From: Reticulascus tulasneorum | Taxonomy: Eukaryota > Ascomycota > Sordariomycetes > Glomerellales > Reticulascaceae | Reading direction: 5' to 3' | Assembly (NCBI GenBank): GCA_001557505.1 | Contig: LSAX01000005.1 | Span: 3,596,001 to 3,660,000, forward strand | DNA: 64,000 nucleotides | The notes under the pieces: model-generated | Database searches by the model: none | The model's input: the letters and a program-made list of their open reading frames with translations, nothing else | Told to the model about the DNA's origin: nothing | Translations under genes and position numbers: made by a program | In this document: positions 1-64,000 of the stretch, in pieces | Layout of the letters: every line of letters starts with the position of its first letter | How positions within the stretch are numbered: the stretch's first letter is position 1

Positions 1-604
1 GGTCGGAGCTTGGTGTGGAAGTTGTCGATGTGGCGGGAGAGGGCGTCGAGGTTGTGCTCGTGATTGTGGTTGTTGTCTTCGTCGTCGATATAGGCAAGAG
101 AAAGGAGGCCGACACTGAAGTCTGAGAAAGATTAGTATTTTTAATTGTCTCTCGGTCTTGAAAGCAGATTCTCGGATTTTCAGAGCCGCGATCGCCCACG
201 AAAGGTCTCACCGTGGCTGCGTCAAACTGCCATTTCAACGAGATATCTATGGCATTAGATTCGTCCTCGATCACGAATGCGTAACTATCAGTCTTCAAAT
301 CGCCGGGAGGCGTCCATGCGAACGAGCTGCCCGATATGTCCGCTGTCAGGTCTCAATGTCAGATGTCGCCCGCTCTCGGATCTAGTAAATTTCATGCCTT
401 ACAAGCAATATCTGCCGCAACCCTAAAGTTCGTATCTGAGCCCTTCACAAGCGATAGCTTCACCTTGCCGATATTATCCTTCCAACCAAGTGTGAAAGGT
501 CTCCCAGGTTGGATAGCGTAGTCTCGATTTGTAAACATGACAGCATAACATGGTTTTGTAGTCAACAAAGCTGTCAGGGCCCGTACCCAGACATGATATT
601 TCAT
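1..604 (-). CDS. KRE9/KNH1-like Ser/Thr-rich GPI-type cell wall protein (5' part; 3' end off the window)
   Basis: Three exons on the minus strand give one continuous frame: 604-403, 342-212 and 121 to beyond 1. The introns (343-402 and 122-211) start GTAAGG/GTGAGA and end CAG. Exon 1 carries a signal-like leader (MKYHVWVRALTALLTTKP) and then the start of the Kre9/KNH1 N-terminal domain (QPGRPFTLGWKDNIGKVKL). Exon 2 supplies its second half (SSFAWTPPGDLKTDSYAFVI). Exon 3 changes abruptly to a Thr/Ser/Pro stalk (STTKTTTTITSTTS), as in GPI-anchored wall proteins of this family, which are linked to beta-glucan assembly. The GPI signal would lie outside the window. The frame stays open upstream to 742, so M at 604 is chosen for the hydrophobic leader; M at 613 is possible. 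Family assignment is strong, start moderate. Confidence 0.72.
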
Positions 605-1974
605 TATCTGCATTTCGTCGGGGTTTTCCGTCACACATATAAATTTAGACTGCGGAGCATCGGAGGAGTGAACTTGGACAGTCTTGCCTTTTTCTATTTC
701 TTGACAGCAAGCAGCTCCCCCGCATCTCAGCGCTGAATACAATGACTCTACGATTTGGCAGATGGCTGAAACAGTCCGGTCTCAATACTGTGGAGGTCAA
801 GTGCGGTTGTCTCGGCGTTGCTCTGCACCAAGGGATGTCTCAGTGACTCGAAGACAACTGGATACTTTTCAGCAGTCCGCTTGTGCTACACACGAATGGG
901 TCGCTGCAAGTGGTGGCCAAATCTACACAAGCTAAACAATCGCGTGGACCGTGGTTGGTAAACTATCAGCATAACTAGCATGGGGAGGTAAGGGGCTGAT
1001 GTCAGAGCTTCCAGAAGTCACAGCATGGGCATCATTCATCTTCTGGACAGTTATGATTATGGTCGAAAGTATCATGGAAGTCCACCGTAAAAAGTGTGAT
1101 CCCGTTCTATGACTGGGGCAAAATCCGTTGGATAATACTGAACTCCGGTCCGCTCAGTTAATGCCGAAGAGTGGCTGATGCAGGTGCGATGTAGAGTCGC
1201 CTCCACAATAGACGGTTTTGTAGACTGAGCAGACCAAAAGTGTATTCGATTTTCTTCGGAGCCCGTCTATTTACGAAGGAGCAGAATCCTCAACTCGATC
1301 TGAACTGGGGCTGCTGGGCAAAGAATCGCATCACATACCTCACCGATGTAGCTCAGAGGACTAGTCGAGGAAACCCTGCCCGACCAACCACAAGGTTTCC
1401 TGGATGGTTTATATATTGCTCTGGGAAATGCCGTCCTCCTCTGTTCTTTGCCTTAATTATGGTTAGAGGACAGCCTCAAAGTTATACCAAGCTATAGAAC
1501 GGCCTCTGGCCCCATGAATCTTCACTATACTGCGTTGTTTCACACATCGAATCCTTGTTATTCTGCCGCAACTGGGGCTACATCGCGCACGGGGGCTATG
1601 AGTTTACTCTCTTCACCTTTCGAGATCGATGACCTTGCGTCAAATGATAGACTAGATTCTTAAGCTGCGTTCGTACCTTACTGCGAGGCAGAGTGATAGC
1701 TATCTGATCAAAGTTTGTATGCTGCCTCCACCCACTCATTTACTACACAGCGACGGTTAATGGTTTGCTAGCAAGTCATCCGTCCCGTGATAGCAATCGC
1801 GAGCAAGACGCTCTGCCAAATAATGACGAACGAGAACGCCACAAAAACGCCACCCCCTTTAATCATACGCGTTCTTTCTTTTTTACTTTTTCTGGCACAG
1901 AGATGTTCAAGAACCTTGACAGTGATGAAACTCTACGTAATCCTGTCTCTTAACCCTTGAGAGACGATCCAGAA
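605..1974. other. Intergenic region, nothing recognised
   Basis: About 1.4 kb between the KRE9-like gene and the HET relic. The open frames here are short and show no domain-like composition. It probably holds the promoter of the KRE9-like gene, but no specific site was identified. Confidence 0.5.
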
Positions 1975-3808
1975 ATGTCGAGTCACAGCTTCAAAGCGTA
2001 TCGGTACCAGCCCCTAAGCACTGCATCAAAGCAGATTCGTGTATTCGTTCTTCTACCAGGGCGTTGGGATTCGGCAATTGAGTGCAGAATCAAGGTCCAA
2101 GACTGGGACGACCGGCCGAAATATGATGCCCCATCTTACGCATGGGGTTATGCGAATGATACCAAATAAATTAATGCCGATAGCACCGCTCTGACAATAA
2201 CCGCAAGCCTGGAGATTGCACTCCGATATCTCCGCCATGAAACGGAGGCCAGGGTCTTATGGGCTGATGCCGTTTGCATTTACCAGTCTAATTTTGCAGA
2301 GAAGTCTTCCCAGCTCGAAATCATGTACGACACATACTCGTCATCCATAAGAGTTTTGGCATGGGTTGGTGAAAGCGAGGAAGACAGCGACAGTGCTATT
2401 ACTCTGATGGAGGATCTGCCTTCTGGCTTGGAAGCAACTGGGTGCTCTGATTGGGATATGATCACGCCGGCACTATTGCTTGAGAAAGCAACCTTTGATG
2501 TTCTTCTCGGGACTGGGAGTGCTTGCGGACATTTTTCTGCCGCCCTTACTGGTCGCGACTATGGGTAATACACGAACTGCATGCTCGAGGGCAGTTTCAA
2601 GAACAGGAGGAGTACCTCCTCATCACATGCGGCAAACGACAAGTAACCAGGAGAATATATCTGACTGTTGTTATTTGCTCATAATGGCGCCGACGGGGGA
2701 GAGTTTCTTCACTCCGGAGCTGGAACGGTTCGTGCGATGCTGGGATCCTCACCGACGAACTCCTGCAATCGATATGTGCCTCCTGTGCGCGTTGAATCCT
2801 GAAACCTCCGGCATGGACCGCGTCGGTCTCGGTCTCCTCCTCAACACAACATCCAAATTCCGTACGACTGACAGCCATGACCAGGTGTATGCCTTACTGG
2901 AGTTATGCGAGAAACGGTATAAAACGTTCATACCAGAGTACAACAAGGAACCAGAGCAAGTATTTCGATCCCTCGTCATGTTTCTTATCCAAGTAGATGG
3001 AAATTTGAATATTCTCCACGGAGACTGAAGCCCAACTGGTACAGCTTCCAGTCATCTTGGACCCCGGATCTGCGTCTCTTCCCTCCGGTTGGTCCGACTG
3101 TTTGGGGTGCCAGGGCATGTTCTGCCAGAAGCAACTTGCACCCAGGGTTCAGTATGACTACTCACGAGCATCTGTTGGTATAGAGGGGCTTCGAGTTGGC
3201 GTCGTCCAGGCTGTCCTTGGGCGCTGGGACAAATTCGTCACGAACGAGATGCAGGAGTTTTGTGCGAGATTAGATGATGGCCAGTTCACGAGGGTATGGA
3301 AAACCATTCTGTTCATGTCGAAAGATGAAATTACCATCATCGGAAATGCAGGGCTACCAAAGTGCAGCTATGAGGAGTCGCGAGCGTTGGCCTGCTTTTA
3401 TGAAAGAACGAGCCCCCGTTCTTCAACCAAATGCCACACCACTACCCCCTGCTGCAAACGATGACGGTTACGAGTTTTCTCAGCGCATCGCGGAGCGAAC
3501 CCAAGAACGATTAGGGATAGAAAAAGAGAAGGTGTGGTCGGTTTTGCATTTGACTCGAGCTGTGATGCAGGACAGATGTTTCTGTGTCACCAACACTGCC
3601 CACTATGCTGTCGCACCTTACGGTACCCAATCCGGGGACATGGTTGTCGTGTTGCTTGGCGGAATGCTTGCCTTTCTGCCTCGGGAAGTAGGCCCAGACT
3701 ATATTAAGACTTGTCGGAGATGCCTTTGTCTCGGATGTGATGAATGGGGAGCTGTTCGAGAACGTGGATATCGATGATCTGCATTTGGAAACCTTTACAC
3801 TCGTCTGA
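1975..3808 (+). pseudogene. Decayed HET-domain (heterokaryon incompatibility) gene
   Basis: All landmarks of a HET protein are present in order but scattered over all three frames. The N-terminal part contains APSYAWGY (usual ALSYVWG). An in-frame TAA follows at 2167-2169. The same frame then continues with LWADAVCIYQSNFAEKSSQL (usual LWiDAiCINQ..EkstQV) and VLAWVG. At about 2526 the match moves to another frame (FFCRPYWSRLWVIHEL), then to a third (SKFRTTDSHDQVYALLEL near 2850). Later come SSWTPDLRL, QSGDMVVVLLGG and, after a further shift near 3710, LVGDAFVSDVMNGELFEN, ending with TGA at 3806-3808. That C-terminal string is typical of HET proteins. One premature stop and at least three frame changes mean that no full protein can be made. 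HET proteins trigger cell death after fusion of incompatible hyphae; this copy is presumably dead. Confidence 0.86.
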
Positions 3809-4140
3809 GGTGCTCGCCTGGGCCTGAGTCATTAGATAACTGCTATAGAGTTCCCTGGCAGGGAAGTCGTCTTTCCTCCTTGAAGCAACACCGCTCAAGG
3901 ACCATGGACAAGAATCAATCGCTTATGGGATATCTGACGCCATGCATAGTGCTGTTGCGAGTCTTTCTGAAATATAGGCAGTAGATGTTGATTAAGATGA
4001 AGAGAAGACGATGTGTCTTCGCACCTCACTCAGAATCATGTAAACGAGACAGTGTGCGGGACGTAGTTAAAAGACGTTAATTCATTATGATTAGCTATGC
4101 AAGCTTGGCTTGAGCATGCATTCGAGTTTCCCGACCATTT
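3809..4140. other. Short intergenic region
   Basis: About 330 bp between the end of the HET relic and the stop codon of the convergent membrane-protein gene. No feature recognised; presumably 3' UTR sequence of the latter. Confidence 0.5.
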
Positions 4141-5238
4141 TCACCTCCGCCGACCCATGTACTGCATATATTGCCTGTCCTTGGAGTCCAGCTCAACCCT
4201 TGGTGCCGCAGCTTCCTGCTGCGTCGGCGTCGGCGGTGGCGGGGGCTGCAGCGGACTATGCATGTCGCTGTAGGTATTGGCAGGCGAATGCCACTGCGCT
4301 TCCATCTCGTATACGGACTGTTGCTCCTTCATAGCTGGGTCGAAATGTGAGTCCGGGGACTGTATACTCGGGCTCTTCCCGGCGGCGCCGAAGAGACCCT
4401 CGCTCGACCCCCGACCTGATGTTGCGGAGGGTTTTGCCCGCGTCAGCGCCAGGTGCCGCCTCCAGATGACCCATGCGGCGATGCCCGCAATGGTGAGCGC
4501 CCCCACAACGGCGCAGATGATCCCGATGAGAGCGCCCGTCGACAGACCTGACTCCGAGGAGCCTTTGTTTTGTGTCGCACTGCTGTTCGTCGCTGTTGGC
4601 GACGGCGACGCGGACGGGGAAGCCGTTGGTGTCGATGCTGTAGATAGTGAGCCTCTGAACTCTAATTTGCAGTGAAAGATGTAATGATATGTCGGGTTAT
4701 CCAAGTCAAAAATGCCACTAGTGTGAACATCGATGTGCCGAATACGCAGGGCAGAGACAGCGGAATATATTAGCAACTTACTGGGAGCTGGCCGGTGGTC
4801 GCAGTCATAGACTTGCGAGCAGCTTAGACCGTCGTACTGGTACAGGTTCAGGAAGTACATCTGCCAGCAGCTGAAGTCGCCGTAGCCGTTATTTCCTATC
4901 CCGGCATATTCGCCCTCTTTGACCACCGGGCCTAACTTCGCTGTGAATGTCACGCCGGTACCGGTGAAAAGAGCTTTGGTGCTGCCGCCGGCCCATATCC
5001 GCGCCTGGTTTTGCGTGGTGCTCACGACGGCGACGTCCTGAGGTGATGTGTCCGGTGTGCCCGGGAAGTAGGCCATCTGCGACGACATGGCGCCGGTGAG
5101 GTCGTCCCTGCAGTCGGCAAGTATAACATGCTCGGGGTCGTTGCGGGATTGCAGGCGAGAAGAAGGTCTAGATACACTAGCAGCCGTGGCACATGACGGA
5201 AGGGTCAATAGAGCCCCGATAAGGATGATGCTGCGCAT
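4141..5238 (-). CDS. Secretory single-pass membrane protein with Ser/Thr-rich stalk and cytosolic tail
   Basis: Read unspliced from M at 5238, this is 365 aa. It has a signal peptide (RSIILIGALLTLPSCATA), an extracellular region of about 170 residues with several Cys (DFSCWQMYF, GLSCSQVYDCDHR), a Ser/Thr/Pro stalk, one membrane segment (ALIGIICAVVGALTIAGIAA) followed by WRRH, and a polar tail with PPPPP. The layout resembles fungal wall-stress-sensor-like proteins, but no named domain was recognised. A 120-nt segment at 4781-4662 begins GTAAGT and ends TTAG and is a multiple of three, so it could be an intron removed without changing the frame, joining DCDHRPAP to FRGSLSTAS. An upstream in-frame ATG at 5271 is less likely because the hydrophobic leader begins at 5238. 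Product real with good confidence; function unknown. Confidence 0.72.
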   Translation of the reverse strand: MRSIILIGALLTLPSCATAASVSRPSSRLQSRNDPEHVILADCRDDLTGAMSSQMAYFPGTPDTSPQDVAVVSTTQNQARIWAGGSTKALFTGTGVTFTAKLGPVVKEGEYAGIGNNGYGDFSCWQMYFLNLYQYDGLSCSQVYDCDHRPAPSKLLIYSAVSALRIRHIDVHTSGIFDLDNPTYHYIFHCKLEFRGSLSTASTPTASPSASPSPTATNSSATQNKGSSESGLSTGALIGIICAVVGALTIAGIAAWVIWRRHLALTRAKPSATSGRGSSEGLFGAAGKSPSIQSPDSHFDPAMKEQQSVYEMEAQWHSPANTYSDMHSPLQPPPPPTPTQQEAAAPRVELDSKDRQYMQYMGRRR

Positions 5239-6422
5239 CAAAGGGAAGCTGCCATTGCTTTGACGTCGCATGACCGAGTCTCCACCACAAGGGTGACCAA
5301 CTGTACAAAGGTAACGAGAATCTGTCGTACGGCGAGATTGAGGTCGATGCCTTTGGCAGGCCAGACACCTGCTGGTAGGTCTACTGGAAGCGATAGATGA
5401 TTGTCCTCGCCTTCTCGCCGTATCCGTGGACGTGGAACAGTCCGCGAGCTTCGTACTTGGTCGCCTGGTAAGTGTTGCGGAGAGTTTGGGACCGCGAGAA
5501 TCGACTCAATGGCGGATTGAAAGATCACGAACGTGCTGACAGAGATTTCCAAGTGGACAAGAAGAGCGATTGCGGGGGGATGATAGAGGAATTTGGGTCC
5601 AGAGCGGACATGGAGCAGAAAAGGGGCATAGCGCCACCCAGTACCGCGTCGACTGTGCAGGGGGACTTGCATCAGCCTTGAAACCTGCCCCCGATCAGCT
5701 CATTCTTCCAAGCAGTGGAGACTGGAAGCATGTGCAGATTGCCAGGCCAGGGCCTCACGGCCTCCACCTCCTTATGTCGCGATGTAACCCATCCATGCAC
5801 TAGTGCTGACGTCCAGGGTTGGGTCTCGGAGGCACAGATGCTGCTGGGCGCATGAGGACTGGATGATGGGACACGGCAGGGCTGTGGGGGCCGTTGAAAT
5901 GAGTAATCTCCACGAGGCCAGCTGGGCGATTGGGGGCCGAGACTCCCTGCTGGGGCATTCGTAAGGCGGCCAGTCTCCTCGCTGCAACGAACGTACAAGA
6001 TGCGGTGAGCTTTTGGGTGCCGCGATTAGGTGGTATTGTTTAAAAACCCACCTAGTACAAAGTAGGGATAAGATGCCGGCGCTACTACGTAATTTAATAC
6101 ATACACTATGGTAGGTAAAGTAGTCTAGATCGTTTCTTTGGCACGTTCCTTGGAAAACACGCATTCAACGGCGGGGGAAGTTCAACGGCGGTGGGCTTTA
6201 GTCAGCCGCCATGCGTGCGCTGCCTCTTCCTTCCGGCCCAACCTCGGTTCTCAGCCTCATCCAGCCCAGAAACGCACTCTCGGCCCGGAGTCCTCTTCTT
6301 ATCCTCCTGTTCTTTTCTAGCTAGACCGTTGAGGTTGCGCTTGCTCTGCGGGCGTTAATTATCTGCATACATACATACGTACATACGTACTACATACAAT
6401 CGAGATCGTTATAAGTCCTCAC
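5239..6422. other. Intergenic region with a tetranucleotide microsatellite
   Basis: Region of 1.2 kb upstream of the membrane-protein gene and downstream of the DUF7580-type gene. Overlapping frames of up to 144 codons occur on the minus strand but show no family resemblance or splice logic, so none is called. Confidence 0.45.
6366..6397. repeat. (CATA/CGTA)n microsatellite
   Basis: Interrupted tetranucleotide array of CATA and CGTA units just downstream of the stop codon of the DUF7580-type gene. Read directly from the sequence. Confidence 0.85.
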
Positions 6423-8458
6423 CTACCCCAATGGGGTCAAATGCATCTCTTTCAGCTGTTCCCTGAGCTGCTGCAGTCCTGATACCACATCCTCCAGGAA
6501 CCGCCGCTGCAAGTCTTCGTTATCCAGATCAGTTTCTCCCAGCCCAAAGTCGCAGCCAAGACACTTTTTGATGATCTTGGGGTAGGTTAGCCCCATCTGG
6601 TTGACGAGCAGCTGCGCTAGCTTCTCTGCGACCTTGTAATCCGACTGCGCCTCCCCTGCCGCCGTTGGCGCCTTCGCCAAGCTCTGCTTCAGCTCATGCC
6701 ATGGTTGCCCGTAGCCGATCTCTAGCAAGAGGATCCCGAAGTTAAACAGCAGCTTGTTCCGGGCCTCCGTGAAATCCGCTACCTTCATATCGCGGCGCCG
6801 CGACGCCGCCCCGTCCAAGGGTAGCTTGATGGCAGAGCCGGCGCGCGCCTTCCCTTTAGTCCCTGTGCTCTCTAGACGCGCCATGAAATATGGTCCTCTC
6901 AAGTGAACCACGGAGGCGGACGAATCGGCTGGGTTGAAGTACCGCACATTTTGTCCAAGGTTTGTGGGGACTAGCCACGGAGTCGAGTAGAACTGCATGA
7001 TGCCTTCGGCCACGTTGCCCGCCAGCTCAATTAGTACCGGGCGTGAGAGCGAGCGCAGAATAGGCTCCTCGGCGATCCACTGGATGAGGTCGGAGAGGGA
7101 TTGCGACGTGCCCAGCGTGGCCTGGGGTGCCGGGGGAATGCAGAACCACTGTGCATGGGGACCTCTCCACGATCCCAGCAAAGATCGTCCCATGCAGTCT
7201 ATCATTGCGTCGTGGAAACTCTTGCAAAAGTCGTCGACGAGTGACAAGTCGGAGATTGAATTTGCAGTGGCGGTACTCTCAACGTAGAGACCAGCGAGAG
7301 CCTTCGTGACATTCGGCGGTTGGAGGATGGGTGCTGCCGGCCCGGGCTGCTGCTGTCTGCCCTTTCGGAAGCTCTTGAGCAGGTTGCTAACCCTTGACTT
7401 CGCAGTGCTCGGAGTTGCGAGCTTGAACCGCTCCGCATTGGTTTCGAGGATGGTGGCAAGCTGCTGCACGGCTGCGCTCTCTTGTTCGACTTCGACGGCC
7501 GTCGCCGCATCTTCGTCGTCCGATTCGCAGGCTTGTTCGATTTCGAGCCGGAGCGGCTCCTTGGATGCATAGGACGAGCCATCGTGCGTGATGGAGAGCT
7601 CGCAGGTGATGTATTGAGCATTGGACGCTTTGCTCTTGCCTTTACCAGAATCGCCATCGAGGATGCGCACGTCGAAAGAGTGGCAGCGATGAGACGAGCA
7701 CATCCATTGCACTTGAAGGGTCGAGTATAAAGCTTTGGATGCATACCGGGCCCGGTAGTATCTCTGCAACATGTTGAGGCTCCGCGCCGATTTTCGGCCG
7801 ATGGCGACATCGTCCTTGTGCTCGTTAAGAATCTCTTGTAGCGCCCTTGTGATTTGCTCGGTGATTAGTCCAAAGTCTCTATTGTAATCCCGCAGCTCCT
7901 CGATAGCCTTTCCTATCTGCGGCTTGTTTAATCCAAGTTTGAAGCGAGTTCTGACGTGCTTCAGCCACTCCGAGGCGCCCATTTTCTGCTTGTAGGTTAG
8001 CTATGTCATTCTCAAGTGTCGTCGATGCATGGACTTGCGTCTTGCTTCTCTCCCACCTCGGCCCGAAACGCCTCGGATTGGAGGCAGAGCAACTGCAGTG
8101 TGTTCTGTATTTGCTCTGCTGTTTGACGACATGCGACAAAGGATTCATCGAGCGCGTCGACTCGGCGCTCATAGACAGATGCCATGACTAAGTCCTGCCT
8201 TGCCGCCGGTGATGTGGGCTGGTTCATCACATCCTGCACCTTGATTCTGTCCTTCGTTATCGCAGTGAGTAGGTTGATGGCATTGTTGCGGAAGATGGTT
8301 CGCTGGGCGCTAAGCTTCGCATCTAATATGAGAACCTCCCTTGGATATTGCTTGAAGACTGAGAACACTTCGAACACTCGTCCTGAGCGATCGTAGGTCT
8401 CGAGAGCTATGGGCACCGAGGCGAGGACGGTGCCTATGATAAATTCAATCCCGCTCAT
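6423..8458 (-). CDS. DUF7580-type fungal protein with kinase-like C-terminus
   Basis: Two exons, 8458-8057 and 7985-6423. The 71-bp intron starts GTGGGA and ends CAG, with a GCTAAC branch point. The product is about 654 aa. The N-terminus (MSGIEFIIGTVLASVPIALE, then FKQYPREVLILDAKLSAQR) matches the helical start of the fungal DUF7580 family, which begins with a hydrophobic helix and a helical bundle. The C-terminus (NKLLFNFGILLLEIGYGQPW ... YPKIIKKCLGCDFGLGETDL ... LEDVVSGLQQL) matches the kinase-fold-like end typical of that family. No protein-kinase catalytic motifs are seen, so it is unlikely to be an active kinase. Such proteins recur near incompatibility and NLR-type genes in fungi, but their function is not established. 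The gene is divergent from the C2H2-PP1 fusion with 370 bp between start codons, so a shared promoter is possible. Family assignment rests on memory of the pattern. Confidence 0.75.
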
Positions 8459-8828
8459 CCTTGCGTTGTTGAATCCCCCCCTTCCTACGTAGAATACGAT
8501 TCCCTCGGAAATCTAACAGACGCGAAACCTTCGAGGTGAAGACACGGATCAAAGGTCATCTTCTCTCCCGGTCAATTGGGAGGTTTGAGGTGCGGGGATT
8601 TCCAAATCTGTGAGGCGGTTTCTCCCTTCAGCTACTGGTCGTCCAATACATACCCATGATTTGATGTGTGGCTCTCAGCCGCACCACATATTGGACACCG
8701 AAATGTGCCACAAGAACTTCCCCGCACTCCCCCAGCTCAACTGGCTCATCCAGCGAGGGTGCTCGAGCAACGTCGTCAGTTTCAACGTTTCTGAATGATA
8801 TCACCCCGTATGGCGAAGTGATCGTGCC
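8459..8828. promoter_or_regulatory. Divergent promoter region between DUF7580-type and C2H2-PP1 genes
   Basis: 370 bp between two divergent start codons. A role as a shared promoter is inferred from position only; no defined element was recognised. Confidence 0.4.
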
Positions 8829-11563
8829 ATGTCCTTGTCCTTTCTTAGTTGGCGGGATGTTGAGGGCTGGGTGCCGGAGCCTGCGCCGTCAAAGGGAGGG
8901 GCCTGCTTTGTTGCTAAGCTCTTCGTCGCAATCAATCGAACGATGGCTGCACTTGCGAGTGTGCTATCCAAGACTGATGACAACGTACAAAGGAGATGCC
9001 GTAATGAGTCTGAGCGGTTCTTTCTTTGGGGCCAGGGCCTGTCAATTGTTGACGGCGATCTGGACGAGGTCCTGGCGTACTCCAAAGAGCTTCACTTCCG
9101 GGTCCTATCTCTTCTCCTGCGTCTCGGAACTGTGACCCTCCAGGGGCTATCTCGGACACCAGCTTCACTGTCCCAGGCTTTGAAGGAGCAATGTGACGAG
9201 CTACGAACATTGCTAGACACGACGGAGGCCATGCTCCAAGAACCGGAGCCCGATGGCACTGCGAGGTCATATTCGCCGTCCAATTCTGATGTCTCTGACT
9301 ATGAGGCAACGGAGATTGTGGAAGAAATTTTCATCTACGTCGACTGTCTACTAGATCTCTCCTCATCCCTGGATAACCCAGCCTTGGATATCCAGGTGGA
9401 GGGATCCGACGAGCCTCTGACGCAGCCCAGGGAAACATTCCATGTGTCTTCCGAAGAAGCGTTGATCTATTGTCGAAAGCTTCGGGACCGCTTTGAAGCT
9501 CTACCTAAATATCTTGCAGAACGATTAGCCGAGGCAAATGTCATCAGAGCCGCCGAGCTCCGCGAATTGCGATCTCGTCCTACCAAGCATGATGCTCCTA
9601 TCGGCGACGATTTCACGGAAAGTCTCTTCTCAACTACGAATCCCCGGCTCACCGAAACAACGAAGTCGACAGCCCCTTCAACTTCGTATATTGTGGAGTC
9701 ATCCAGAAGGCGGTCAAAGGACTCGTTCGAGGACAATGCATCGGAGGCGACCTTTGCTTCCTTTTCCACCACGATGTCCGCGACAAGCATGGGCCGCCCC
9801 CGGGTTCCCCCATTACCCAGCGTTCAGTGGAACGGCTTCACCTGTCCTTTTTGCTTCGTCCATGTCGCGAATGTCAAGACTAGAACAGAGTGGAAGTATG
9901 CGATCACCTGAATGCCCTTCCGAGCCTTGCTGATTAGTGCAGGAAACATGTCTTTGAGGATCTCAGGCCGTACGTATGTACCATCGAAGATTGCAAAGAG
10001 GGGGCCACGCTGTACAACCACAGCGGGGCCTGGGGTCGTCACGAAGCTTCCCATCCATCGCCGGGCTCTAGATCGTCCGAGTGCCCTTTCTGCGCTGCTG
10101 TTTATGTACAACGGGGTGTCGCTTACTACAAGCACGTGTCGGCCCATCTCCGAGAAGTCTCGTTGTCCGTCCTGCCACAGCCGGCCGGCGATGACGACGA
10201 AGGTTTCGACACAGATAACAGCACCCCATTATCATCCTCTTCGATTGCAGAAGCAGTGAATCTAGGGACTCACGTTCACCGGAAGCTCGGAGAAGATCCG
10301 CTCTCTCCAGAAATTGAGGCTGGAGGTGGCCAAGATCTACTGGTACCGGGGACTGACCCCGTGGATACGGAGCCTGGTCCAGCTACTGACAGTGGTGAGA
10401 AGACTACTGGCGCCGAACCGACCACAAGTTCTGTTGAGCCCGCTACTCAGGCAGCCGGCGGAAGTACAAGCAACGCAGAAGATATCGATCTGGACGCGAT
10501 CATAGACCTTCTCTTGGAGGTCAGAGGTTCCAGGCCCGGGAAGCAAGTTCAACTTCTCCAATCGGAAATACGGTACCTCTGTACCAAAAGCAGAGAGGCT
10601 TTTATTTCGCAGCCGATACTGCTAGAACTACAGGCTCCCATCAAGGTGAGATAAAGTCAATTTTCCGAATTTAGTGTGCTGCGGCAGCTGATATTGCTAG
10701 ATTGTGGGCGATCTTCACGGCCAGTACTACGACCTGCTCCGGAGCTTCGAGTACGGCGGATTTCCACCTGAGGCGAACTATCTTTTCTTGGGTAACTATG
10801 TGGACCACGGCAAGCAGTCGATAGAGACAATCTGCTTGATCCTCGCCTACAAGATAAAGTATCCTGAAAACTTCTTCCCTTTGCGAGGAAACCACGAGTG
10901 CGCCTCGATAAACCGGATTGAAGGATTTTACGACGAATGCAAGCGGCGATACGACATAAGGCTGTGGAAAATGTTCACTGACACGTTCAATTGCATGCCT
11001 GTTGCAGCCATCATTGATGAAAAGGTGTTCTGTACTCACGGAGGGTTGAGTCCGGATTTGAACTCCATGGAGCAAATTCGACGTATCATGCGACCGACTG
11101 ATGTAGGTCATATATCATTACTCTTGATGCAGTCGCTAACACGCTGCAATAGATACCTGATGTTGGGCTCCTATGCGACCTGCTGTGGAGCGACCCTGAC
11201 AAGGATATTACCGGATGGTCTGAGAACGATCGCGGCGTCTCGTTCACCTTTGGACCAGCTGTGGTGTCCCGGTTCCTGGAGAAGCACGACTTGGATCTTA
11301 TTGTCAGAGGGCACCAGGTCGTGGAAGACGGATACGAGTTCTTTTCTATGCGGCAGCTCGTCACGGTCTGGGGCGCACCAAACTACAAAGGCGAGTATGA
11401 TAACGCTGCCGCGATGATGAGCATCGATGAGAGCCTCTTGTGCTCGTTCCAGGTACATCCTTCGTGCCCAACTGTTCGGTGAGAGACAGAGTCACTAATA
11501 TCGATTGCGCCATGCTAGCTTCTAAAACCTGCGGAAAAAAGACAGAGATTCGGGCGTCGATAG
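8829..11563 (+). CDS. Fusion of a fungal C2H2-type protein with a protein phosphatase 1 domain (probable pseudophosphatase)
   Basis: Five exons (8829-9895, 9943-10645, 10701-11102, 11153-11452, 11519-11563) with introns of 47-66 bp join in one frame to 838 aa. Residues 1-340 are a helical region ([40 protein letters not shown]) typical of fungal C2H2-type proteins. [20 protein letters not shown] and ECPFC follow over roughly residues 340-420 as Cys/His motifs. After an acidic/Ser linker a complete PP1 domain begins near residue 536 ([15 protein letters not shown]). GDLHGQ (D594, H596), RGNHE (N654, H655), HGG (H703), ENDRG and H778 are kept. The second metal motif, normally GDYVDRG, reads GNYVDHG (N622, H626). 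RAHQ is RGHQ, and the Cys of NYCGE is Lys803. These changes hit a metal-bridging Asp and a phosphate-binding Arg, so activity is probably lost while the docking surface (LLCSF) is kept. The start codon is the least certain element. Confidence 0.85.
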
Positions 11564-12268
11564 GATATCACGTTCGTACTGCTCGCGACAAGTCCCAGCT
11601 TCACCCCAAGACGCTGAAAAAGACTCGCGCTCGATTCTTGACGAATTGTTACGGCTTTCTGATAGAATCTAGACCATTACAGCCATATGGAAGAGCGGTG
11701 CTCGCATAGACAAATATCGCCACCGTCGTGGCCGGATGATCATGACAAAATTGATTGGAAATTACTATCAAATCGTGGATCGGACACAAGAGCGCTGCTG
11801 CGCCAGCCCAACTTCCCGGCTGGCACATTATGAAAATAAGATAAGGTCTCGCATCTGAACGCCTGGATTGTGCTGCAAGACCTCGTGTATGAAGAACCCG
11901 ACGAGCCACAGGATATCTATGCGTGGCATGAGAGGCCCCAAAGCCGGGGAGTCTTGGTCAAAATCACAGTTGGTCTGAACTAACACATTTGTGCCAAGAA
12001 GGTAGAAGTTCAAATTGTGCCACGAGGAATAGGAGATCTGTGGGACGAATGAATTGCACCGGGTAGCCAGCCATCAGTCTAGCAGATCACGTTGGAGTCG
12101 ATGGAAGGAGGGCTTTGGCTTCATGCATTCATGATTACGACAGGTCCTGTCATTATGTGTATGTGCTAGCATGGAGACGTCTGCCCCAATCCATGCAGAT
12201 ATTATAAACACAGCCTCCAACAAGACGAACGCATTCCCCATGACCGCCCACATTCACCGTTGATTCCG
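11564..12268. other. Intergenic region, nothing firm recognised
   Basis: 705 bp between two convergent genes (C2H2-PP1 and P450). A minus-strand frame near 11830-12013 contains a string faintly like a kinase (SPALGPLMPRIDILWLVGFF), but neither flank supports a gene. Confidence 0.4.
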
Positions 12269-14005
12269 CTACCTCCTCGTGATCCGGAGCCAAAAGTCGC
12301 TTGCAATCCAAAAAACCGCACTCGAGGTCTTGATCGGCGCCTCGGGGTTAATCACCGCAAAGTCATATCTTCGCAAGAGCTAATCTGTTAGCGACAGTCG
12401 AGGATACAGGTGCCCAATACATACCTCGACAAAGACCTTGTTCAGCTCCATCATGGCGATCGGCTTGCCGAGACACGAGTACTTGCCAAACCCAAAGTCG
12501 AGGTCCACCGCCGCGTTCATGGCTCGCAGTTCATTCTCGCCGGCGTTAAGCCACCGCTCAGGTCGGAAGACGTCGGCATCGGGCCCCCATACCCGCTTGG
12601 AACGGCCGACGCCGTAAAAGTTGTGCCCCATCTGTGTCCCTCCCGGCACGAAGTAGCCGTCGATATGATCGCCTCCCTCCGGGACCTGCTTGAAGCCCAG
12701 ACCGGTGACGGGCGGGTAGACTCGGAGCCCCTCGCGGATGACAGCCTGCAGGTATGGTAGCTGGACGGCCTCGGCGTTGGAAACGGGCGAGCTTATCCTC
12801 CCCGCTGATATTGCTTGTTCGATTTCTAGTTGCAGAGCCCTGTACGCCGTTGGGTTGTTAATTAGACAGAGGAGTGTCATACGTATAGCTTGCGCGGTAG
12901 AGTTGGAACCGGCGATACTGGATTGTTTGTTAGGGTTGCGGGTGCAGAAGATACAACGAACTCACATGTGAATGAAGACAAGCTGGACTAGCTCGTCGCG
13001 CGTGACCCCGTTATTGATGTGCGCCTGCATCATGTCTTTCTGAGGCTTTGCTCCGGGCTGAAGTCTCCCATCGACCAGGTTTGTCGCGAACCTCACGTTG
13101 TTAGCTGGATATAGAGTATGGGGATAGTCAACTCACCCCATTAGCCTGCCAAACCCTACCTGGTCGCCTTCTTTAGGCAGAATGAGCCGCAGCGGCCACT
13201 GGTGTACAAGTTTTGCCAACCACGGCAGGACAGACACGACATTCATTACTGGTAGCGCCGAGTCGTTGATCTCGATGTACCGGTATAAATCGCGGTCCTC
13301 TGCCAAGAAACCGAAAGCACCGCCAAAGGAGATGTCGCTAATAGTATCAAGAGCAAAGTATTGCGTCTTTTCTGCGAAGTCCACGGGGAAGAAATCAGTG
13401 TCCGTCGAGATGTAGTTTCTATCAATAAGGTTGATGAAGTTGGCGATCTGTCGATCGATCCCGATTTCGAATCCGGATCCTTCATTCTCCTTGGCAGCAT
13501 ACTGCGTGATGATTAGTCCAGGTCACGCTCGGTAAGACGGACAACACGTACGGCAGGGCTCATCTTGGCCCGCATCGCCTTGTGCGCAGCTTCGTCTCGG
13601 ATCGAGACGACATTGTCAACGCCCGGGACGATGCGCCCGGAGTCGTAAAAGTTGCCCTTGGTATAGAGGGACCGCACTGCTGACATGCGGCGCAGTACTT
13701 CAGGATCTGTGCAGAGCACTTCGTTAGGCCCTATCCGGGCGAGCGGTCCTTGTGGTGCGTCAGTGCTGTGTCTCCGAATGCGGGCGTCACTTACCATATC
13801 GCTCAGCCACATCCTTCAAGTGCTCGTGGTATCGCCCTCCGACGGCGTTCTTCAGCTGCCAGAACACGGATATCGAGGCCAGGGGCGGGCCGGGAATATG
13901 ACGCAGTCGGTACCACGAGCGGAATTCCCAGACCAGGAAAGCTGCCAGCAATCCGACCAATAGCGGGGCCGCGACGTCTCCGACGTTGGGCAAGATCCCT
14001 GCCAT
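12269..14005 (-). CDS. Cytochrome P450 monooxygenase, pisatin-demethylase-like
   Basis: Six exons (14005-13795, 13748-13552, 13501-13137, 13091-12966, 12917-12425, 12379-12269) with 45-50 bp introns give 500 aa, a normal P450 length. An N-terminal membrane anchor (APLLVGLLAAFLVWEF) is followed by the hinge HIPGPP. The I-helix oxygen motif is AGSNST (usual AGxDTT), the K-helix ExxR is EGLR, the PERF-type motif is FRPERWL, and the heme loop is FGFGKYSCLG with the Cys ligand. Strings such as EGLRVYPPVTGLGFKQVPEG are typical of the large group annotated as pisatin demethylase-like P450s; the substrate cannot be deduced. It would sit in the ER membrane and take electrons from P450 reductase. An in-frame ATG at 14056 would add 17 residues. 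The next gene, a kinesin, gives no pathway clue and no biosynthetic cluster is visible nearby. Confidence 0.9.
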
Positions 14006-15095
14006 TGCGTCTGCTGTGTCACACGGGACCTGGGCGTACAGCACTGACGGCAGCACGAGTAGCTGTCAAACTCACAAATCCAGTCGCTCTGGTTTTGAAT
14101 GTCGAAAATTCCCAGGCCTGGAGCGGGGTTTGGGTCTCACATTACTTATGTACGTCGAGCTTCTCTTGGGGTTCGCATGGCCGGACCTGAGAATAATCCC
14201 TACTAGCTCGGCAGCGGGAGGCCACTAATCCAGTCCCCTATCAACCAAGTAGGCTAGGATATGCAGCACAACACGCTAACGACGTCGAGCGAGCAAGGGG
14301 ACTATTTTCCAGAAGGGCTAGTGGAATTGTTTTGACCCTTTCGTCGGAGTACGAAGTAGCTAATAGTGAAGGATACTTACCGTTCAATGTGTGCCCTGGA
14401 GTGCTCTTCGAATCTTGAGCTGCTCAAGGTTAGGTACGAATCGCGAATCGTACGCGGCTCCGGGCTAGGCGGGAAAGCCCCGTGGGGAACTGCTAAGTAC
14501 GTGTGTGGTTGCACGGGCCGTGGCGCGACCGTCCGCAGCCACAAGGGCTGGCCACGTTGTTTCCACACCTCTGATAGGACTATGCTTACTCGGTGGCGCA
14601 TATTCTTCAGCGCAGCGTTCCAGAACATTTGGAACTCGAAAGGCCAGTTGGGCGGCGCCAGCGGATACGCCGTGGTTCAGCACTCGCACAGTCATATGTG
14701 CCTCATATCTTGTAGCAAATTTTAGCCTCGCCATGTTGCGCGGACGCCGGCAACAAACGGTTTGTGTAGACATTTTCTCATATTGTAGGAATAAATGCCC
14801 CTACCAGAAGTTCAGACACAAGAAATACAATTCGAAGCACGCAATAGCCTTCTCGGGGCATCCATAAAGAGTCGGTGGGTATCCTTAAACGTAACTGTTC
14901 TACAGCATACGAGAATGACATATTGAACTGACCCGACATATATGTACAAGAACACTCATCAACGGCGAGAATACGAAGTCAAAAAGACACATCCCCAATG
15001 CGGACCGTAATCTACATGCCCAGACGCCAACCGCCAAAGTACAGGCCATGACTCCGTGTCATGATGCAATATCCTGCAACGCCAGAAGAGATCAA
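14006..15095. other. Intergenic region, nothing recognised
   Basis: About 1.1 kb upstream of the P450 and downstream of the kinesin gene. Open frames here are short and lack family resemblance. Confidence 0.5.
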
Positions 15096-18000
15096 TCATC
15101 GCCAGCCGACACTAGCCCTGCCGTTCTCTCGTCCTCGCCCGCCGCTCGCTATACCGCTAATAGTGATACGCCGATTCTTGCTGTCACCGCTGGTGACGCG
15201 CTGCCGTGGGCTCCCGCTGGCATCCAGACGGACGCTGCCGCCGAGGTTCATGCGTCGCGCCTGGCCGGGAGTGAAGGCCCTGTCGCCGCGGAAATCGGGT
15301 GGCGAGCAACTGATTGGTGGTGAGCGCCGGCGCTCTGCGCTGCCGCGCCGGTGTCGTGAGATTCCATTCGACGAGCTGGAGAGTGGACCCGAGTAGCTCG
15401 CAGACGCGCGATGGCCATGACCTAGCTGCGCCGACATCGAGGATGCCGACGACGTGCGCCTCGCGTTAGATGGCGCCGTGAACGTTGTGCGATCCCGCTG
15501 CTTCTTTGCCGAATGCAGCGCAGTGCGAAGTTTTTGAGTATCAAAGCTCGAGTTGTCCGAGTCGGACGAGGGTAAGCTGTTCTCGTCTATAACGGTCTGA
15601 AACGACTGGCGGGGCGGGCTCACCCGCGCGATCCGCGAGTTGTGTGAAGGTGGCGATAGGTTAGAGGCCCTCGAAACGTCCAAAGATCGAAGGGGGGATA
15701 CGCGATCCTCGCTCTCAGACGGCGACGACTCGACATTCAGAGACAGTGAGGGTGCTGTGGGCGACCCGTTGCCCTGCGGCGAGAGCCGGGAGGACTTCAA
15801 TAGGAAGCCAGCCTGGAACCTGTTGGGTTTGGCAGCAACGAGGCTCACTGATTCGGGCAATTCGAGCGAGGGGCTTGACTCGGAGCTTTCTGTGGACGCC
15901 AGGTATGCAGGGAGGGCAGGTAAGACGAGCGTGGGCTTCTCGGGGGACCCCTGCGGTGGGGTTGATTCTGCGGGCTTCTGTGGTGTCTTCTCAAAGTCCG
16001 CAAGTGTTCCCTCCTCTGTCTCGTCGTCCCTCCATCGGACCATCCTCCTAGAGGGAGACTTCTTCTTCACTGGTGTGAAGGAGACACCCTTGCGAGCGGC
16101 TACCGCCTTCCGTCGACGTGGGGATGACTTCATGGGTGAAGCGAAGACATGCTGCTGTTGCTGTTGCTGCTGCGCAGGCATAGCTGCAAACGCCGGAGGC
16201 GCGACTGGCTTTGCCTGGGCGATGCCGGCCTTCTTTCTCTTTGGTGTTCCCCGTTTGTTTGGGGGGAAGACTTCGATCGGCATCGTGGACCCATCCGGCT
16301 TGACAACGTGGGAGGCCGCAGTGTAGCCCGTCTCCAATAGACGCCTGATGATATCCTTGGCCTGCGCCACAGCCTCCTCCTCGCCCATTCCCAACGTGTC
16401 TGAAAGAGAGGCGAGCATATCGAACTGGGCCGTAAGTAATACCTGCGTCATGGCAGCATCGCCGGATTTGTCTTGCTCTAGTACCTCCCGGTATGCCTCG
16501 CGAGCGAAGTTAGCTTTCAGCAGCTCAGCCTCACGTGTCAGCGACGCAACCTCCCCGCAGTCTGCAGCGTCGCCCTCGGGTAACTGCCGTATGCTATGCT
16601 GAAGTGCTGTGTCGACAGAACGCTCCCAGTTAGCCCGCTCTAGCTTCTGGTGGATGTGGTGGCGGCTGGTCTCCAGCTCGACCAACACCCCTTGTGCCGT
16701 CTTCCGGATGGACGCCAAAGTGGGGGGCATAGCTTCTTCATCGCCGCGAGCGTCGCAAACGGCATCGAACGATGCGATCCACGCTGATAAGAGACCGATG
16801 CGTCGCTCAAACCCTCTCAGCTTCCTCATGGTTGCGATCTTGTCCTGGCGCTCGGCAGCCGCATTTTCGTACGCCGCACGGATCCGCTGCACGCCCTCTC
16901 GAGCAGCTGCGTCTCGCTTCTCCAATTGCTTGCGGAACTTGGCGAAGAACATGGCCTCGGCGTCCTTCTGCTGAGCCTTGAGCTCGTTGATGAGGGCCAT
17001 CTGCTCGTCGATCTTGACGAGGAAGTCCTTTACGTGGCGATTGACGTTGAAGACGTTGCGCGTGACCTTTGTCTGGATATTCTTGGCCCGATTGGCATAT
17101 CGTAATGTGTTTTGAGTCTCATCAAAGTGGATACTCGACGGGCTAACGCAGACGATCATGACCGTCTTGCAGTTGCCGCCAAGTGAGAATTTGAGCAGCC
17201 GGGTAAGCTTGCTATTGCGGTATGGGACGTGGTTGCGCTTCCGCGGGTCGCAGAGGGCGTTGATACAACTGCCAAGGGCAAGTAGTGACTTGTTGATGTT
17301 GGCGCCCTCCATCAACCGCTCGCCGCGGTTCTTGGTGGCACTTGCGCGCTCACTACCCGCAAGGTCAATGACGCTGAGTGTGGCCATAGTGTGCGGCTCA
17401 TTGACGTCGGCGTTCCGGTCCTTTTGGGCCACGTTGATCTGGAGAACAGCGTGAGACCGAGATGAAGTCGCATTCGCCTCTGTTGGTGACACTGTCCGGT
17501 ACTCATTGCCTTGTACAATCATATCCATCACCTCCTGCACGTCTCTGGGATGATGACTTGTCAGCCCGGCCACAGTAACAGCTTGGTGCGAGTCCTCGCG
17601 GAGCATCAGTCCCTGCTTGCTGCCGCCGGGAACAAGGAGATCGCGAATGGTCTCGTTGTAAATCTCAAAATACGACAGCGAGACTTCAGTTGCTTTTTCT
17701 TGGCTTCGCTCGTTGATCTTTTCGAAGAGCTCCTGCATGGTGAGGAAGATGATTCCTGGGTGTTGGGAGGTACCGGTGATGGTGTGCGTCTTGCCGCAAC
17801 CGGTGGCGCCGTATGCGAAGACGGTAGCATTGTATCCGTCGAGCACGCTGTCTAGGAGACTCTTCGTAGTACCCTCGTAAACCTCGGTCTGCATCGCATT
17901 CTCGTCGAAGATCCGATCAAAGGCAAAGACCTGGTCTTTCACCTTCTTCCCCATGGGCACGACAGATCGGGAGAACTTTTGAATGGGGTTATCTTCGGGC

Positions 18001-18367
18001 GGATCGAATACTCTGTGAATGAGAAAGCGTCAGTTTGAGTCTGGGAGGAGAGGCAGGGTCCACGCACAAGCATCGATCGTCCACAACCTTGATCACAGAT
18101 CGAATACCTCGTGTATTGAGCTTGGGTGCCGGCGCTGCTGCGAGCGAGCCATCTCCGAGGAACACCGTTCCGTCATCGTTTCGGACTCTGCAAAACGTCA
18201 GCCTGAGTATAGGGGTGTCCCTCGCCGTAACTTACAACTGCGCGGCTTCCCTGATGGTGAAGGGTCGAACTCGCACTGCGGATGTTAGCAGACGAGACAG
18301 AATATCCGAGTCGGCGAGCCCTACCTGCGACCCTAATGGACGAGGCTCCAGGATCCGGTAATCCCAT
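15096..18367 (-). CDS. Kinesin-8 family motor (Kip3-like)
   Basis: Four exons (18367-18325, 18275-18236, 18187-18068, 18012-15096) with introns of 48-55 bp give 1039 aa. The N-terminal motor starts with VRVRPFTIREAA. The P-loop GATGCGKT is near residues 136-143. Switch I reads NATSSRSH, switch II DLAGSE, and the microtubule-binding region NKSLLALGSCINAL. A neck/coiled-coil region (KDFLVKIDEQMALINELKAQ) and a long basic, Ser/Pro-rich tail follow. The tail includes a poly-Gln run (about 16160) and SPMKSSPRRRK. The insert and tail layout fits kinesin-8, plus-end-directed motors that limit microtubule length in the spindle and cytoplasm. The start is chosen because the 43-nt first exon leads in frame into the motor. 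No lost catalytic residue was seen. Confidence 0.92.
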
Positions 18368-19063
18368 CTCGACGGATTCGTTTTATCGGCAAGTCGATGT
18401 CGCGGCGCCTCGCTCCGGCAGCGGTAAACAACAGTGGCAGGCGGGAACGCAAAATGGTAGTGTCAAGTGAGAAAACACGGCGTGTGTGCGACTGCCTCTG
18501 TGGTCATGAGAAGAATGCTTCGAGAAGAGAAAAGAAAATCGTGCTACCGAGAACTTAGAGTCGATGATGCGGTTGTGGAGTGAAAGGCTGCGAATGTCTC
18601 GAAATCAAAAGTGTCGACTGTGGATGCTGACGTTTATTGTTTTGGCAGGAGCAGTTCACCGTGGCAACCGGGAGCTATTTTAGCGAGGTCTCGGCGCCTG
18701 CCATCTGAAAAATGAAAATAGCGACCCGCGCCACACGTGGCTGGGCTTTGTTGCGCCACATTTCACCTCTGAACCAAATTGTGCCAAATACCCGCTGCCT
18801 TGAAGAAAGCCGTGCACAGCAGAGAGATGCCTGAGTTTGCAATGTACATGAAGTCTGGTCTGTTTTCTTCGTCTATTTCTCAAGCGTCTTGAAAGGATTA
18901 AGGCGTCTTGGTAGTAGGACTTCACAGTGGTAATTTTGGAGGGCTCTGCTGTCACAAACAAATGAAAATGAATTGTGGTAAATTACGTTTGAAGAATTAA
19001 AGTTTACATCCAGATGATTATTCCTTATAGAATTCAGGCAAACTCGGCGCGATCGCCACCGCC
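18368..19063. other. Intergenic region: kinesin promoter and GH115 3' flank
   Basis: 696 bp without a supported gene. The side near 18368 should hold the kinesin promoter and the side near 19063 the 3' UTR of the GH115 gene. Confidence 0.45.
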
Positions 19064-22000
19064 CTACGCTAGCGTCGTGGGGAACCCATTGCTGTGCCCG
19101 CCGAGAATGTTGGGCGTGCTCGCGAAGGTGGTTTGATCGTGCTCGCCCACGTCGTCGCGGCCGACCTTGAAGCTCTCTGGTGGCCCTAGGTATGACTTTC
19201 GCACACCACCCAGGTCGATCACGACCTTCTGGACGACGATGCTCGGCAACAGTGCCCAGAATCGCAGCGTATAGGCGCCTTCCCGTGGGACGCTGAACAT
19301 GGTTGTCGTGTAGTTGCCGTTGACGCCCCACACGGCGTCGCCCACTGCGAAACCCCAGCCTGGAGGCAAGTCGGCGCCGACCGACCTGCCAATGGGGGTG
19401 ACGATGACGGGAGCTGGTGCGGCGCTGCCCGTCGGATAAAGAGAGATCCCGTACTGGAGCGGATTGTTGTCGCTCAGGTAGTTGTGCGACGGCGACATGT
19501 AGATGGTGACATTTGCCTTGGTGGTGTTGGTGAAGAGATACACGCTGTACTCAAGCGCCGGGCCCTCACCAGGCTGCAGCTTCTCCGTCTCGGGCGGATA
19601 TAAGCCGACGCCACCGAGGGTGCGACCGTAGTTGTTGAAAACGTGGTATTCAAGCTTCTTAGACGAGCTGTTGCCCGCAGGCACAACTGACTGGAAGTGC
19701 ACGCCCTCGATGGCGACGTGGCCGTCCGACTCAACGAAGCCATTGGTGAAGCTGGACGGGACCAGGCGGTTCACGACTGGGACCTTGACCTTGGGCTCTG
19801 GGTAGCCGTACTTGTCGAAGGACCTGCATGGCGTCGTGATGTTGATGTTTACGGTAGTCAAACTCGGCGCCGCCGGCGCCTTTTCCCAATCGATGGAGAT
19901 CCAGACGCGCGTGTCCTTGCCTTCAGGCCCGACAGTGCCGTTGTACTGGGAAAGCTTCACCCACGGCTGCCACGGGCTGGCGGTCCAGGCGCACGTGCTG
20001 GTGCCGCGGGAGAAGACGTCGAAGTAGCGCTTGATGGGGCCGAAGGGATCCAAAGGTGGTACCGTGAGGTCGTTGGCCGAGTTGCCGTGCCACTTATCGT
20101 CGCCTTGTACCGACGCATTCGAGCCCTCGACGCCGACACCGACGTGGCCAGCCAGCGAGACCAGCGCCTTTTGCACGTAAGTCAGTGGCGGGAGCGTGTT
20201 ACGCATCGGCTGCTGCCAGTATCCGTCGTAGCCGAGATGAGTCTCTGGAATGGGGTCAGCCTTGTTTTAAGAATCAGACAGGAAATACACTCACGGTCTA
20301 GCATGTGGCTCCATTTGCCATCGAGGATGCCATTCCAGCGCAGCGTCAGGCTCGCGTCGTCGTCAAGCAAGACGAGGGACTGGGCCGCGATGTCGTTGGC
20401 TGCATTTCGCTTTTGCCAGCCGTACAGCTGGTTCCTTGCACCGTTGATCTGGATCTTGTGCACGATCTCGCCGCCGGTGATTGGGTGCAACAGCATCTCG
20501 AAGAAGGCCGGCTTGTGCGCATCACTGAGGGCTTCGTAGATAGCCTCTGCGTCTTCCCGCAGTGCAGCCCACTGCCCAAGGACGGCCTCAGCCTCGTTGT
20601 AGTTAATGACAGAGTATGTATGCGGCTCGAGCAGCTCGTACTTGCGGCGCGCCGCGTACATGCCGTACCGTGTCATGACGCTGGTGATGGCAGGCGTGTG
20701 CTCGCTGCCGAATTCGCGCTCGGTCCACAGCTTCACCCACTCCTGCGTGGAGTCGACACCCCACCGTTCCGCGTCGTAGGCGAGGTCAAAGAAGTGGCTG
20801 ATGGGGATCTCAAGGGGCTTGAAGTCACCGACGTTGACGATCCAGATCCGTCGAGCGTTGCGCGCGTAGGCCATGTACATCTACGAGAGGTCAGTGGCCG
20901 CGTTTTGCCTCTTCAAAAGGGTTCAAACTTACCTGCTCGGCCGTCTTTTCCAGCTGAATAGTGTTGATCCACTTATAGTCACGCGGGTCGCCGACGTAAT
21001 CGAAGTGGTAGTATACACCTGCGCCGCCTGTCCGGTCCGTCTCGTTGAGCAGGGGTAGCCGCCGGATATTGCCCCAGTTGTCGTCTGCCCAGAGGAGGGT
21101 AATGTCCTCGGGCACCACCAAGCCCTTCTCCTGGTATGATTGCACCTCCTTGTACAGGCACCAGAGAGAAGGCACAGTCGACACATCCTCGATCTCGAGC
21201 CCCTCGGCAATAATACGACGCTGCTGGGCTACGAGCTTCTCGAGCATGGCCACGATGCCTTCAATGCCAAGGTTTCCCTCGATAGCCGTGTCACCTGTGC
21301 CACGCATGGCCATGGTCCACAAGCTGTTGCGCGCATACGGCTTAGCTCGCTGAACACCATACCTAAAGTAATCGTCGATTGTCTTGTTGTTGAGGTTGTA
21401 CGCCCAGTCGCCTTGGTAAAAAGTCCGGAATTCGTTCTGTGCACGCATCAGGGGTTCGGTGTGGGAACCGCCGAGAACGATCTCATAGGCATCGATAGTT
21501 GGTTGATTGAGCGGGTCATCGACATAGACTATGCTACCCCAGAGGGTAGGCCAGAGGTAGTTGGCTCGCAGCCGGAGCAATACCTCACAGATGAGGCCAT
21601 AAAATTCGTGGTTGTACGGGGCCGCACCGTTCCAGGTGTCGTTCCACCGGGTCCTGCGTCAAGTCAGCACTGGCCTCTCCCACCTTCTCGCCTGAGGGAG
21701 TACGTACGAAACCCAGTTCGACAGCCCCGGCTGCTCATCGTTGAGGAAGAAGCCGCGGTACTTGATGGAAGGGGAGTCTTGGACCTTGCGCTCGGGCAAG
21801 ACGTAGATCTCTGTAGCCTTCTTGATCGGGACGTCGGCCCAAAAGTACCAGGGGCTGACGCCGATCTGCTCGCTGATGTCGTAGATACCGTAAATCGTGC
21901 CCCTGGGGTCGCTGCCAGCGATGACAAGGGCTTGGGCGGTCCCTGGAACTGGATCATTGACTACTTGGCTGACAAACGCCTCCCACTTGCCCTCAACCTC

Positions 22001-22536
22001 CGACACGCTAATCTTACCGCTCGAGATGAGGTCGTCGATGATCTTCGAGTGTCCTATAGTGCCGGCGATTATGACTGTGGCGGCAGTGTTGGGCTCAGCA
22101 TATTGAGGGCCAGCGAACGTCTGCGTTCCCGTGGTGCGGAACTGCTGTTGTTAGGAATTGGGTCAAGACGCGAGACCGCCTTCATAGACGTCATAGTCAA
22201 GTTCGCCTGGGCAGATGTTTGACTTACAATGGTGTTATTGCTCACATCAACGGGCAGGAATTCGTAGACGGCAGAGGTCGCACCACTGACACCGTTACTG
22301 AGGGAGTAGTTGGTGCCTGTCACACGGCCAAAGTCGACGGCCAGGTCGCCGGCGGCGCGGATTACGCCCCAGTAGTCGTTGCTTGAGACTAGGATCTGGC
22401 CGACCCCGCGCTCCCCGCCAGCGATCTGGAAGCTGTCGGCGGAGCTGTTGAACGTGATGATCGGCTTCTGCCCCAGCGCGGCTGCCAGGGGCGACAGGCT
22501 GGAGAGGGCGAGCAAGACGGACTTGAGGATAGCCAT
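19064..22536 (-). CDS. Secreted GH115 alpha-glucuronidase
   Basis: Five exons (22536-22228, 22141-21708, 21653-20933, 20880-20295, 20244-19064) with introns of about 50-90 bp give 1076 aa, normal for the family. A signal peptide (MAILKSVLLALSSLSPLAAA) precedes the N-terminal domain (QILVSSNDYWGVIRAAGDLA). The catalytic core follows with family strings GTIYGIYDISEQIGVSPWYF, KYRGFFLNDEQPGLSNW, LRANYLWPTLWGS and LLWADDNWGNIRRLP. The C-terminal half carries beta-sandwich-like modules. GH115 enzymes remove 4-O-methyl-glucuronic acid side chains from xylan, so this is an extracellular hemicellulase. There are many Asn-X-Ser/Thr sites. A GGCTAAA motif, the site of the xylanase activator XlnR, lies about 865 bp upstream. 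Confidence 0.92.
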
Positions 22537-25319
22537 GGTAGTCTGTGTGACTGCTCTCTGTGACTGGGCCTCGGGGAGTCGCTCGAATGATTCGAACGTG
22601 CAAGACTCGAGATCAGTCTCGAAGCACCGTGGGGCCGTCGAATTTGAGGGGAACTGAATGTCCAGGGATCAGCAAGAGCTATATACCCAGCGAGCCGGAT
22701 CACATCAGACGCAATCCGACCCTCTAACCGGGAACCGTAGAGGAACCAGCGGCGGAGGGGAGGCCCGCAAAGGGAATAGATTGCCCCAAGCGTGGCGAGG
22801 TTGTATCGGTGTGCACTTTAAATGACGGCATGGTGCTATTTCCAGCGCCAATGCGGAACTGACATCGCGAGAGAGGCCGGTTGGGAAACTGGGTCGCGCA
22901 AGGGGAAGATCGTGGCCCGGTCGACGGATAAAAGGGTTGGTATGGAGGCACCACTTGGCGGAGGGGAGAAAAAGCCGCCTATCCCAGATGTCCGATCCGA
23001 GGTGAGATCTAGCTGGGATTGCACATTTCCCCGCAGCGGATGGCACTTCATGTTAGGACAGGCAATGGCTCTGCCGAAGGCAATTGATTCGGTGTCGTCG
23101 GTGAAGCACGAGCTGGAGTTTGTGAAGTTGCTTCTGGCCCCAAAGAAAAGTGAATTGGAGAAGATTCGCGGGCAATCAATTGACTGCTGCAGGTCCCGCG
23201 AAATATGCCCAGGCTTTCAATGTCTGCAGATTAATGAACCAACCGCCTCTCCGGAGGGACACCCTCAGCGACAGACGAGGCATGGGGCATTTTCCCTCAG
23301 GTTCCCCAAAACAGCACTGCCGTTTGGAGAAATGCGATCGTTTGTGGGTTACTTCGCGGGAAGACATTGCGGGGGGGGGTTGAGGAGTGGAGTGATGCAA
23401 TTTAGCCGCAGACCATCAACGTCGCATTGCCTGTTGGAGTTGGGAACACGATGTTCCGACCAGTCAGTTGGCGAGAAATATTTTATATTCTATATTATCC
23501 GGTGCCCCAGATACGGTGACATCAGCCCGGGAGCTCGGCTCGAATGGCTCTGTTGATTCAGCTAGAGCACGTCACATCCTGCCACGCGCTGGGAGCGGAG
23601 AATGTTGGACGCGACTGAGTTGAGCTGTTGACAACACCAAGATCTTGTCAGGCTGTGCATCGCGAGATCCTCCGACTAACCCGTATGGCCGCGGCTCGGG
23701 TTCACGTATAGATCCTTTGCACGTACTCCTACTGAGTGTGTCATGCTGAACGCATACTTGCACAGGCATGGTGGACCTGGTGTGACAGGTATCAAGCACT
23801 ACTAGGAGGCAAGCAAGACCGGCCGACGTTCTGGGTTACATTAGCAAGCCAGAGAATGATTAGTATTGCTGAACTTGCGATGCGACTGCGACTTTTCGCC
23901 GTGCCCGAACCACTCAGACGGTGATTAAGAGAGCACAGGACAGAAAAACCTCCATTTGTTCAGAGCTGCACGACGAACAGGACTGTCAACCGCAACCTTG
24001 GGTCCGTCCTTGGGAACTATCAGAACCGTTTCCGGAGAAGAGAGATACGTTTGTGGTTGGCGCGTCGGCGCGGTGTCGAAGTTAGTGGTACTCGATGATT
24101 TGTGAGGGTTTAGACAGGGAGTCCGTTCGATCCTCAGGACGGCCGTGCTTAGCAGAGAATTGCGCTGCGTCTGACTATCACTAAACTCAAGCATAATTGG
24201 CGCTAGGATCCAAGTCGAAGAAGAGAGTGGCTGCGTATTGATGACGTGATTCAGTACATCACTAGTGATGTAGAGCAGATCCCAAAAGACGTCAACGGTT
24301 CGTTCTACTGCCATTACATACAGCATTTTAATGCTATTTACAGTATGCGTTGTAAAGAAAATAAAAATAAAAGCCCGTGGATGAGGAAGAGGCGTCTCGG
24401 TGGCTGAAAACGGCGGCTAACGTCTTTGGGATCATCTTCAACGTCGATCTTTGTTGGGTGAGCCGATCCAAACCCAACTGTCCATCTGACTTGACTGGTG
24501 AACAAAGGTGCAAGTCTAAGCCCTCAAGCCCTCTGGACGCCATTCTTCAGTGTAATCTGTACTTCGTAGAACCTTGCATCTCACGATCCCAGCCCCCCTC
24601 GGTCTCACTCGCAAAACTCGCCTGTTTCAAATGGTCAAGAGAGCGTGTGGTTAAATCACATCTATGGTAGAACAATAGTCGACTTTGTAACAAATTTCGC
24701 TCTTCTCTCGCGCTTGGTCGCGCGTTCGGATTTCGCGAGGCCCGGGTGAGCGCCAATCCCACCCCCGGCACGGCCCAATCGGAGGGTCTCCTTGCACCAG
24801 ATTAAGATTTAGGAAGGGCTATGGGGTGGAACACGGGGGAGAAATCAATCAATCCACAGCAAAAGCGGCTGCCTAGGCCTGAACTTACGCACTTCGCCAC
24901 AAATCGCACCCCCGCTGACGTCGGTCTGCTTGCGCAACACTCCCCCCCCCCAGTATGCACAGCTTCGTTTTCAATCGCATGTGAGATCTTGACAAGATTG
25001 CCCTTGCGCTCCGCTCGTTGCGAGAGGGAGCAGCGACAATATGAACACCGAGAGGGACGCGTAGCCCTTGATCGCATGCCCAGACACGCGATTGCGCCCC
25101 TTTCACATGCTAGCCAGCTGCCTGGAAGATGAATGTTATAGAAGGGCAATCACCCAACCTCACTCAAGTACATGATCCATCATCGGCATCAACAAAGCTC
25201 CACATCCACTCGAGACACTACAACCAAAGTTATAACAGGAACCGGTTTATAATCTAGGTACCTACTCAATAGTGCAACAGCTCCATCCCTTCACCCAATA
25301 TCATACAGTCATCTCGAAA
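22537..25319. other. Long intergenic region between divergent GH115 and SYLF genes
   Basis: 2.8 kb with no supported gene. Frames of up to 244 codons occur but lack domain strings and splice logic. The left part should contain the GH115 promoter; a short C-run lies at about 24941-24951. Confidence 0.45.
23401..23407 (-). promoter_or_regulatory. Possible XlnR-type site (GGCTAAA)
   Basis: The plus strand reads TTTAGCC, so the minus strand, which carries the GH115 gene, reads GGCTAAA. This is the consensus bound by the xylanolytic activator XlnR in Aspergillus. It lies about 865 bp before the GH115 start codon. A single seven-base match can occur by chance. Confidence 0.25.
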
Positions 25320-26556
25320 ATGACCACCTTTCCTCTCGACAAGAAGCAAGTGCCCGTGGCCACCGAAGATGCTTCTCGAACCCGATCCGCCGAGACCGCG
25401 GCACCGGAGAACGCATCTGGCGAGCAGTCCGGCTCTCCCAAGCCAACATGGGGACAGCGCCTGGAACGCATCGTGATGAATGCGGCTACCCCACTCAACA
25501 AGTACGCCGTCTCGGCCGGCTCCGAGCCGTTTCTGCCCATGACTCTTGACTTGGAATGCCAAAAGGCAGCCCGCATCCTGCGCAGCTTCTGCCGTGCGTC
25601 AACCCCTGCCATTTCGTGCACCAAGTTTTATTGCTGACATACGGCCCACAGAAGACGGTCTCTATCCGGAGCAGCCCACCCCGGCAGAGCAACAGCAGTC
25701 CTTCGTTACCATCCCCTCGTCCGTCATTGCTAGCGCCTACGGACTCGCCATCTTCACCACCGGCCGCGTCGGCTGCCACTGGTCTGGCTCGACCGGCTCC
25801 GGCGTCCTGGTCGCGCGTCTTCCGGATGGGAGCTGGTCGCCCCCTTCCGGAATCCTGGTTCGCGCCATCGGCACTGGCTTTACCTTTGGCGTTGACGTGT
25901 ACGATTGCGTCTGTGTCATCAACACCCCCGAGGCGCTCGAGATCTTCACGAAGACGCGCTTCACTCTCGGAACAGACCTGGCACTGGCCGCCGGCCGCTA
26001 CGGAGCAGGCGGCGCCATAGGGTTCCAAGGCTCGTTCCCCGACAAGAAGGAGGAGGAGACCCTGCCACAGGAGACTGTTACCGAGAAGAAGGGAGATACA
26101 GAGCAGCAGTATCCTAGCGAGAAGGATCCACTGGTTCCACAGGTCAAGCCCCAACCGGCCAAGACCGAGACGATGATGGGGCCAATATACAAGTCGCTCA
26201 AGCAGCCCGTATACTCGTACATCCGCTCGCGAGGCCTGTACGCCGGCTTCCAGGCTGAAGGTACCGCGATCGTGGAGAGGAAAGATGCAAACGCCGCATT
26301 CTATGGCGCATCCGTATCGGTCGACCAGATTCTCAAGGGTCAAGTGCCGATGGGGGACCAAAGTGGACCCAACGGACCGTGGATCGTCGGGGCGACGCCG
26401 CTTTTCGAGACGCTGAAGAGTGCCGAGAAGGGCGGGGCGGTGTTGCCAAAGTTTACTGCGGCAGTCGAGACCGAGGTGCCTGCCGATGACAAGTTGCCTT
26501 TGTATGTGGAGGACGTGAAACCCCATCCCGAGATGGAGAAGAAGCCGGATGTGTAG
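25320..26556 (+). CDS. SYLF (Ysc84-type) lipid-binding protein
   Basis: Two exons (25320-25593 and 25652-26556; the 58-bp intron runs GTGCGT...CACAG) give 392 aa. The SYLF/Ysc84 domain starts around residue 45 (WGQRLERIVMNAATPLNKYA) and contains IPSSVIASAYGLAIFTTGRV, SGVLVARLPDGSWSPPSGIL, CVCVINTPEALEIFTKTRF and ALAAGRYGAG. All are characteristic of the family, whose yeast member Ysc84 binds phosphoinositides and actin at endocytic sites. A charged insert (KKEEETLPQETVTEKKGD) precedes the end of the fold (RGLYAGFQAEGTAIVERKD). No SH3 domain follows, unlike yeast Ysc84. An in-frame ATG exists at 25272, but M at 25320 gives the usual short N-terminus. Confidence 0.9.
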
Positions 26557-27022
26557 GGGTGGAACGTGAAGTATGGATAATGCAAAGTAGGCGTACCGGG
26601 GAATGACTGATAGTCTGTATGATTAGGTCGCACGAGTCCTGTTAGTTAAGCTAATTACCCATAGAGTCGAATTTCAAGAAAACTGTTACCAACTTAATTT
26701 ACCTGCTCTACATACTTTAGATAGCCCAGTGACAAGACTTCGCTTACGATGACAGTTTACAAATCCAGCGGAGAGGCGGGTGGCTGAGACACGGATTACA
26801 AAAAGATGGAGACTCAAATACACGGTAGCACTCATGGCAATGTTAAAACTTTCAATATTTAGTAAGCTCTAGATGGTAGGGTCGGCGAACAGATCTTCTA
26901 AGAAGCTGGTGCATGAGGCATGAGGCAGCGGGTCTGTTCCCGGTTTTTAACTGATACGTGTGTTTGACATCATCGATTCCATCTAAGTGTAAAGTCGAGC
27001 AAGCCTAATATAGTACATTGTA
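26557..27022. other. Intergenic region between convergent genes
   Basis: 466 bp between two convergent stop codons; presumably the two 3' UTRs. No element recognised. Confidence 0.5.
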
Positions 27023-29104
27023 TTATTTTATTTCGACTGTTATAGTCTCGCTCTCCCTTGTATCATCATCATAATTTCTTTTTGTTCCCGTGACGCGCAG
27101 CTTCAACTCGTACTTCTTCTCCTTCGTAGCCGGTGCGTACCTGATCACGTCACCCTGCTTCACCGCGAACGGCGTACCGACTGGTGTTCCGTCAATCACC
27201 CACTGCGCCATCAGCGTGACACCGGGGTCCCAGCGTCCGGCGGTCGCCGTGATCTTCGGCCCGCACTTGACCCGTTCCTTGATCTCGATGGTGGGATCTG
27301 CCTGGCGCTTCAGCGCAGCCTCGTGCCCGCCAACCTCGATAACGTCGTCGAACTTATTTCCGCGGCTCGAAGGCTGGGTAACATCGCTGGACAGCGGCGT
27401 CTTGCCCTCGGGACTGTGGTCTTGGATCCAGCTGTACAGGAACTCGAGGTAGTTCCAGATCTCGCGAGTCTGGTAGTTTCCGCCGTGTGTCTTTCCAGCG
27501 AGGATGGTGACGTTTGCCCAGTTGGGTCCGCCGATGGCGTTGACGCGCTTCTCGAACTCTTCAACACCTTCGTTGAGGTAATAGTTGTCCCAGCTGCCGA
27601 CGTAGATGTAGATTCGTCCGCGAAGGGTCTCGCCGAGCTTCTTCGTGTTGTCCCAGTTGCTGACGATATAGTTTGCTAGGTCCATCTCCTTCCAGTAATC
27701 AACCGCCCCTGGATAAATCTCACCAGTGACTTTGTCCCAGGGCTCCAGAGGGTAGCCGTTCAGTCCCTGGACGCCGAATACGGCGTTCCAAACATCCCAC
27801 TGCAGGGAGGAACGCGTGGCGGTGCCGAAGACGAGTTCCCAGTGGTTCTCCTGCTCGACAGTGGCCAAGACGACTTCTGTTCCATTGTCAAACTCACGAA
27901 TAGAAGGGATTGAGCTGCCGTCGGCGTCTTTGTACGCGTTCTCGTTGGTGTACAGCTGAATGTCTTGGTGTCTGTGGAAGTCCAAAGAGTCCGGATAGGA
28001 CGAGAAGCAGGCGCCAAAAAGATCCGGCCTGAAAATAACGCTGGCAGCGGATATCCAACCACCCGTGGAGCCACCCTCCTGGATGCGTGCATAAGGCTGG
28101 GCGATGGTGTTGAATATCTCGTCGATGTACGGGATCAGTTCGTCGTTTATAGCGTCGCCGTACGGTCCCAAGTTGGCTGTGTTAACGCCGTACGAATCAT
28201 CGTAGTACGGAGCCTCATGGCGGAAGGTGATCATGATCATCTTAGGTGCCGGGCGACTTGGAGCGCCGCCTGTGCCCGGAATGATTCCGGCAGTCCATGC
28301 CGCGGAGAAGGCTGCGGCTGGGTAGCGGAAGGCGCCGCGACTACCTGGCCAGTGACCCTGCGAATAGATGACGGGATACCGCGTCGTCTTGTCTGCGGCG
28401 CTGTATCCAGAAGGAAGCAGAACGTTGGCGCCAACGTACATGTCCCGGCCCCAGAACTCACTCAGCTTCTCACTGCGGATCTTGATGTACTTCAACAGTG
28501 CTGTATCGGCATAGTTGCCCTGAGAGCACCCGCCGATCTCGTTACCCGTGAAGGCCTCGACCGGTGTCACGCTGTCGAAAGTGAGACTGATGGTCTGCAG
28601 ACCTCCATCCACCTCGACATCCACTGCCGTGGTAGTGAGGCTTCCGACTCCGTCGACGTTGGGTGCACCATCGCCGCAGGGGAACTTCAGGTGAACCTCA
28701 GACCCGTCGCTGCGCTTTACATTGTCGTAGGGATTCAAGAAAGCCTGCACCCGGTAAGTGCCAGCCGGAATCTCGTCCATGCTGACAAGCGGGAAGCCAT
28801 ATACGCCGGTTGCAGTGGTCTCCGTGTTTCCGCCGGAGAGTATGACAGTGTCCTGGCCGCCAAAATCGAAGACGTTCTTGCCGAACATCTTATTGGGCGT
28901 CGACGTGACGTCTGTGTCATCAAGAGGGTCGGTGCCGTTGGGCGCAAACATGAGCACGACGCGACCGTCGATGCTGCCCAGGAGGATGCCATCCGCGACG
29001 GAAATCTGCACACTCAAGTTGGAGTCTGCCAAAGTCGTCGATGACAAGCAGGCGACGCCGGCGACGATGGCCGATGCCCAATTGAAGTGCTTGAAGAAAC
29101 CCAT
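27023..29104 (-). CDS. Secreted alpha/beta-hydrolase esterase
   Basis: An intronless gene of 693 aa. It has a signal peptide (ASAIVAGVACLSSTTLA), a beta-rich N-terminal domain of about 200 residues, then an alpha/beta-hydrolase core. The nucleophile elbow is EGGSTGGW (Ser346), in the GxSxG pattern. The likely acid lies in IYVGSWDNYYL and the likely His in AGKTHGGNY, in the order expected for a Ser-Asp-His triad. A C-terminal module of about 100 residues (WVIDGTPVGTPFAVKQGDV) looks like a beta-sandwich. Overall it fits the secreted putative esterase/feruloyl-esterase-like hydrolases. The substrate is unknown; a nearby GH115 gene makes plant-wall esters plausible but this is inference. Confidence 0.82.
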   Translation of the reverse strand: MGFFKHFNWASAIVAGVACLSSTTLADSNLSVQISVADGILLGSIDGRVVLMFAPNGTDPLDDTDVTSTPNKMFGKNVFDFGGQDTVILSGGNTETTATGVYGFPLVSMDEIPAGTYRVQAFLNPYDNVKRSDGSEVHLKFPCGDGAPNVDGVGSLTTTAVDVEVDGGLQTISLTFDSVTPVEAFTGNEIGGCSQGNYADTALLKYIKIRSEKLSEFWGRDMYVGANVLLPSGYSAADKTTRYPVIYSQGHWPGSRGAFRYPAAAFSAAWTAGIIPGTGGAPSRPAPKMIMITFRHEAPYYDDSYGVNTANLGPYGDAINDELIPYIDEIFNTIAQPYARIQEGGSTGGWISAASVIFRPDLFGACFSSYPDSLDFHRHQDIQLYTNENAYKDADGSSIPSIREFDNGTEVVLATVEQENHWELVFGTATRSSLQWDVWNAVFGVQGLNGYPLEPWDKVTGEIYPGAVDYWKEMDLANYIVSNWDNTKKLGETLRGRIYIYVGSWDNYYLNEGVEEFEKRVNAIGGPNWANVTILAGKTHGGNYQTREIWNYLEFLYSWIQDHSPEGKTPLSSDVTQPSSRGNKFDDVIEVGGHEAALKRQADPTIEIKERVKCGPKITATAGRWDPGVTLMAQWVIDGTPVGTPFAVKQGDVIRYAPATKEKKYELKLRVTGTKRNYDDDTRESETITVEIK

Positions 29105-30533
29105 GCTGGCGAGAGAGCGAGGACAATGGGATGGGAGCCAAGAGGAAGACGCGCACCGAAGATGCAGGTGTCATGCGGGTATCTATAGATACAACCGGGT
29201 ACGATACACCCGCGTGGGTGGGGTTATGCCCCATCGTAACCCCCTTCACCTGGGATGAACTTGTGGCGAGAGAGATACCATGGTAACGAATTCGGGGTGC
29301 TGAAAGGATACACCGGGAATGGGATTCCAGCTAGAATGCCACTAGCTGTTCAGCGTCCGTATAGAGAAGAAAAAAAGCGGGATATTGGCGATAAGGTCTG
29401 GCTTGCAAGGATATGTGTGGACGTGCGACGACAACGGTTCACGCCACAATCTTGCCAACCTGCCGTTTCCGTCCTTGGCGGCCCCCCCAATTCCTCTAGA
29501 ATCGGATCGGTCTCCGCACGGTGGCTGGTTTTGTACCTAAGAGAATCAATAATTATTTCCAATGTATGATCGATCGTAGATTCCCAATCGCGTCCTTCAC
29601 CTTGGGTAGGGATCTATAGTGCGGAGGATTTAACTGTTCTTAGCTCTAGCTCAACTTCTATTTCGGAAACATGAGCGGCCCATTACGAGCCCATCGTGGG
29701 GCACAACGCTATGATGACGGCATGGGTGGTCGTCTCTTTCGTCTGAGCCCAATACTTCTGCTGCGCGATCCAATTTCGCGACCCAGCCCAGACTCCCCTG
29801 GAGCTTTACGAATCCCCGGTCTGCGTAAATTGACCAGGCGAGTCCCTGCATCACATAAATACAACAACAAATGTTGGGTCAACCTATGAGGAGCGTGATT
29901 GGGGGCTACAAAAGGTGATACGGATATAATGCGAGTAATTTGAACTTGCGTGAGCTCGTATATTCTGTTTGTGTATAATGCCTCCTTATACCAATATGCA
30001 ACCGGACCAGAAGAGACACTTGTTATGGCGCGGAGCCAATATCATTCTCGCATTGGATCACGGACCATAAAAATGACGGGTGTCAACAAGGATTTATTTC
30101 AATTTTGTTCATTAGACTCCAGCCCGGGTGATGAGGCGTGATGTGTCCAAGCCGCGGCCGGGATTGAGTGCTGATTCAGTGCAGTGAGTGAGTATGAGGG
30201 TTCAGTGAATCTTAATGTCACAGGCTATTGGCCAAACCAATTGTCCCCAACGGTTGCTGCCAAACAGAGAAGTAAATGACGAGGTTACCCTCAGAGCAAC
30301 AACAAATAATTTCTTTTCTTATCTAGACGCGCCCTGTCCTGGAAATGGGGTTTTCTGTGAGGGGTTTCGGAGTCCGCTTGTTGTTCATTGACAGCACTAG
30401 GCTAGAAACAGCCGAAGAGGGGCCGTGTGGGAACTAAATTGCTTCAGAATATCTGCCATGATCACACGCGACAAAGTTGAGAATAGTCAGTTTTATTAGA
30501 TGTCCTGCTAACTGCGAGAAACTTCTCAAAATC
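29105..30533. other. Intergenic divergent promoter region
   Basis: 1.4 kb between the divergent esterase and MDR oxidoreductase genes. It holds no supported gene and no recognised element. Confidence 0.45.
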
Positions 30534-31553
30534 ATGGCCGACACCATCAGAACCTGGAAGTACACGGCAGTCACCGGCAAACTTGAGGACTGCCTTGTGT
30601 GCGACGAAGCGGCCCCTCCCCCGGACAAAACGTCTCTCACAGCAGATCAGCTGATAGTCGAAGTAGTCACTGCGGCATTGAATCCAGTGGACTACAAACT
30701 TCCCGAAGCCGGATGGGTGGGCAAAGCCATGATTAGTCGGCCGGCCACGCCAGGCCTGGACTACTGCGGTCGCGTTGTAGCGAAGCTTCCCAGCAACAAT
30801 TCAGTTGAAATTGGCCAACTTGTCTTTGGCGGTCTGCAAGGAGGCGGAAAGTTTGGGACTGTCGGCCAACTCACTCTGACATCTTTATCGGAATGTGCGG
30901 TCCTACCTGAAGGACTGGACCCCGATCATGCCGCGGCCGTGGGGACGGCAGGGACGACTGCATACCAATCTGTCATCCCCCATGTACAACCCGGCTGGAA
31001 AGTCTTTATCAACGGCGGTAGCGGGGGCGTAGGGACATGGGCCATTCAAATCGCGAAAGTTAGGGGAGCCAGGGTCGTTACGTCGTGCTCGACCGCCAAC
31101 GTCGAGTTGTGCAGGAGACTTGGGGCGGATGAAATTATCGATTACAAGAAGTCTGATCTCATTCAAACACTGAAAGAAATGGGACAGGTGTTCGAAGCTG
31201 TAATCGACAACGTCGGCAGCGCTCAGATCTACGATAATCTTACATCATACATCAAGCCCGGCGGGATGTTTGTCCAAGTTGGCACGGGTCCACTAACCAC
31301 CGGCTCAATTCTTACAACCTTCGTAAGGACGCTCTGGCCAACATTTCTAAATGCTGGACGGAGCCGGTACTTGTTTGTAACGCAGAAGAATGCAGCTGAG
31401 TACTTCGAACAGATCGGAAAGTGGATGGTGGAGGGCAAGGTCCAAGCTGTCATTGATGAGGAGTTTGATTGGGAGACAGTACCCGCTGCTTTGGCTAAGC
31501 TGAGAGAGGGGCGTGCAAGAGGAAAGATTCTGGTCCATGTCGGGAAGAAATAA
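30534..31553 (+). CDS. Medium-chain (MDR) NAD(P)-dependent oxidoreductase, quinone-reductase/enoyl-reductase type
   Basis: A single-exon gene of 339 aa. The GroES-like N-terminal half contains VVTAALNPVDYKLPEAG and TPGLDYCGRVVAKLP. The Rossmann half has the nucleotide-binding motif NGGSGGVGTWAIQIAK and the helix GAGTTAYQS-like segment AVGTAGTTAYQSVIPHV. The Cys/His zinc ligands of classical alcohol dehydrogenases are absent, so it belongs to the zinc-independent quinone oxidoreductase/trans-enoyl-reductase branch. The end (GRARGKILVHVGKK) is the usual family C-terminus. M at 30534 is preferred over an in-frame ATG at 30477 because the homology-like region starts just after it. Substrate unknown; no polyketide synthase lies in the window. 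Confidence 0.9.
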   Translation: MADTIRTWKYTAVTGKLEDCLVCDEAAPPPDKTSLTADQLIVEVVTAALNPVDYKLPEAGWVGKAMISRPATPGLDYCGRVVAKLPSNNSVEIGQLVFGGLQGGGKFGTVGQLTLTSLSECAVLPEGLDPDHAAAVGTAGTTAYQSVIPHVQPGWKVFINGGSGGVGTWAIQIAKVRGARVVTSCSTANVELCRRLGADEIIDYKKSDLIQTLKEMGQVFEAVIDNVGSAQIYDNLTSYIKPGGMFVQVGTGPLTTGSILTTFVRTLWPTFLNAGRSRYLFVTQKNAAEYFEQIGKWMVEGKVQAVIDEEFDWETVPAALAKLREGRARGKILVHVGKK

Positions 31554-33755
31554 GAAAGCTCTTGCTTATGTTATGTTATTTGCAAGTTGCCTCTAACCCA
31601 CGGGCCATTCGGCGAACCCTCAGCAACCAAGAAACGTATTCGACACACATGGCCATGTTCTCTGCCGCTGTCTGATTCTCCCACGTGGCGTGGTGCTAAA
31701 GATAGCTATCAGCTCGGCTTGAATCTAACTCTCTATACTGTACTTTAGTGCAGCACTAAGATCTGTTCTGGCATAGGTAAACTCTCTGAGCCTGGTATGT
31801 TGATCTGGCATTAGCTTCCCGCATGTAGTTGAGTAAGAAGATGAAGAAGAGACATAAGAAGAATTAGTGTATATATGCTGTTGCAAATGGCGTCCGACCA
31901 TGACTCGTTCAAGAGCGCCTTTGTGCAGGGGAGCTGGCCCCATGACGAGGGCTGTCGGCGTACTGTCGCGCTTACCAAGCATCATGCCCTTCGTACGATT
32001 ATTTCACATATTCTCCTGCATCTTCAGACATGTTTGTCTAAGGTATTTAGCTACATTCCCTCTCAAGTTCACTCGTGAGATCCGATGAGGTATCAGGTAT
32101 ACCAATACTTCGTGTGCAGCCGGAGTAGGAACCTTGAAACAACACTCCGTTTATACACGTAAATATGTATAGCGCTTCCTGAGAAGCAGTCATCCCGTGT
32201 ATCTCTTTCCACCATTGAAAGAGACTGGATACAAGTTCGCCCTCCTAGAGACTTCTCTCTCGGAGAGCCTGACCGAGGTCAATCTGCATAATGCTCTTCG
32301 ACGATACATTCTAACCATAACCACGCTCCTCATAATAACGTAATGTTTAGGTCTTCGCTATAGACGAAGATCGTCAGAAAATACTGTTGATCTCTGCGGT
32401 TGCTGCTGAATACAGTCGCGATGCAGAGTCTATTTTCTGGGCGGCAGGAAGATCACCTCCACCCAGCATAAGAAAGCCGGAGCCCATAATAAACTGAAGC
32501 TATTATTGTGTCAATTCGCAGCACCGGGGGCCGTTTTTGGCTGTTTCCAGTTGTTTCAAAGCTTGGGGTAAACGTAATATGTCCCGCTGTCAAAGCCACT
32601 AGACCTGTCTCAATTCCTGGTTACCAGGATGTAGACTACTGTCCTGGCAATATATACAGGAATACTTGGAACTCTACTTTCATAGTTCTATGGTATTTTT
32701 AGGGTTTCACCCTAAGACACAGCAAGGTCCTGGTCAGTAAAGCGCTGTCAGATGGCAATGCAATGAAAGAACAGGTGCGCTTGCTCTAGAGGCCACTTTT
32801 CTTGGATCCACTCATGTGGGACGTTTGATCAGGAACCAAAATCAAAACCAGACGAAGGCGCGGCGTCTCGTCCTGGCGACCGTCTCAATTACCATGCGAG
32901 ATATGTTTCCACTGAGCAGGCACCGGGACAAGCACGAATCTCCCCCCACATGACCGCATCTGCCTGCTCATTCACGGGGAATCGGATCAGATGTTGTGTT
33001 CGACTCTCCTCACAGCTGAGGCTATTTCCGTGCCAGACAAACATTACTGTGTCTTTTGGCATCCGCCTCCTGTGCACAACAAAGTTCGTGCCGATATATC
33101 TGGGTTCGATTATAAGACTCTTCAAGATTACTGCACACGCACGGCCTAAATGAATCTACTTCTTGATCCTCACATTTTGCAGTGTGATCATCACAATTGA
33201 CGTACCTACGCACAAAATGGCCATCACAGAAATGAATACCAACTAAGCTTGCCCATGGCAAGCACACCCACGTGGCATGGGCTGGTTGCAAATGAGGACA
33301 GGTCCGAACATGAGATGGCGCACGCCATCTTAAGAAACTGCCTTAGCGCGTTTCGTACGGTATCGAAAGCCACCCGCCCTCGGTTCTGCTTATTGGTCCC
33401 AGGAGCTCGCGGGAGCAAGCCTTGAATCCGACGCAAAACGTCCGGAAGGCTTGGCTGGGCTAGGAATTCTGGTTTATGAGAACTATTCCGTAGCCAACAG
33501 GATGGTTACCGGGGCCCCGCCCCGGACACGAGCCTCATCCCTATGTCTACTTCAACATCTTCATATCTTGAATACTCCTTTATCTGAACTATCAACCCTG
33601 AATAGACTCTTATTCCTTCTGCCATCTTTCAAAATCCAGCAACAATTTTCATCCTCTCCCTGCCGGCATTGTTTTCTTGCCCTGGTGGCTCTCTTGCTTG
33701 TGGATCACAGAGAGCATTTTAGTTGAAGTCAGCCATACGCGCAGTTCCAGATACT
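31554..33755. other. Intergenic region, nothing recognised
   Basis: 2.2 kb without supported coding sequence. Short frames on both strands overlap each other and show no domain-like strings. Confidence 0.45.
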
Positions 33756-36700
33756 ATGTCCGAGGGATCCTGCCCAGTCTCAGGCTCCTTGGGAGGAAGA
33801 TGTTTGGCCGGCGCAGCTGCGACAGGGAAACAGGATAGGACTAGCAGCCGCATGGGACCTCGAGGGTGTTCTTTTTCCGGGTTCACTCAGCCAGGCGATA
33901 TCCACGCAGCGTTCGATGTATGTCTCGTATTGATAATCAGTTGGTGGGAATCTGTTAACACGCGCTAGATCGCCCGAGGCGTAGATGCGGAAGAATGGCT
34001 CCAGATGAGGTAACACACGACGGGAAGCTATGTCAGGAGCCACGCTGATACTGAATTGCAGAGAGCGTGTGTCCATCAATCAGATTCTATACTCTAATAT
34101 CCCATCGGTGCAAGAGATCGACTCGGTCAAAAGCCAAGTCGAGCTGGACGCATTCAGCGCTAACGAACAGGATCTTCTTGCTGTGGCTCTAGGAGCACCA
34201 GCACGGCAAGTGATGCTGAGAGCAGAACAGATAGGTCCTCAGACAGGCTGGCGTGACGGCTACCTCAGTATGGAGCATGGGTTCTGCCCCGGAGACTACG
34301 ACGAAGCGGCTGGCGCTCTTGCTAAGTCACCAGGCCGCATATGGTCTGATCTTTGTGAGCGAATGCCCGGATGTGTAGCGCGTGGGCGTGTTCGAGATGC
34401 TGTCGCTACATTACCAATCGTGGAAGGCACTGAGGACATCATCCCAGACCAGGCGCTTTGGGCCTCATTGGTGGCATTAGGTCTACTTTGTTCAATATAT
34501 CGCTTCGAGCATAAATATGACGGCAATGACGGGGTTCACGTTTCCGCTAACCCAAAAAGATTCGAACCGAGCTGCGAGATGGGCGATCATCTTGGCGAAG
34601 AACTAGTCGGCATTCCACTCAGCATTGCCCTTCCGTATTTTCAAGTCTCTCGTCGCATGGGCCGAATACTGCCGCATCTGACGTTCGTCGACCAGTCATC
34701 ATACAACCTTAAGATCAAAGACCTCACTTCAACTTCCCCATACGTCGCCCGCTTCGATAATATCGAGCTGCGCTGGCCCATGTTTGGGGAGAGGGCCGAA
34801 GTGGCATTTCTGAAGGGCGTTGCGGACACATCTGGTCGGCATCATTCTTCTTGCGTTCCTTGACCTGGTGCTGACTATACTCAGCTTCATTCCAGCACGG
34901 GCCGGACGCTATTGCTGCTTGCCAGGAGCACGTAATGAATAGAAATGTTGAAGGGCTGCTCCGCGAAATGATCCGTCTCAAAGAGATTCTTGAGCGCATG
35001 CCTAATGCCTTTCACTCAATTTCAACCAATCCCAGCGCAGGCGAGAACTACGTGCCTGTCCAGCAATGGGTTCGCTGGGCCAAGTTTTCGGCCCCCCTCT
35101 CCCGGCGTTGTCCTGCATCTTCGGGCCTGCAGTTCCCGCCGTACCTAGTTATGGACGCATTTCTGGGACGCAAAAAGTAAGTATAGTCGTAGGTTTTAGT
35201 GCTATGTCTGTGTGATGTCCGGATCACACTCCTGGCATATACTGTCTCGTTACCTAGCCATTCTGACTGCTCAACCATAGGTATACGTCTTTTCTTGGCG
35301 CGGAAGGGGTCCACCTCCGGGCCTGGATGCCCTCCAATCTTCGGGCCTTTATCGCAGCAGTGGAATACCACTATCGAATTCCTGAGTTTGTTCAGCAGTC
35401 TAACGATCCTCGACTAATGGGTGTACTAGACGGCATCGTCGAAGCCTACACTGGCGAACGCGGCTTTATGGGAGCACATCGATATAAGGTTTTCGGGATA
35501 CTAGAGGTCGCGGCCAAGACAGGTCGAACGGAGACGAACGGCTCGTCCGGCTCCGGGGACGCGACCCGCCCGTGGGAGCAGACCCACCACCAATTCTCTG
35601 AAGCGATGAAGGAACGCCTCGAGCCATACCGTGGAAGCCTCTCCGCGGTCGAGCCTCATCAAATGCGCGGCACGTTTGAAGAATGTCGTTACATCGCCCG
35701 CATCCAGGAAAGGTCGTTTGTCGATTGTGATCCTTCGCGCTCAATCGCCCTCGTCTCTCTCGATATCCGGGATACGGGAATCACGTTCGCCCCCGGAGAC
35801 CGCCTGGCCGTTATGCCATTGAACAGTTGGGAAGAGTGTGTCAAAGTCGCCGCCGCCCTAGGTTTGGAAGACCATGTTGATGCATCGATAGAGGTTACGG
35901 GCGCATGGGCCCGCTTCGAGCTTCATTTAGGCTCCGTCAGGAGAACGGCGACCCCGAAACTTACCGTGAGGGATATTCTACGACGCGGTCATCTGGCGCC
36001 GATCACGAAGTCTCTGGCCCTCAAAATCCATGGTCTCCTCCAAGCCTCATCTAATACGGTCCTCCAAGTCCTGGCTACGGATGAATGGCCTGTTCGTGGC
36101 TCCCTCGGCGACCTGCTGCAGGATGCGGTCGTGGATACGCCCTCCCAGATCTGGGATAAAGCCTTCGGTCTGGAAGACCTGTCCTGGTTGGCCGAACTTA
36201 TGCCTCTCGAAGTGCCTCGCACTTACTCGATCGCCAATTATGCTCACGAACTGCTGCCGAGCGCCATCGACCTAGCCGTCTCTCGCGCGGAATATAAACT
36301 TTGTTCTACATTTGCCAAAGGCTCAGATATCTCACGCGCAGGGGGCGCAAGTGGCTTTCTTAATCCTCATGTGCTGTCCGGTGATGTCGACTCCGATGAC
36401 GAAATACTCATTGGCATCTCTCGCCCCGTGGCATTTCACCTCCCACTGGACCCGATGGCTCCTTGTGCATTCTTCGCCGGGGGCAGCGGCATAGCTCCAT
36501 TCCGAAGCTTCTGGCAGGCCCGTCTCGCTGCCAGCGGCCTATCCGGTGGCAAGAACACCCTCTACCTCGGAGTGCAGTCACGCGAGAAATTTTGCTTTGA
36601 AGAGGAACTCCGAGATTACGTCAACGCTGACTTCATGGAGGTGCATGTCGCCTTCTCACGAGATTCGCGTGGTCTCGCCTACAATGGCCGCAATCTCGTC

Positions 36701-36760
36701 GATACCGTGTACCCCGATCCACATGCGCGACCCTGGGCGGTGCCCGGTGTGCAACGCTAG
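33756..36760 (+). CDS. IDO/PrnB-like heme domain fused to FAD/NADPH reductase (3' end disrupted)
   Basis: Five exons (33756-33917, 33969-34009, 34062-34834, 34885-35176, 35281-36760) join in frame to 915 aa; introns are 50-104 bp and the 34835 donor (GTCGGC) is weak. Residues 1 to about 540 resemble the indoleamine-dioxygenase/PrnB superfamily of heme proteins, with a candidate proximal His489 in GERGFMGAHRYKVFG. A P450-reductase-type module follows: VSLDIRDTGITFAPGDRLAV, the FAD motif RTYSIAN at 736-742 and the NADPH motif AGGSGIAPFRSFW near 823. No flavodoxin/FMN domain is present. The frame ends at TAG 36758-36760 with unrelated residues (DPHARPWAVPGVQR), because the DNA encoding the NADPH-domain end is inverted from about 36704. 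A truncated protein could be made, but without the end of the NADPH site it is probably not functional. The family name is an inference from motifs. Confidence 0.78.
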
Positions 36761-36967
36761 CTGCGAGTGCGGGATTGTTGGCAAGTTACACGGGAGAGAC
36801 TTTGGCGTCATGAAGACGTCGAGCATAAAGCGCCGTTCTGCAAAGGCCTTATTAACAATAACGTCAACGCCTTCTTCTGTTACCGAACGGTAATTGTAAA
36901 TTGCCTTCCGGATCCCGTTCATGACAGAATCAAAGACAGCAACAGACCCACACACGTACAGGAACTC
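36704..36967 (-). pseudogene. Inverted fragment encoding the missing end of the NADPH reductase domain
   Basis: On the minus strand this 264-bp segment reads FLYVCGSVAVFDSVMNGIRK ... FAERRFMLDVFMTPK ... ALHTG ... RMWIGVHG. The YVCGS and ERRFMLDVF strings are what is expected at the C-terminus of a P450-reductase-like NADPH domain, exactly the part missing from the plus-strand gene. It runs opposite to the host exon and matches end on both sides at about 36704 and 36967. The last residues (MWIGVHG) resemble the start of a cytochrome b5 module, the rest of which is not seen. Inversion with loss of a little DNA at each edge is the simplest reading. Confidence 0.75.
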
Positions 36968-38404
36968 GTGCTCAAACTATCCTTCGGTCTTGCCAACGCC
37001 AGCGAGCCAGGAGGTGACACCAAGCTACCAGACGTTCTGGGGACAGTCGCCCGGGCTAAGACGAGCCTCGATGCTGCGGCTTGCACGAAAGAGGTTGCTC
37101 TCATCGGTCAGTTCGTCTGTGACGCCGACGCGTCCTTGCGTTTCCAAGAACGAGGCGTTTCCGCATATGCCGCGAAGAGCGTAGAGCTGGACATCGCCTT
37201 GCTCGAGGACCTCCGCAGGACGGCCTGCGCCGGCTTGGATGCATTCGACAGCATCACAAGCTCCTTGAGTTCACCTGGTGACAACGCAGATCCTGATGCA
37301 GATGATGCCCTGATTGCTGCCCTCTCGTGTTTCCTCCTGCAGAGCCTTGAGCGCATGGCCTGTCGTCTGGCGATTTTCTACGCGCAGCTGTCGCAGTGCT
37401 CTGTATACCAGCCTATGCTGGAGCGTAATCCAGCCCGTACGCGCTGGGCTCTGGTACGACGACGCATACGTGACGGTAGTCTCTTTGTGCTTGCTAACAA
37501 CGCCGAGCTCGACGAGACGCTAGAGCACCCGCCATCTTATTTTATGTCACGAACGAACCCATATCAAGCCATTGATTTCGACAGCGTCATGACACAGGTA
37601 AAAGCTAGCTTGCAAGCTGGGTCTGTCAGGTCAGGAATGGTAGCCAGCGTTGTGCAGCAGCCGCTTACACTCAATGCTGTGCACCAAGCCCGTGGACGGA
37701 GCACCGGAAATATCAGCGCATTGGCAAATCAAGAGAATGCCAGCGCGCTGCGGGCTATGAACAGCTTCGTTGAGACTAACGGTCGTGCTATCCGGCGGCT
37801 GAGTAGAATGCCGTCTGCGGGTTTGAATTTCGAAGAATGGCAGCAAGGTGTGCTCGGGCACTCGCACGACAGTTTCCCTTCTCCCCAGGAGAGAAACGAG
37901 ATTGCGATGGAGGCAGTTCTGGGAAATATGAAGGGCATGAGCGCTCTCCCGACGCCGCCTTCGAGTCGTGGGTCCAGCCGCTCACCCACCGATCATAGCC
38001 AGGTCATCTCCATGCATGTGGCACACGGGCGCAAGCTATCGGCCGAGGCGCTGCTTGCCAAGCTGAACCAACCCAGGGTTGTGTCTCTCAGTCGTGTCCC
38101 AGCCAGGCCAGTCCACTATCCAGTTATCGATGCTCATGCACACACAACGGTCAGCCCGATGATAGGTCACTTAAACACTCGTCCACGCGGTGGCAGCGTT
38201 ATTACGTCCAACAGCGCAGTGATTTCGGCGAATCTGGGGCGGGCGCAGTCAGTAAATGGGATGGGCGTCTCGTCGACGGATATAGCGAGGAGCGGGGTGA
38301 GAGAGGACGTCCACAGGTCGAAGCCGTCGACGAGCTCGCTGCGGTCATTAAAACTCAGGAGTGTCATAGAGCAGAGTGGGGGGAGAACTGTGCCAACGTT
38401 TTGA
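36968..38404 (+). pseudogene. 3' remnant of the IDO-reductase fusion gene (helical tail region)
   Basis: An open frame of about 480 codons in the same frame as the upstream fusion gene, resuming just after the inverted fragment. It starts ELVLKLSFGLANASEPGG and continues with KLPDVLGTVARAKTSLDAA, CTKEVALIGQFVCDADA, LRFQERGVSAYAAKSVELD and LERNPARTRWALVRRR, then a low-complexity Ser-rich tail ending at 38404. The dense, compositionally normal first 240 residues argue for genuine coding descent. No plausible start lies at its beginning. Either it is an orphaned 3' end, or an intron (for example GTGTAC at 36707 to ACAG at 36961, 255 nt) removes the inverted piece and rejoins it in frame. Function of this tail is unknown. 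Confidence 0.6.
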
Positions 38405-39595
38405 AGGCACAGAGCGCAGAAGAACCACGGTCTTAACGAAAGGAGCAGTTGAATAAATATAAAATATACCACGATTCCATCCTTCACCAAGCCGTGGTGT
38501 GATTGGCATGGCATTTCCTGCTGCTCACACCGGGGTCCAGACTGAATGAGCCTGACCAGAGATCACGCATGGAGATCTCAGCTTACAGGCTGAGAATCAG
38601 AGTTCATTACTGTATATAATCGTTGACCAGATGAACGTGTAATATCGCTAGCCGAGGCTGAGCCGAAGACCTGTGCAAAGCGGTTACAGAATCGAGAAGG
38701 GGAAGAATGCTGGTGCTCTATGCAAGCACACAGGCGGTACCTCAAAATCAAAAAAAAACCAAAAAAAAAAAACCAGACTACAATTCAAAGTTTGCCAGCA
38801 ATCCCTACTATTCTTCTGGAACTTTACCATTCAGTTCTTTTTCTGTTTAGTTCTTTTACATGGTTGGGCCATTACTTCACAGGTTGAGAGGATCTTGTGT
38901 GCAAGAAATGCGTGTACGAGAGCTAACAGTTTTGGGACCAATTACTGAGCCAAAGCGGCACTCTTCCGATTCAATATTGCGGTGGGGGACGTGTGGGGGT
39001 GGTTTCCATAACAAGAGCAACTAACCTGAATGGGTATCCTGGGTGACATGGGGTACGAAGTACCTGTTTATTTGCGAAGTGACAGAAATATCTATACAGA
39101 TAGGTAGTTGGAGGTTGAAACAGCTGAGGAGAAAGGAACTGGAATGGGGTGGTCGACTTCAGGTGAGAATGGCTGACTTGTTGACTACATACGTATCTTG
39201 TGCTGGTATGTATGATGGGATTGAAGATCCGTAATCTGTAATCTGTACCACGGTACCAGCGGTTAGGATGGAGTTCGGCGAGCAGAGTCCCCTGTAGCGG
39301 CGACGAATACGGTAGGATTGGCAGGTAAATATTGGATCTTGAAACGCCCCGCCGTTAAGGGCCCTCTTTGTGGCTGGTAAGTGAAGAAACCTCATTGGTG
39401 ATTTACGCATCTAGTAACTGCACGCCGCTTCAGATGTGGAGATTTAGTAGCCAAAATAGCATAGTGTTCATGTAGCCCTCGTCCCTTTATTGGGTTCCCA
39501 AGTTGCCCAAACATGTTCAAATACCCTTCCGATGCCAGTGTGCCTGGTGGAATTACGTCCCTCTCGTTCCTGCACACGAGTTCCAGATTTACAAC
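38405..39595. other. Intergenic region with A-rich tract
   Basis: 1.2 kb without a supported gene. It contains an interrupted poly-A run at 38749-38772 (two A-tracts separated by CC). Confidence 0.5.
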
Positions 39596-40829
39596 ATGGT
39601 TGGCATACATCGGAACCCTCGCACGGCGATATGGCTACTACTACAGATCACTACGGTCTACGCCATCGAGACAGTCAGCAAGTTCGGGAGCGACTGGCCG
39701 CATAGCTGCGTCCAATACTGCCTTGGCCGTTGGCCCAACCTGTACGACAACATAGGAGGAGCCCTGGAGTGCGGCACCCCGTTCTACAATGATTGCTATT
39801 GTGCAACAGCCCCGGCATCGGCATCCAGGGCCACTTCGTTTCTGGCCGCCTGCGCATCATCCTCGTGTGCTGGTGGTGATAGAACACTGGACCTTTCAGC
39901 AATGCAATCAAATTACGCCTCTTACTGCATGGAGAACGGCTTCACACAGCCTGGCGCAACCAATTGGTTTGATCCTGGGGCGGTGACCACCACCGACGGG
40001 CAAGCCAGCCCGACTGACTCGGCCGCGACGTCTACCACAACCCAGCTTACTATCGTTACGGAAACAGTTCCCGCTAGCGGGAGCAGCGGGTTATTTACGC
40101 AGCCGCAGGGTAAGTACCTGCTTCTGCTCGGAATAGTGCCTTTTGTTATCCTTCAGGTACCGTCACTTGGCCCCTTTCATACCGATACTGCAACTCAAGC
40201 GCCTTTCTAAAGAATACCGCTAACTCTTGGTGAATCTAGTGACCGTTCAAGCTACCTCCACGGTCTGGGTCGACGCAAACGGTTCCATAGTTCCTAAACC
40301 ATCATCCGGCTCAAGCATCAATACTATGGCGCTTGGTATTGGGCTGGGAGTCGGAATTCCAGTCGTGCTCGCAGTGATAGGAGTCGGTATTTGGTTATGT
40401 GTCCGACGGCGCAGCCGACCACGAGAGCCGATCGGGCCTATTACCACCACCATGCAAGAGCAAGGCCCCATTGACGCCAGTGCGGCCACACAAGTTTCGC
40501 CATCTGTAGTTCCAGTACCAGTCCTTCGCAAACCAGTTACGTCGTCGACCATCACACAAACCCCAAGCCCGCCAACAGTTCCGTCAGAAATCGGAGGTCA
40601 GGGTGTGCGCCGAGAACTTGGAGGAACAGAACTCCATCCATTCCCTGATGTGTCGCCAAGTACGCCGGTTGCTGTTTATGGTCAGCACGAGATGAGCGGT
40701 GAGGGACGACGTCCCGAACTTGCTTCGCAGCAGCCTGTTTCTCCACCTCCTAGTTACCAACAAGGAGGTTATCAGGCACCACAGCATCAACAAACAACGC
40801 AGAATCAGCAACACTGGGAGCTCCCGTGA
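39596..40829 (+). CDS. Cys-rich single-pass membrane protein with CFEM-like ectodomain
   Basis: Two exons (39596-40109 and 40240-40829) give 367 aa. The 130-bp intron starts GTAAGT, has a CGCTAAC branch point and ends CTAG. A signal peptide (TAIWLLLQITTVYA) is followed by a small domain with about eight Cys (WPHSCVQYCL, LECGTPFYNDCYCAT, FLAACASSSC, SNYASYC). This spacing resembles fungal CFEM-like extracellular domains. A Thr/Ser stalk, one membrane helix (MALGIGLGVGIPVVLAVIGV), a basic stop-transfer (CVRRRSRPR) and a Pro/Gln-rich cytosolic tail follow. Such proteins sit in the plasma membrane with the Cys domain in the wall. M at 39596 is preferred over 39503 because of the leader. Confidence 0.82.
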
Positions 40830-42785
40830 TACCTTTTCTATGTAGTCCACGATGATCATGATTTGATGCAAGAAGCGGAATATATGGCTTGGTGGTTCCT
40901 TCTCGGCGATGGTGTTGTCATTTTTGTTCTCGGATGTTTTGGTCGTTGGCACATTTCATTTACACAGGAGCAATTCACCTAAGATCAACAGCGGTTGTTT
41001 AAAAGCAAGATAGGTTTATAAGTAGCCCTATAGCAAATAAGTTTCAGTATTAAGTATAATATAGCGTGCAGTGCAAATTTAACATACCGGAAGTAGTAAA
41101 GTAAGTTATACTAAATCCAATTCAGGTTAACAGCCGTTAGACAAGACTTGGCTCCCGGGGTGATGTTAACATCGAGCCCTCTGAAGCCGCAATTGTCGTT
41201 CTTTGGTATGGATAGAGAACCGTATTGGTCAGGGCAGTCGATGTGGCGGTTCAAGCTGTACCTAGGCACGGTTCAGCAAACGGAAATGACTGGAACCACG
41301 ACGCCCGGATCACTTACAAGGACTTTGCTCGGCCAGAGAGGGCGGGAGGATTAGAATCATCTCTTCAAGAGCAGGGCAGCTCCTCCAAGTGATTACCTTT
41401 GATGAAGCTTGGAAGGGTATTGGTTCGGACGTCATAGACGCTATCATCCCTAGTATCGTCCTATAGCACCTCTTCGAACTGCATCGTGGGGTTTACCGCC
41501 ATCTACCAGAGAGGCGCATTGAACTGTATGGCCGTCAGTTTTACTGATGAACGAACTTAAGAAACCAGACCAGGCGGAAAGACGCAACGTCCGCATACAA
41601 ATATCATCCTCCTGACGATAACCAAATTGCTTAATCCTTAGCCAACCTGGAGAAGTCCTACATGATCGATGTAACCAGAAGCGGCACAATCCCAGCGACT
41701 TCGGCAGCTCTCTTCGACAATAACAAGGGTCCCAAGTCTCAAAGTTGCCTAAGCATTGTTCAAGCTGAAAAATTTGTTGCACTGAGAGCTGACTGGGAAG
41801 ATGGACTAGCCGTTAAAGAATCATTCGAGTCGGGCACTTGCTTTATAAGGCGCACTAGTAGTGAGGTAGGCTAGTGGAACGCAATGCTAGCCATGCAACC
41901 ATAAGCGCCAAGTCATAAGCATATGCCCCGGAGAGTGCTAGAGGCAAGTAAGCCTGGGTCAAAGCCTAAGAAACACATTAGCGGCCGTTTGGTAGTCCAA
42001 CTGGCAACAGTTTGCAGTACCCTGAGGATCTGGAGTTTCCCGTTTGCGGGACTCCGCATGGTGCCTGTCAGTCTTGGCGACTATCCCAATTCTTTCCAAC
42101 AGTCGGGAATATTTTACTCAGTAATTCTTGCAAATGTCAGATTGGACTTAGGCCCATAACTTAACCGGACTGCCCATAGTGTCTATCGACCCATGACTGA
42201 CTAAACTTGAACGCTAGCGAGCGGAGAATGCCCCTCCCCCCCCTCCCTTTTGAGCAAAAGACGAAATAATGAAAAGCTAAGGATTGGTTCCTTCAAATGG
42301 AATCGTCTACAGCACTCTGAATCGAATCTGCCTCTTGAGGGACTCCATGAGTCGGTTCATCTTGAGATCTCGGCCTACTGCTATTTCATTCAGATGCGGG
42401 GAATACTCCAAACACCTCTCACATTGGCTACCAGACTTTAAAACCAGTGTCAGCATCAATATCCTCAAATAGCCAGTGTCGACCCTACTGCTGACTAAAG
42501 TATCCCAGACAATCACCCATCTCATCTCCGCAGAACGATCCCCTACTAGTTGCATATTGGTTAGGCCCTTGGCTTCCAAATCTCTACAGGGGCGCTAGTG
42601 TGTTTTAATTCTTATGTTGTCGATGTATAAGCAAAGCGAGTGGTTGTGATCGGAGCGCCACCCGCGAGAGGCAATCCCTGGAGTGGTCTGTACATTACAC
42701 GACGTGTATATATACATGAGGACTATAGTATTGCAAGGTAAAACGGCACGTTCTCGCACATTTGCTTGTTCACATGTGGGCTAAA
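40830..42785. other. Intergenic region, nothing recognised
   Basis: About 2 kb with only short, unsupported frames. The run ending near 42250 is C-rich; no transposon ends or repeats were recognised. Confidence 0.45.
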
Positions 42786-44933
42786 ATGCTTTTCCACATT
42801 GGAATTGTGTTTGCTCTCCTCGGGGAAGGGCTCGCCTCTCCGCCTCGTCATCAAGCATTAGAAACGACCGCAGACTTGAAGTATGCCATCCGATTCGGTA
42901 GTCATGTTTAACAAATACTCCCCACTTCCGTCTATATACTAATAGTCACATAAAGAGACCTCCACCAGGTGAATGAGGTTTCATTTTTTGTACGGCGAGG
43001 TTTAGAGCTCTGCCCAATCAGATATCCATCACCGGGGCCTATCAACTTCTTCGTATATCCATCCTCGGTCTTCGCTACCATCGAAACTTCCGTTACCTCG
43101 ACCTCTACCGCATTGCCCACTTCAAAATCTACCTCGACTTCCAGCTTCAGATCAACTGCTCAAACAACATCATCCTCAACAACCAAATCCTCCACCACTG
43201 TGGCATCTTCGACAACGAGACGCACATCCACGACTTCATCCCCAACTCCAACGCCAGTCACTTGTCCATCGTCGCCCCAAGCTTGCGAGCAAAGTGTCTG
43301 CCAAGGAATATATAGCAATGGCGCTGCCACCTGCAAATCCCAAGCAATGCTAGGCTGCACCTGCATACCAACAATCAACACGCCCGGATTCTCCTGTGGG
43401 AATTTGGCAAGTTGTGAAGCCAACAACTGCGCCGGCACCTTCAATTTAGATACTGGCAAAGCCACATGCAAAAATTACTTTGCAGGCTGCCCATGTACGC
43501 CAACAGCAACCACCTGTGGTCAACCACAAACTTGCGATGGGACCAATTGTCAGGGTGCGTTCGACTTAGCCGATGGCGTGGCCAAGTGCACCAAGTTCTT
43601 TGCAGGCTGTAGGTGTGTCCCGTCAGACAATACTTGCGGACAGCCACAGGCTTGTAACGGTGCCAATTGTCAGGGTGCTTTCGATCTGTCCGATGGCGTG
43701 GCCAAGTGCACGAAATTCTTTGCAGGCTGCAAATGTGTCCCATCGGACACTACTTGCGGACAGCCACAGACTTGTAGCGGTGCCAACTGTCAGGGTGCTT
43801 TCGATCTGTCCGATGGCGTGGCCAAGTGCACCAAGTTTTTTGCAGGCTGCAAATGTGTCCCGTCGGACGCTACTTGCGGACAGCCACAATCTTGCGATGG
43901 TGCGAATTGTCAAGGCGCTTTTGATTTGGCTGACGGTGTGTCTAAGTGCACGAAGTTTTTTGCGGGCTGCAAATGTACCCCATCAGATGCAACATGTGGT
44001 CAGCCGAAAAGCTGTGACGGAGCCAATTGTCAGGGCGCCTTCGATACCAGTGATGGCCAAGCGAAGTGCACCAAGTTCTACGCAGGTTGCAAGTGCGTCC
44101 CGTCAAGTGCAACATGCGGTCAGCCGAAAAGCTGTGACGGCGTCAACTGCCAGGGTGCATTTGATACGAATGACGGCATAGCTAAGTGCACCAAGTTTTA
44201 TGCCGGCTGCAGGTGTCTCCCTTCAGATGCTACATGTGGTCCGCAGAAAACATGTGATGGTGTCAACTGCCAGGGTGCATTCGATATGGGCGATGGCGTT
44301 GCGAAATGCACCAAGTTCTACGCAGGCTGCAAGTGTGTTCCGTCCGGCAATACATGCGGTCCCGCTCAGTCCTGCGACTCAAACGGTTGCGCCGGGACGT
44401 TCGATGTGGATTCCAACAAGGCTCGCTGTCGAGGGAAATTTGAGGGATGCTACTGCAGACCTAGCCAAAAAAGTTGCGGAAAGCCTAAGAGCTGTCTTGG
44501 GAGTAGCTGCGGCGGAAGCATTGACAACGCTCAGTCAAAGTCGGCAACATGCAAAAAGTACTACAAGGGCTGCATTTGTGAACCCCTTGCAGGGACGCCG
44601 CAACGTTGCGGGTCGCTTGCTCCTTGCGACTTCGCCGGTTGTAATGGTTACAAGTATCTTCCCGACGATTTTACAGGCAAATGTCTCGCCGGCGCGCATA
44701 TGGGTTGCACATGTACCAAGACTGCGAATACGCCCCATGCCGCACAACAACCTTCCCCAGGCATCCCTGGCTCTCCCGCCGGCGGAGCAGCCCCGATATA
44801 CTGTTGGAAAGTTTGTTTCGACGATTGGACAGCTCAGGGAGGGTCTTGCAGAGTTAATGCATGCGAGTGCTCGGATGGCCGGGCCTGGGTCATGCATCCA
44901 TCCCTGGGTTACACAAACTTTTGCCCTACATAG
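42786..44933 (+). CDS. Secreted protein built of about twelve 40-residue six-cysteine repeats
   Basis: Two exons (42786-42880 and 42956-44933; the 75-bp intron runs GTATGC...AAAG) give 690 aa. Exon 1 encodes a signal peptide (MLFHIGIVFALLGEGLA). A Ser/Thr linker (about residues 70-125) precedes roughly twelve tandem units, each with six Cys. The consensus starts CGQPQSCDGANCQGAF, continues DLADGVAKCTKFFAGC and ends KCVPSDAT. Units 3-9 are nearly identical; units 1-2 and 10-12 are diverged but keep the Cys spacing. A last Cys-rich block (YCWKVCFDDW ... NACECSDGRAW) ends the protein. No membrane segment or GPI signal is seen, so it is probably secreted or wall-associated through disulphides. 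The repeat family was not recognised; a matrix, adhesin or effector-like role is possible but speculative. Confidence 0.85.
43261..44720 (+). repeat. Coding tandem repeat, 120-bp period, about 12 units
   Basis: DNA-level array underlying the six-cysteine repeats. Central units (about 43500-44340) share long identical stretches such as the block starting GGCGTGGCCAAGTGCAC. Outer units have diverged in length and sequence, the pattern left by unequal exchange in the middle of an array. Confidence 0.88.
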
Positions 44934-45893
44934 ATAGACCAACCCAAGCCGCTATCGAGCAGGGGCATCCTTAGAAGACAATAATACATAGTGCACTGAT
45001 GGCTCAAATATAGTTGAGGTGTATTCAAAACTGCAAATTCATACTTCACGAGCTTGCCTCTCCATCGCCAGTCCTCACCGGCAGTTGAATTCCCTTCGTA
45101 TTAGATGATAGTGTATGCAGTAGAAGTTGATCTCCGTCGCGCCGTCTGAGACAGGTGATGGGATCGTCTTGATTTCATGGTTCATCCCATAGTCAAAAAG
45201 TATTGTAACCCGTCCGCTTGAGTTCTACACGGAGCCGTGAACAGCCTCGCGTTGTCTTTACATCATGTCGATGATGAAGACTTGAAGAACCCCGACGGTA
45301 TCCACCTCCAATATCTTGGCACTCAGATCTTGACCTCGTAAAACCTTATCGGTAACTACCTTGTAAGGATCTAGCCGTCACGTCATTAATGATCTCGGTG
45401 CGGCCTGGTAACAAGCTGCGGTGTCAAACTAGGTCTCCTTAGGGATGTATGCTTCACGTCATAGACAACCCTTTCGCTCGTTAGACTTGCTAAACGTATA
45501 CTGGCCAGGCACAGACAGCCTTCCACATCTTACTTTGTAAGCTTGAGACGTACGAATGCCAAGCGAATCATCTTTTCAACGGCACATTAGGCAGCAATTA
45601 GCTTTGTGTTGTTTTTCTAAGCGCGTAAATCGGATTCAGCATCCTATGCCGCTGTTTCATCAGCCCAATCCGCTTATTACCAAGACTTCGAGGCCCGTAG
45701 AAAATATTACGTCTCTGGCCCGAATAAACCTTGTTAGGCCTAGGACATTTGCCATCCGACCAGTCGTGTAAATAAATCGTCATTTGCAACAGTAACAACA
45801 GGTATGTAACTCACTTTAAACCAAATGTGTATGTTGTAGACCCTGTATATTAAGTGAAACCGGTCGGTATTCTTATCCAATCAGCTTGTTGTA
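44934..45893. other. Intergenic region between convergent genes
   Basis: 960 bp between the repeat-protein gene and the convergent methyltransferase gene. No element recognised. Confidence 0.5.
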
Positions 45894-46871
45894 CTATAGG
45901 CGTTTGATGGTAAATCTCAAACCCTTTGCACCCATCTTGTTTTGGATTGCAGTTGACTTTCCCTCCGGCGCGGACAATGTGAACTCCGGCGAGCTCAAAT
46001 CCGCCTCAACAGACCATTTAGTCCCCGTCTGTTCGCCGATGCGGTCCCATAGCTCCTTCCAGCTTTGTGGATTGTGTCGAAAGTGCTTTCGTCCGCCCTT
46101 ATTGCCGGGTCGCGAGAACTCCCCTGCGTCTTCACTGCCGGATTGTCGTCCAATAATCAGCGAACCCGGCTGCGGCACAAGTAGCTGGACAGTCCTGAGT
46201 GCAACTCTCTCCTGTTCTTCGAGACTGAAGAGATGGAAAAAGGCACCCGTGTAGATGATGTTCATCTGCCCGGCCAGGTTGGCGAGTGGCGAAGAATCAT
46301 CGAAAACGTCGGCTGCGATGAAGGTAGTCTGCAGTCGGTCCTCGTCTTTGAACAGTTCGTAGCTGACAGGGAAGAAATCTCCCCAAAGATCGGAACCATA
46401 GGTATTGGCAGAAGGCACGCCATCGAAAACGAGCTGACGTATCTCTTGCCCAAAGCAGCAGCCTAGATCCAGAAACTTCTCGCCATGTTTCACCCGCTCC
46501 ACAACTTCTGGATAGATGTCTGTGTTCATCATGCTCAGATCCAGAAACTGGAACATTCCAATGCACGGGTATGGGCACTAAGAGAGGTTAGAATTCAAAA
46601 TGGTTTCGAGGCCTTAGTGAAAGGTAGACTGGAATGGCGTACCACTTTAAAGGCTTTCGCCCTCTGTTACATGTTAGCAAGAAACAAATACCAGTGTGCA
46701 GCAGTGTCAACTTACAATTCCCTCAACATGGCTGTTGATGTTTTCATCAAGAATCCCGCTATATTCGCGTAATAATTTCCTCCCGGGTTCCGTCAGAATC
46801 GACGCATTGAGATCGTAAAATTCGATCTTTCGTGGATTCTCTTTGTCGGGGACGCTGCTGAGACTCGTCAT
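45894..46871 (-). CDS. SAM-dependent methyltransferase, fungal small-molecule type
   Basis: Three exons (46871-46716, 46663-46643, 46577-45894) join in frame to 286 aa; the middle exon is only 21 nt and encodes RAKAFKV. Class I Rossmann methyltransferase: motif I is KFLDLGCCFGQEIRQLVFDG, followed by NTYGSDLW, FIAADVFDDSSPL (acidic loop) and MNIIYTGAFFHLFSLEEQ. The N-terminal string YPCIGMFQFLDLSM and the short N-terminal helices are typical of a family of fungal methyltransferases often found in secondary-metabolite clusters. No cluster backbone gene is present here; the nearest gene is an aldehyde dehydrogenase. Substrate unknown. The microexon join is supported by frame, GTAAGT/GTACGC donors and TAG/CAG acceptors, but needs transcript confirmation. 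Confidence 0.85.
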
Positions 46872-47273
46872 TTCTTTATCTTTTCGAGAGTTTGGCTTAG
46901 TGAAAAAGCTCTTGGAAACCTTCTGCCTTGAAACGAGAAAGAACTCTAGTCATAAATAATTTCACATTTGTTCGCCGGGCAATCATATCAGGTGAGGGGC
47001 AGCTGGCTGGTCAAGCCGCCGTCGGAGTTAGCGGCGTCCGCCCGCAGATTCCTCTGCATGCCAAGGCCAACTTTGCTAGGCAGCGATGGGACGGGGGAAC
47101 GTGAGCAATGTTTACTACCTACGCGGACCTCGACCTCATACAACGGTGACTCCTTACATGACTCATTTGAGTGAATACCTTCTGCCAAGAATTCAAAACA
47201 AGAAGGCGTGAAAGCCACCAAAGACAGGAGGCGGTATATGGCTTAGATTAAATGTAGTATTGCAACTCAACCG
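46872..47273. other. Short intergenic region
   Basis: 402 bp between the methyltransferase start and the aldehyde dehydrogenase stop, both on the minus strand. It should include the methyltransferase promoter; no element recognised. Confidence 0.5.
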
Positions 47274-48879
47274 CTACAGAAGCAGCCCTAGATTTACATG
47301 GATGACCTTTTCTTCTAGATAAGCGTCCAACGTAGATTCGCCGAGCTCTCTGCCGAGACCGCTCTGCTTGACACCACCAAACGGCATCTTGACGTCGTAG
47401 TTGTTACTCTCGTTGATCCAGACCATTCCGGTTTGCAACCTCGACGCTGTCCGCATTGCAGTCGTTATGTTCTGGGTAAAGACCATGCCAGCGAGGCCGT
47501 AGTCGGAATCATTAGCCAGCGCCACGGCCTCGTCCTCGGTCTTGAACGTCGACACCGCGACCACGGGCCCGAATATCTCCTCGTGGAAGATCTTCATCTT
47601 GTTGGTAACGCCAGTGTAGATGGTTGGCTCGATGAAGTACCCCTTATCGACTCCCTTCCAAGGACCGCCACCGGTTACCAGGTTGGCGCCGCCCGTCTTT
47701 GCCTCGTCAAGGTACTCGAGTACCTTGTCGTACTGCATCTTCGAGACCTGTGGTCCCTGAGTTGTGCCCTCGTCGAACGGCTGCCCGACTTTTGAGGCTT
47801 TGGCCAGATCGGCGAAGATTTGGATGAACTTCTCTTGCGCACCCTCCTGTACTAGAATTCGAGCATTGGCACTGCAAATCTGCCCCGCGTTGCCCATGCC
47901 GCCAGCCATCGCCCACTTTGCGGCCTGTTCCAGATCCGCGTCATCGAAGACGATGAAGGCGGATTTCCCGCCAGCCTCGACGGTGGTCTTCTTCATGTTG
48001 ATGGCCGCCGACTTGATGACCTGCCGTCCAGTGACGGTTGAGCCAGTGAACGCGATCTTGTCGATGTCCAGATGCTTGGTGAGGGCATCGCCTGTCACCC
48101 TACCGTGACCATTGAGGACCTGCACCACACCTGGGGGGTAACCGGCCTCTTTGAATAGTTTGGCCAGGAACAGAGCGGCTAATGGCGAGAACTCAGACGG
48201 CTTCATTATGATACAGCAGCCGGTAGCCAGGGCCGGACCCAGTTTCCACGAGCAGTTGACGAGCGGGAAGTTCCACGGCGAGATAGCTCCGCACACGCCG
48301 ACGGGCTGCTTGATGGTGTATCCGAACTTATTGGCGTTGATTGGTATGGTCTGTCCGTTGATCTTGTCCGCCCATCCGGCGTAGTACCGGAAGCATTTGA
48401 CGACGAGGGGCCATTCGATGCCGAGAGAGGTGGTGTATGGCTTGCCGACATCCCAGGCTTGCAACGCGAACAGCTCCTCCTTGTTCTCTTCTACCAGATC
48501 CGCCACCTTGTTCAAGAGTCTGCCCCGGTCTTCCGGGGTTAAGTCCCGCCATGATGGGTCGTTGAACGCGGCGCGAGCTGCCTTGACCGCGATGTCAACA
48601 TCGTCCGCAGTAGCGATTTCTACCTCGACAATAGTCTCTTCCGTCCTATTTGTCTGCCAGTAAGCGTTTGAACGAACACGGATGATATGTAAACGAGATC
48701 ACATAAGCTTCGGCAGCTTAGGTAACTGGAAGGAAGAAATCAGCTGCTTACGCGGGGTCTATGCTCGCCAACTTCTCGCTGGAGCTTCCCTTCACGAACT
48801 CGTTATTGATGAAGAGCCCTGTCGGAAGGGATATCTTCTGGCCGTTAGGCGCAGTCAGTGTCACATTAAGGTCGGCCAT
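47274..48879 (-). CDS. NAD(P)-dependent aldehyde dehydrogenase
   Basis: Two exons (48879-48752 and 48645-47274) give 499 aa, the usual ALDH length. The acceptor AAATAG restores DPATEETIVEVEIATADD across the join. Catalytic residues are all present: Asn168 in SPWNFPL, Glu266 in TTVEAGGKSAF (the common form is VELGGKS) and the nucleophile Cys300 in GQICSAN. NAD-binding FTGSTVTG, EEIFGPVV and the end PFGGVKQSGLGRELG are canonical. The sequence fits cytosolic ALDH1/2-like enzymes that oxidise acetaldehyde and other small aldehydes. No mitochondrial leader is apparent. A TATA-like element and a 19-base C/G homopolymer lie 60-100 bp upstream. Confidence 0.95.
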
Positions 48880-48940
48880 TTTGATCGGAAAGAGAGAATG
48901 AGCTCAGTTGTGCAATTCTGTCAACTGTTTGGAGCTCGCC

Positions 48941-48950
48941 TTATATATAA
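48941..48950 (-). promoter_or_regulatory. TATA-like element of the aldehyde dehydrogenase gene
   Basis: TTATATATAA lies 62-71 bp before the ALDH start codon, a normal position for a fungal TATA element. Confidence 0.5.
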
Positions 48951-48956
48951 GCACAT

Positions 48957-48975
48957 CCCCCCCCCCCCCCCCCCC
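48957..48975. repeat. Homopolymer of 19 C (G19 on the ALDH sense strand)
   Basis: Uninterrupted run directly upstream of the TATA-like element of the ALDH gene. Length could vary between strains, or be misread in assembly. Confidence 0.85.
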
Positions 48976-51016
48976 AGGCCCCGAAACCCCGGATTATTCG
49001 CGCTCGCAACATCTTACACCGAGCGCGGGGCTCGAGGTGTGGATGCCAGGGGGGTCAGCATTCAATTAGTTCTTACATCGTTTCCAGCGGGGTATACGCT
49101 AGCCTGAATCTCCATCTACGTCGCCATCCTTCCATCAGCTTGGGAATCTAGACATGCTTTTGACTTGCGATTTAATCATGTATGGGAAACAAATCACATG
49201 GGTTTAGACGAAGCTAAGTTATGCACAAATGCGATTTACTCACAGTCTCTGGTCCTGTGGCTTACATGTACTTGCCGCCGTCCATGGGACTTTGTGTTTT
49301 AGACCCGCATCCATCCTTGTAAAGTTGCACGTACTCCGGTCTGGGGTCAATGCAAAGGCCCGCCTCCCTGGTCAAAACACCCCGAAGTTAACACGAGTCT
49401 GGAGAAGAGTGGATCCGTCATTTTCATTGGGTGTCTTTGCCTGACCTCGGCTTATGACGCTGCGAGAGTGCAAGCTAACAAATCGGATTGGACGTTGGCA
49501 ACATTAGGTACATTACTCTGCATTGCGATCCGGTCGAGAACCAAACACGGATTGTTCCTCAGGGAATCCAGCGACTGCCTGCAACGTACAGGACGATCAA
49601 GCTGATAATACGCGATGGACGCAGCAGCAGACTCCCTGTGCAGTCTATGAAGTATCGCTCCACGAAACATTATGACCAGGATTGATGCCGAAGCAACTAC
49701 ACCACCAGAACCCAAACTAGCACCTGACTGCACTTGGTGCGGCAACAGTTGCCGTGGGCACTATTACCTACCACACCTCTGCTGAATTCCGTATTCACTG
49801 CTAGTTGCAGGCCGCCACCGTCATGACTGTCCCGTTTGGTCAGCAGGCAAAATGCGCAACTGCCCATTTCTTGACGCCACCCCGAGTCTTTGATTCACGG
49901 ATAATGAGGGAAATTGAAGTCGAGGCTGCGAGGGCGGAGAGCGCCACTGTGAGAGCGAGGGATAGTGTCATTTTTGTATGATTGAGGATGGATGATGTGT
50001 TGCAAGCGGGTTACGGGTACGACTTTTGAAAATGGAAGAGGATAGTCGACTAGGTAGTTGAAGACGAGTTGATATTTTGGACGCTTGCGGTTTTAGGCTT
50101 AGTGCGGAGTCGTCCATAGTTATGCCCTTCAAGGAACGGTCTTTACATGCCGGGAACACTCTTATGGGTAGCTTAGCTTATAGCTTTGCCCACTCGACGG
50201 CATTATGGTCCACTACCTGAGTTGTCTAGATCGCAAGTCTTCCTTGGGTGGGCCGTAGCCCTGAAGATTTCTCTGAGATTTCCAGAATATCTTTAAAGGT
50301 TACAGCCCGCAAGCGGTCAGCACTCTACCCGTTTGTAACCTCGGTCTTCTCCTTTGTCAGAACTTAAGGTGCTTAAATTGATAAGCCAAAAGCACGATGC
50401 GGGACGAGGTAATATCAACCTCATGTGCGTTCCCACTGGGACCCATCAGTTGTCTCAAGATGAAATGACCAAGTAAGTGCAGTGGCAACGTTTACCTCGA
50501 ACTCCACCAGGATATTGGAAATCTTCTGCAGCAAGCAGAGGGATCACAATCATGCTGATAATCAAGCTACCAAAAGATGTCACTGTTATAGCTAGGCGCA
50601 CCTACCTAGTATGTAGTAGTGAAGATCATGGTCCTTTAGTGGTAAGCTGCAAGCGAAAGAAGGTCTAGTCAAGAAGCTAATCGACGCGCCAGCTGTCTCG
50701 CGGAGTTGTCCAGCCACTGCCTGGAACTACTTCACAATGCTGCAGCTAGTCAGGGCTAGATAAGAAAAAACTGCCGTAGTAGTCAGCGGGTAACGTTCCC
50801 TAACCGGGGAATGATGCTGCCTTTCCATACAATTATATACAACGCGCACGCCAATCCTGCAAACGTCCCAAACCCTGCACCATCAACTGTTCCTCTCACG
50901 GTTGATTGATCTCCTTTCAATTCGGGGTTTATCCTCGGTGTCCTTTCACAACATCCTCTTGACCCGGCGTATAGTGAGGGTTACAATCAAGTGGAGGGCT
51001 CGTTACCTAAACATGC

Positions 51017-52248
51017 CTACGCTGCCGCAGGGACGTATGCATATCTGGGTAGCTGCGCCATCCTCTCCTCCGGGCTCACCTCTGTATCCGCATACACCAT
51101 CCTAACGTTCTTGTCCTTGTCCTTTTTTGCCTTCTTATCGCCCGCATCATCAGTGCTCTGCACAGCACTCTCTACTGTATCCGGCTTCTTGGGCGGTTTA
51201 ATCCCGGCCTCGGCCATGCGGATCAGCTGGTCAATATCATCACCTTGCTGCGCCGCTCCGGAAACGAGCTCGTCAACTGTGGACGCTCCAGGAGGGCCAG
51301 GAGGAGATGCGCCCGGGCCGCTCCAAAATGTCGCGTCACCATGTGGAGGCCTTTGCGGCAGGCCACCTGGTGCGGGCGCCACATAGCCAGACGGCCTGGC
51401 CGGGAGTGCGGATGGTGAGAAGCCGTTGAAGTTGCTTGGGGGGAATGACTGTGGGGGATACGAGGGCGGTGCGCCGTGTGCAGCCTGAAGGGGGTATTGT
51501 AGATCTGGCGTCGTTGCGCCGTACGGCGCGTGGGGAGGGGGATACGGAGAATTGTTCTAAGGTAATCGTCAGTGGGAGGGTGTCATAAGAGAAGGAATCA
51601 CGACTTACAAAAGAACCAGGGCTGCCGCTCGGGGCTCCAAAGGCCGGGCTCCCATTCGCACCTGCCGCCTTTTGCGCTGCCACCTTCGCGCGGTGGTCGG
51701 CCAGCCGTTGTTTTATCTCCTCGGGTGTCTCTGGCTTCAGCTTTTTCCGAGGGTTCTTCGATTGTCCTGGCAGAGGATTCCCCGTCGCCACCCTCCGCTC
51801 TTCCTGGGCCTGGTAGAAGCTCTGGATAATTCGGTTTCGGTGCTGCTCGAGGACCTCCCGGGGTATGCCCTCCATGCCAAAAATCTCCACCTCGAGGCCC
51901 TGTCGGTTAGGCAGCGCGTTGTCAACTTGGGACAGCGTCTCCTTGTGAACCTGGTTCAGGTGGACCGATAGACCTGTGAGTTGCAGCAGGGTGAGCTTCT
52001 GCCCTAAAGGGGGGGGTTAGGTTCGTTCCTTACCTCCGGCGGTGTTAAGCCGCCGAGCACATCTGTCGCATTTGAAATGCTTTGCCTTTTGGTGGGAGAT
52101 CAGAAGTTTCAAATCTTCAAAATCTCGTTCGCCTGCGGCGTGGTCAGTTGGCAATCACAGCAATGAATGGAAGGGGCTCACAATAGTAGCACCAAGGGCG
52201 AGCTAGGACCTCCTCCACATCCGGGTGGCCACGCTTTTTGTTGCCCAT
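51017..52248 (-). CDS. Zinc finger protein of the BuGZ/ZNF207 type
   Basis: Four exons (52248-52182, 52132-52034, 51973-51609, 51556-51017) with introns of 49-60 bp give 356 aa. The N-terminus [20 protein letters not shown] leads into two adjacent C2H2 fingers ([18 protein letters not shown], then [18 protein letters not shown]) and the conserved helix [18 protein letters not shown]. All are hallmarks of the BuGZ/ZNF207 family. Animal BuGZ binds Bub3 and microtubules and promotes kinetochore function and splicing. The C-terminal half is Pro/Gly/Tyr-rich and disordered, as in the family, and ends in a short conserved-looking segment ([34 protein letters not shown]). A Bub3-binding GLEBS motif could not be assigned with certainty. 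Confidence 0.88.
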
Positions 52249-53165
52249 GTTGGCGACGCAAATCGCAAGCAGCGGAGCGTATGCTGGGTAGATGGTGATC
52301 GTGGGAGTGGTGGTTTGAAGTGGCAGGAAGTTTTGGCGCGAAAGGCTCACGGGAAATCGAGTAGACCGCAAGTGCTAGGCCGGATCCGGATTAGCGTTGG
52401 TCTTATTTATGCGAATTGGCACACAGCGGAGGATCATAATCCCGCTCCGCAAACCCGGATCGCAAAACGCCACCGAAGGGGCTGCATGGTGAACCTGGAC
52501 TGAATCGTACGTATGGAGGATATGACCTGCTGGGTTTGTGCAGCGTCTCACCCACTCTGCAGTTGTTTTGCGTTTAACTTTGTTCTTTTGCTATGGTGGC
52601 AAACCTGTATGACATTCTCCTTTCTTGTGTCCAGACCCTTACGCTTATATAACGGGGCGTTGGAATATAATAACATGCATTTCAAGATCACTATTCTAAA
52701 CCTACCCTGTGTATTTGCCGGATCCTTGAATGCGGCTGCAGCTCTGCAAGGATAGGTATGCATGTGAGGAAACGAACAGCCCGTGATAACCACCGAGTCT
52801 TACCCCCGCCTCATTTTCTCCCCGGGCTTTGGCCCCGGATCAGGCAGTGCGGAAAATGACTGTACTGCTTCCGGATCTGGTCTCCCCGATCGTTTCAGTC
52901 GGGTCTAGAGAGACAGACACTGGACTCACTGATCAGCATCTCAATTATTGGAATGCACTCCATGGAGTAAGTAATGTGAGCGCGTCACCAAACAAGGCCT
53001 AAGAGGAATGGCCCAGAATTCGTGATGGCGCTCGCGATATGTGAGGGTTCACGTACAATTGCAGGCGTCTGCAGAGGTATCAATGGGGGGAAGACTCAAT
53101 TACGGGGAATCTTCACCGACGCATAATGCAACCCCGGCGTCCGGGGAAGAAGCGCAAGTCAGCTT
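52249..53165. other. Intergenic region, nothing recognised
   Basis: 917 bp between two minus-strand genes; should contain the BuGZ-like promoter. No other feature recognised. Confidence 0.5.
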
Positions 53166-54350
53166 CTAAAGAACAGCCGAATACGAGTGAGTGTTTGTGC
53201 AGCCAATCTTCTCCGGTAAGGTGCTGAGACGGTGTTTCTTTTTGCATCTCCGAAACTGCTGCCTGTCATCCGATACCATAGTTGCGTATCGTGACAGTGA
53301 CTCGTCATCCAGAGCATCCCATCTCTCATCCAGCAGCCGCGAAACTTCACTGAAGGCGATATCAGGCGCTGCGTCGTGAATGATTTGTCGGTGTTCATTA
53401 TTGAAGAACATGCGCGCTGAAAGGTCATGACGCACTGCATGTAACCTTGTCAGTGATGTCTGATCCATGCTTTCTCACGATGCCTCCGGGCACAGGACTG
53501 GAGGCATTGTACCCTCAGCGCACGTTTGTGATGGAGCCACCACAAACTTGGATGTTTCCCTCTTACCTGAGTACGCAGCATCCCTTTTCGATGTTAGAAG
53601 CTGGCCATAGTGCTGCCACAAGCTTTCCACTGAGTGACCAGTGAGCTCGGCCCAGGCTGTCGGCGCATCGATGGGACGGCTATTCATCTTGTAGATGATA
53701 CTCCGAATCGTGCCATCGCCAAACCGTCGCTCGAGGTAGTCTAGAAAATAAGCGGTGTAGTAGTATCCGTCGTCCCAGTTTCCGTCCGCGTCTTCTTCCC
53801 AGTTCGATGGTGCCAGAGCGGACCGAAGTTGCACCCAGTCCGCGATGCCCTCGATGAAACCAACGGAAAAGCTGTCGCTCCAATCGTAGGCAACGCAGTG
53901 AACCATGTGATGGGTTATGATTCCAGCAAAAGTTTCATTGAGAAAGCCTTCGAAAAGTCTGGCGATGAAATTAAGGGATAGCTCAACGACTCTTTGATCC
54001 TCGTCCTCTTTTGGCTCGAGATGTCTGGCGACATCGGGTATGTCCGCCAGGACAAGCTTGATAGAGCGAGTTGGTGGCAGGGTAAAAGGCGATGCATAAA
54101 GTAGCTCTATAGCATTTTTGGCAGCCGTAGTCATACACTCCGCAGCGTTAAGGGTATTCAGGAAGCGTTTTGCACCCGGGTGACTCAGATCGCGAATCTC
54201 AAACTGGAGCTCTGGCAGCCGGTGCATCTCGGGAATCACAGGCTTGCATTGAGGTGGCTCACTGCGGCCATGAGCTTGCGACATGGTATTCAGGATGAGT
54301 ATGAACGAGACTAGGACGTTTAGAGACCATAGAGGGGGATCTGTTGCCAT
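53166..54350 (-). CDS. Basic-secretory-protein (BSP) domain fused to an HMG box
   Basis: Exon 1 (54350-53567) encodes a BSP-type zincin-like domain: LQFEIRDLSHPGAKRFLNTL, FIEGIADWVQLRSALAPSNW, WDDGYYYTAYFLDYLERRFG and TGHSVESLWQHYGQLL. Exon 2 (53434-53166), joined in frame by a 132-bp intron (GTAAGA...TGCAG), encodes LSARMFFNNEHRQIIHD, FSEVSRLLDERWDAL and RYATMVSDDRQQFRR. This matches an NHP6-like HMG box in register. The spliced product is 350 aa. The protease signature, usually HExxH, reads HHMVH at residues 147-151, so the catalytic Glu is lost. If the intron is not used, the BSP part ends at 53475. M at 54350 gives a hydrophobic leader (LNVLVSFILIL); M at 54284 (MSQAHGRSEPP) would make a cytosolic or nuclear protein and fits the HMG box better. 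Confidence 0.7.
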
Positions 54351-55286
54351 AGCGAGCTTGGATGAAGAGCGTTCTGTTCGAAACCCAAGGCACTGCTCAT
54401 GGTATGAGCAAAGTCACTGCTGGGAACAAGAAGTCTTGGATTTGCGTATAAATGTTCCCTATCTGCCCAAGGGCACGAATATTGGTCTCTTTAGTAGTAA
54501 AACTCCACACCATTTGAGCGACCAAAAGAGGCCGCAGACGGTCGAATATATGGGGATCGCTGAGAAATGTTACATGCGAGTGGAGGACGTAAGATTAAAT
54601 GCGATCCTTTGCTGCCTTGTATATGCTAATATCCGGTTTGACGACTATGCTTCTTACTATAATAATCTGCCAAGATTTTTTCCTTGGATTATTGCCCAAA
54701 CTGCCTATTTATCCATTTCCTTTGCTCCTCCTTGCTCCTCCTTGTAGTATATCGACAGATCCATGGATAATGTAGCAGATGTAGGAGGAAGCCAAGTTTC
54801 AATGCAAAATCAATTGAGCTGTGAGGGTACTACATATATGCATGCACCAATCGCGATTTCCACACTGCTCGGAGTGCCTATCATCTTCTGAAATACAGCG
54901 AACCTCGCTGACAGGACTATTACATAGAGGAGAAGTTCTAAAAAAAGGACGAGAAAGTTCCCGGTCAAGTTGAGGTCCGGGTCCGTCTTTACACCGGAGG
55001 TAGGACGTGCGGGGAAGGTCGAAAATACTTCCTAGATTCCAGGATTGTGACCTTCTGCTCTAGGCTTAATGCCGCCGTTATCACAAGTTAACCGCAATCT
55101 CGGAACGCGGCAATCTATACAGGCACTATGGGTATAAAAGGATGACGCCCGCGCGGTCGATGATCTCTTGCAATCGCGCCCTCTTCGGGTTTCCTAAACC
55201 CGTCGCAGCTTGCATCTCTGTAGGTTCTGCGCATAGGAATGCGGTTTTTATGCTTCGCTGGTTCTGGTACAGAACCGCAGAAAACC
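54351..55286. promoter_or_regulatory. Divergent intergenic region (BSP-HMG / PNGase A)
   Basis: 936 bp between divergent genes, likely holding both promoters. The part near 54600-54770 is AT-rich. No specific sites recognised. Confidence 0.4.
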
Positions 55287-57246
55287 ATGGGGTTGCTAAT
55301 TAGCGCCATCTACACGCTCTCTCTAGCCGGGATATCTCTATGTCATGACGTAGGCAAGATTCAGGTCCTCCCTCGCCGGGACACCGCGATCGCGCGTCAT
55401 CCTATGGAACTTTCGAGGGCCGATACCAAAGGCTTCCAACCCCTAGCAGTCAGCTTGCAGGTAGCTCCAGATCCGATTGGTCCGCCCGAGAATGTTATCC
55501 AGGTCCATGAGCCCATCCTGAAGCCCAGTTCCGGGAATCAAACTGCGTGCCAAGTTGTTCTTATGAGGCGGGATTTCGCGAACAGTTATTATGATCAGTT
55601 CATTGGTACGTCTCTGAGCTGGAGCGACGTTGAGGCTTTGCACTGTGCTGACAGCGACAGCGAACTACGTGCCTCCCAGCTGTGACTTTAACCATGTTGT
55701 CATCAACTTCACAGTCACGACGATTGGGAGACAGTTTGATCGCACGGGAGTCATGTATCTAGGAGACATTGAAGTTTGGAGAACATCCACCGCTGAGCCG
55801 CAAGGCGCAAGATCAAACACGCCGATCCGATGGGAGTACGAAAAGGACATGACTCCGTTCTTGTCTCTCTGGAAACAGCCGCAGACGCTGATCTTCGACT
55901 TGGAGAACGTCATTAACGATATTTATACTGGTATTCTCAACACTACACTCACAGCTACGTTTTTCAAGAGCTCAGTCCAGACCGGCCATCATGCTCCCGC
56001 TGATTTAATCATTCCCATATCTGAAAGGACAGGGTCGACGAGTGAGCCGAGTCAGTTCGTCTACCCAGAAACAAACGCGACGAACACAATCAGCTTCCCG
56101 AGGAACGTTAACCGCGCAGTCTTCACCATAGATGTCAAAGCTCAGGGAAATGAAGAATTCTGGGTTAGCAACCTGTTCCAGAGTGCTGTTCACACATTCG
56201 ACGCAACCTACGGGACATATCCCGGGTACTCACCATGGCGTGAAGTTCAGGTGCTGATTGATGGCCAAATTGCCGGTTTCTGGTGGCCGTTTCCGGTACT
56301 ATACACGGGCGGTATCGTTCCTCAACTTCACCGTCCTATTGTCGGGTTGCAGGCCTATGACATCTTGGAACACGAGATCGACATCACTGCGTGGCTGCCA
56401 CTTCTATGTGATGGAAACCAGCACACGTTCACAATCAAGGTGGTCGGATTAGTTGACGACGGCAAGCTGTCTGCAGCTCTTTCAACGACTACTGAGAGCA
56501 GTTGGTACATCACAGGGAAAATCTTCGCATGGCTTGACGAACCCGGCTCTATTACTACAGGCACCATTGGAACTGTCTTAACCCCTGTTCCAACCTTTGT
56601 GCTATCCCAAACTATCACTCAAGATGCCACTGGCTCCAACGAGACGATAGATTATACCCTTATTGCGTCTCGTCAATTCTCTGTAACCTCCGTCATCACG
56701 ACCCAGAACACCAGTGGCCCCGTCACCTGGACCCAGGATCTCTCATATTCTAATACCGGCGCCGTATACGACTATGGGAACGGCAATATCAATGCCTTCT
56801 CTATTACCGGCGTTGATAAAGCATCGAGCCCGACAGCATCCTACTCAACGGCGTATCGCTATCCGCTTTACTACAACAGCACCGCAGCCCAGCCTGCCGA
56901 CGGAAGTCTCTCGCTGTGGGCGGATGTTGATCAGGGTCTGGAAGTTGAGATCCGCGGCGCAGCCGTCTTTCCAACCGGCGTGGAGGCGTTCGAGGCCATG
57001 CGGGCAACAAAGTGCATGAAGTACGACGGGTCGGTGTTGAGTACTTGGAAGAATAGCACGGCGACTTATTACCGACCTCCGGATAACAGCTACACGACGG
57101 GGACGAGCAGCATGCGACAGGTCTATGACCTCGAAGGTTTGCCTGCTTCGGGTGGCCCGGGCGTGGAACTCTATCATCGGGACGTCAGTGCGGCCAACGA
57201 TACTTTCACAGCGGATCAGGAAACGGTTGCTGGGAGGGGTGGCTAA
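55287..57246 (+). CDS. Secreted PNGase A-like peptide N-glycanase
   Basis: Two exons (55287-55605 and 55655-57246) give 636 aa. A signal peptide (MGLLISAIYTLSLAGISLC) is followed by family strings: NYVPPSCDFNHVVINFTV, GRQFDRTGVMYLGDIEVWRT, STAEPQG, FDLENVINDIYTGILNTTL and FWVSNLFQSAVHTFDATYG. Later blocks are GFWWPFPVLYTGG and HEIDITAWLPLLCDG. These match peptide-N4-(N-acetyl-beta-glucosaminyl)asparagine amidase A, which removes N-glycans from glycopeptides. It would be extracellular or vacuolar, and it has many N-glycosylation sites of its own. Two acceptors 6 nt apart (55654 and 55660) both keep the frame. An upstream in-frame ATG at 55239 would bury the leader, so 55287 is chosen. Confidence 0.9.
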
Positions 57247-58874
57247 TAAGGAGTAGCCCTGCTGTCCCTTGTTGAGGTGATAATTCAGTATATCTGATAT
57301 GTAACAGTACATGGAACTGGCAGATCTAGTCGTAAGAGGACGCGACACTGGATGATATACATGCAGCATTAACAGCTTTAGCTAGCTGACAGTCCCAAGG
57401 GCTTCGGGGCAAGTCAATTGATTGTCGTCGCAAAACTCTGTGAATTTCCTAGAGCCAGCGTTATGAAGAAGACTATTACACAAGTATATTTAGCAGGCCA
57501 CTAGCATACTTCATACGACTTGCTGTAACCATTATGACTACTGTTGGTCACGGCGGACACCTGGACAGGCGCGCACAATGTAAGGTCAAATTAGATATGT
57601 GTAAAGTGCCTAGCTATTTATGTGCTGACCACTGCACGTGATTTTCTATCTGTAGCAGATAAAAAACGGCGCGCGGCCCCCGCCTCGATAATCAGGTGCA
57701 TCGCCTTTCAATTCTAATATGTACATACCGTTCATATTGTGATGGAAGGTGCAGTTGGGGATAATTGTCCTGTGGTCTATGCAGGGGCATACACTCCGAT
57801 ATATTTTACTTAGACTAGATAACGGGTGGGATGGGAAGGACGGTCTAGTCGGCAGGCCTTCCGCCCACGAGAGTCCGCGATATCATCAGGATCCTGAAGC
57901 TCCCTGAGCAATGGCAGTGCGGACGAGGCGCGAACGGCAATCTAGACAGCCTCACAGAAAATATGTCTGTATCATCCAAGCGTGTGACCGGACGTGGACA
58001 AAGCTTTGTGTGTACGTCATGAGAGAGTAGTCAAGAAGTCATGTAGCCAGCCTTGTGCAGGATCCTCCTCGTAATCCAGGTCTGGAAATGATAAAAAACT
58101 CCTAGCGGAAGAGCGGCAAGAGGTCTGGGGCACCACTCCACGATTGAGAGAGGCCGCATTGCCTAGCAAGCGACTGGTCGTTTGGTTGGGACACCAAACG
58201 CATGCCACGACATCATCAACTGCAACGCAGCTTGCTGAGAAAAGAACGGGATTGAGAGAAATGAGAAGTGGATGATAAAGAACAGTGAGATGCGCGGGAT
58301 AGCCTGGCCATGTATGAGCGATGACGGACGAACTTTCAAATGCTACCCACGTGACCTCAGAGAACTCAGCGGCCAACGACACTGACGACGTCTGGGACCT
58401 AGCGTTGCGGTCAACATGTAGAAATCGCCGGTGATATTTGATGGGTAAGCGGGGGAGATAGGTGGGAGATGGGTGGGAGATGGGTGCGGTGCGGGCTGAG
58501 GTGCAGCGCCGGCAGCGAATGCTGAGCCGGGACGTCAGGGAAAAGATGCCCCACTCTGATTGGTCAACTGGGGGGAAAGCCTCCCCGAACTCACTCACCA
58601 CATAAAACCCTGGCCATCCCCTCTGCCCTCCCTCCCACACTCTCTCTCTCACATCTCCCCATCATCAGCTTTCATCAGAAGCCCATCCAAAGTCAGCCCA
58701 AAAAAACCATATTCCATCAGTTTTCATTCAGGAAAACCCCCGCTGAGACCATTTGGCCCATCACGTGCCTGGAGGGCCACCCACACACCCAGATCGGCGT
58801 CACCCATAGGCCACTGACCCAGTGCAAGTGTCTTCGTTCACTCCTCTGCTCGTGTATTATCGTCGGGAGTGCCC
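57247..58874. other. Intergenic region with pyrimidine-rich leader of the downstream gene
   Basis: 1.6 kb without a supported gene. The stretch at about 58615-58690 is strongly CT-rich on the plus strand, typical of promoter/5' UTR sequence in filamentous fungi. A 211-codon minus-strand frame (58652-58017) is probably the complement of this. Confidence 0.5.
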
Positions 58875-59552
58875 ATGATGTCGTCGCATCCTGTCGGATT
58901 CCAGGCTCAGGCATCTCCTCGTCTGCCGCCGTCCACCTACGCTTACCGCGATGCAGTGTCGACCCCGCACCAGGCACGGGGCAATACAGTATCGCAGATT
59001 GCATCACGACAGACGTACCGGGACTTTCGGCTTTTTAGTCGTTCGTCTTCGCCGGACTCCCATGATGGTCGTCGGTCTGGCTCCAGCGACGCAACGCCAC
59101 GTGACTTGACTTGGTCCAATGGGACGTCCACAGAAAGCACTCGTTTCAGCGACTACCGCACAGAGACGAGCACGCATCCCAAGAACTTATCGACTCGTCG
59201 TCGCGATAGGCAGTCGAGACCCCGTCGAGAATCCAGGGACGCTGACCTGCGGTCAGTCGGTTCCTGGTGGGAGGCGAGCCTTCCTGACGCCAAGGTTAAA
59301 TGGCAAGAAACCATGCGCGGCAAAGACCCGTGGTACCCCGCTCAATTGCCATCACCGCCCACAGCCCCACGGATTTCTAGGCTGGCAACACCGGAGCTCG
59401 CGCCTATGGCTGCAGATGTCGAATTTTGCTTGTGCTGCGGCGACGAAGAGGATAGGGTCAATGAGACCTGGTACCTGGCTAATCGATCCAAGATGGATTC
59501 TCAGTGTGAGCAAGACAGCCATATCATGGGCTGCGATGACGCTAATGTCTAG
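58875..59552 (+). CDS. Hypothetical fungal protein with Cys pair near the C-terminus
   Basis: A single-exon frame of 225 aa starting MMSSHPVGFQAQASPRLPPS. The first 130 residues are Ser/Arg-rich and probably disordered (RRRDRQSRPRRESRDADLRS). The last 95 are more ordered: SVGSWWEASLPDAKVKWQET, GKDPWYPAQLPSPPTAPRIS and VEFCLCCGDEEDRVNETWYL. No domain was recognised. The compositional break, the CT-rich leader and the Trp/Cys-rich end favour a real gene; without homologues this is not certain. Confidence 0.6.
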   Translation: MMSSHPVGFQAQASPRLPPSTYAYRDAVSTPHQARGNTVSQIASRQTYRDFRLFSRSSSPDSHDGRRSGSSDATPRDLTWSNGTSTESTRFSDYRTETSTHPKNLSTRRRDRQSRPRRESRDADLRSVGSWWEASLPDAKVKWQETMRGKDPWYPAQLPSPPTAPRISRLATPELAPMAADVEFCLCCGDEEDRVNETWYLANRSKMDSQCEQDSHIMGCDDANV

Positions 59553-60269
59553 ACAGTAAAGGCTGCCATGGCGCACATTGCCGGTCACGGCGCCAGAGAT
59601 GAACGCTTGTTGGAGGGGTAGATGATGTGCGGTTTGGTGTGTTTTTGCGTAGCCAGCTAGTGTTTTCACCGAGGACAGAGAAATCGTGCGCCATGAAGTG
59701 CCTGGGATAGGTCCTGGGACAGTTTTGTCGATGCTGCGCAATAGTTTCAGCAGGTCCAAGTAACGAGTTATGACGATCCCTTCACCACTGTGTAGAATGT
59801 CTGCGTGTGATGTGAAGTCAAAATGGCAATACACGCCGGACCCAAGTCCTCTCAGTCGAGATCAGACTCAAAGATGTAGGAATAATTCGAGCTCAGGTCA
59901 TCGCAAGTCGAGTTCATGCGCTTCTGTCCGTTGGGGTGTATCTTGGATGGCGGTGCTTTGATGAGGAGACGTTGAATGAAGTGGAGATGACTCAAGGCTT
60001 GGTGTGGAGGGCGGGGTTGAGGCCTTCCATGATGCAGCCAATCAACACCCACTGGGGCATCAGGCCAATCATCGTGAGGTTTCACTGGACAGCGCACTCT
60101 GCACTTGTTAGGTACCCTACTAGGTACCCTCCACCAGAGTTTAAGAGGCTCATGCATGCACGCCTAAAAGCTACAGGAGTGGATCAAAGTATTACTGAAC
60201 GGCAATGATAGTCATTTATTGTCCAAAAAACGCCAGATACTGTACACGCAATGCTTTACACTAAATTCC
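59553..60269. other. Intergenic region with a short direct repeat
   Basis: 717 bp between convergent genes. A direct repeat of TAGGTACCCT occurs twice at about 60111-60131. Nothing else recognised. Confidence 0.5.
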
Positions 60270-62081
60270 TTAAGCCCTCCTCTGCCTTCCCGTCTTGGGG
60301 AAAAACGTGACTCTACCAGGATGGCCACGAGGATTCAGGGGCTGGATACCCTCACAAAGCCCGACGTTGGGCTCTATCCTTTGCCGCAGCGCAAGCACTG
60401 CGCTCGGCGGCAGGGCCCAGGTCGAATACCCCTTGCGCATGCTCGCCTTCACCGTGTCGCGCAGGACTGCAGTGAATCTTTCCGCATCTGGCATGTGCTC
60501 AATGCCCATCTCCTTGAAGAAGTGCGGAAAGTTGTTGATGTCGTGGAGGCGTCGGACCTCGCTTGCTAGCGTCGCCGCCGCGCCAGGCGGAGGGGCTCCG
60601 TGTCGCTCGAACAGCTCGTCGCGGACCTGCTCAAGCGACTGCTCCTTTGATGGCCGTGCAGTGCGCCGGAAGAGCTCGGAGAACATGAGAAGCCGGTACG
60701 ACGTGCGGCTACCTTCGAACGTCCTCTTGAGCCGGTAGGCGGACACACGGTCGGGCTCCATGTAGCTCAGCTCTGGCATATCGGCGCCCCTCTTGTCGAG
60801 CAGCCAGACCACGTTGCGAGTGATCGCCTCGGTGATAATGTCCTTCCCCAGCTTTTCGGTGATGGCCACATCACTGATGAGCAGGAGCACTAGGAGATGG
60901 CCGAGGTTGGGGCAAGCCGCCTTGGACGTGCCGCCGGCTAGAAATGCATCGATCTTGGCATTCGCTTTGACCACCAGGGCTGGATCTGCGGTAGCGAGGC
61001 AGAGGAGCAGGTGGAAGAGGTGAAAGTACGATTCCATAGCCTTCTCGGATGCGTGTCGGAGGGTGCTTTTGCTAAAGGCATCTCCTGCCGCCGCGACCTG
61101 GTTGAGCCGCACAACGACGTCGTTCATGAAAGCAGCAAGCACCTCAATTGGTGAACTGTGGGTCATATCCGCGGCCATGCCCAGTTCCCGCAATCCTGGC
61201 TCGACATCGTCCCTGACCAGCATCCAGTGCCGGCGGGAGATGGGCAGGGGTAGCCAATGTGAGAATGCGAGGCCGTGCACAGAGCGCCGGATATTGAGCT
61301 CGTTGAAGGCAATTTGGGATAGGAGGTCGAACTCGGACTCGATTGCCCTACCGCGACCGACTGTGACGCCGACCCCTAGCTTCGTCGCGTTGAATCCCGT
61401 TTTGAGACAGAAGCACTGCAGTTCTCGCCGACGCACCACGTCGTACTGGCACACGACGCCGCCTATACGGTCCCAAGCCCGGGAGAATGCAGTGAGATCC
61501 TCAAAGTTGAGGTTCTCCAAGAGCATCAGCAGCATTTCGTCCGGGAGGGCTGCGATGTCAGTCCCACTGGGGCGGCGACTGCTCGCTTCGATGTCCGTAC
61601 TATCACTCTTTGGCTCTCGACTGCCGGGTTCTTCTATTGCGCCATCGAACTCGCACTTGAAGCAGGAGAACGTCTGGTCTACACTGAGATTCCAGTCGCG
61701 CAGCTCGCGGAGGTCTTCCACTCCACCGTCGACCTGGTCTATCTTGTCGCTACCGAAGAAGCTGAGCAGCTGGATCGCGATGCCCTTGAGGGTGTACGCC
61801 GGTGTATAGGCCTCGGCACTGTTCAAGATGGAGGCGCAAATGTAGGAGCCGTAGACGTTAGGGTGATCGATCGCCGTGTCTGTCCTGACGAGTGGGGCTA
61901 CCAGAGGATACTCGTCGCTGAACCCCACGGTCAGGTGGATAGGCATCCAGCCTTCAGGCGAAAGCACAAGACAAGCCTGCGAGAGATCTGCGTCATCAAC
62001 ATGAAGCGCGATGTTCGGGTAAGGCTCCCGCTGCATCTCTGCGATGTCCTGCAGCAGGCGTTTCTGTAGATGGCCCTCCAT
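60270..62081 (-). CDS. Ubiquitin-conjugating-fold (E2-like) and F-box fusion protein
   Basis: An intronless gene of 603 aa. Residues 1-115 have an E2 (UBC) fold: LLQDIAEMQREPYPNIALHV, then WMPIHLTVGFSDEYPLVAP, HPN at 73-75, ICASIL with the candidate catalytic Cys82, and AYTPAYTLKGIAIQLLSFF. A CxxC pair (SCFKCEF, about 140-143) follows. At about 175-215 is an F-box: DIAALPDEMLLMLLENLNFE and DLTAFSRAWDRIG. The remaining 390 residues are helical (LFHLLLCLATADPALVVKAN, SYRLLMFSELFRRTARP) and match no domain I recognise. F-box proteins recruit substrates to SCF ligases while E2s carry activated ubiquitin, so a single chain with both could couple the two steps; that is inference. Active-site spacing is one residue shorter than in canonical E2s, so catalytic competence is open. 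Confidence 0.83.
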   Translation of the reverse strand: MEGHLQKRLLQDIAEMQREPYPNIALHVDDADLSQACLVLSPEGWMPIHLTVGFSDEYPLVAPLVRTDTAIDHPNVYGSYICASILNSAEAYTPAYTLKGIAIQLLSFFGSDKIDQVDGGVEDLRELRDWNLSVDQTFSCFKCEFDGAIEEPGSREPKSDSTDIEASSRRPSGTDIAALPDEMLLMLLENLNFEDLTAFSRAWDRIGGVVCQYDVVRRRELQCFCLKTGFNATKLGVGVTVGRGRAIESEFDLLSQIAFNELNIRRSVHGLAFSHWLPLPISRRHWMLVRDDVEPGLRELGMAADMTHSSPIEVLAAFMNDVVVRLNQVAAAGDAFSKSTLRHASEKAMESYFHLFHLLLCLATADPALVVKANAKIDAFLAGGTSKAACPNLGHLLVLLLISDVAITEKLGKDIITEAITRNVVWLLDKRGADMPELSYMEPDRVSAYRLKRTFEGSRTSYRLLMFSELFRRTARPSKEQSLEQVRDELFERHGAPPPGAAATLASEVRRLHDINNFPHFFKEMGIEHMPDAERFTAVLRDTVKASMRKGYSTWALPPSAVLALRQRIEPNVGLCEGIQPLNPRGHPGRVTFFPKTGRQRRA

Positions 62082-62725
62082 GGTGTGGTCCCTGGGGAAG
62101 ACGAGTGTCTTTCAAAGTCAGGACCATGGCTAACTCTCTCTAAATGTAACATTTATAGTTCTTTGGTGAGTGCATGATATGTAGTAGTTCTCGGTCTGAC
62201 TCGATTGTGAAGGCGCAGACAATTTGGCCTCAAATGCACTGAATGAGCTCACAACCATCCACCGCACAATGTCGAGGCCAATCAAGCCACTGCGCCTCCA
62301 CCATAAGAAGAGCTTTTTACATCACACATTTGCTCCCAGCATACCATGCGTCTTCGGTGCACCATATTACTTGGCGCAAATTCGGCGATGGCAGCCGAAT
62401 AGTGAATTTGGGGTTTCTTGCTGTCAGGCACAAATTTGCAAGAGTGATGAAATCGGATTCAGGTAGGTCTGGGCGATTTCCATTTTATCACACCGCCCTC
62501 TTGGATCCCTCTGTGCTAGGAAAAGAAATTCGCCTTAGTGTCCTAGGGAGTCCTTGATGCTCCACCAGCAGGGCGCCGAACGAGAAGGCACTAGCGAACA
62601 AAGTGTATTGTGCTGTTCTATGGTATCTCAAAGAGTAAAATGCTTCTTAAACGCCGGACGCTGTGCCTTAGCCCCGTACCCAATATGCCATCTTGATTTC
62701 CAAACGCCGTGACTAAGAGCAATGA
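62082..62725. other. Intergenic region, nothing recognised
   Basis: 644 bp between two minus-strand genes; should include the E2/F-box gene promoter. No feature recognised. Confidence 0.5.
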
Positions 62726-64000
62726 TCAGGCGCGAGCCGGGGCCTGTGTTTTCATCTGTATCCTCCGGACGACCATCCAAAGCGACCGTGAGTCGAACTT
62801 CTCCGTCTTGGGGTTCCAGTGGCTCCAAATGTCGACAGTGACAAAGCCCTTTGGCGTCTCGATCTCGACGAACCCGGATACTACGACACATCCCCGCGGT
62901 GGGTAGTCCCGAGTTGCCTTCCACGTCTGCGCCAGCTTTTTGCGAAATTCTCGCCATGGGCCGTCACTTATTTGGCGCATCCCGTTGATGTGTGCTGTCG
63001 CGGCGTCCTTCACGAAACTTGTCTTGCCACCGCTTTCCACGTCCGTTGTTGGCCGATCTGATGCCGTCTTGCTGACGGCCGTTGCGCTGTTATCGTCGGG
63101 CGTGCCGTCTGGGGTTTGTCGCTTGGCCGACGGAAGTGTGCCTTGCTGTTTCGCCTGCTGGAAAGCAGGATGTGAGGGCAACCAAGGTTGGGTGGGCTCG
63201 GTAGGCTCGTAACCAAGGGCCTTTGCTGCATCTGCAATATTTTGCTTCACAAGTGAAGTGGTGAAGACCCAAGTCGACACCGCCAGCGACGAAGGCCATA
63301 GGATTTTCTTGAGTCGCATCACGGTGAGTGAGTCGACAGGCTCAGTCGCCCAGTGGAAGCCTGAGTCGAAGTCATAGGCGATGCTGCACGAAGTTAGAAA
63401 AGAAAAGAGTCGGAAGAGAGTATTGTGACATACCCAGAATGTTCAAAGGTTGGGGGCGGCCGCGACGGAAAGTCTATGTCAAGCCAATAACGCCGTATCT
63501 TCATATCGTTCCCGCATCGTTGCACGACGAGTGGATGTTTCTCCACAGTTACTCTGGCGAGCGTCGCCAGGTCGCCTGCTCATGTCAGCGACATCGTCTC
63601 GGTAGAGACAGGAATCACCTACTCCGTATACGCTCCTGCAACTTCTTGTCCTTGCTGATCTTGACAAACTCTTGCCATTCCGGGTCATCACCCTTGTATG
63701 GCGGCGGGGCGATCCGCTTCGTGGTGAATGGTAGAGTGACAAAGAGCGGCTCGGCTTCCTCCTCCTCGAGTTCCTTCTCCAGCTGCTTCTTCTCCGAGGC
63801 CGAGAGGCTCCCGTACTCCCTCTCCACGTACTGCTTCAGAGGCTTAAATACGGCGGTGTCGTAGAGGTTGACGCAGGTGTACACGACAGCAGTTCCGAGG
63901 AGGAAGGACCTAGACCAGTTTCGTCTCTTAGAGATCTTCACCCTCTGGACGGCAATGTTCTGGGGACCGGGAGCTTTAGGCCCTGCGAAGCGGGCCGCGA
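62726..64000 (-). CDS. Unrecognised membrane protein, possibly mitochondrial (5' end off the window)
   Basis: Three exons on the minus strand (beyond 64000 to 63623, 63575-63434, 63383-62726) join in frame; introns are 47 and 50 bp, both ending CAG. The visible N-terminal part is basic (QNIAVQRVKISKRRNWSR) and is followed by a membrane segment (SFLLGTAVVYTCVNLYD) and an acidic helix (SEKKQLEKELEEEEAEPLF). The middle has IRRYWLDIDFPSRPPPTF and IAYDFDSGFHWATEPVDSL. A second hydrophobic stretch (KILWPSSLAVSTWVFTTSLV), a polar linker and a compact beta-like end (GFVEIETPKGFVTVDIWSHW, RSLWMVVRRIQMK) complete it. The basic N-terminus plus single helix hints at the mitochondrial inner membrane, but no family is recognised. 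The start codon is outside the window. Confidence 0.72.

What the first reader, a model, noticed from the sequence alone, without database searches (positions are those of the whole stretch)
8829..11563. In-frame fusion of a fungal C2H2-type protein to a full PP1 domain with a rebuilt active site
Sequence: five exons join in one 838-aa frame, an N-terminal helical/C2H2 region followed by a complete PP1 domain from about residue 536. PP1 is among the most conserved eukaryotic enzymes, yet GDYVDRG reads GNYVDHG, RAHQ reads RGHQ and NYCGE reads NYKGE, while nearly everything around is preserved. Established knowledge: the Asp (PP1 D92) bridges both metals and the Arg (PP1 R96) binds phosphate. 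Inference: a pseudophosphatase that still docks PP1 partners, acting as a decoy or dominant competitor attached to a recognition-type N-terminus, possibly guarding a host phosphatase pathway.
Basis: partly seen in the sequence, partly recalled or inferred. Interest (0 to 1): 0.88.

Follow-up and report, generated by a model that had tools for sequence, protein, structure and literature searches.

The report
Dead phosphatase fused to immune-type fungal protein
A fungus carries a gene that joins a zinc-finger protein, of a family that elsewhere in the same genome is attached to immune-receptor parts, to a copy of the essential phosphatase PP1 whose active site has been rebuilt and very probably no longer works, which suggests that the dead enzyme serves as bait or decoy.

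Summary
Confirmed: window 8829-11563 (+) encodes an 838-aa protein in five exons, a helical + C2H2 scaffold joined to a full PP1 domain with D92N, R96H, Y134E, A247G, C273K. PP1's first helices share an exon with the zinc fingers, so the fusion does not hang on a splice. Ten further proteins from at least four Sordariomycete orders share the architecture; all 10 of 11 fusion rows readable at the sites have N92 and no R96. Against the own PP1, synonymous sites are saturated and pN is 0.11: no decaying copy. The scaffold is NLR-associated: siblings in this genome carry NB-ARC or NACHT on the same open frame, and 5 of 6 scaffold loci lie within 5 kb of a DUF7580 gene; here head to head, 370 bp apart. 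D92N+R96Y+C273R also stands in a fungal HET-PP1 protein and, by separate origin, in plants. Best reading: a conserved pseudophosphatase used as bait or competitor in a paired recognition system. Inactivity, bait role and ligand are inferred, not shown.

The parts
8829..9895 (+). Exon 1 of the fusion gene: N-terminal helical domain and start of the C2H2 part
   Evidence: open frame and GT..AG splice; profile match E 9e-125 to the family's helical part; in the model of relative P0130 (mean pLDDT 74) helices between 27 and 259, mostly pLDDT 87-97
9943..10645 (+). Exon 2: rest of the C2H2 region, acidic/Ser-rich linker, and about the first 55 residues of the PP1 domain (STPPase_N, residues 539-586)
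10701..11102 (+). Exon 3: PP1 core with GDLHGQ, GNYVDHG (D92N, R96H) and Y134E
   Evidence: intron borders at the same codons as in the genome's own PP1
11153..11452 (+). Exon 4: PP1 core with RGHQ (A247G), NYKGE (C273K) and the RVxF-pocket strand
11519..11563 (+). Exon 5: PP1 C-terminus [14 protein letters not shown] and stop
10794..10808 (+). Codons of the rebuilt motif GNYVDHG: N92 10794-10796 (GAC in own PP1, here AAC), H96 10806-10808
11387..11389 (+). Codon K273 (Cys in 86 of the 89 rows that keep D92 and R96 and have a letter there)
8459..8828 (.). 370-bp divergent stretch between the start codons of the fusion gene and the DUF7580 partner
6423..8458 (-). Partner gene, divergently transcribed: two exons by splice consensus (8458-8057, 7985-6423), 654 aa, C-terminal DUF7580 domain
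   Evidence: DUF7580 E 4e-11; splice and frame

Best explanation
The gene encodes a pseudophosphatase of the PP1 type that has been built onto a fungal NLR-associated recognition scaffold. Shown: one intact 838-aa frame; intron positions shared with the genome's own PP1 gene, so the copy was made at the DNA level; loss of D92 (bridges both metals) and R96 (binds phosphate) in every fusion that can be read there; strong purifying selection; a scaffold whose siblings carry NB-ARC or NACHT; a divergently transcribed DUF7580 partner of a kind that recurs beside other scaffold genes of this genome. Inferred: the domain does not hold both metals and does not dephosphorylate, yet keeps the PP1 surface; it therefore acts as a bait (integrated decoy) for whatever binds or attacks PP1, foreign effectors or regulators of a non-self partner, and the scaffold with its DUF7580 partner turns that binding into a response. 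Loss of R96 and Y134, which matter for SDS22 binding, may let the metal-poor domain stay free of the SDS22 trap.
For: Frame and domains. Same architecture in 10 further proteins, 61% identical over the full length in Rhypophila and Phialemonium. N92 in 10 of 10 and no R96 in 10 of 10 readable fusion rows (11 rows, one with a gap there). Of 107 rows with letters at both sites, 92 keep both D92 and R96, 13 have lost both, 2 are mixed. Class-typical V245, G247, W267, W/F272 and non-Cys 273. pS 0.87 (saturated) against pN 0.108 to the own PP1 over 295 codons. Shared introns K^I, D^I, Q^I/L. Holding all 11 fusions together raises lnL by 18 over the free search (p-AU 0.90). PP1 domain of relative P0018 predicted mostly at pLDDT above 85 with TM-score 0.97-0.99 (by target length) to its ten best PDB matches, all PP1. 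Siblings in this genome with NB-ARC (L040) and NACHT (L042) on the same open frame as the C2H2 part; NB-ARC/TPR in Fusarium P0131. A DUF7580 match within 5 kb of 5 of 6 scaffold loci, chance about 2e-12 if places are random; controls: 0 of 32 other metallophosphatase places, and 1 of 77 NACHT places, that one being the scaffold gene L042 itself. Three pairs head to head with 370, 357 and 1197 bp between start codons. D92N/R96Y/C273R in a HET-domain protein, P0063. SDS22 binds only M1-metal-free PP1, with Y134 and R96 moving: PMC10776994, passages.
Against: No activity, binding, expression or phenotype data. The window gene keeps 9 of 11 catalytic residues, so residual activity is possible. Retention of the RVxF pocket is not significantly above that of other invariant sites (P 0.07 in 7 members, 0.33 in all), and four members keep only 5/10, 6/10, 4/10 and 5/9, which speaks against one fixed docking role for the whole family. 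The fusion has no nucleotide-binding domain. The DUF7580 pairing was tested in this genome only; one of 6 scaffold loci has no DUF7580 near, and only 6 of the 13 DUF7580 places have a scaffold match in the roughly 8-10 kb taken around them. The helical domain matched no solved fold convincingly. The free tree did not place all fusions together.
Confidence: 0.5

Rival explanations
1. Endogenous regulator: an inactive PP1 domain that titrates or scaffolds the fungus's own PP1 regulators (a dominant competitor of canonical PP1), with no role in recognition of non-self.
For: RVxF pocket 9 of 10 in the window and 67 of 70 in seven members; PP1 fold predicted for a relative; STYX-like competition is a known mode of pseudophosphatases (PMC10211241, passages).
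Against: Scaffold siblings carry NLR modules and the locus is paired with DUF7580; fast divergence in Fusarium, Hypoxylon and Echria does not look like a housekeeping regulator.
Confidence: 0.25
2. Still an enzyme with altered metal use or substrate: N92 still holds one metal and a basic residue at 273 replaces R96.
For: D64, H66, D95, N124, H125, H173, R221, H248 and Y272 are intact in the window; a basic residue at 273 accompanies N92 in 9 of 13 rows, a possible displacement of the lost Arg charge; migrated catalytic residues are known in other pseudoenzymes (PMC10211241, passages).
Against: Members of the same family have lost D64, H66, D95, N124, R221 or H248 as well; recombinant PfPPP8, with Asp to Asn changes in the same motif, had no activity (PMC10317984, passages).
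Confidence: 0.12
3. Decaying duplicate (pseudogene in the making) that rides along with the scaffold.
For: Some Fusarium and Echria copies have very long branches and have lost many invariant residues.
Against: Intact frame and splice sites, pN 0.108 with saturated pS, N92 and loss of R96 kept in four orders.
Confidence: 0.05
4. Gene-model artefact: two neighbouring genes joined.
For: No RNA data here; automatic models of relatives differ in their exons.
Against: C2H2, linker and PP1 N-terminus share exon 2; ten other database models show the same join.
Confidence: 0.03

Closest known systems
PfPPP8 and apicomplexan homologues, called by its authors the first PPP pseudophosphatase (PMC10317984, passages seen)
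   Same: PPP domain with the Asp residues of the GDXXDRG motif changed to Asn (GNLINRG) and no detectable activity.
   Different: Keeps the Arg; more residues between motifs than active PPPs; acts in a contractile ring; no link to recognition scaffolds. The fungal domain is 84% identical to the own canonical PP1.
Kinetoplastid PPPs with substituted catalytic residues, proposed as pseudophosphatases in 2007 (PMC2175518, passages seen)
   Same: PPP domains predicted inactive from sequence.
   Different: Lineage-specific, diverged PPPs and PP2B-like proteins, not a PP1 copy on an immune-type scaffold.
NLR integrated decoys, including kinase domains in Sordariales NLRs (PMC12258605, section 20 and passages seen)
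   Same: A copy of a cellular signalling enzyme grafted on an immune-type scaffold; head-to-head pairs are the plant sensor/helper arrangement.
   Different: No nucleotide-binding domain in this protein; the grafted domain is a phosphatase with a rebuilt active site; the partner is a DUF7580 gene, not an NLR. No bait function has been shown.
Canonical PP1 of the same genome, L036
   Same: 84% identical, same three intron positions, same C-terminal FGRR in one of two possible C-termini.
   Different: D92N, R96H, Y134E, A247G, C273K and others; fused; one intron fewer.
HET-domain/PP1 protein of Flavoplaca (P0063) and plant PP1 (P0100), kinase-PP1 (P0111), RING-PP1 (P0120) proteins
   Same: D92N+R96Y+C273R in P0063, P0100 and P0111; H66K+R96E+C273R in P0120.
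   Different: Other partner domains; P0100 and P0111 are of separate origin (lnL 119 lower when held with the five slow fusions, p-AU below 1e-40); P0063 lacks V245, G247 and W267. Each is a single database protein.

Membership tests
PP1 (PPP family) by descent | Full STPPase_N + Metallophos domains and PP1-level sequence similarity | tested here: met
   84% to own PP1
PP1 as active enzyme | All metal ligands and phosphate-binding Arg residues present | tested here: not met
   D92N and R96H
PPP pseudophosphatase | PPP domain with lost catalytic residues, under purifying selection | tested here: met
   fold predicted for relative P0018
PPP pseudophosphatase | No phosphatase activity | not testable with these tools
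   needs an assay
Fungal NLR | Central NACHT or NB-ARC domain | tested here: not met
   no such match in the 838 aa; present in siblings L040, L042 and P0131
NLR-associated scaffold family (helical + C2H2) | Same N-terminal scaffold as proteins with NB-ARC or NACHT | tested here: met
   siblings in this genome are only about 31-47% alike in the matched parts
Integrated decoy | Domain is a copy of a cellular target, present on an immune receptor | tested here: inconclusive
   copy of PP1: met; immune receptor: only by family
Integrated decoy | Binds a foreign effector and triggers a response | not testable with these tools
   needs an experiment
HeLo/MLKL-type executioner (N-terminal domain) | Four-helix-bundle fold | tested here: inconclusive

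The most novel reading that the evidence does not exclude
A two-gene fungal recognition system: a DUF7580 protein paired with a helical-C2H2 sensor whose C-terminal module is exchangeable (pseudo-PP1, NB-ARC, NACHT, WD40, perhaps PHD/Myb; in other species kinase, ankyrin, PF17111), in which pseudo-PP1 serves as bait for effectors that target PP1; and a general rule that immune-type proteins of fungi and plants disarm PP1 by the same swap, D92N with R96Y and a basic residue at 273.
Probability: 0.3. Interest if true: 0.9.

Novelty: new variant of a known kind. Interest (0 to 1): 0.74.

Why it matters
PP1 is among the most conserved enzymes, and pseudophosphatases of the PPP family have rarely been described: the 2023 paper on PfPPP8 calls it the first (PMC10317984), though kinetoplastid candidates were named in 2007 (PMC2175518). 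A constrained dead PP1 on an NLR-type scaffold would suggest that PP1 is a contested target in fungi, would give fungi a phosphatase integrated decoy beside the proposed kinase ones (PMC12258605), and supplies a ready bait for finding the molecules that attack it. The recurrent D92N/R96Y/C273R swap makes the question of what a disarmed PP1 is good for directly testable. The pairing gives DUF7580, on which the paper search found nothing, a first context.

Tried and rejected
Helical N-terminal domain: Foldseek's best match had E 1.5, and the VIA second look gave only helical-bundle level scores, so no fold is claimed. RVxF-like motifs in the N-terminal part that could dock on the own PP1 domain: none by one simple pattern in the window, P0018 and P0099. 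Bacterial-type promoter scan of the divergent stretch: nothing, and not suited to a fungus. The free tree put the long-branched Fusarium, Hypoxylon and Echria copies outside the clade of slow fusions; a tree with all fusions held together was 18 lnL better, so I take two origins as an artefact of long branches. Whether P0063 shares the origin of the fusions could not be decided (p-AU 0.88 and 0.48). Literature: the listings of searches showed no paper on a fungal PP1 pseudophosphatase, on pseudophosphatases as integrated decoys (0 papers) or on DUF7580 (0 papers); judged from listings, in open PMC papers only. The species was not identified; that it is a filamentous ascomycete is inferred from its best relatives. 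PF26082 is given by the database for many relatives but was not reported by the Pfam copy used.

Rows dropped: only the best 120 of 4241 matches were listed; searches scored only the candidates sharing most words. For the site tables Drosophila rows P0070-P0092 except P0072, and rows with under 230 aligned positions except P0129, were left out (109 rows kept); the tree used 67 of them, the second 42; the canonical set (87 rows) left out the 11 fusions, 4 rows with convergent changes and 7 odd or divergent rows. Alignments A3 and A4 hold 53 and 33 chosen sequences. A scaffold copy at C6 (L044) was found only by looking beside DUF7580 genes, so it is not in the 5 of 6; a borderline hit at C3 (E 0.03) has no DUF7580 near it (5 of 7 with it). 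The first control used 20 hand-picked places; one search repeated it with all 32 metallophosphatase places outside the window (0 near) and with all 77 NACHT places. The chance figure assumes random places and does not model clustering of related gene classes, for which the NACHT control stands in. One DUF7580 match is below the family's cut-off.

Full report
Window 8829-11563 (+) reads as five exons with GT..AG introns of 47, 55, 50 and 66 bases and one frame of 838 aa. Pfam finds STPPase_N at 539-586 and Metallophos at 588-781; the PP1 part aligns over nearly its whole length with yeast Glc7 (7qwj, E 1.3e-174). The join lies inside exon 2: zinc fingers, linker and the first helices of PP1 are on one continuous open stretch, so the proposed test on the 10646-10700 intron is not what proves the fusion. 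The named substitutions are real: D92N, R96H, A247G, C273K (PP1 numbering, residue roles recalled unless cited). RGHQ keeps His248. A further change, Y134E, hits a position that is Tyr in 92 of 92 rows that keep D92 and R96.

WHERE THE PP1 PART COMES FROM. The genome (42.8 Mb in 35 contigs; unnamed, by its best relatives a filamentous ascomycete) has a canonical PP1 at C35 with GDYVDRG, RAHQ and NYCGE (L036). It shares three intron positions with the fusion (K^I, D^I, Q^I/L), so the copy was made from DNA, not from a message. The fusion ends in FGRR, one of two C-termini that the canonical gene could give, but lacks the intron that precedes it there. Over 295 aligned codons 253 residues are identical; synonymous differences are saturated (pS 0.87) while pN is 0.108. 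That is constraint, not decay.

A FAMILY, NOT A FREAK. The database searches found the same architecture in Rhypophila and Phialemonium (61% over the full length), Hypoxylon, Echria, two Monosporascus and four Fusarium proteins (orders Sordariales, Cephalothecales, Xylariales and Hypocreales for those looked up; Hypoxylon was not looked up). Of 11 fusion rows, 10 can be read at sites 92 and 96: all 10 have Asn92, none has Arg96 (His, Tyr, Phe or Cys). Also typical are Val245 (10 of 11), Gly247 (10 of 11), Trp267 (9 of 11), Trp or Phe272 (9 of 11) and no Cys273 (0 of 11). Several members have lost more: D64, H66, D95, N124, R221 or H248. Over 107 rows with letters at both sites, 92 keep D92 and R96, 13 have lost both, 2 are mixed. 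A tree built without 18 active-site columns put five slow members together (94/91; 86/88 in a smaller set) and the long-branched ones elsewhere; holding all 11 together gave a likelihood 18 units higher than the free search (p-AU 0.90), so one origin is the simpler reading though not proven.

DOCKING SURFACE. Of ten residues listed for the RVxF site of PP1-ASPP2 (PMC6377682, passages) the window keeps 9, seven members together 67 of 70, but the other four only 5/10, 6/10, 4/10 and 5/9. Compared with 154 sites that are at least 97% conserved in 87 canonical rows, catalytic sites are lost more often (P 0.046 in seven members, 0.052 in all) while the pocket (its 6 sites in that set) is not significantly better kept (P 0.072 and 0.33). 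So the claim that it still docks PP1 partners is plausible for the window gene and not general. For relative P0018 the PP1 part is predicted mostly with pLDDT above 85 (whole model 68.9) and matches PP1 crystal chains at TM-score 0.97-0.99 by target length in the ten best rows. The window's own protein was not modelled.

THE SCAFFOLD IS OF THE NLR KIND. The N-terminal part (helical bundle, then C2H2) occurs in other species with other C-termini: NB-ARC + TPR in Fusarium P0131, protein kinase with Clr5 and Zn-cluster in P0136, ankyrin in P0137, PF17111 in P0182 after a linker like that before PP1 in P0180/P0181. In the scaffold tree the NLR P0131 groups with PP1 fusions of Echria and Rhypophila (81/90, not a strong support), which would mean exchange of the C-terminal module. 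In the window's own genome one sibling has NB-ARC on the same open frame as its C2H2 part, TPR in the next frame (L040), one NACHT, ankyrin repeats in the next frame (L042), one WD40 repeats (L041), one has PHD and Myb domains in the following open frame (L039); joins between frames were not checked. These siblings are distant, about 31-47% in the matched parts. The genome is NLR-rich: 77 NACHT matches.

A PARTNER GENE. Upstream and divergent lies a 654-aa gene with a DUF7580 domain, 370 bp between start codons. A whole-genome search with the C2H2 part finds 6 confident scaffold loci; 5 of them lie within 5 kb of one of only 13 DUF7580 matches. Chance for a random place is 0.0033, for 5 of 6 about 2e-12. 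Controls: 0 of 32 other metallophosphatase places, and 1 of 77 NACHT places, which is the scaffold gene L042 itself, so nearness to DUF7580 is not a property of NLR-type genes in general. The other way round, 6 of 13 DUF7580 places have a scaffold match in the stretch taken around them, 7 do not. Three pairs are head to head, with 370, 357 and 1197 bp between start codons; L042 is in tandem and L041 has the DUF7580 gene downstream. The pairing was not examined in other species. Divergent sensor/helper pairs are the plant arrangement; among Sordariales NLRs they were reported as rare (PMC12258605, passages), but that survey paired NLR with NLR.

CONVERGENCE. The triple D92N, R96Y, C273R stands in a lichen-fungus protein with a HET (heterokaryon incompatibility) domain in front of PP1 (P0063; Lecanoromycetes), in a plant PP1 (P0100) and in a plant kinase-PP1 protein (P0111); a plant RING-PP1 protein has H66K, R96E, C273R (P0120). 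P0100 and P0111 cannot be one clade with the slow fusions (lnL 119 lower, p-AU below 1e-40). P0063 lacks the class-typical residues of the scaffold fusions, but a common origin is not rejected. These are single database proteins, partly from automatic models, picked from the best 120 of 4241 matches.

MECHANISM. Most likely: a PP1 look-alike that cannot hold both metals, kept for its surface. In the SDS22:PP1 state the M1 metal is absent and Tyr134 and Arg96 move 10 and 4 A; SDS22 exclusively binds M1-free PP1, and a variant that cannot bind M1 (H66K) does not leave SDS22 in cells (PMC10776994, passages). The fusion has changed the metal bridge, Arg96 and Tyr134 together (Tyr134 changed in 7 of 10 readable members; kept in the plant copies). 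I infer that the domain is either a permanent mimic of the metal-poor state or, because R96 and Y134 are important for SDS22 binding, a metal-poor PP1 that escapes the SDS22 trap and stays free as bait. The second fits a decoy better. Which is right needs a binding test. That the scaffold with the DUF7580 protein converts binding into a response is inference from family and gene order only.

VERDICT. Known kinds are involved (PPP pseudophosphatases such as PfPPP8; integrated decoys); the combination did not show in the listings of the paper searches made.

Noticed in passing
L036 (G000:C35:1971501-1973700), about 1697-1805: The genome's canonical PP1 gene can end in YVHGGLGG...SSK (last intron retained) or in FGRR (spliced): two possible C-termini; the window fusion carries the FGRR form without the intron.
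   Followed up: partly
P0063 (Flavoplaca austrocitrina MAG protein, 835 aa): HET domain joined to a PP1 domain with D92N, R96Y, C273R: a second fungal non-self-recognition type protein with a rebuilt PP1.
   Followed up: partly
P0100 (Stephania), P0111 (Erigeron), P0120 (Nyssa): Plant PP1 domains with rebuilt active sites, two of them joined to a protein kinase or a RING finger; the first two are of separate origin from the fungal ones.
   Followed up: partly
P0180, P0181, P0182 (metagenome proteins): Similar exon-2 proteins lead either into PP1 or into a PF17111 (fungal STAND N-terminal) domain after nearly the same linker: a module exchange.
   Followed up: partly
L048 (G000:C1:2775001-2783000), 3371-3571 (+): Weak match (E 6e-4) of the scaffold's helical profile just upstream of a DUF7580 domain: the helical parts of the two partners may be related.
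   Followed up: no
L044 (G000:C6:236001-244000), 2042-4288 (-): A DUF7580 open frame followed by a subtilase-like frame (family recalled from motifs, not scanned), with a further scaffold-type zinc-finger copy beside it.
   Followed up: no
window 35267-38404 (+): Two long open frames in the same frame separated by one stop codon; the first matches FAD/NAD-binding domains, the second nothing in Pfam.
   Followed up: no
G000, whole genome: 77 NACHT matches in 42.8 Mb: an NLR-rich fungus.
   Followed up: no
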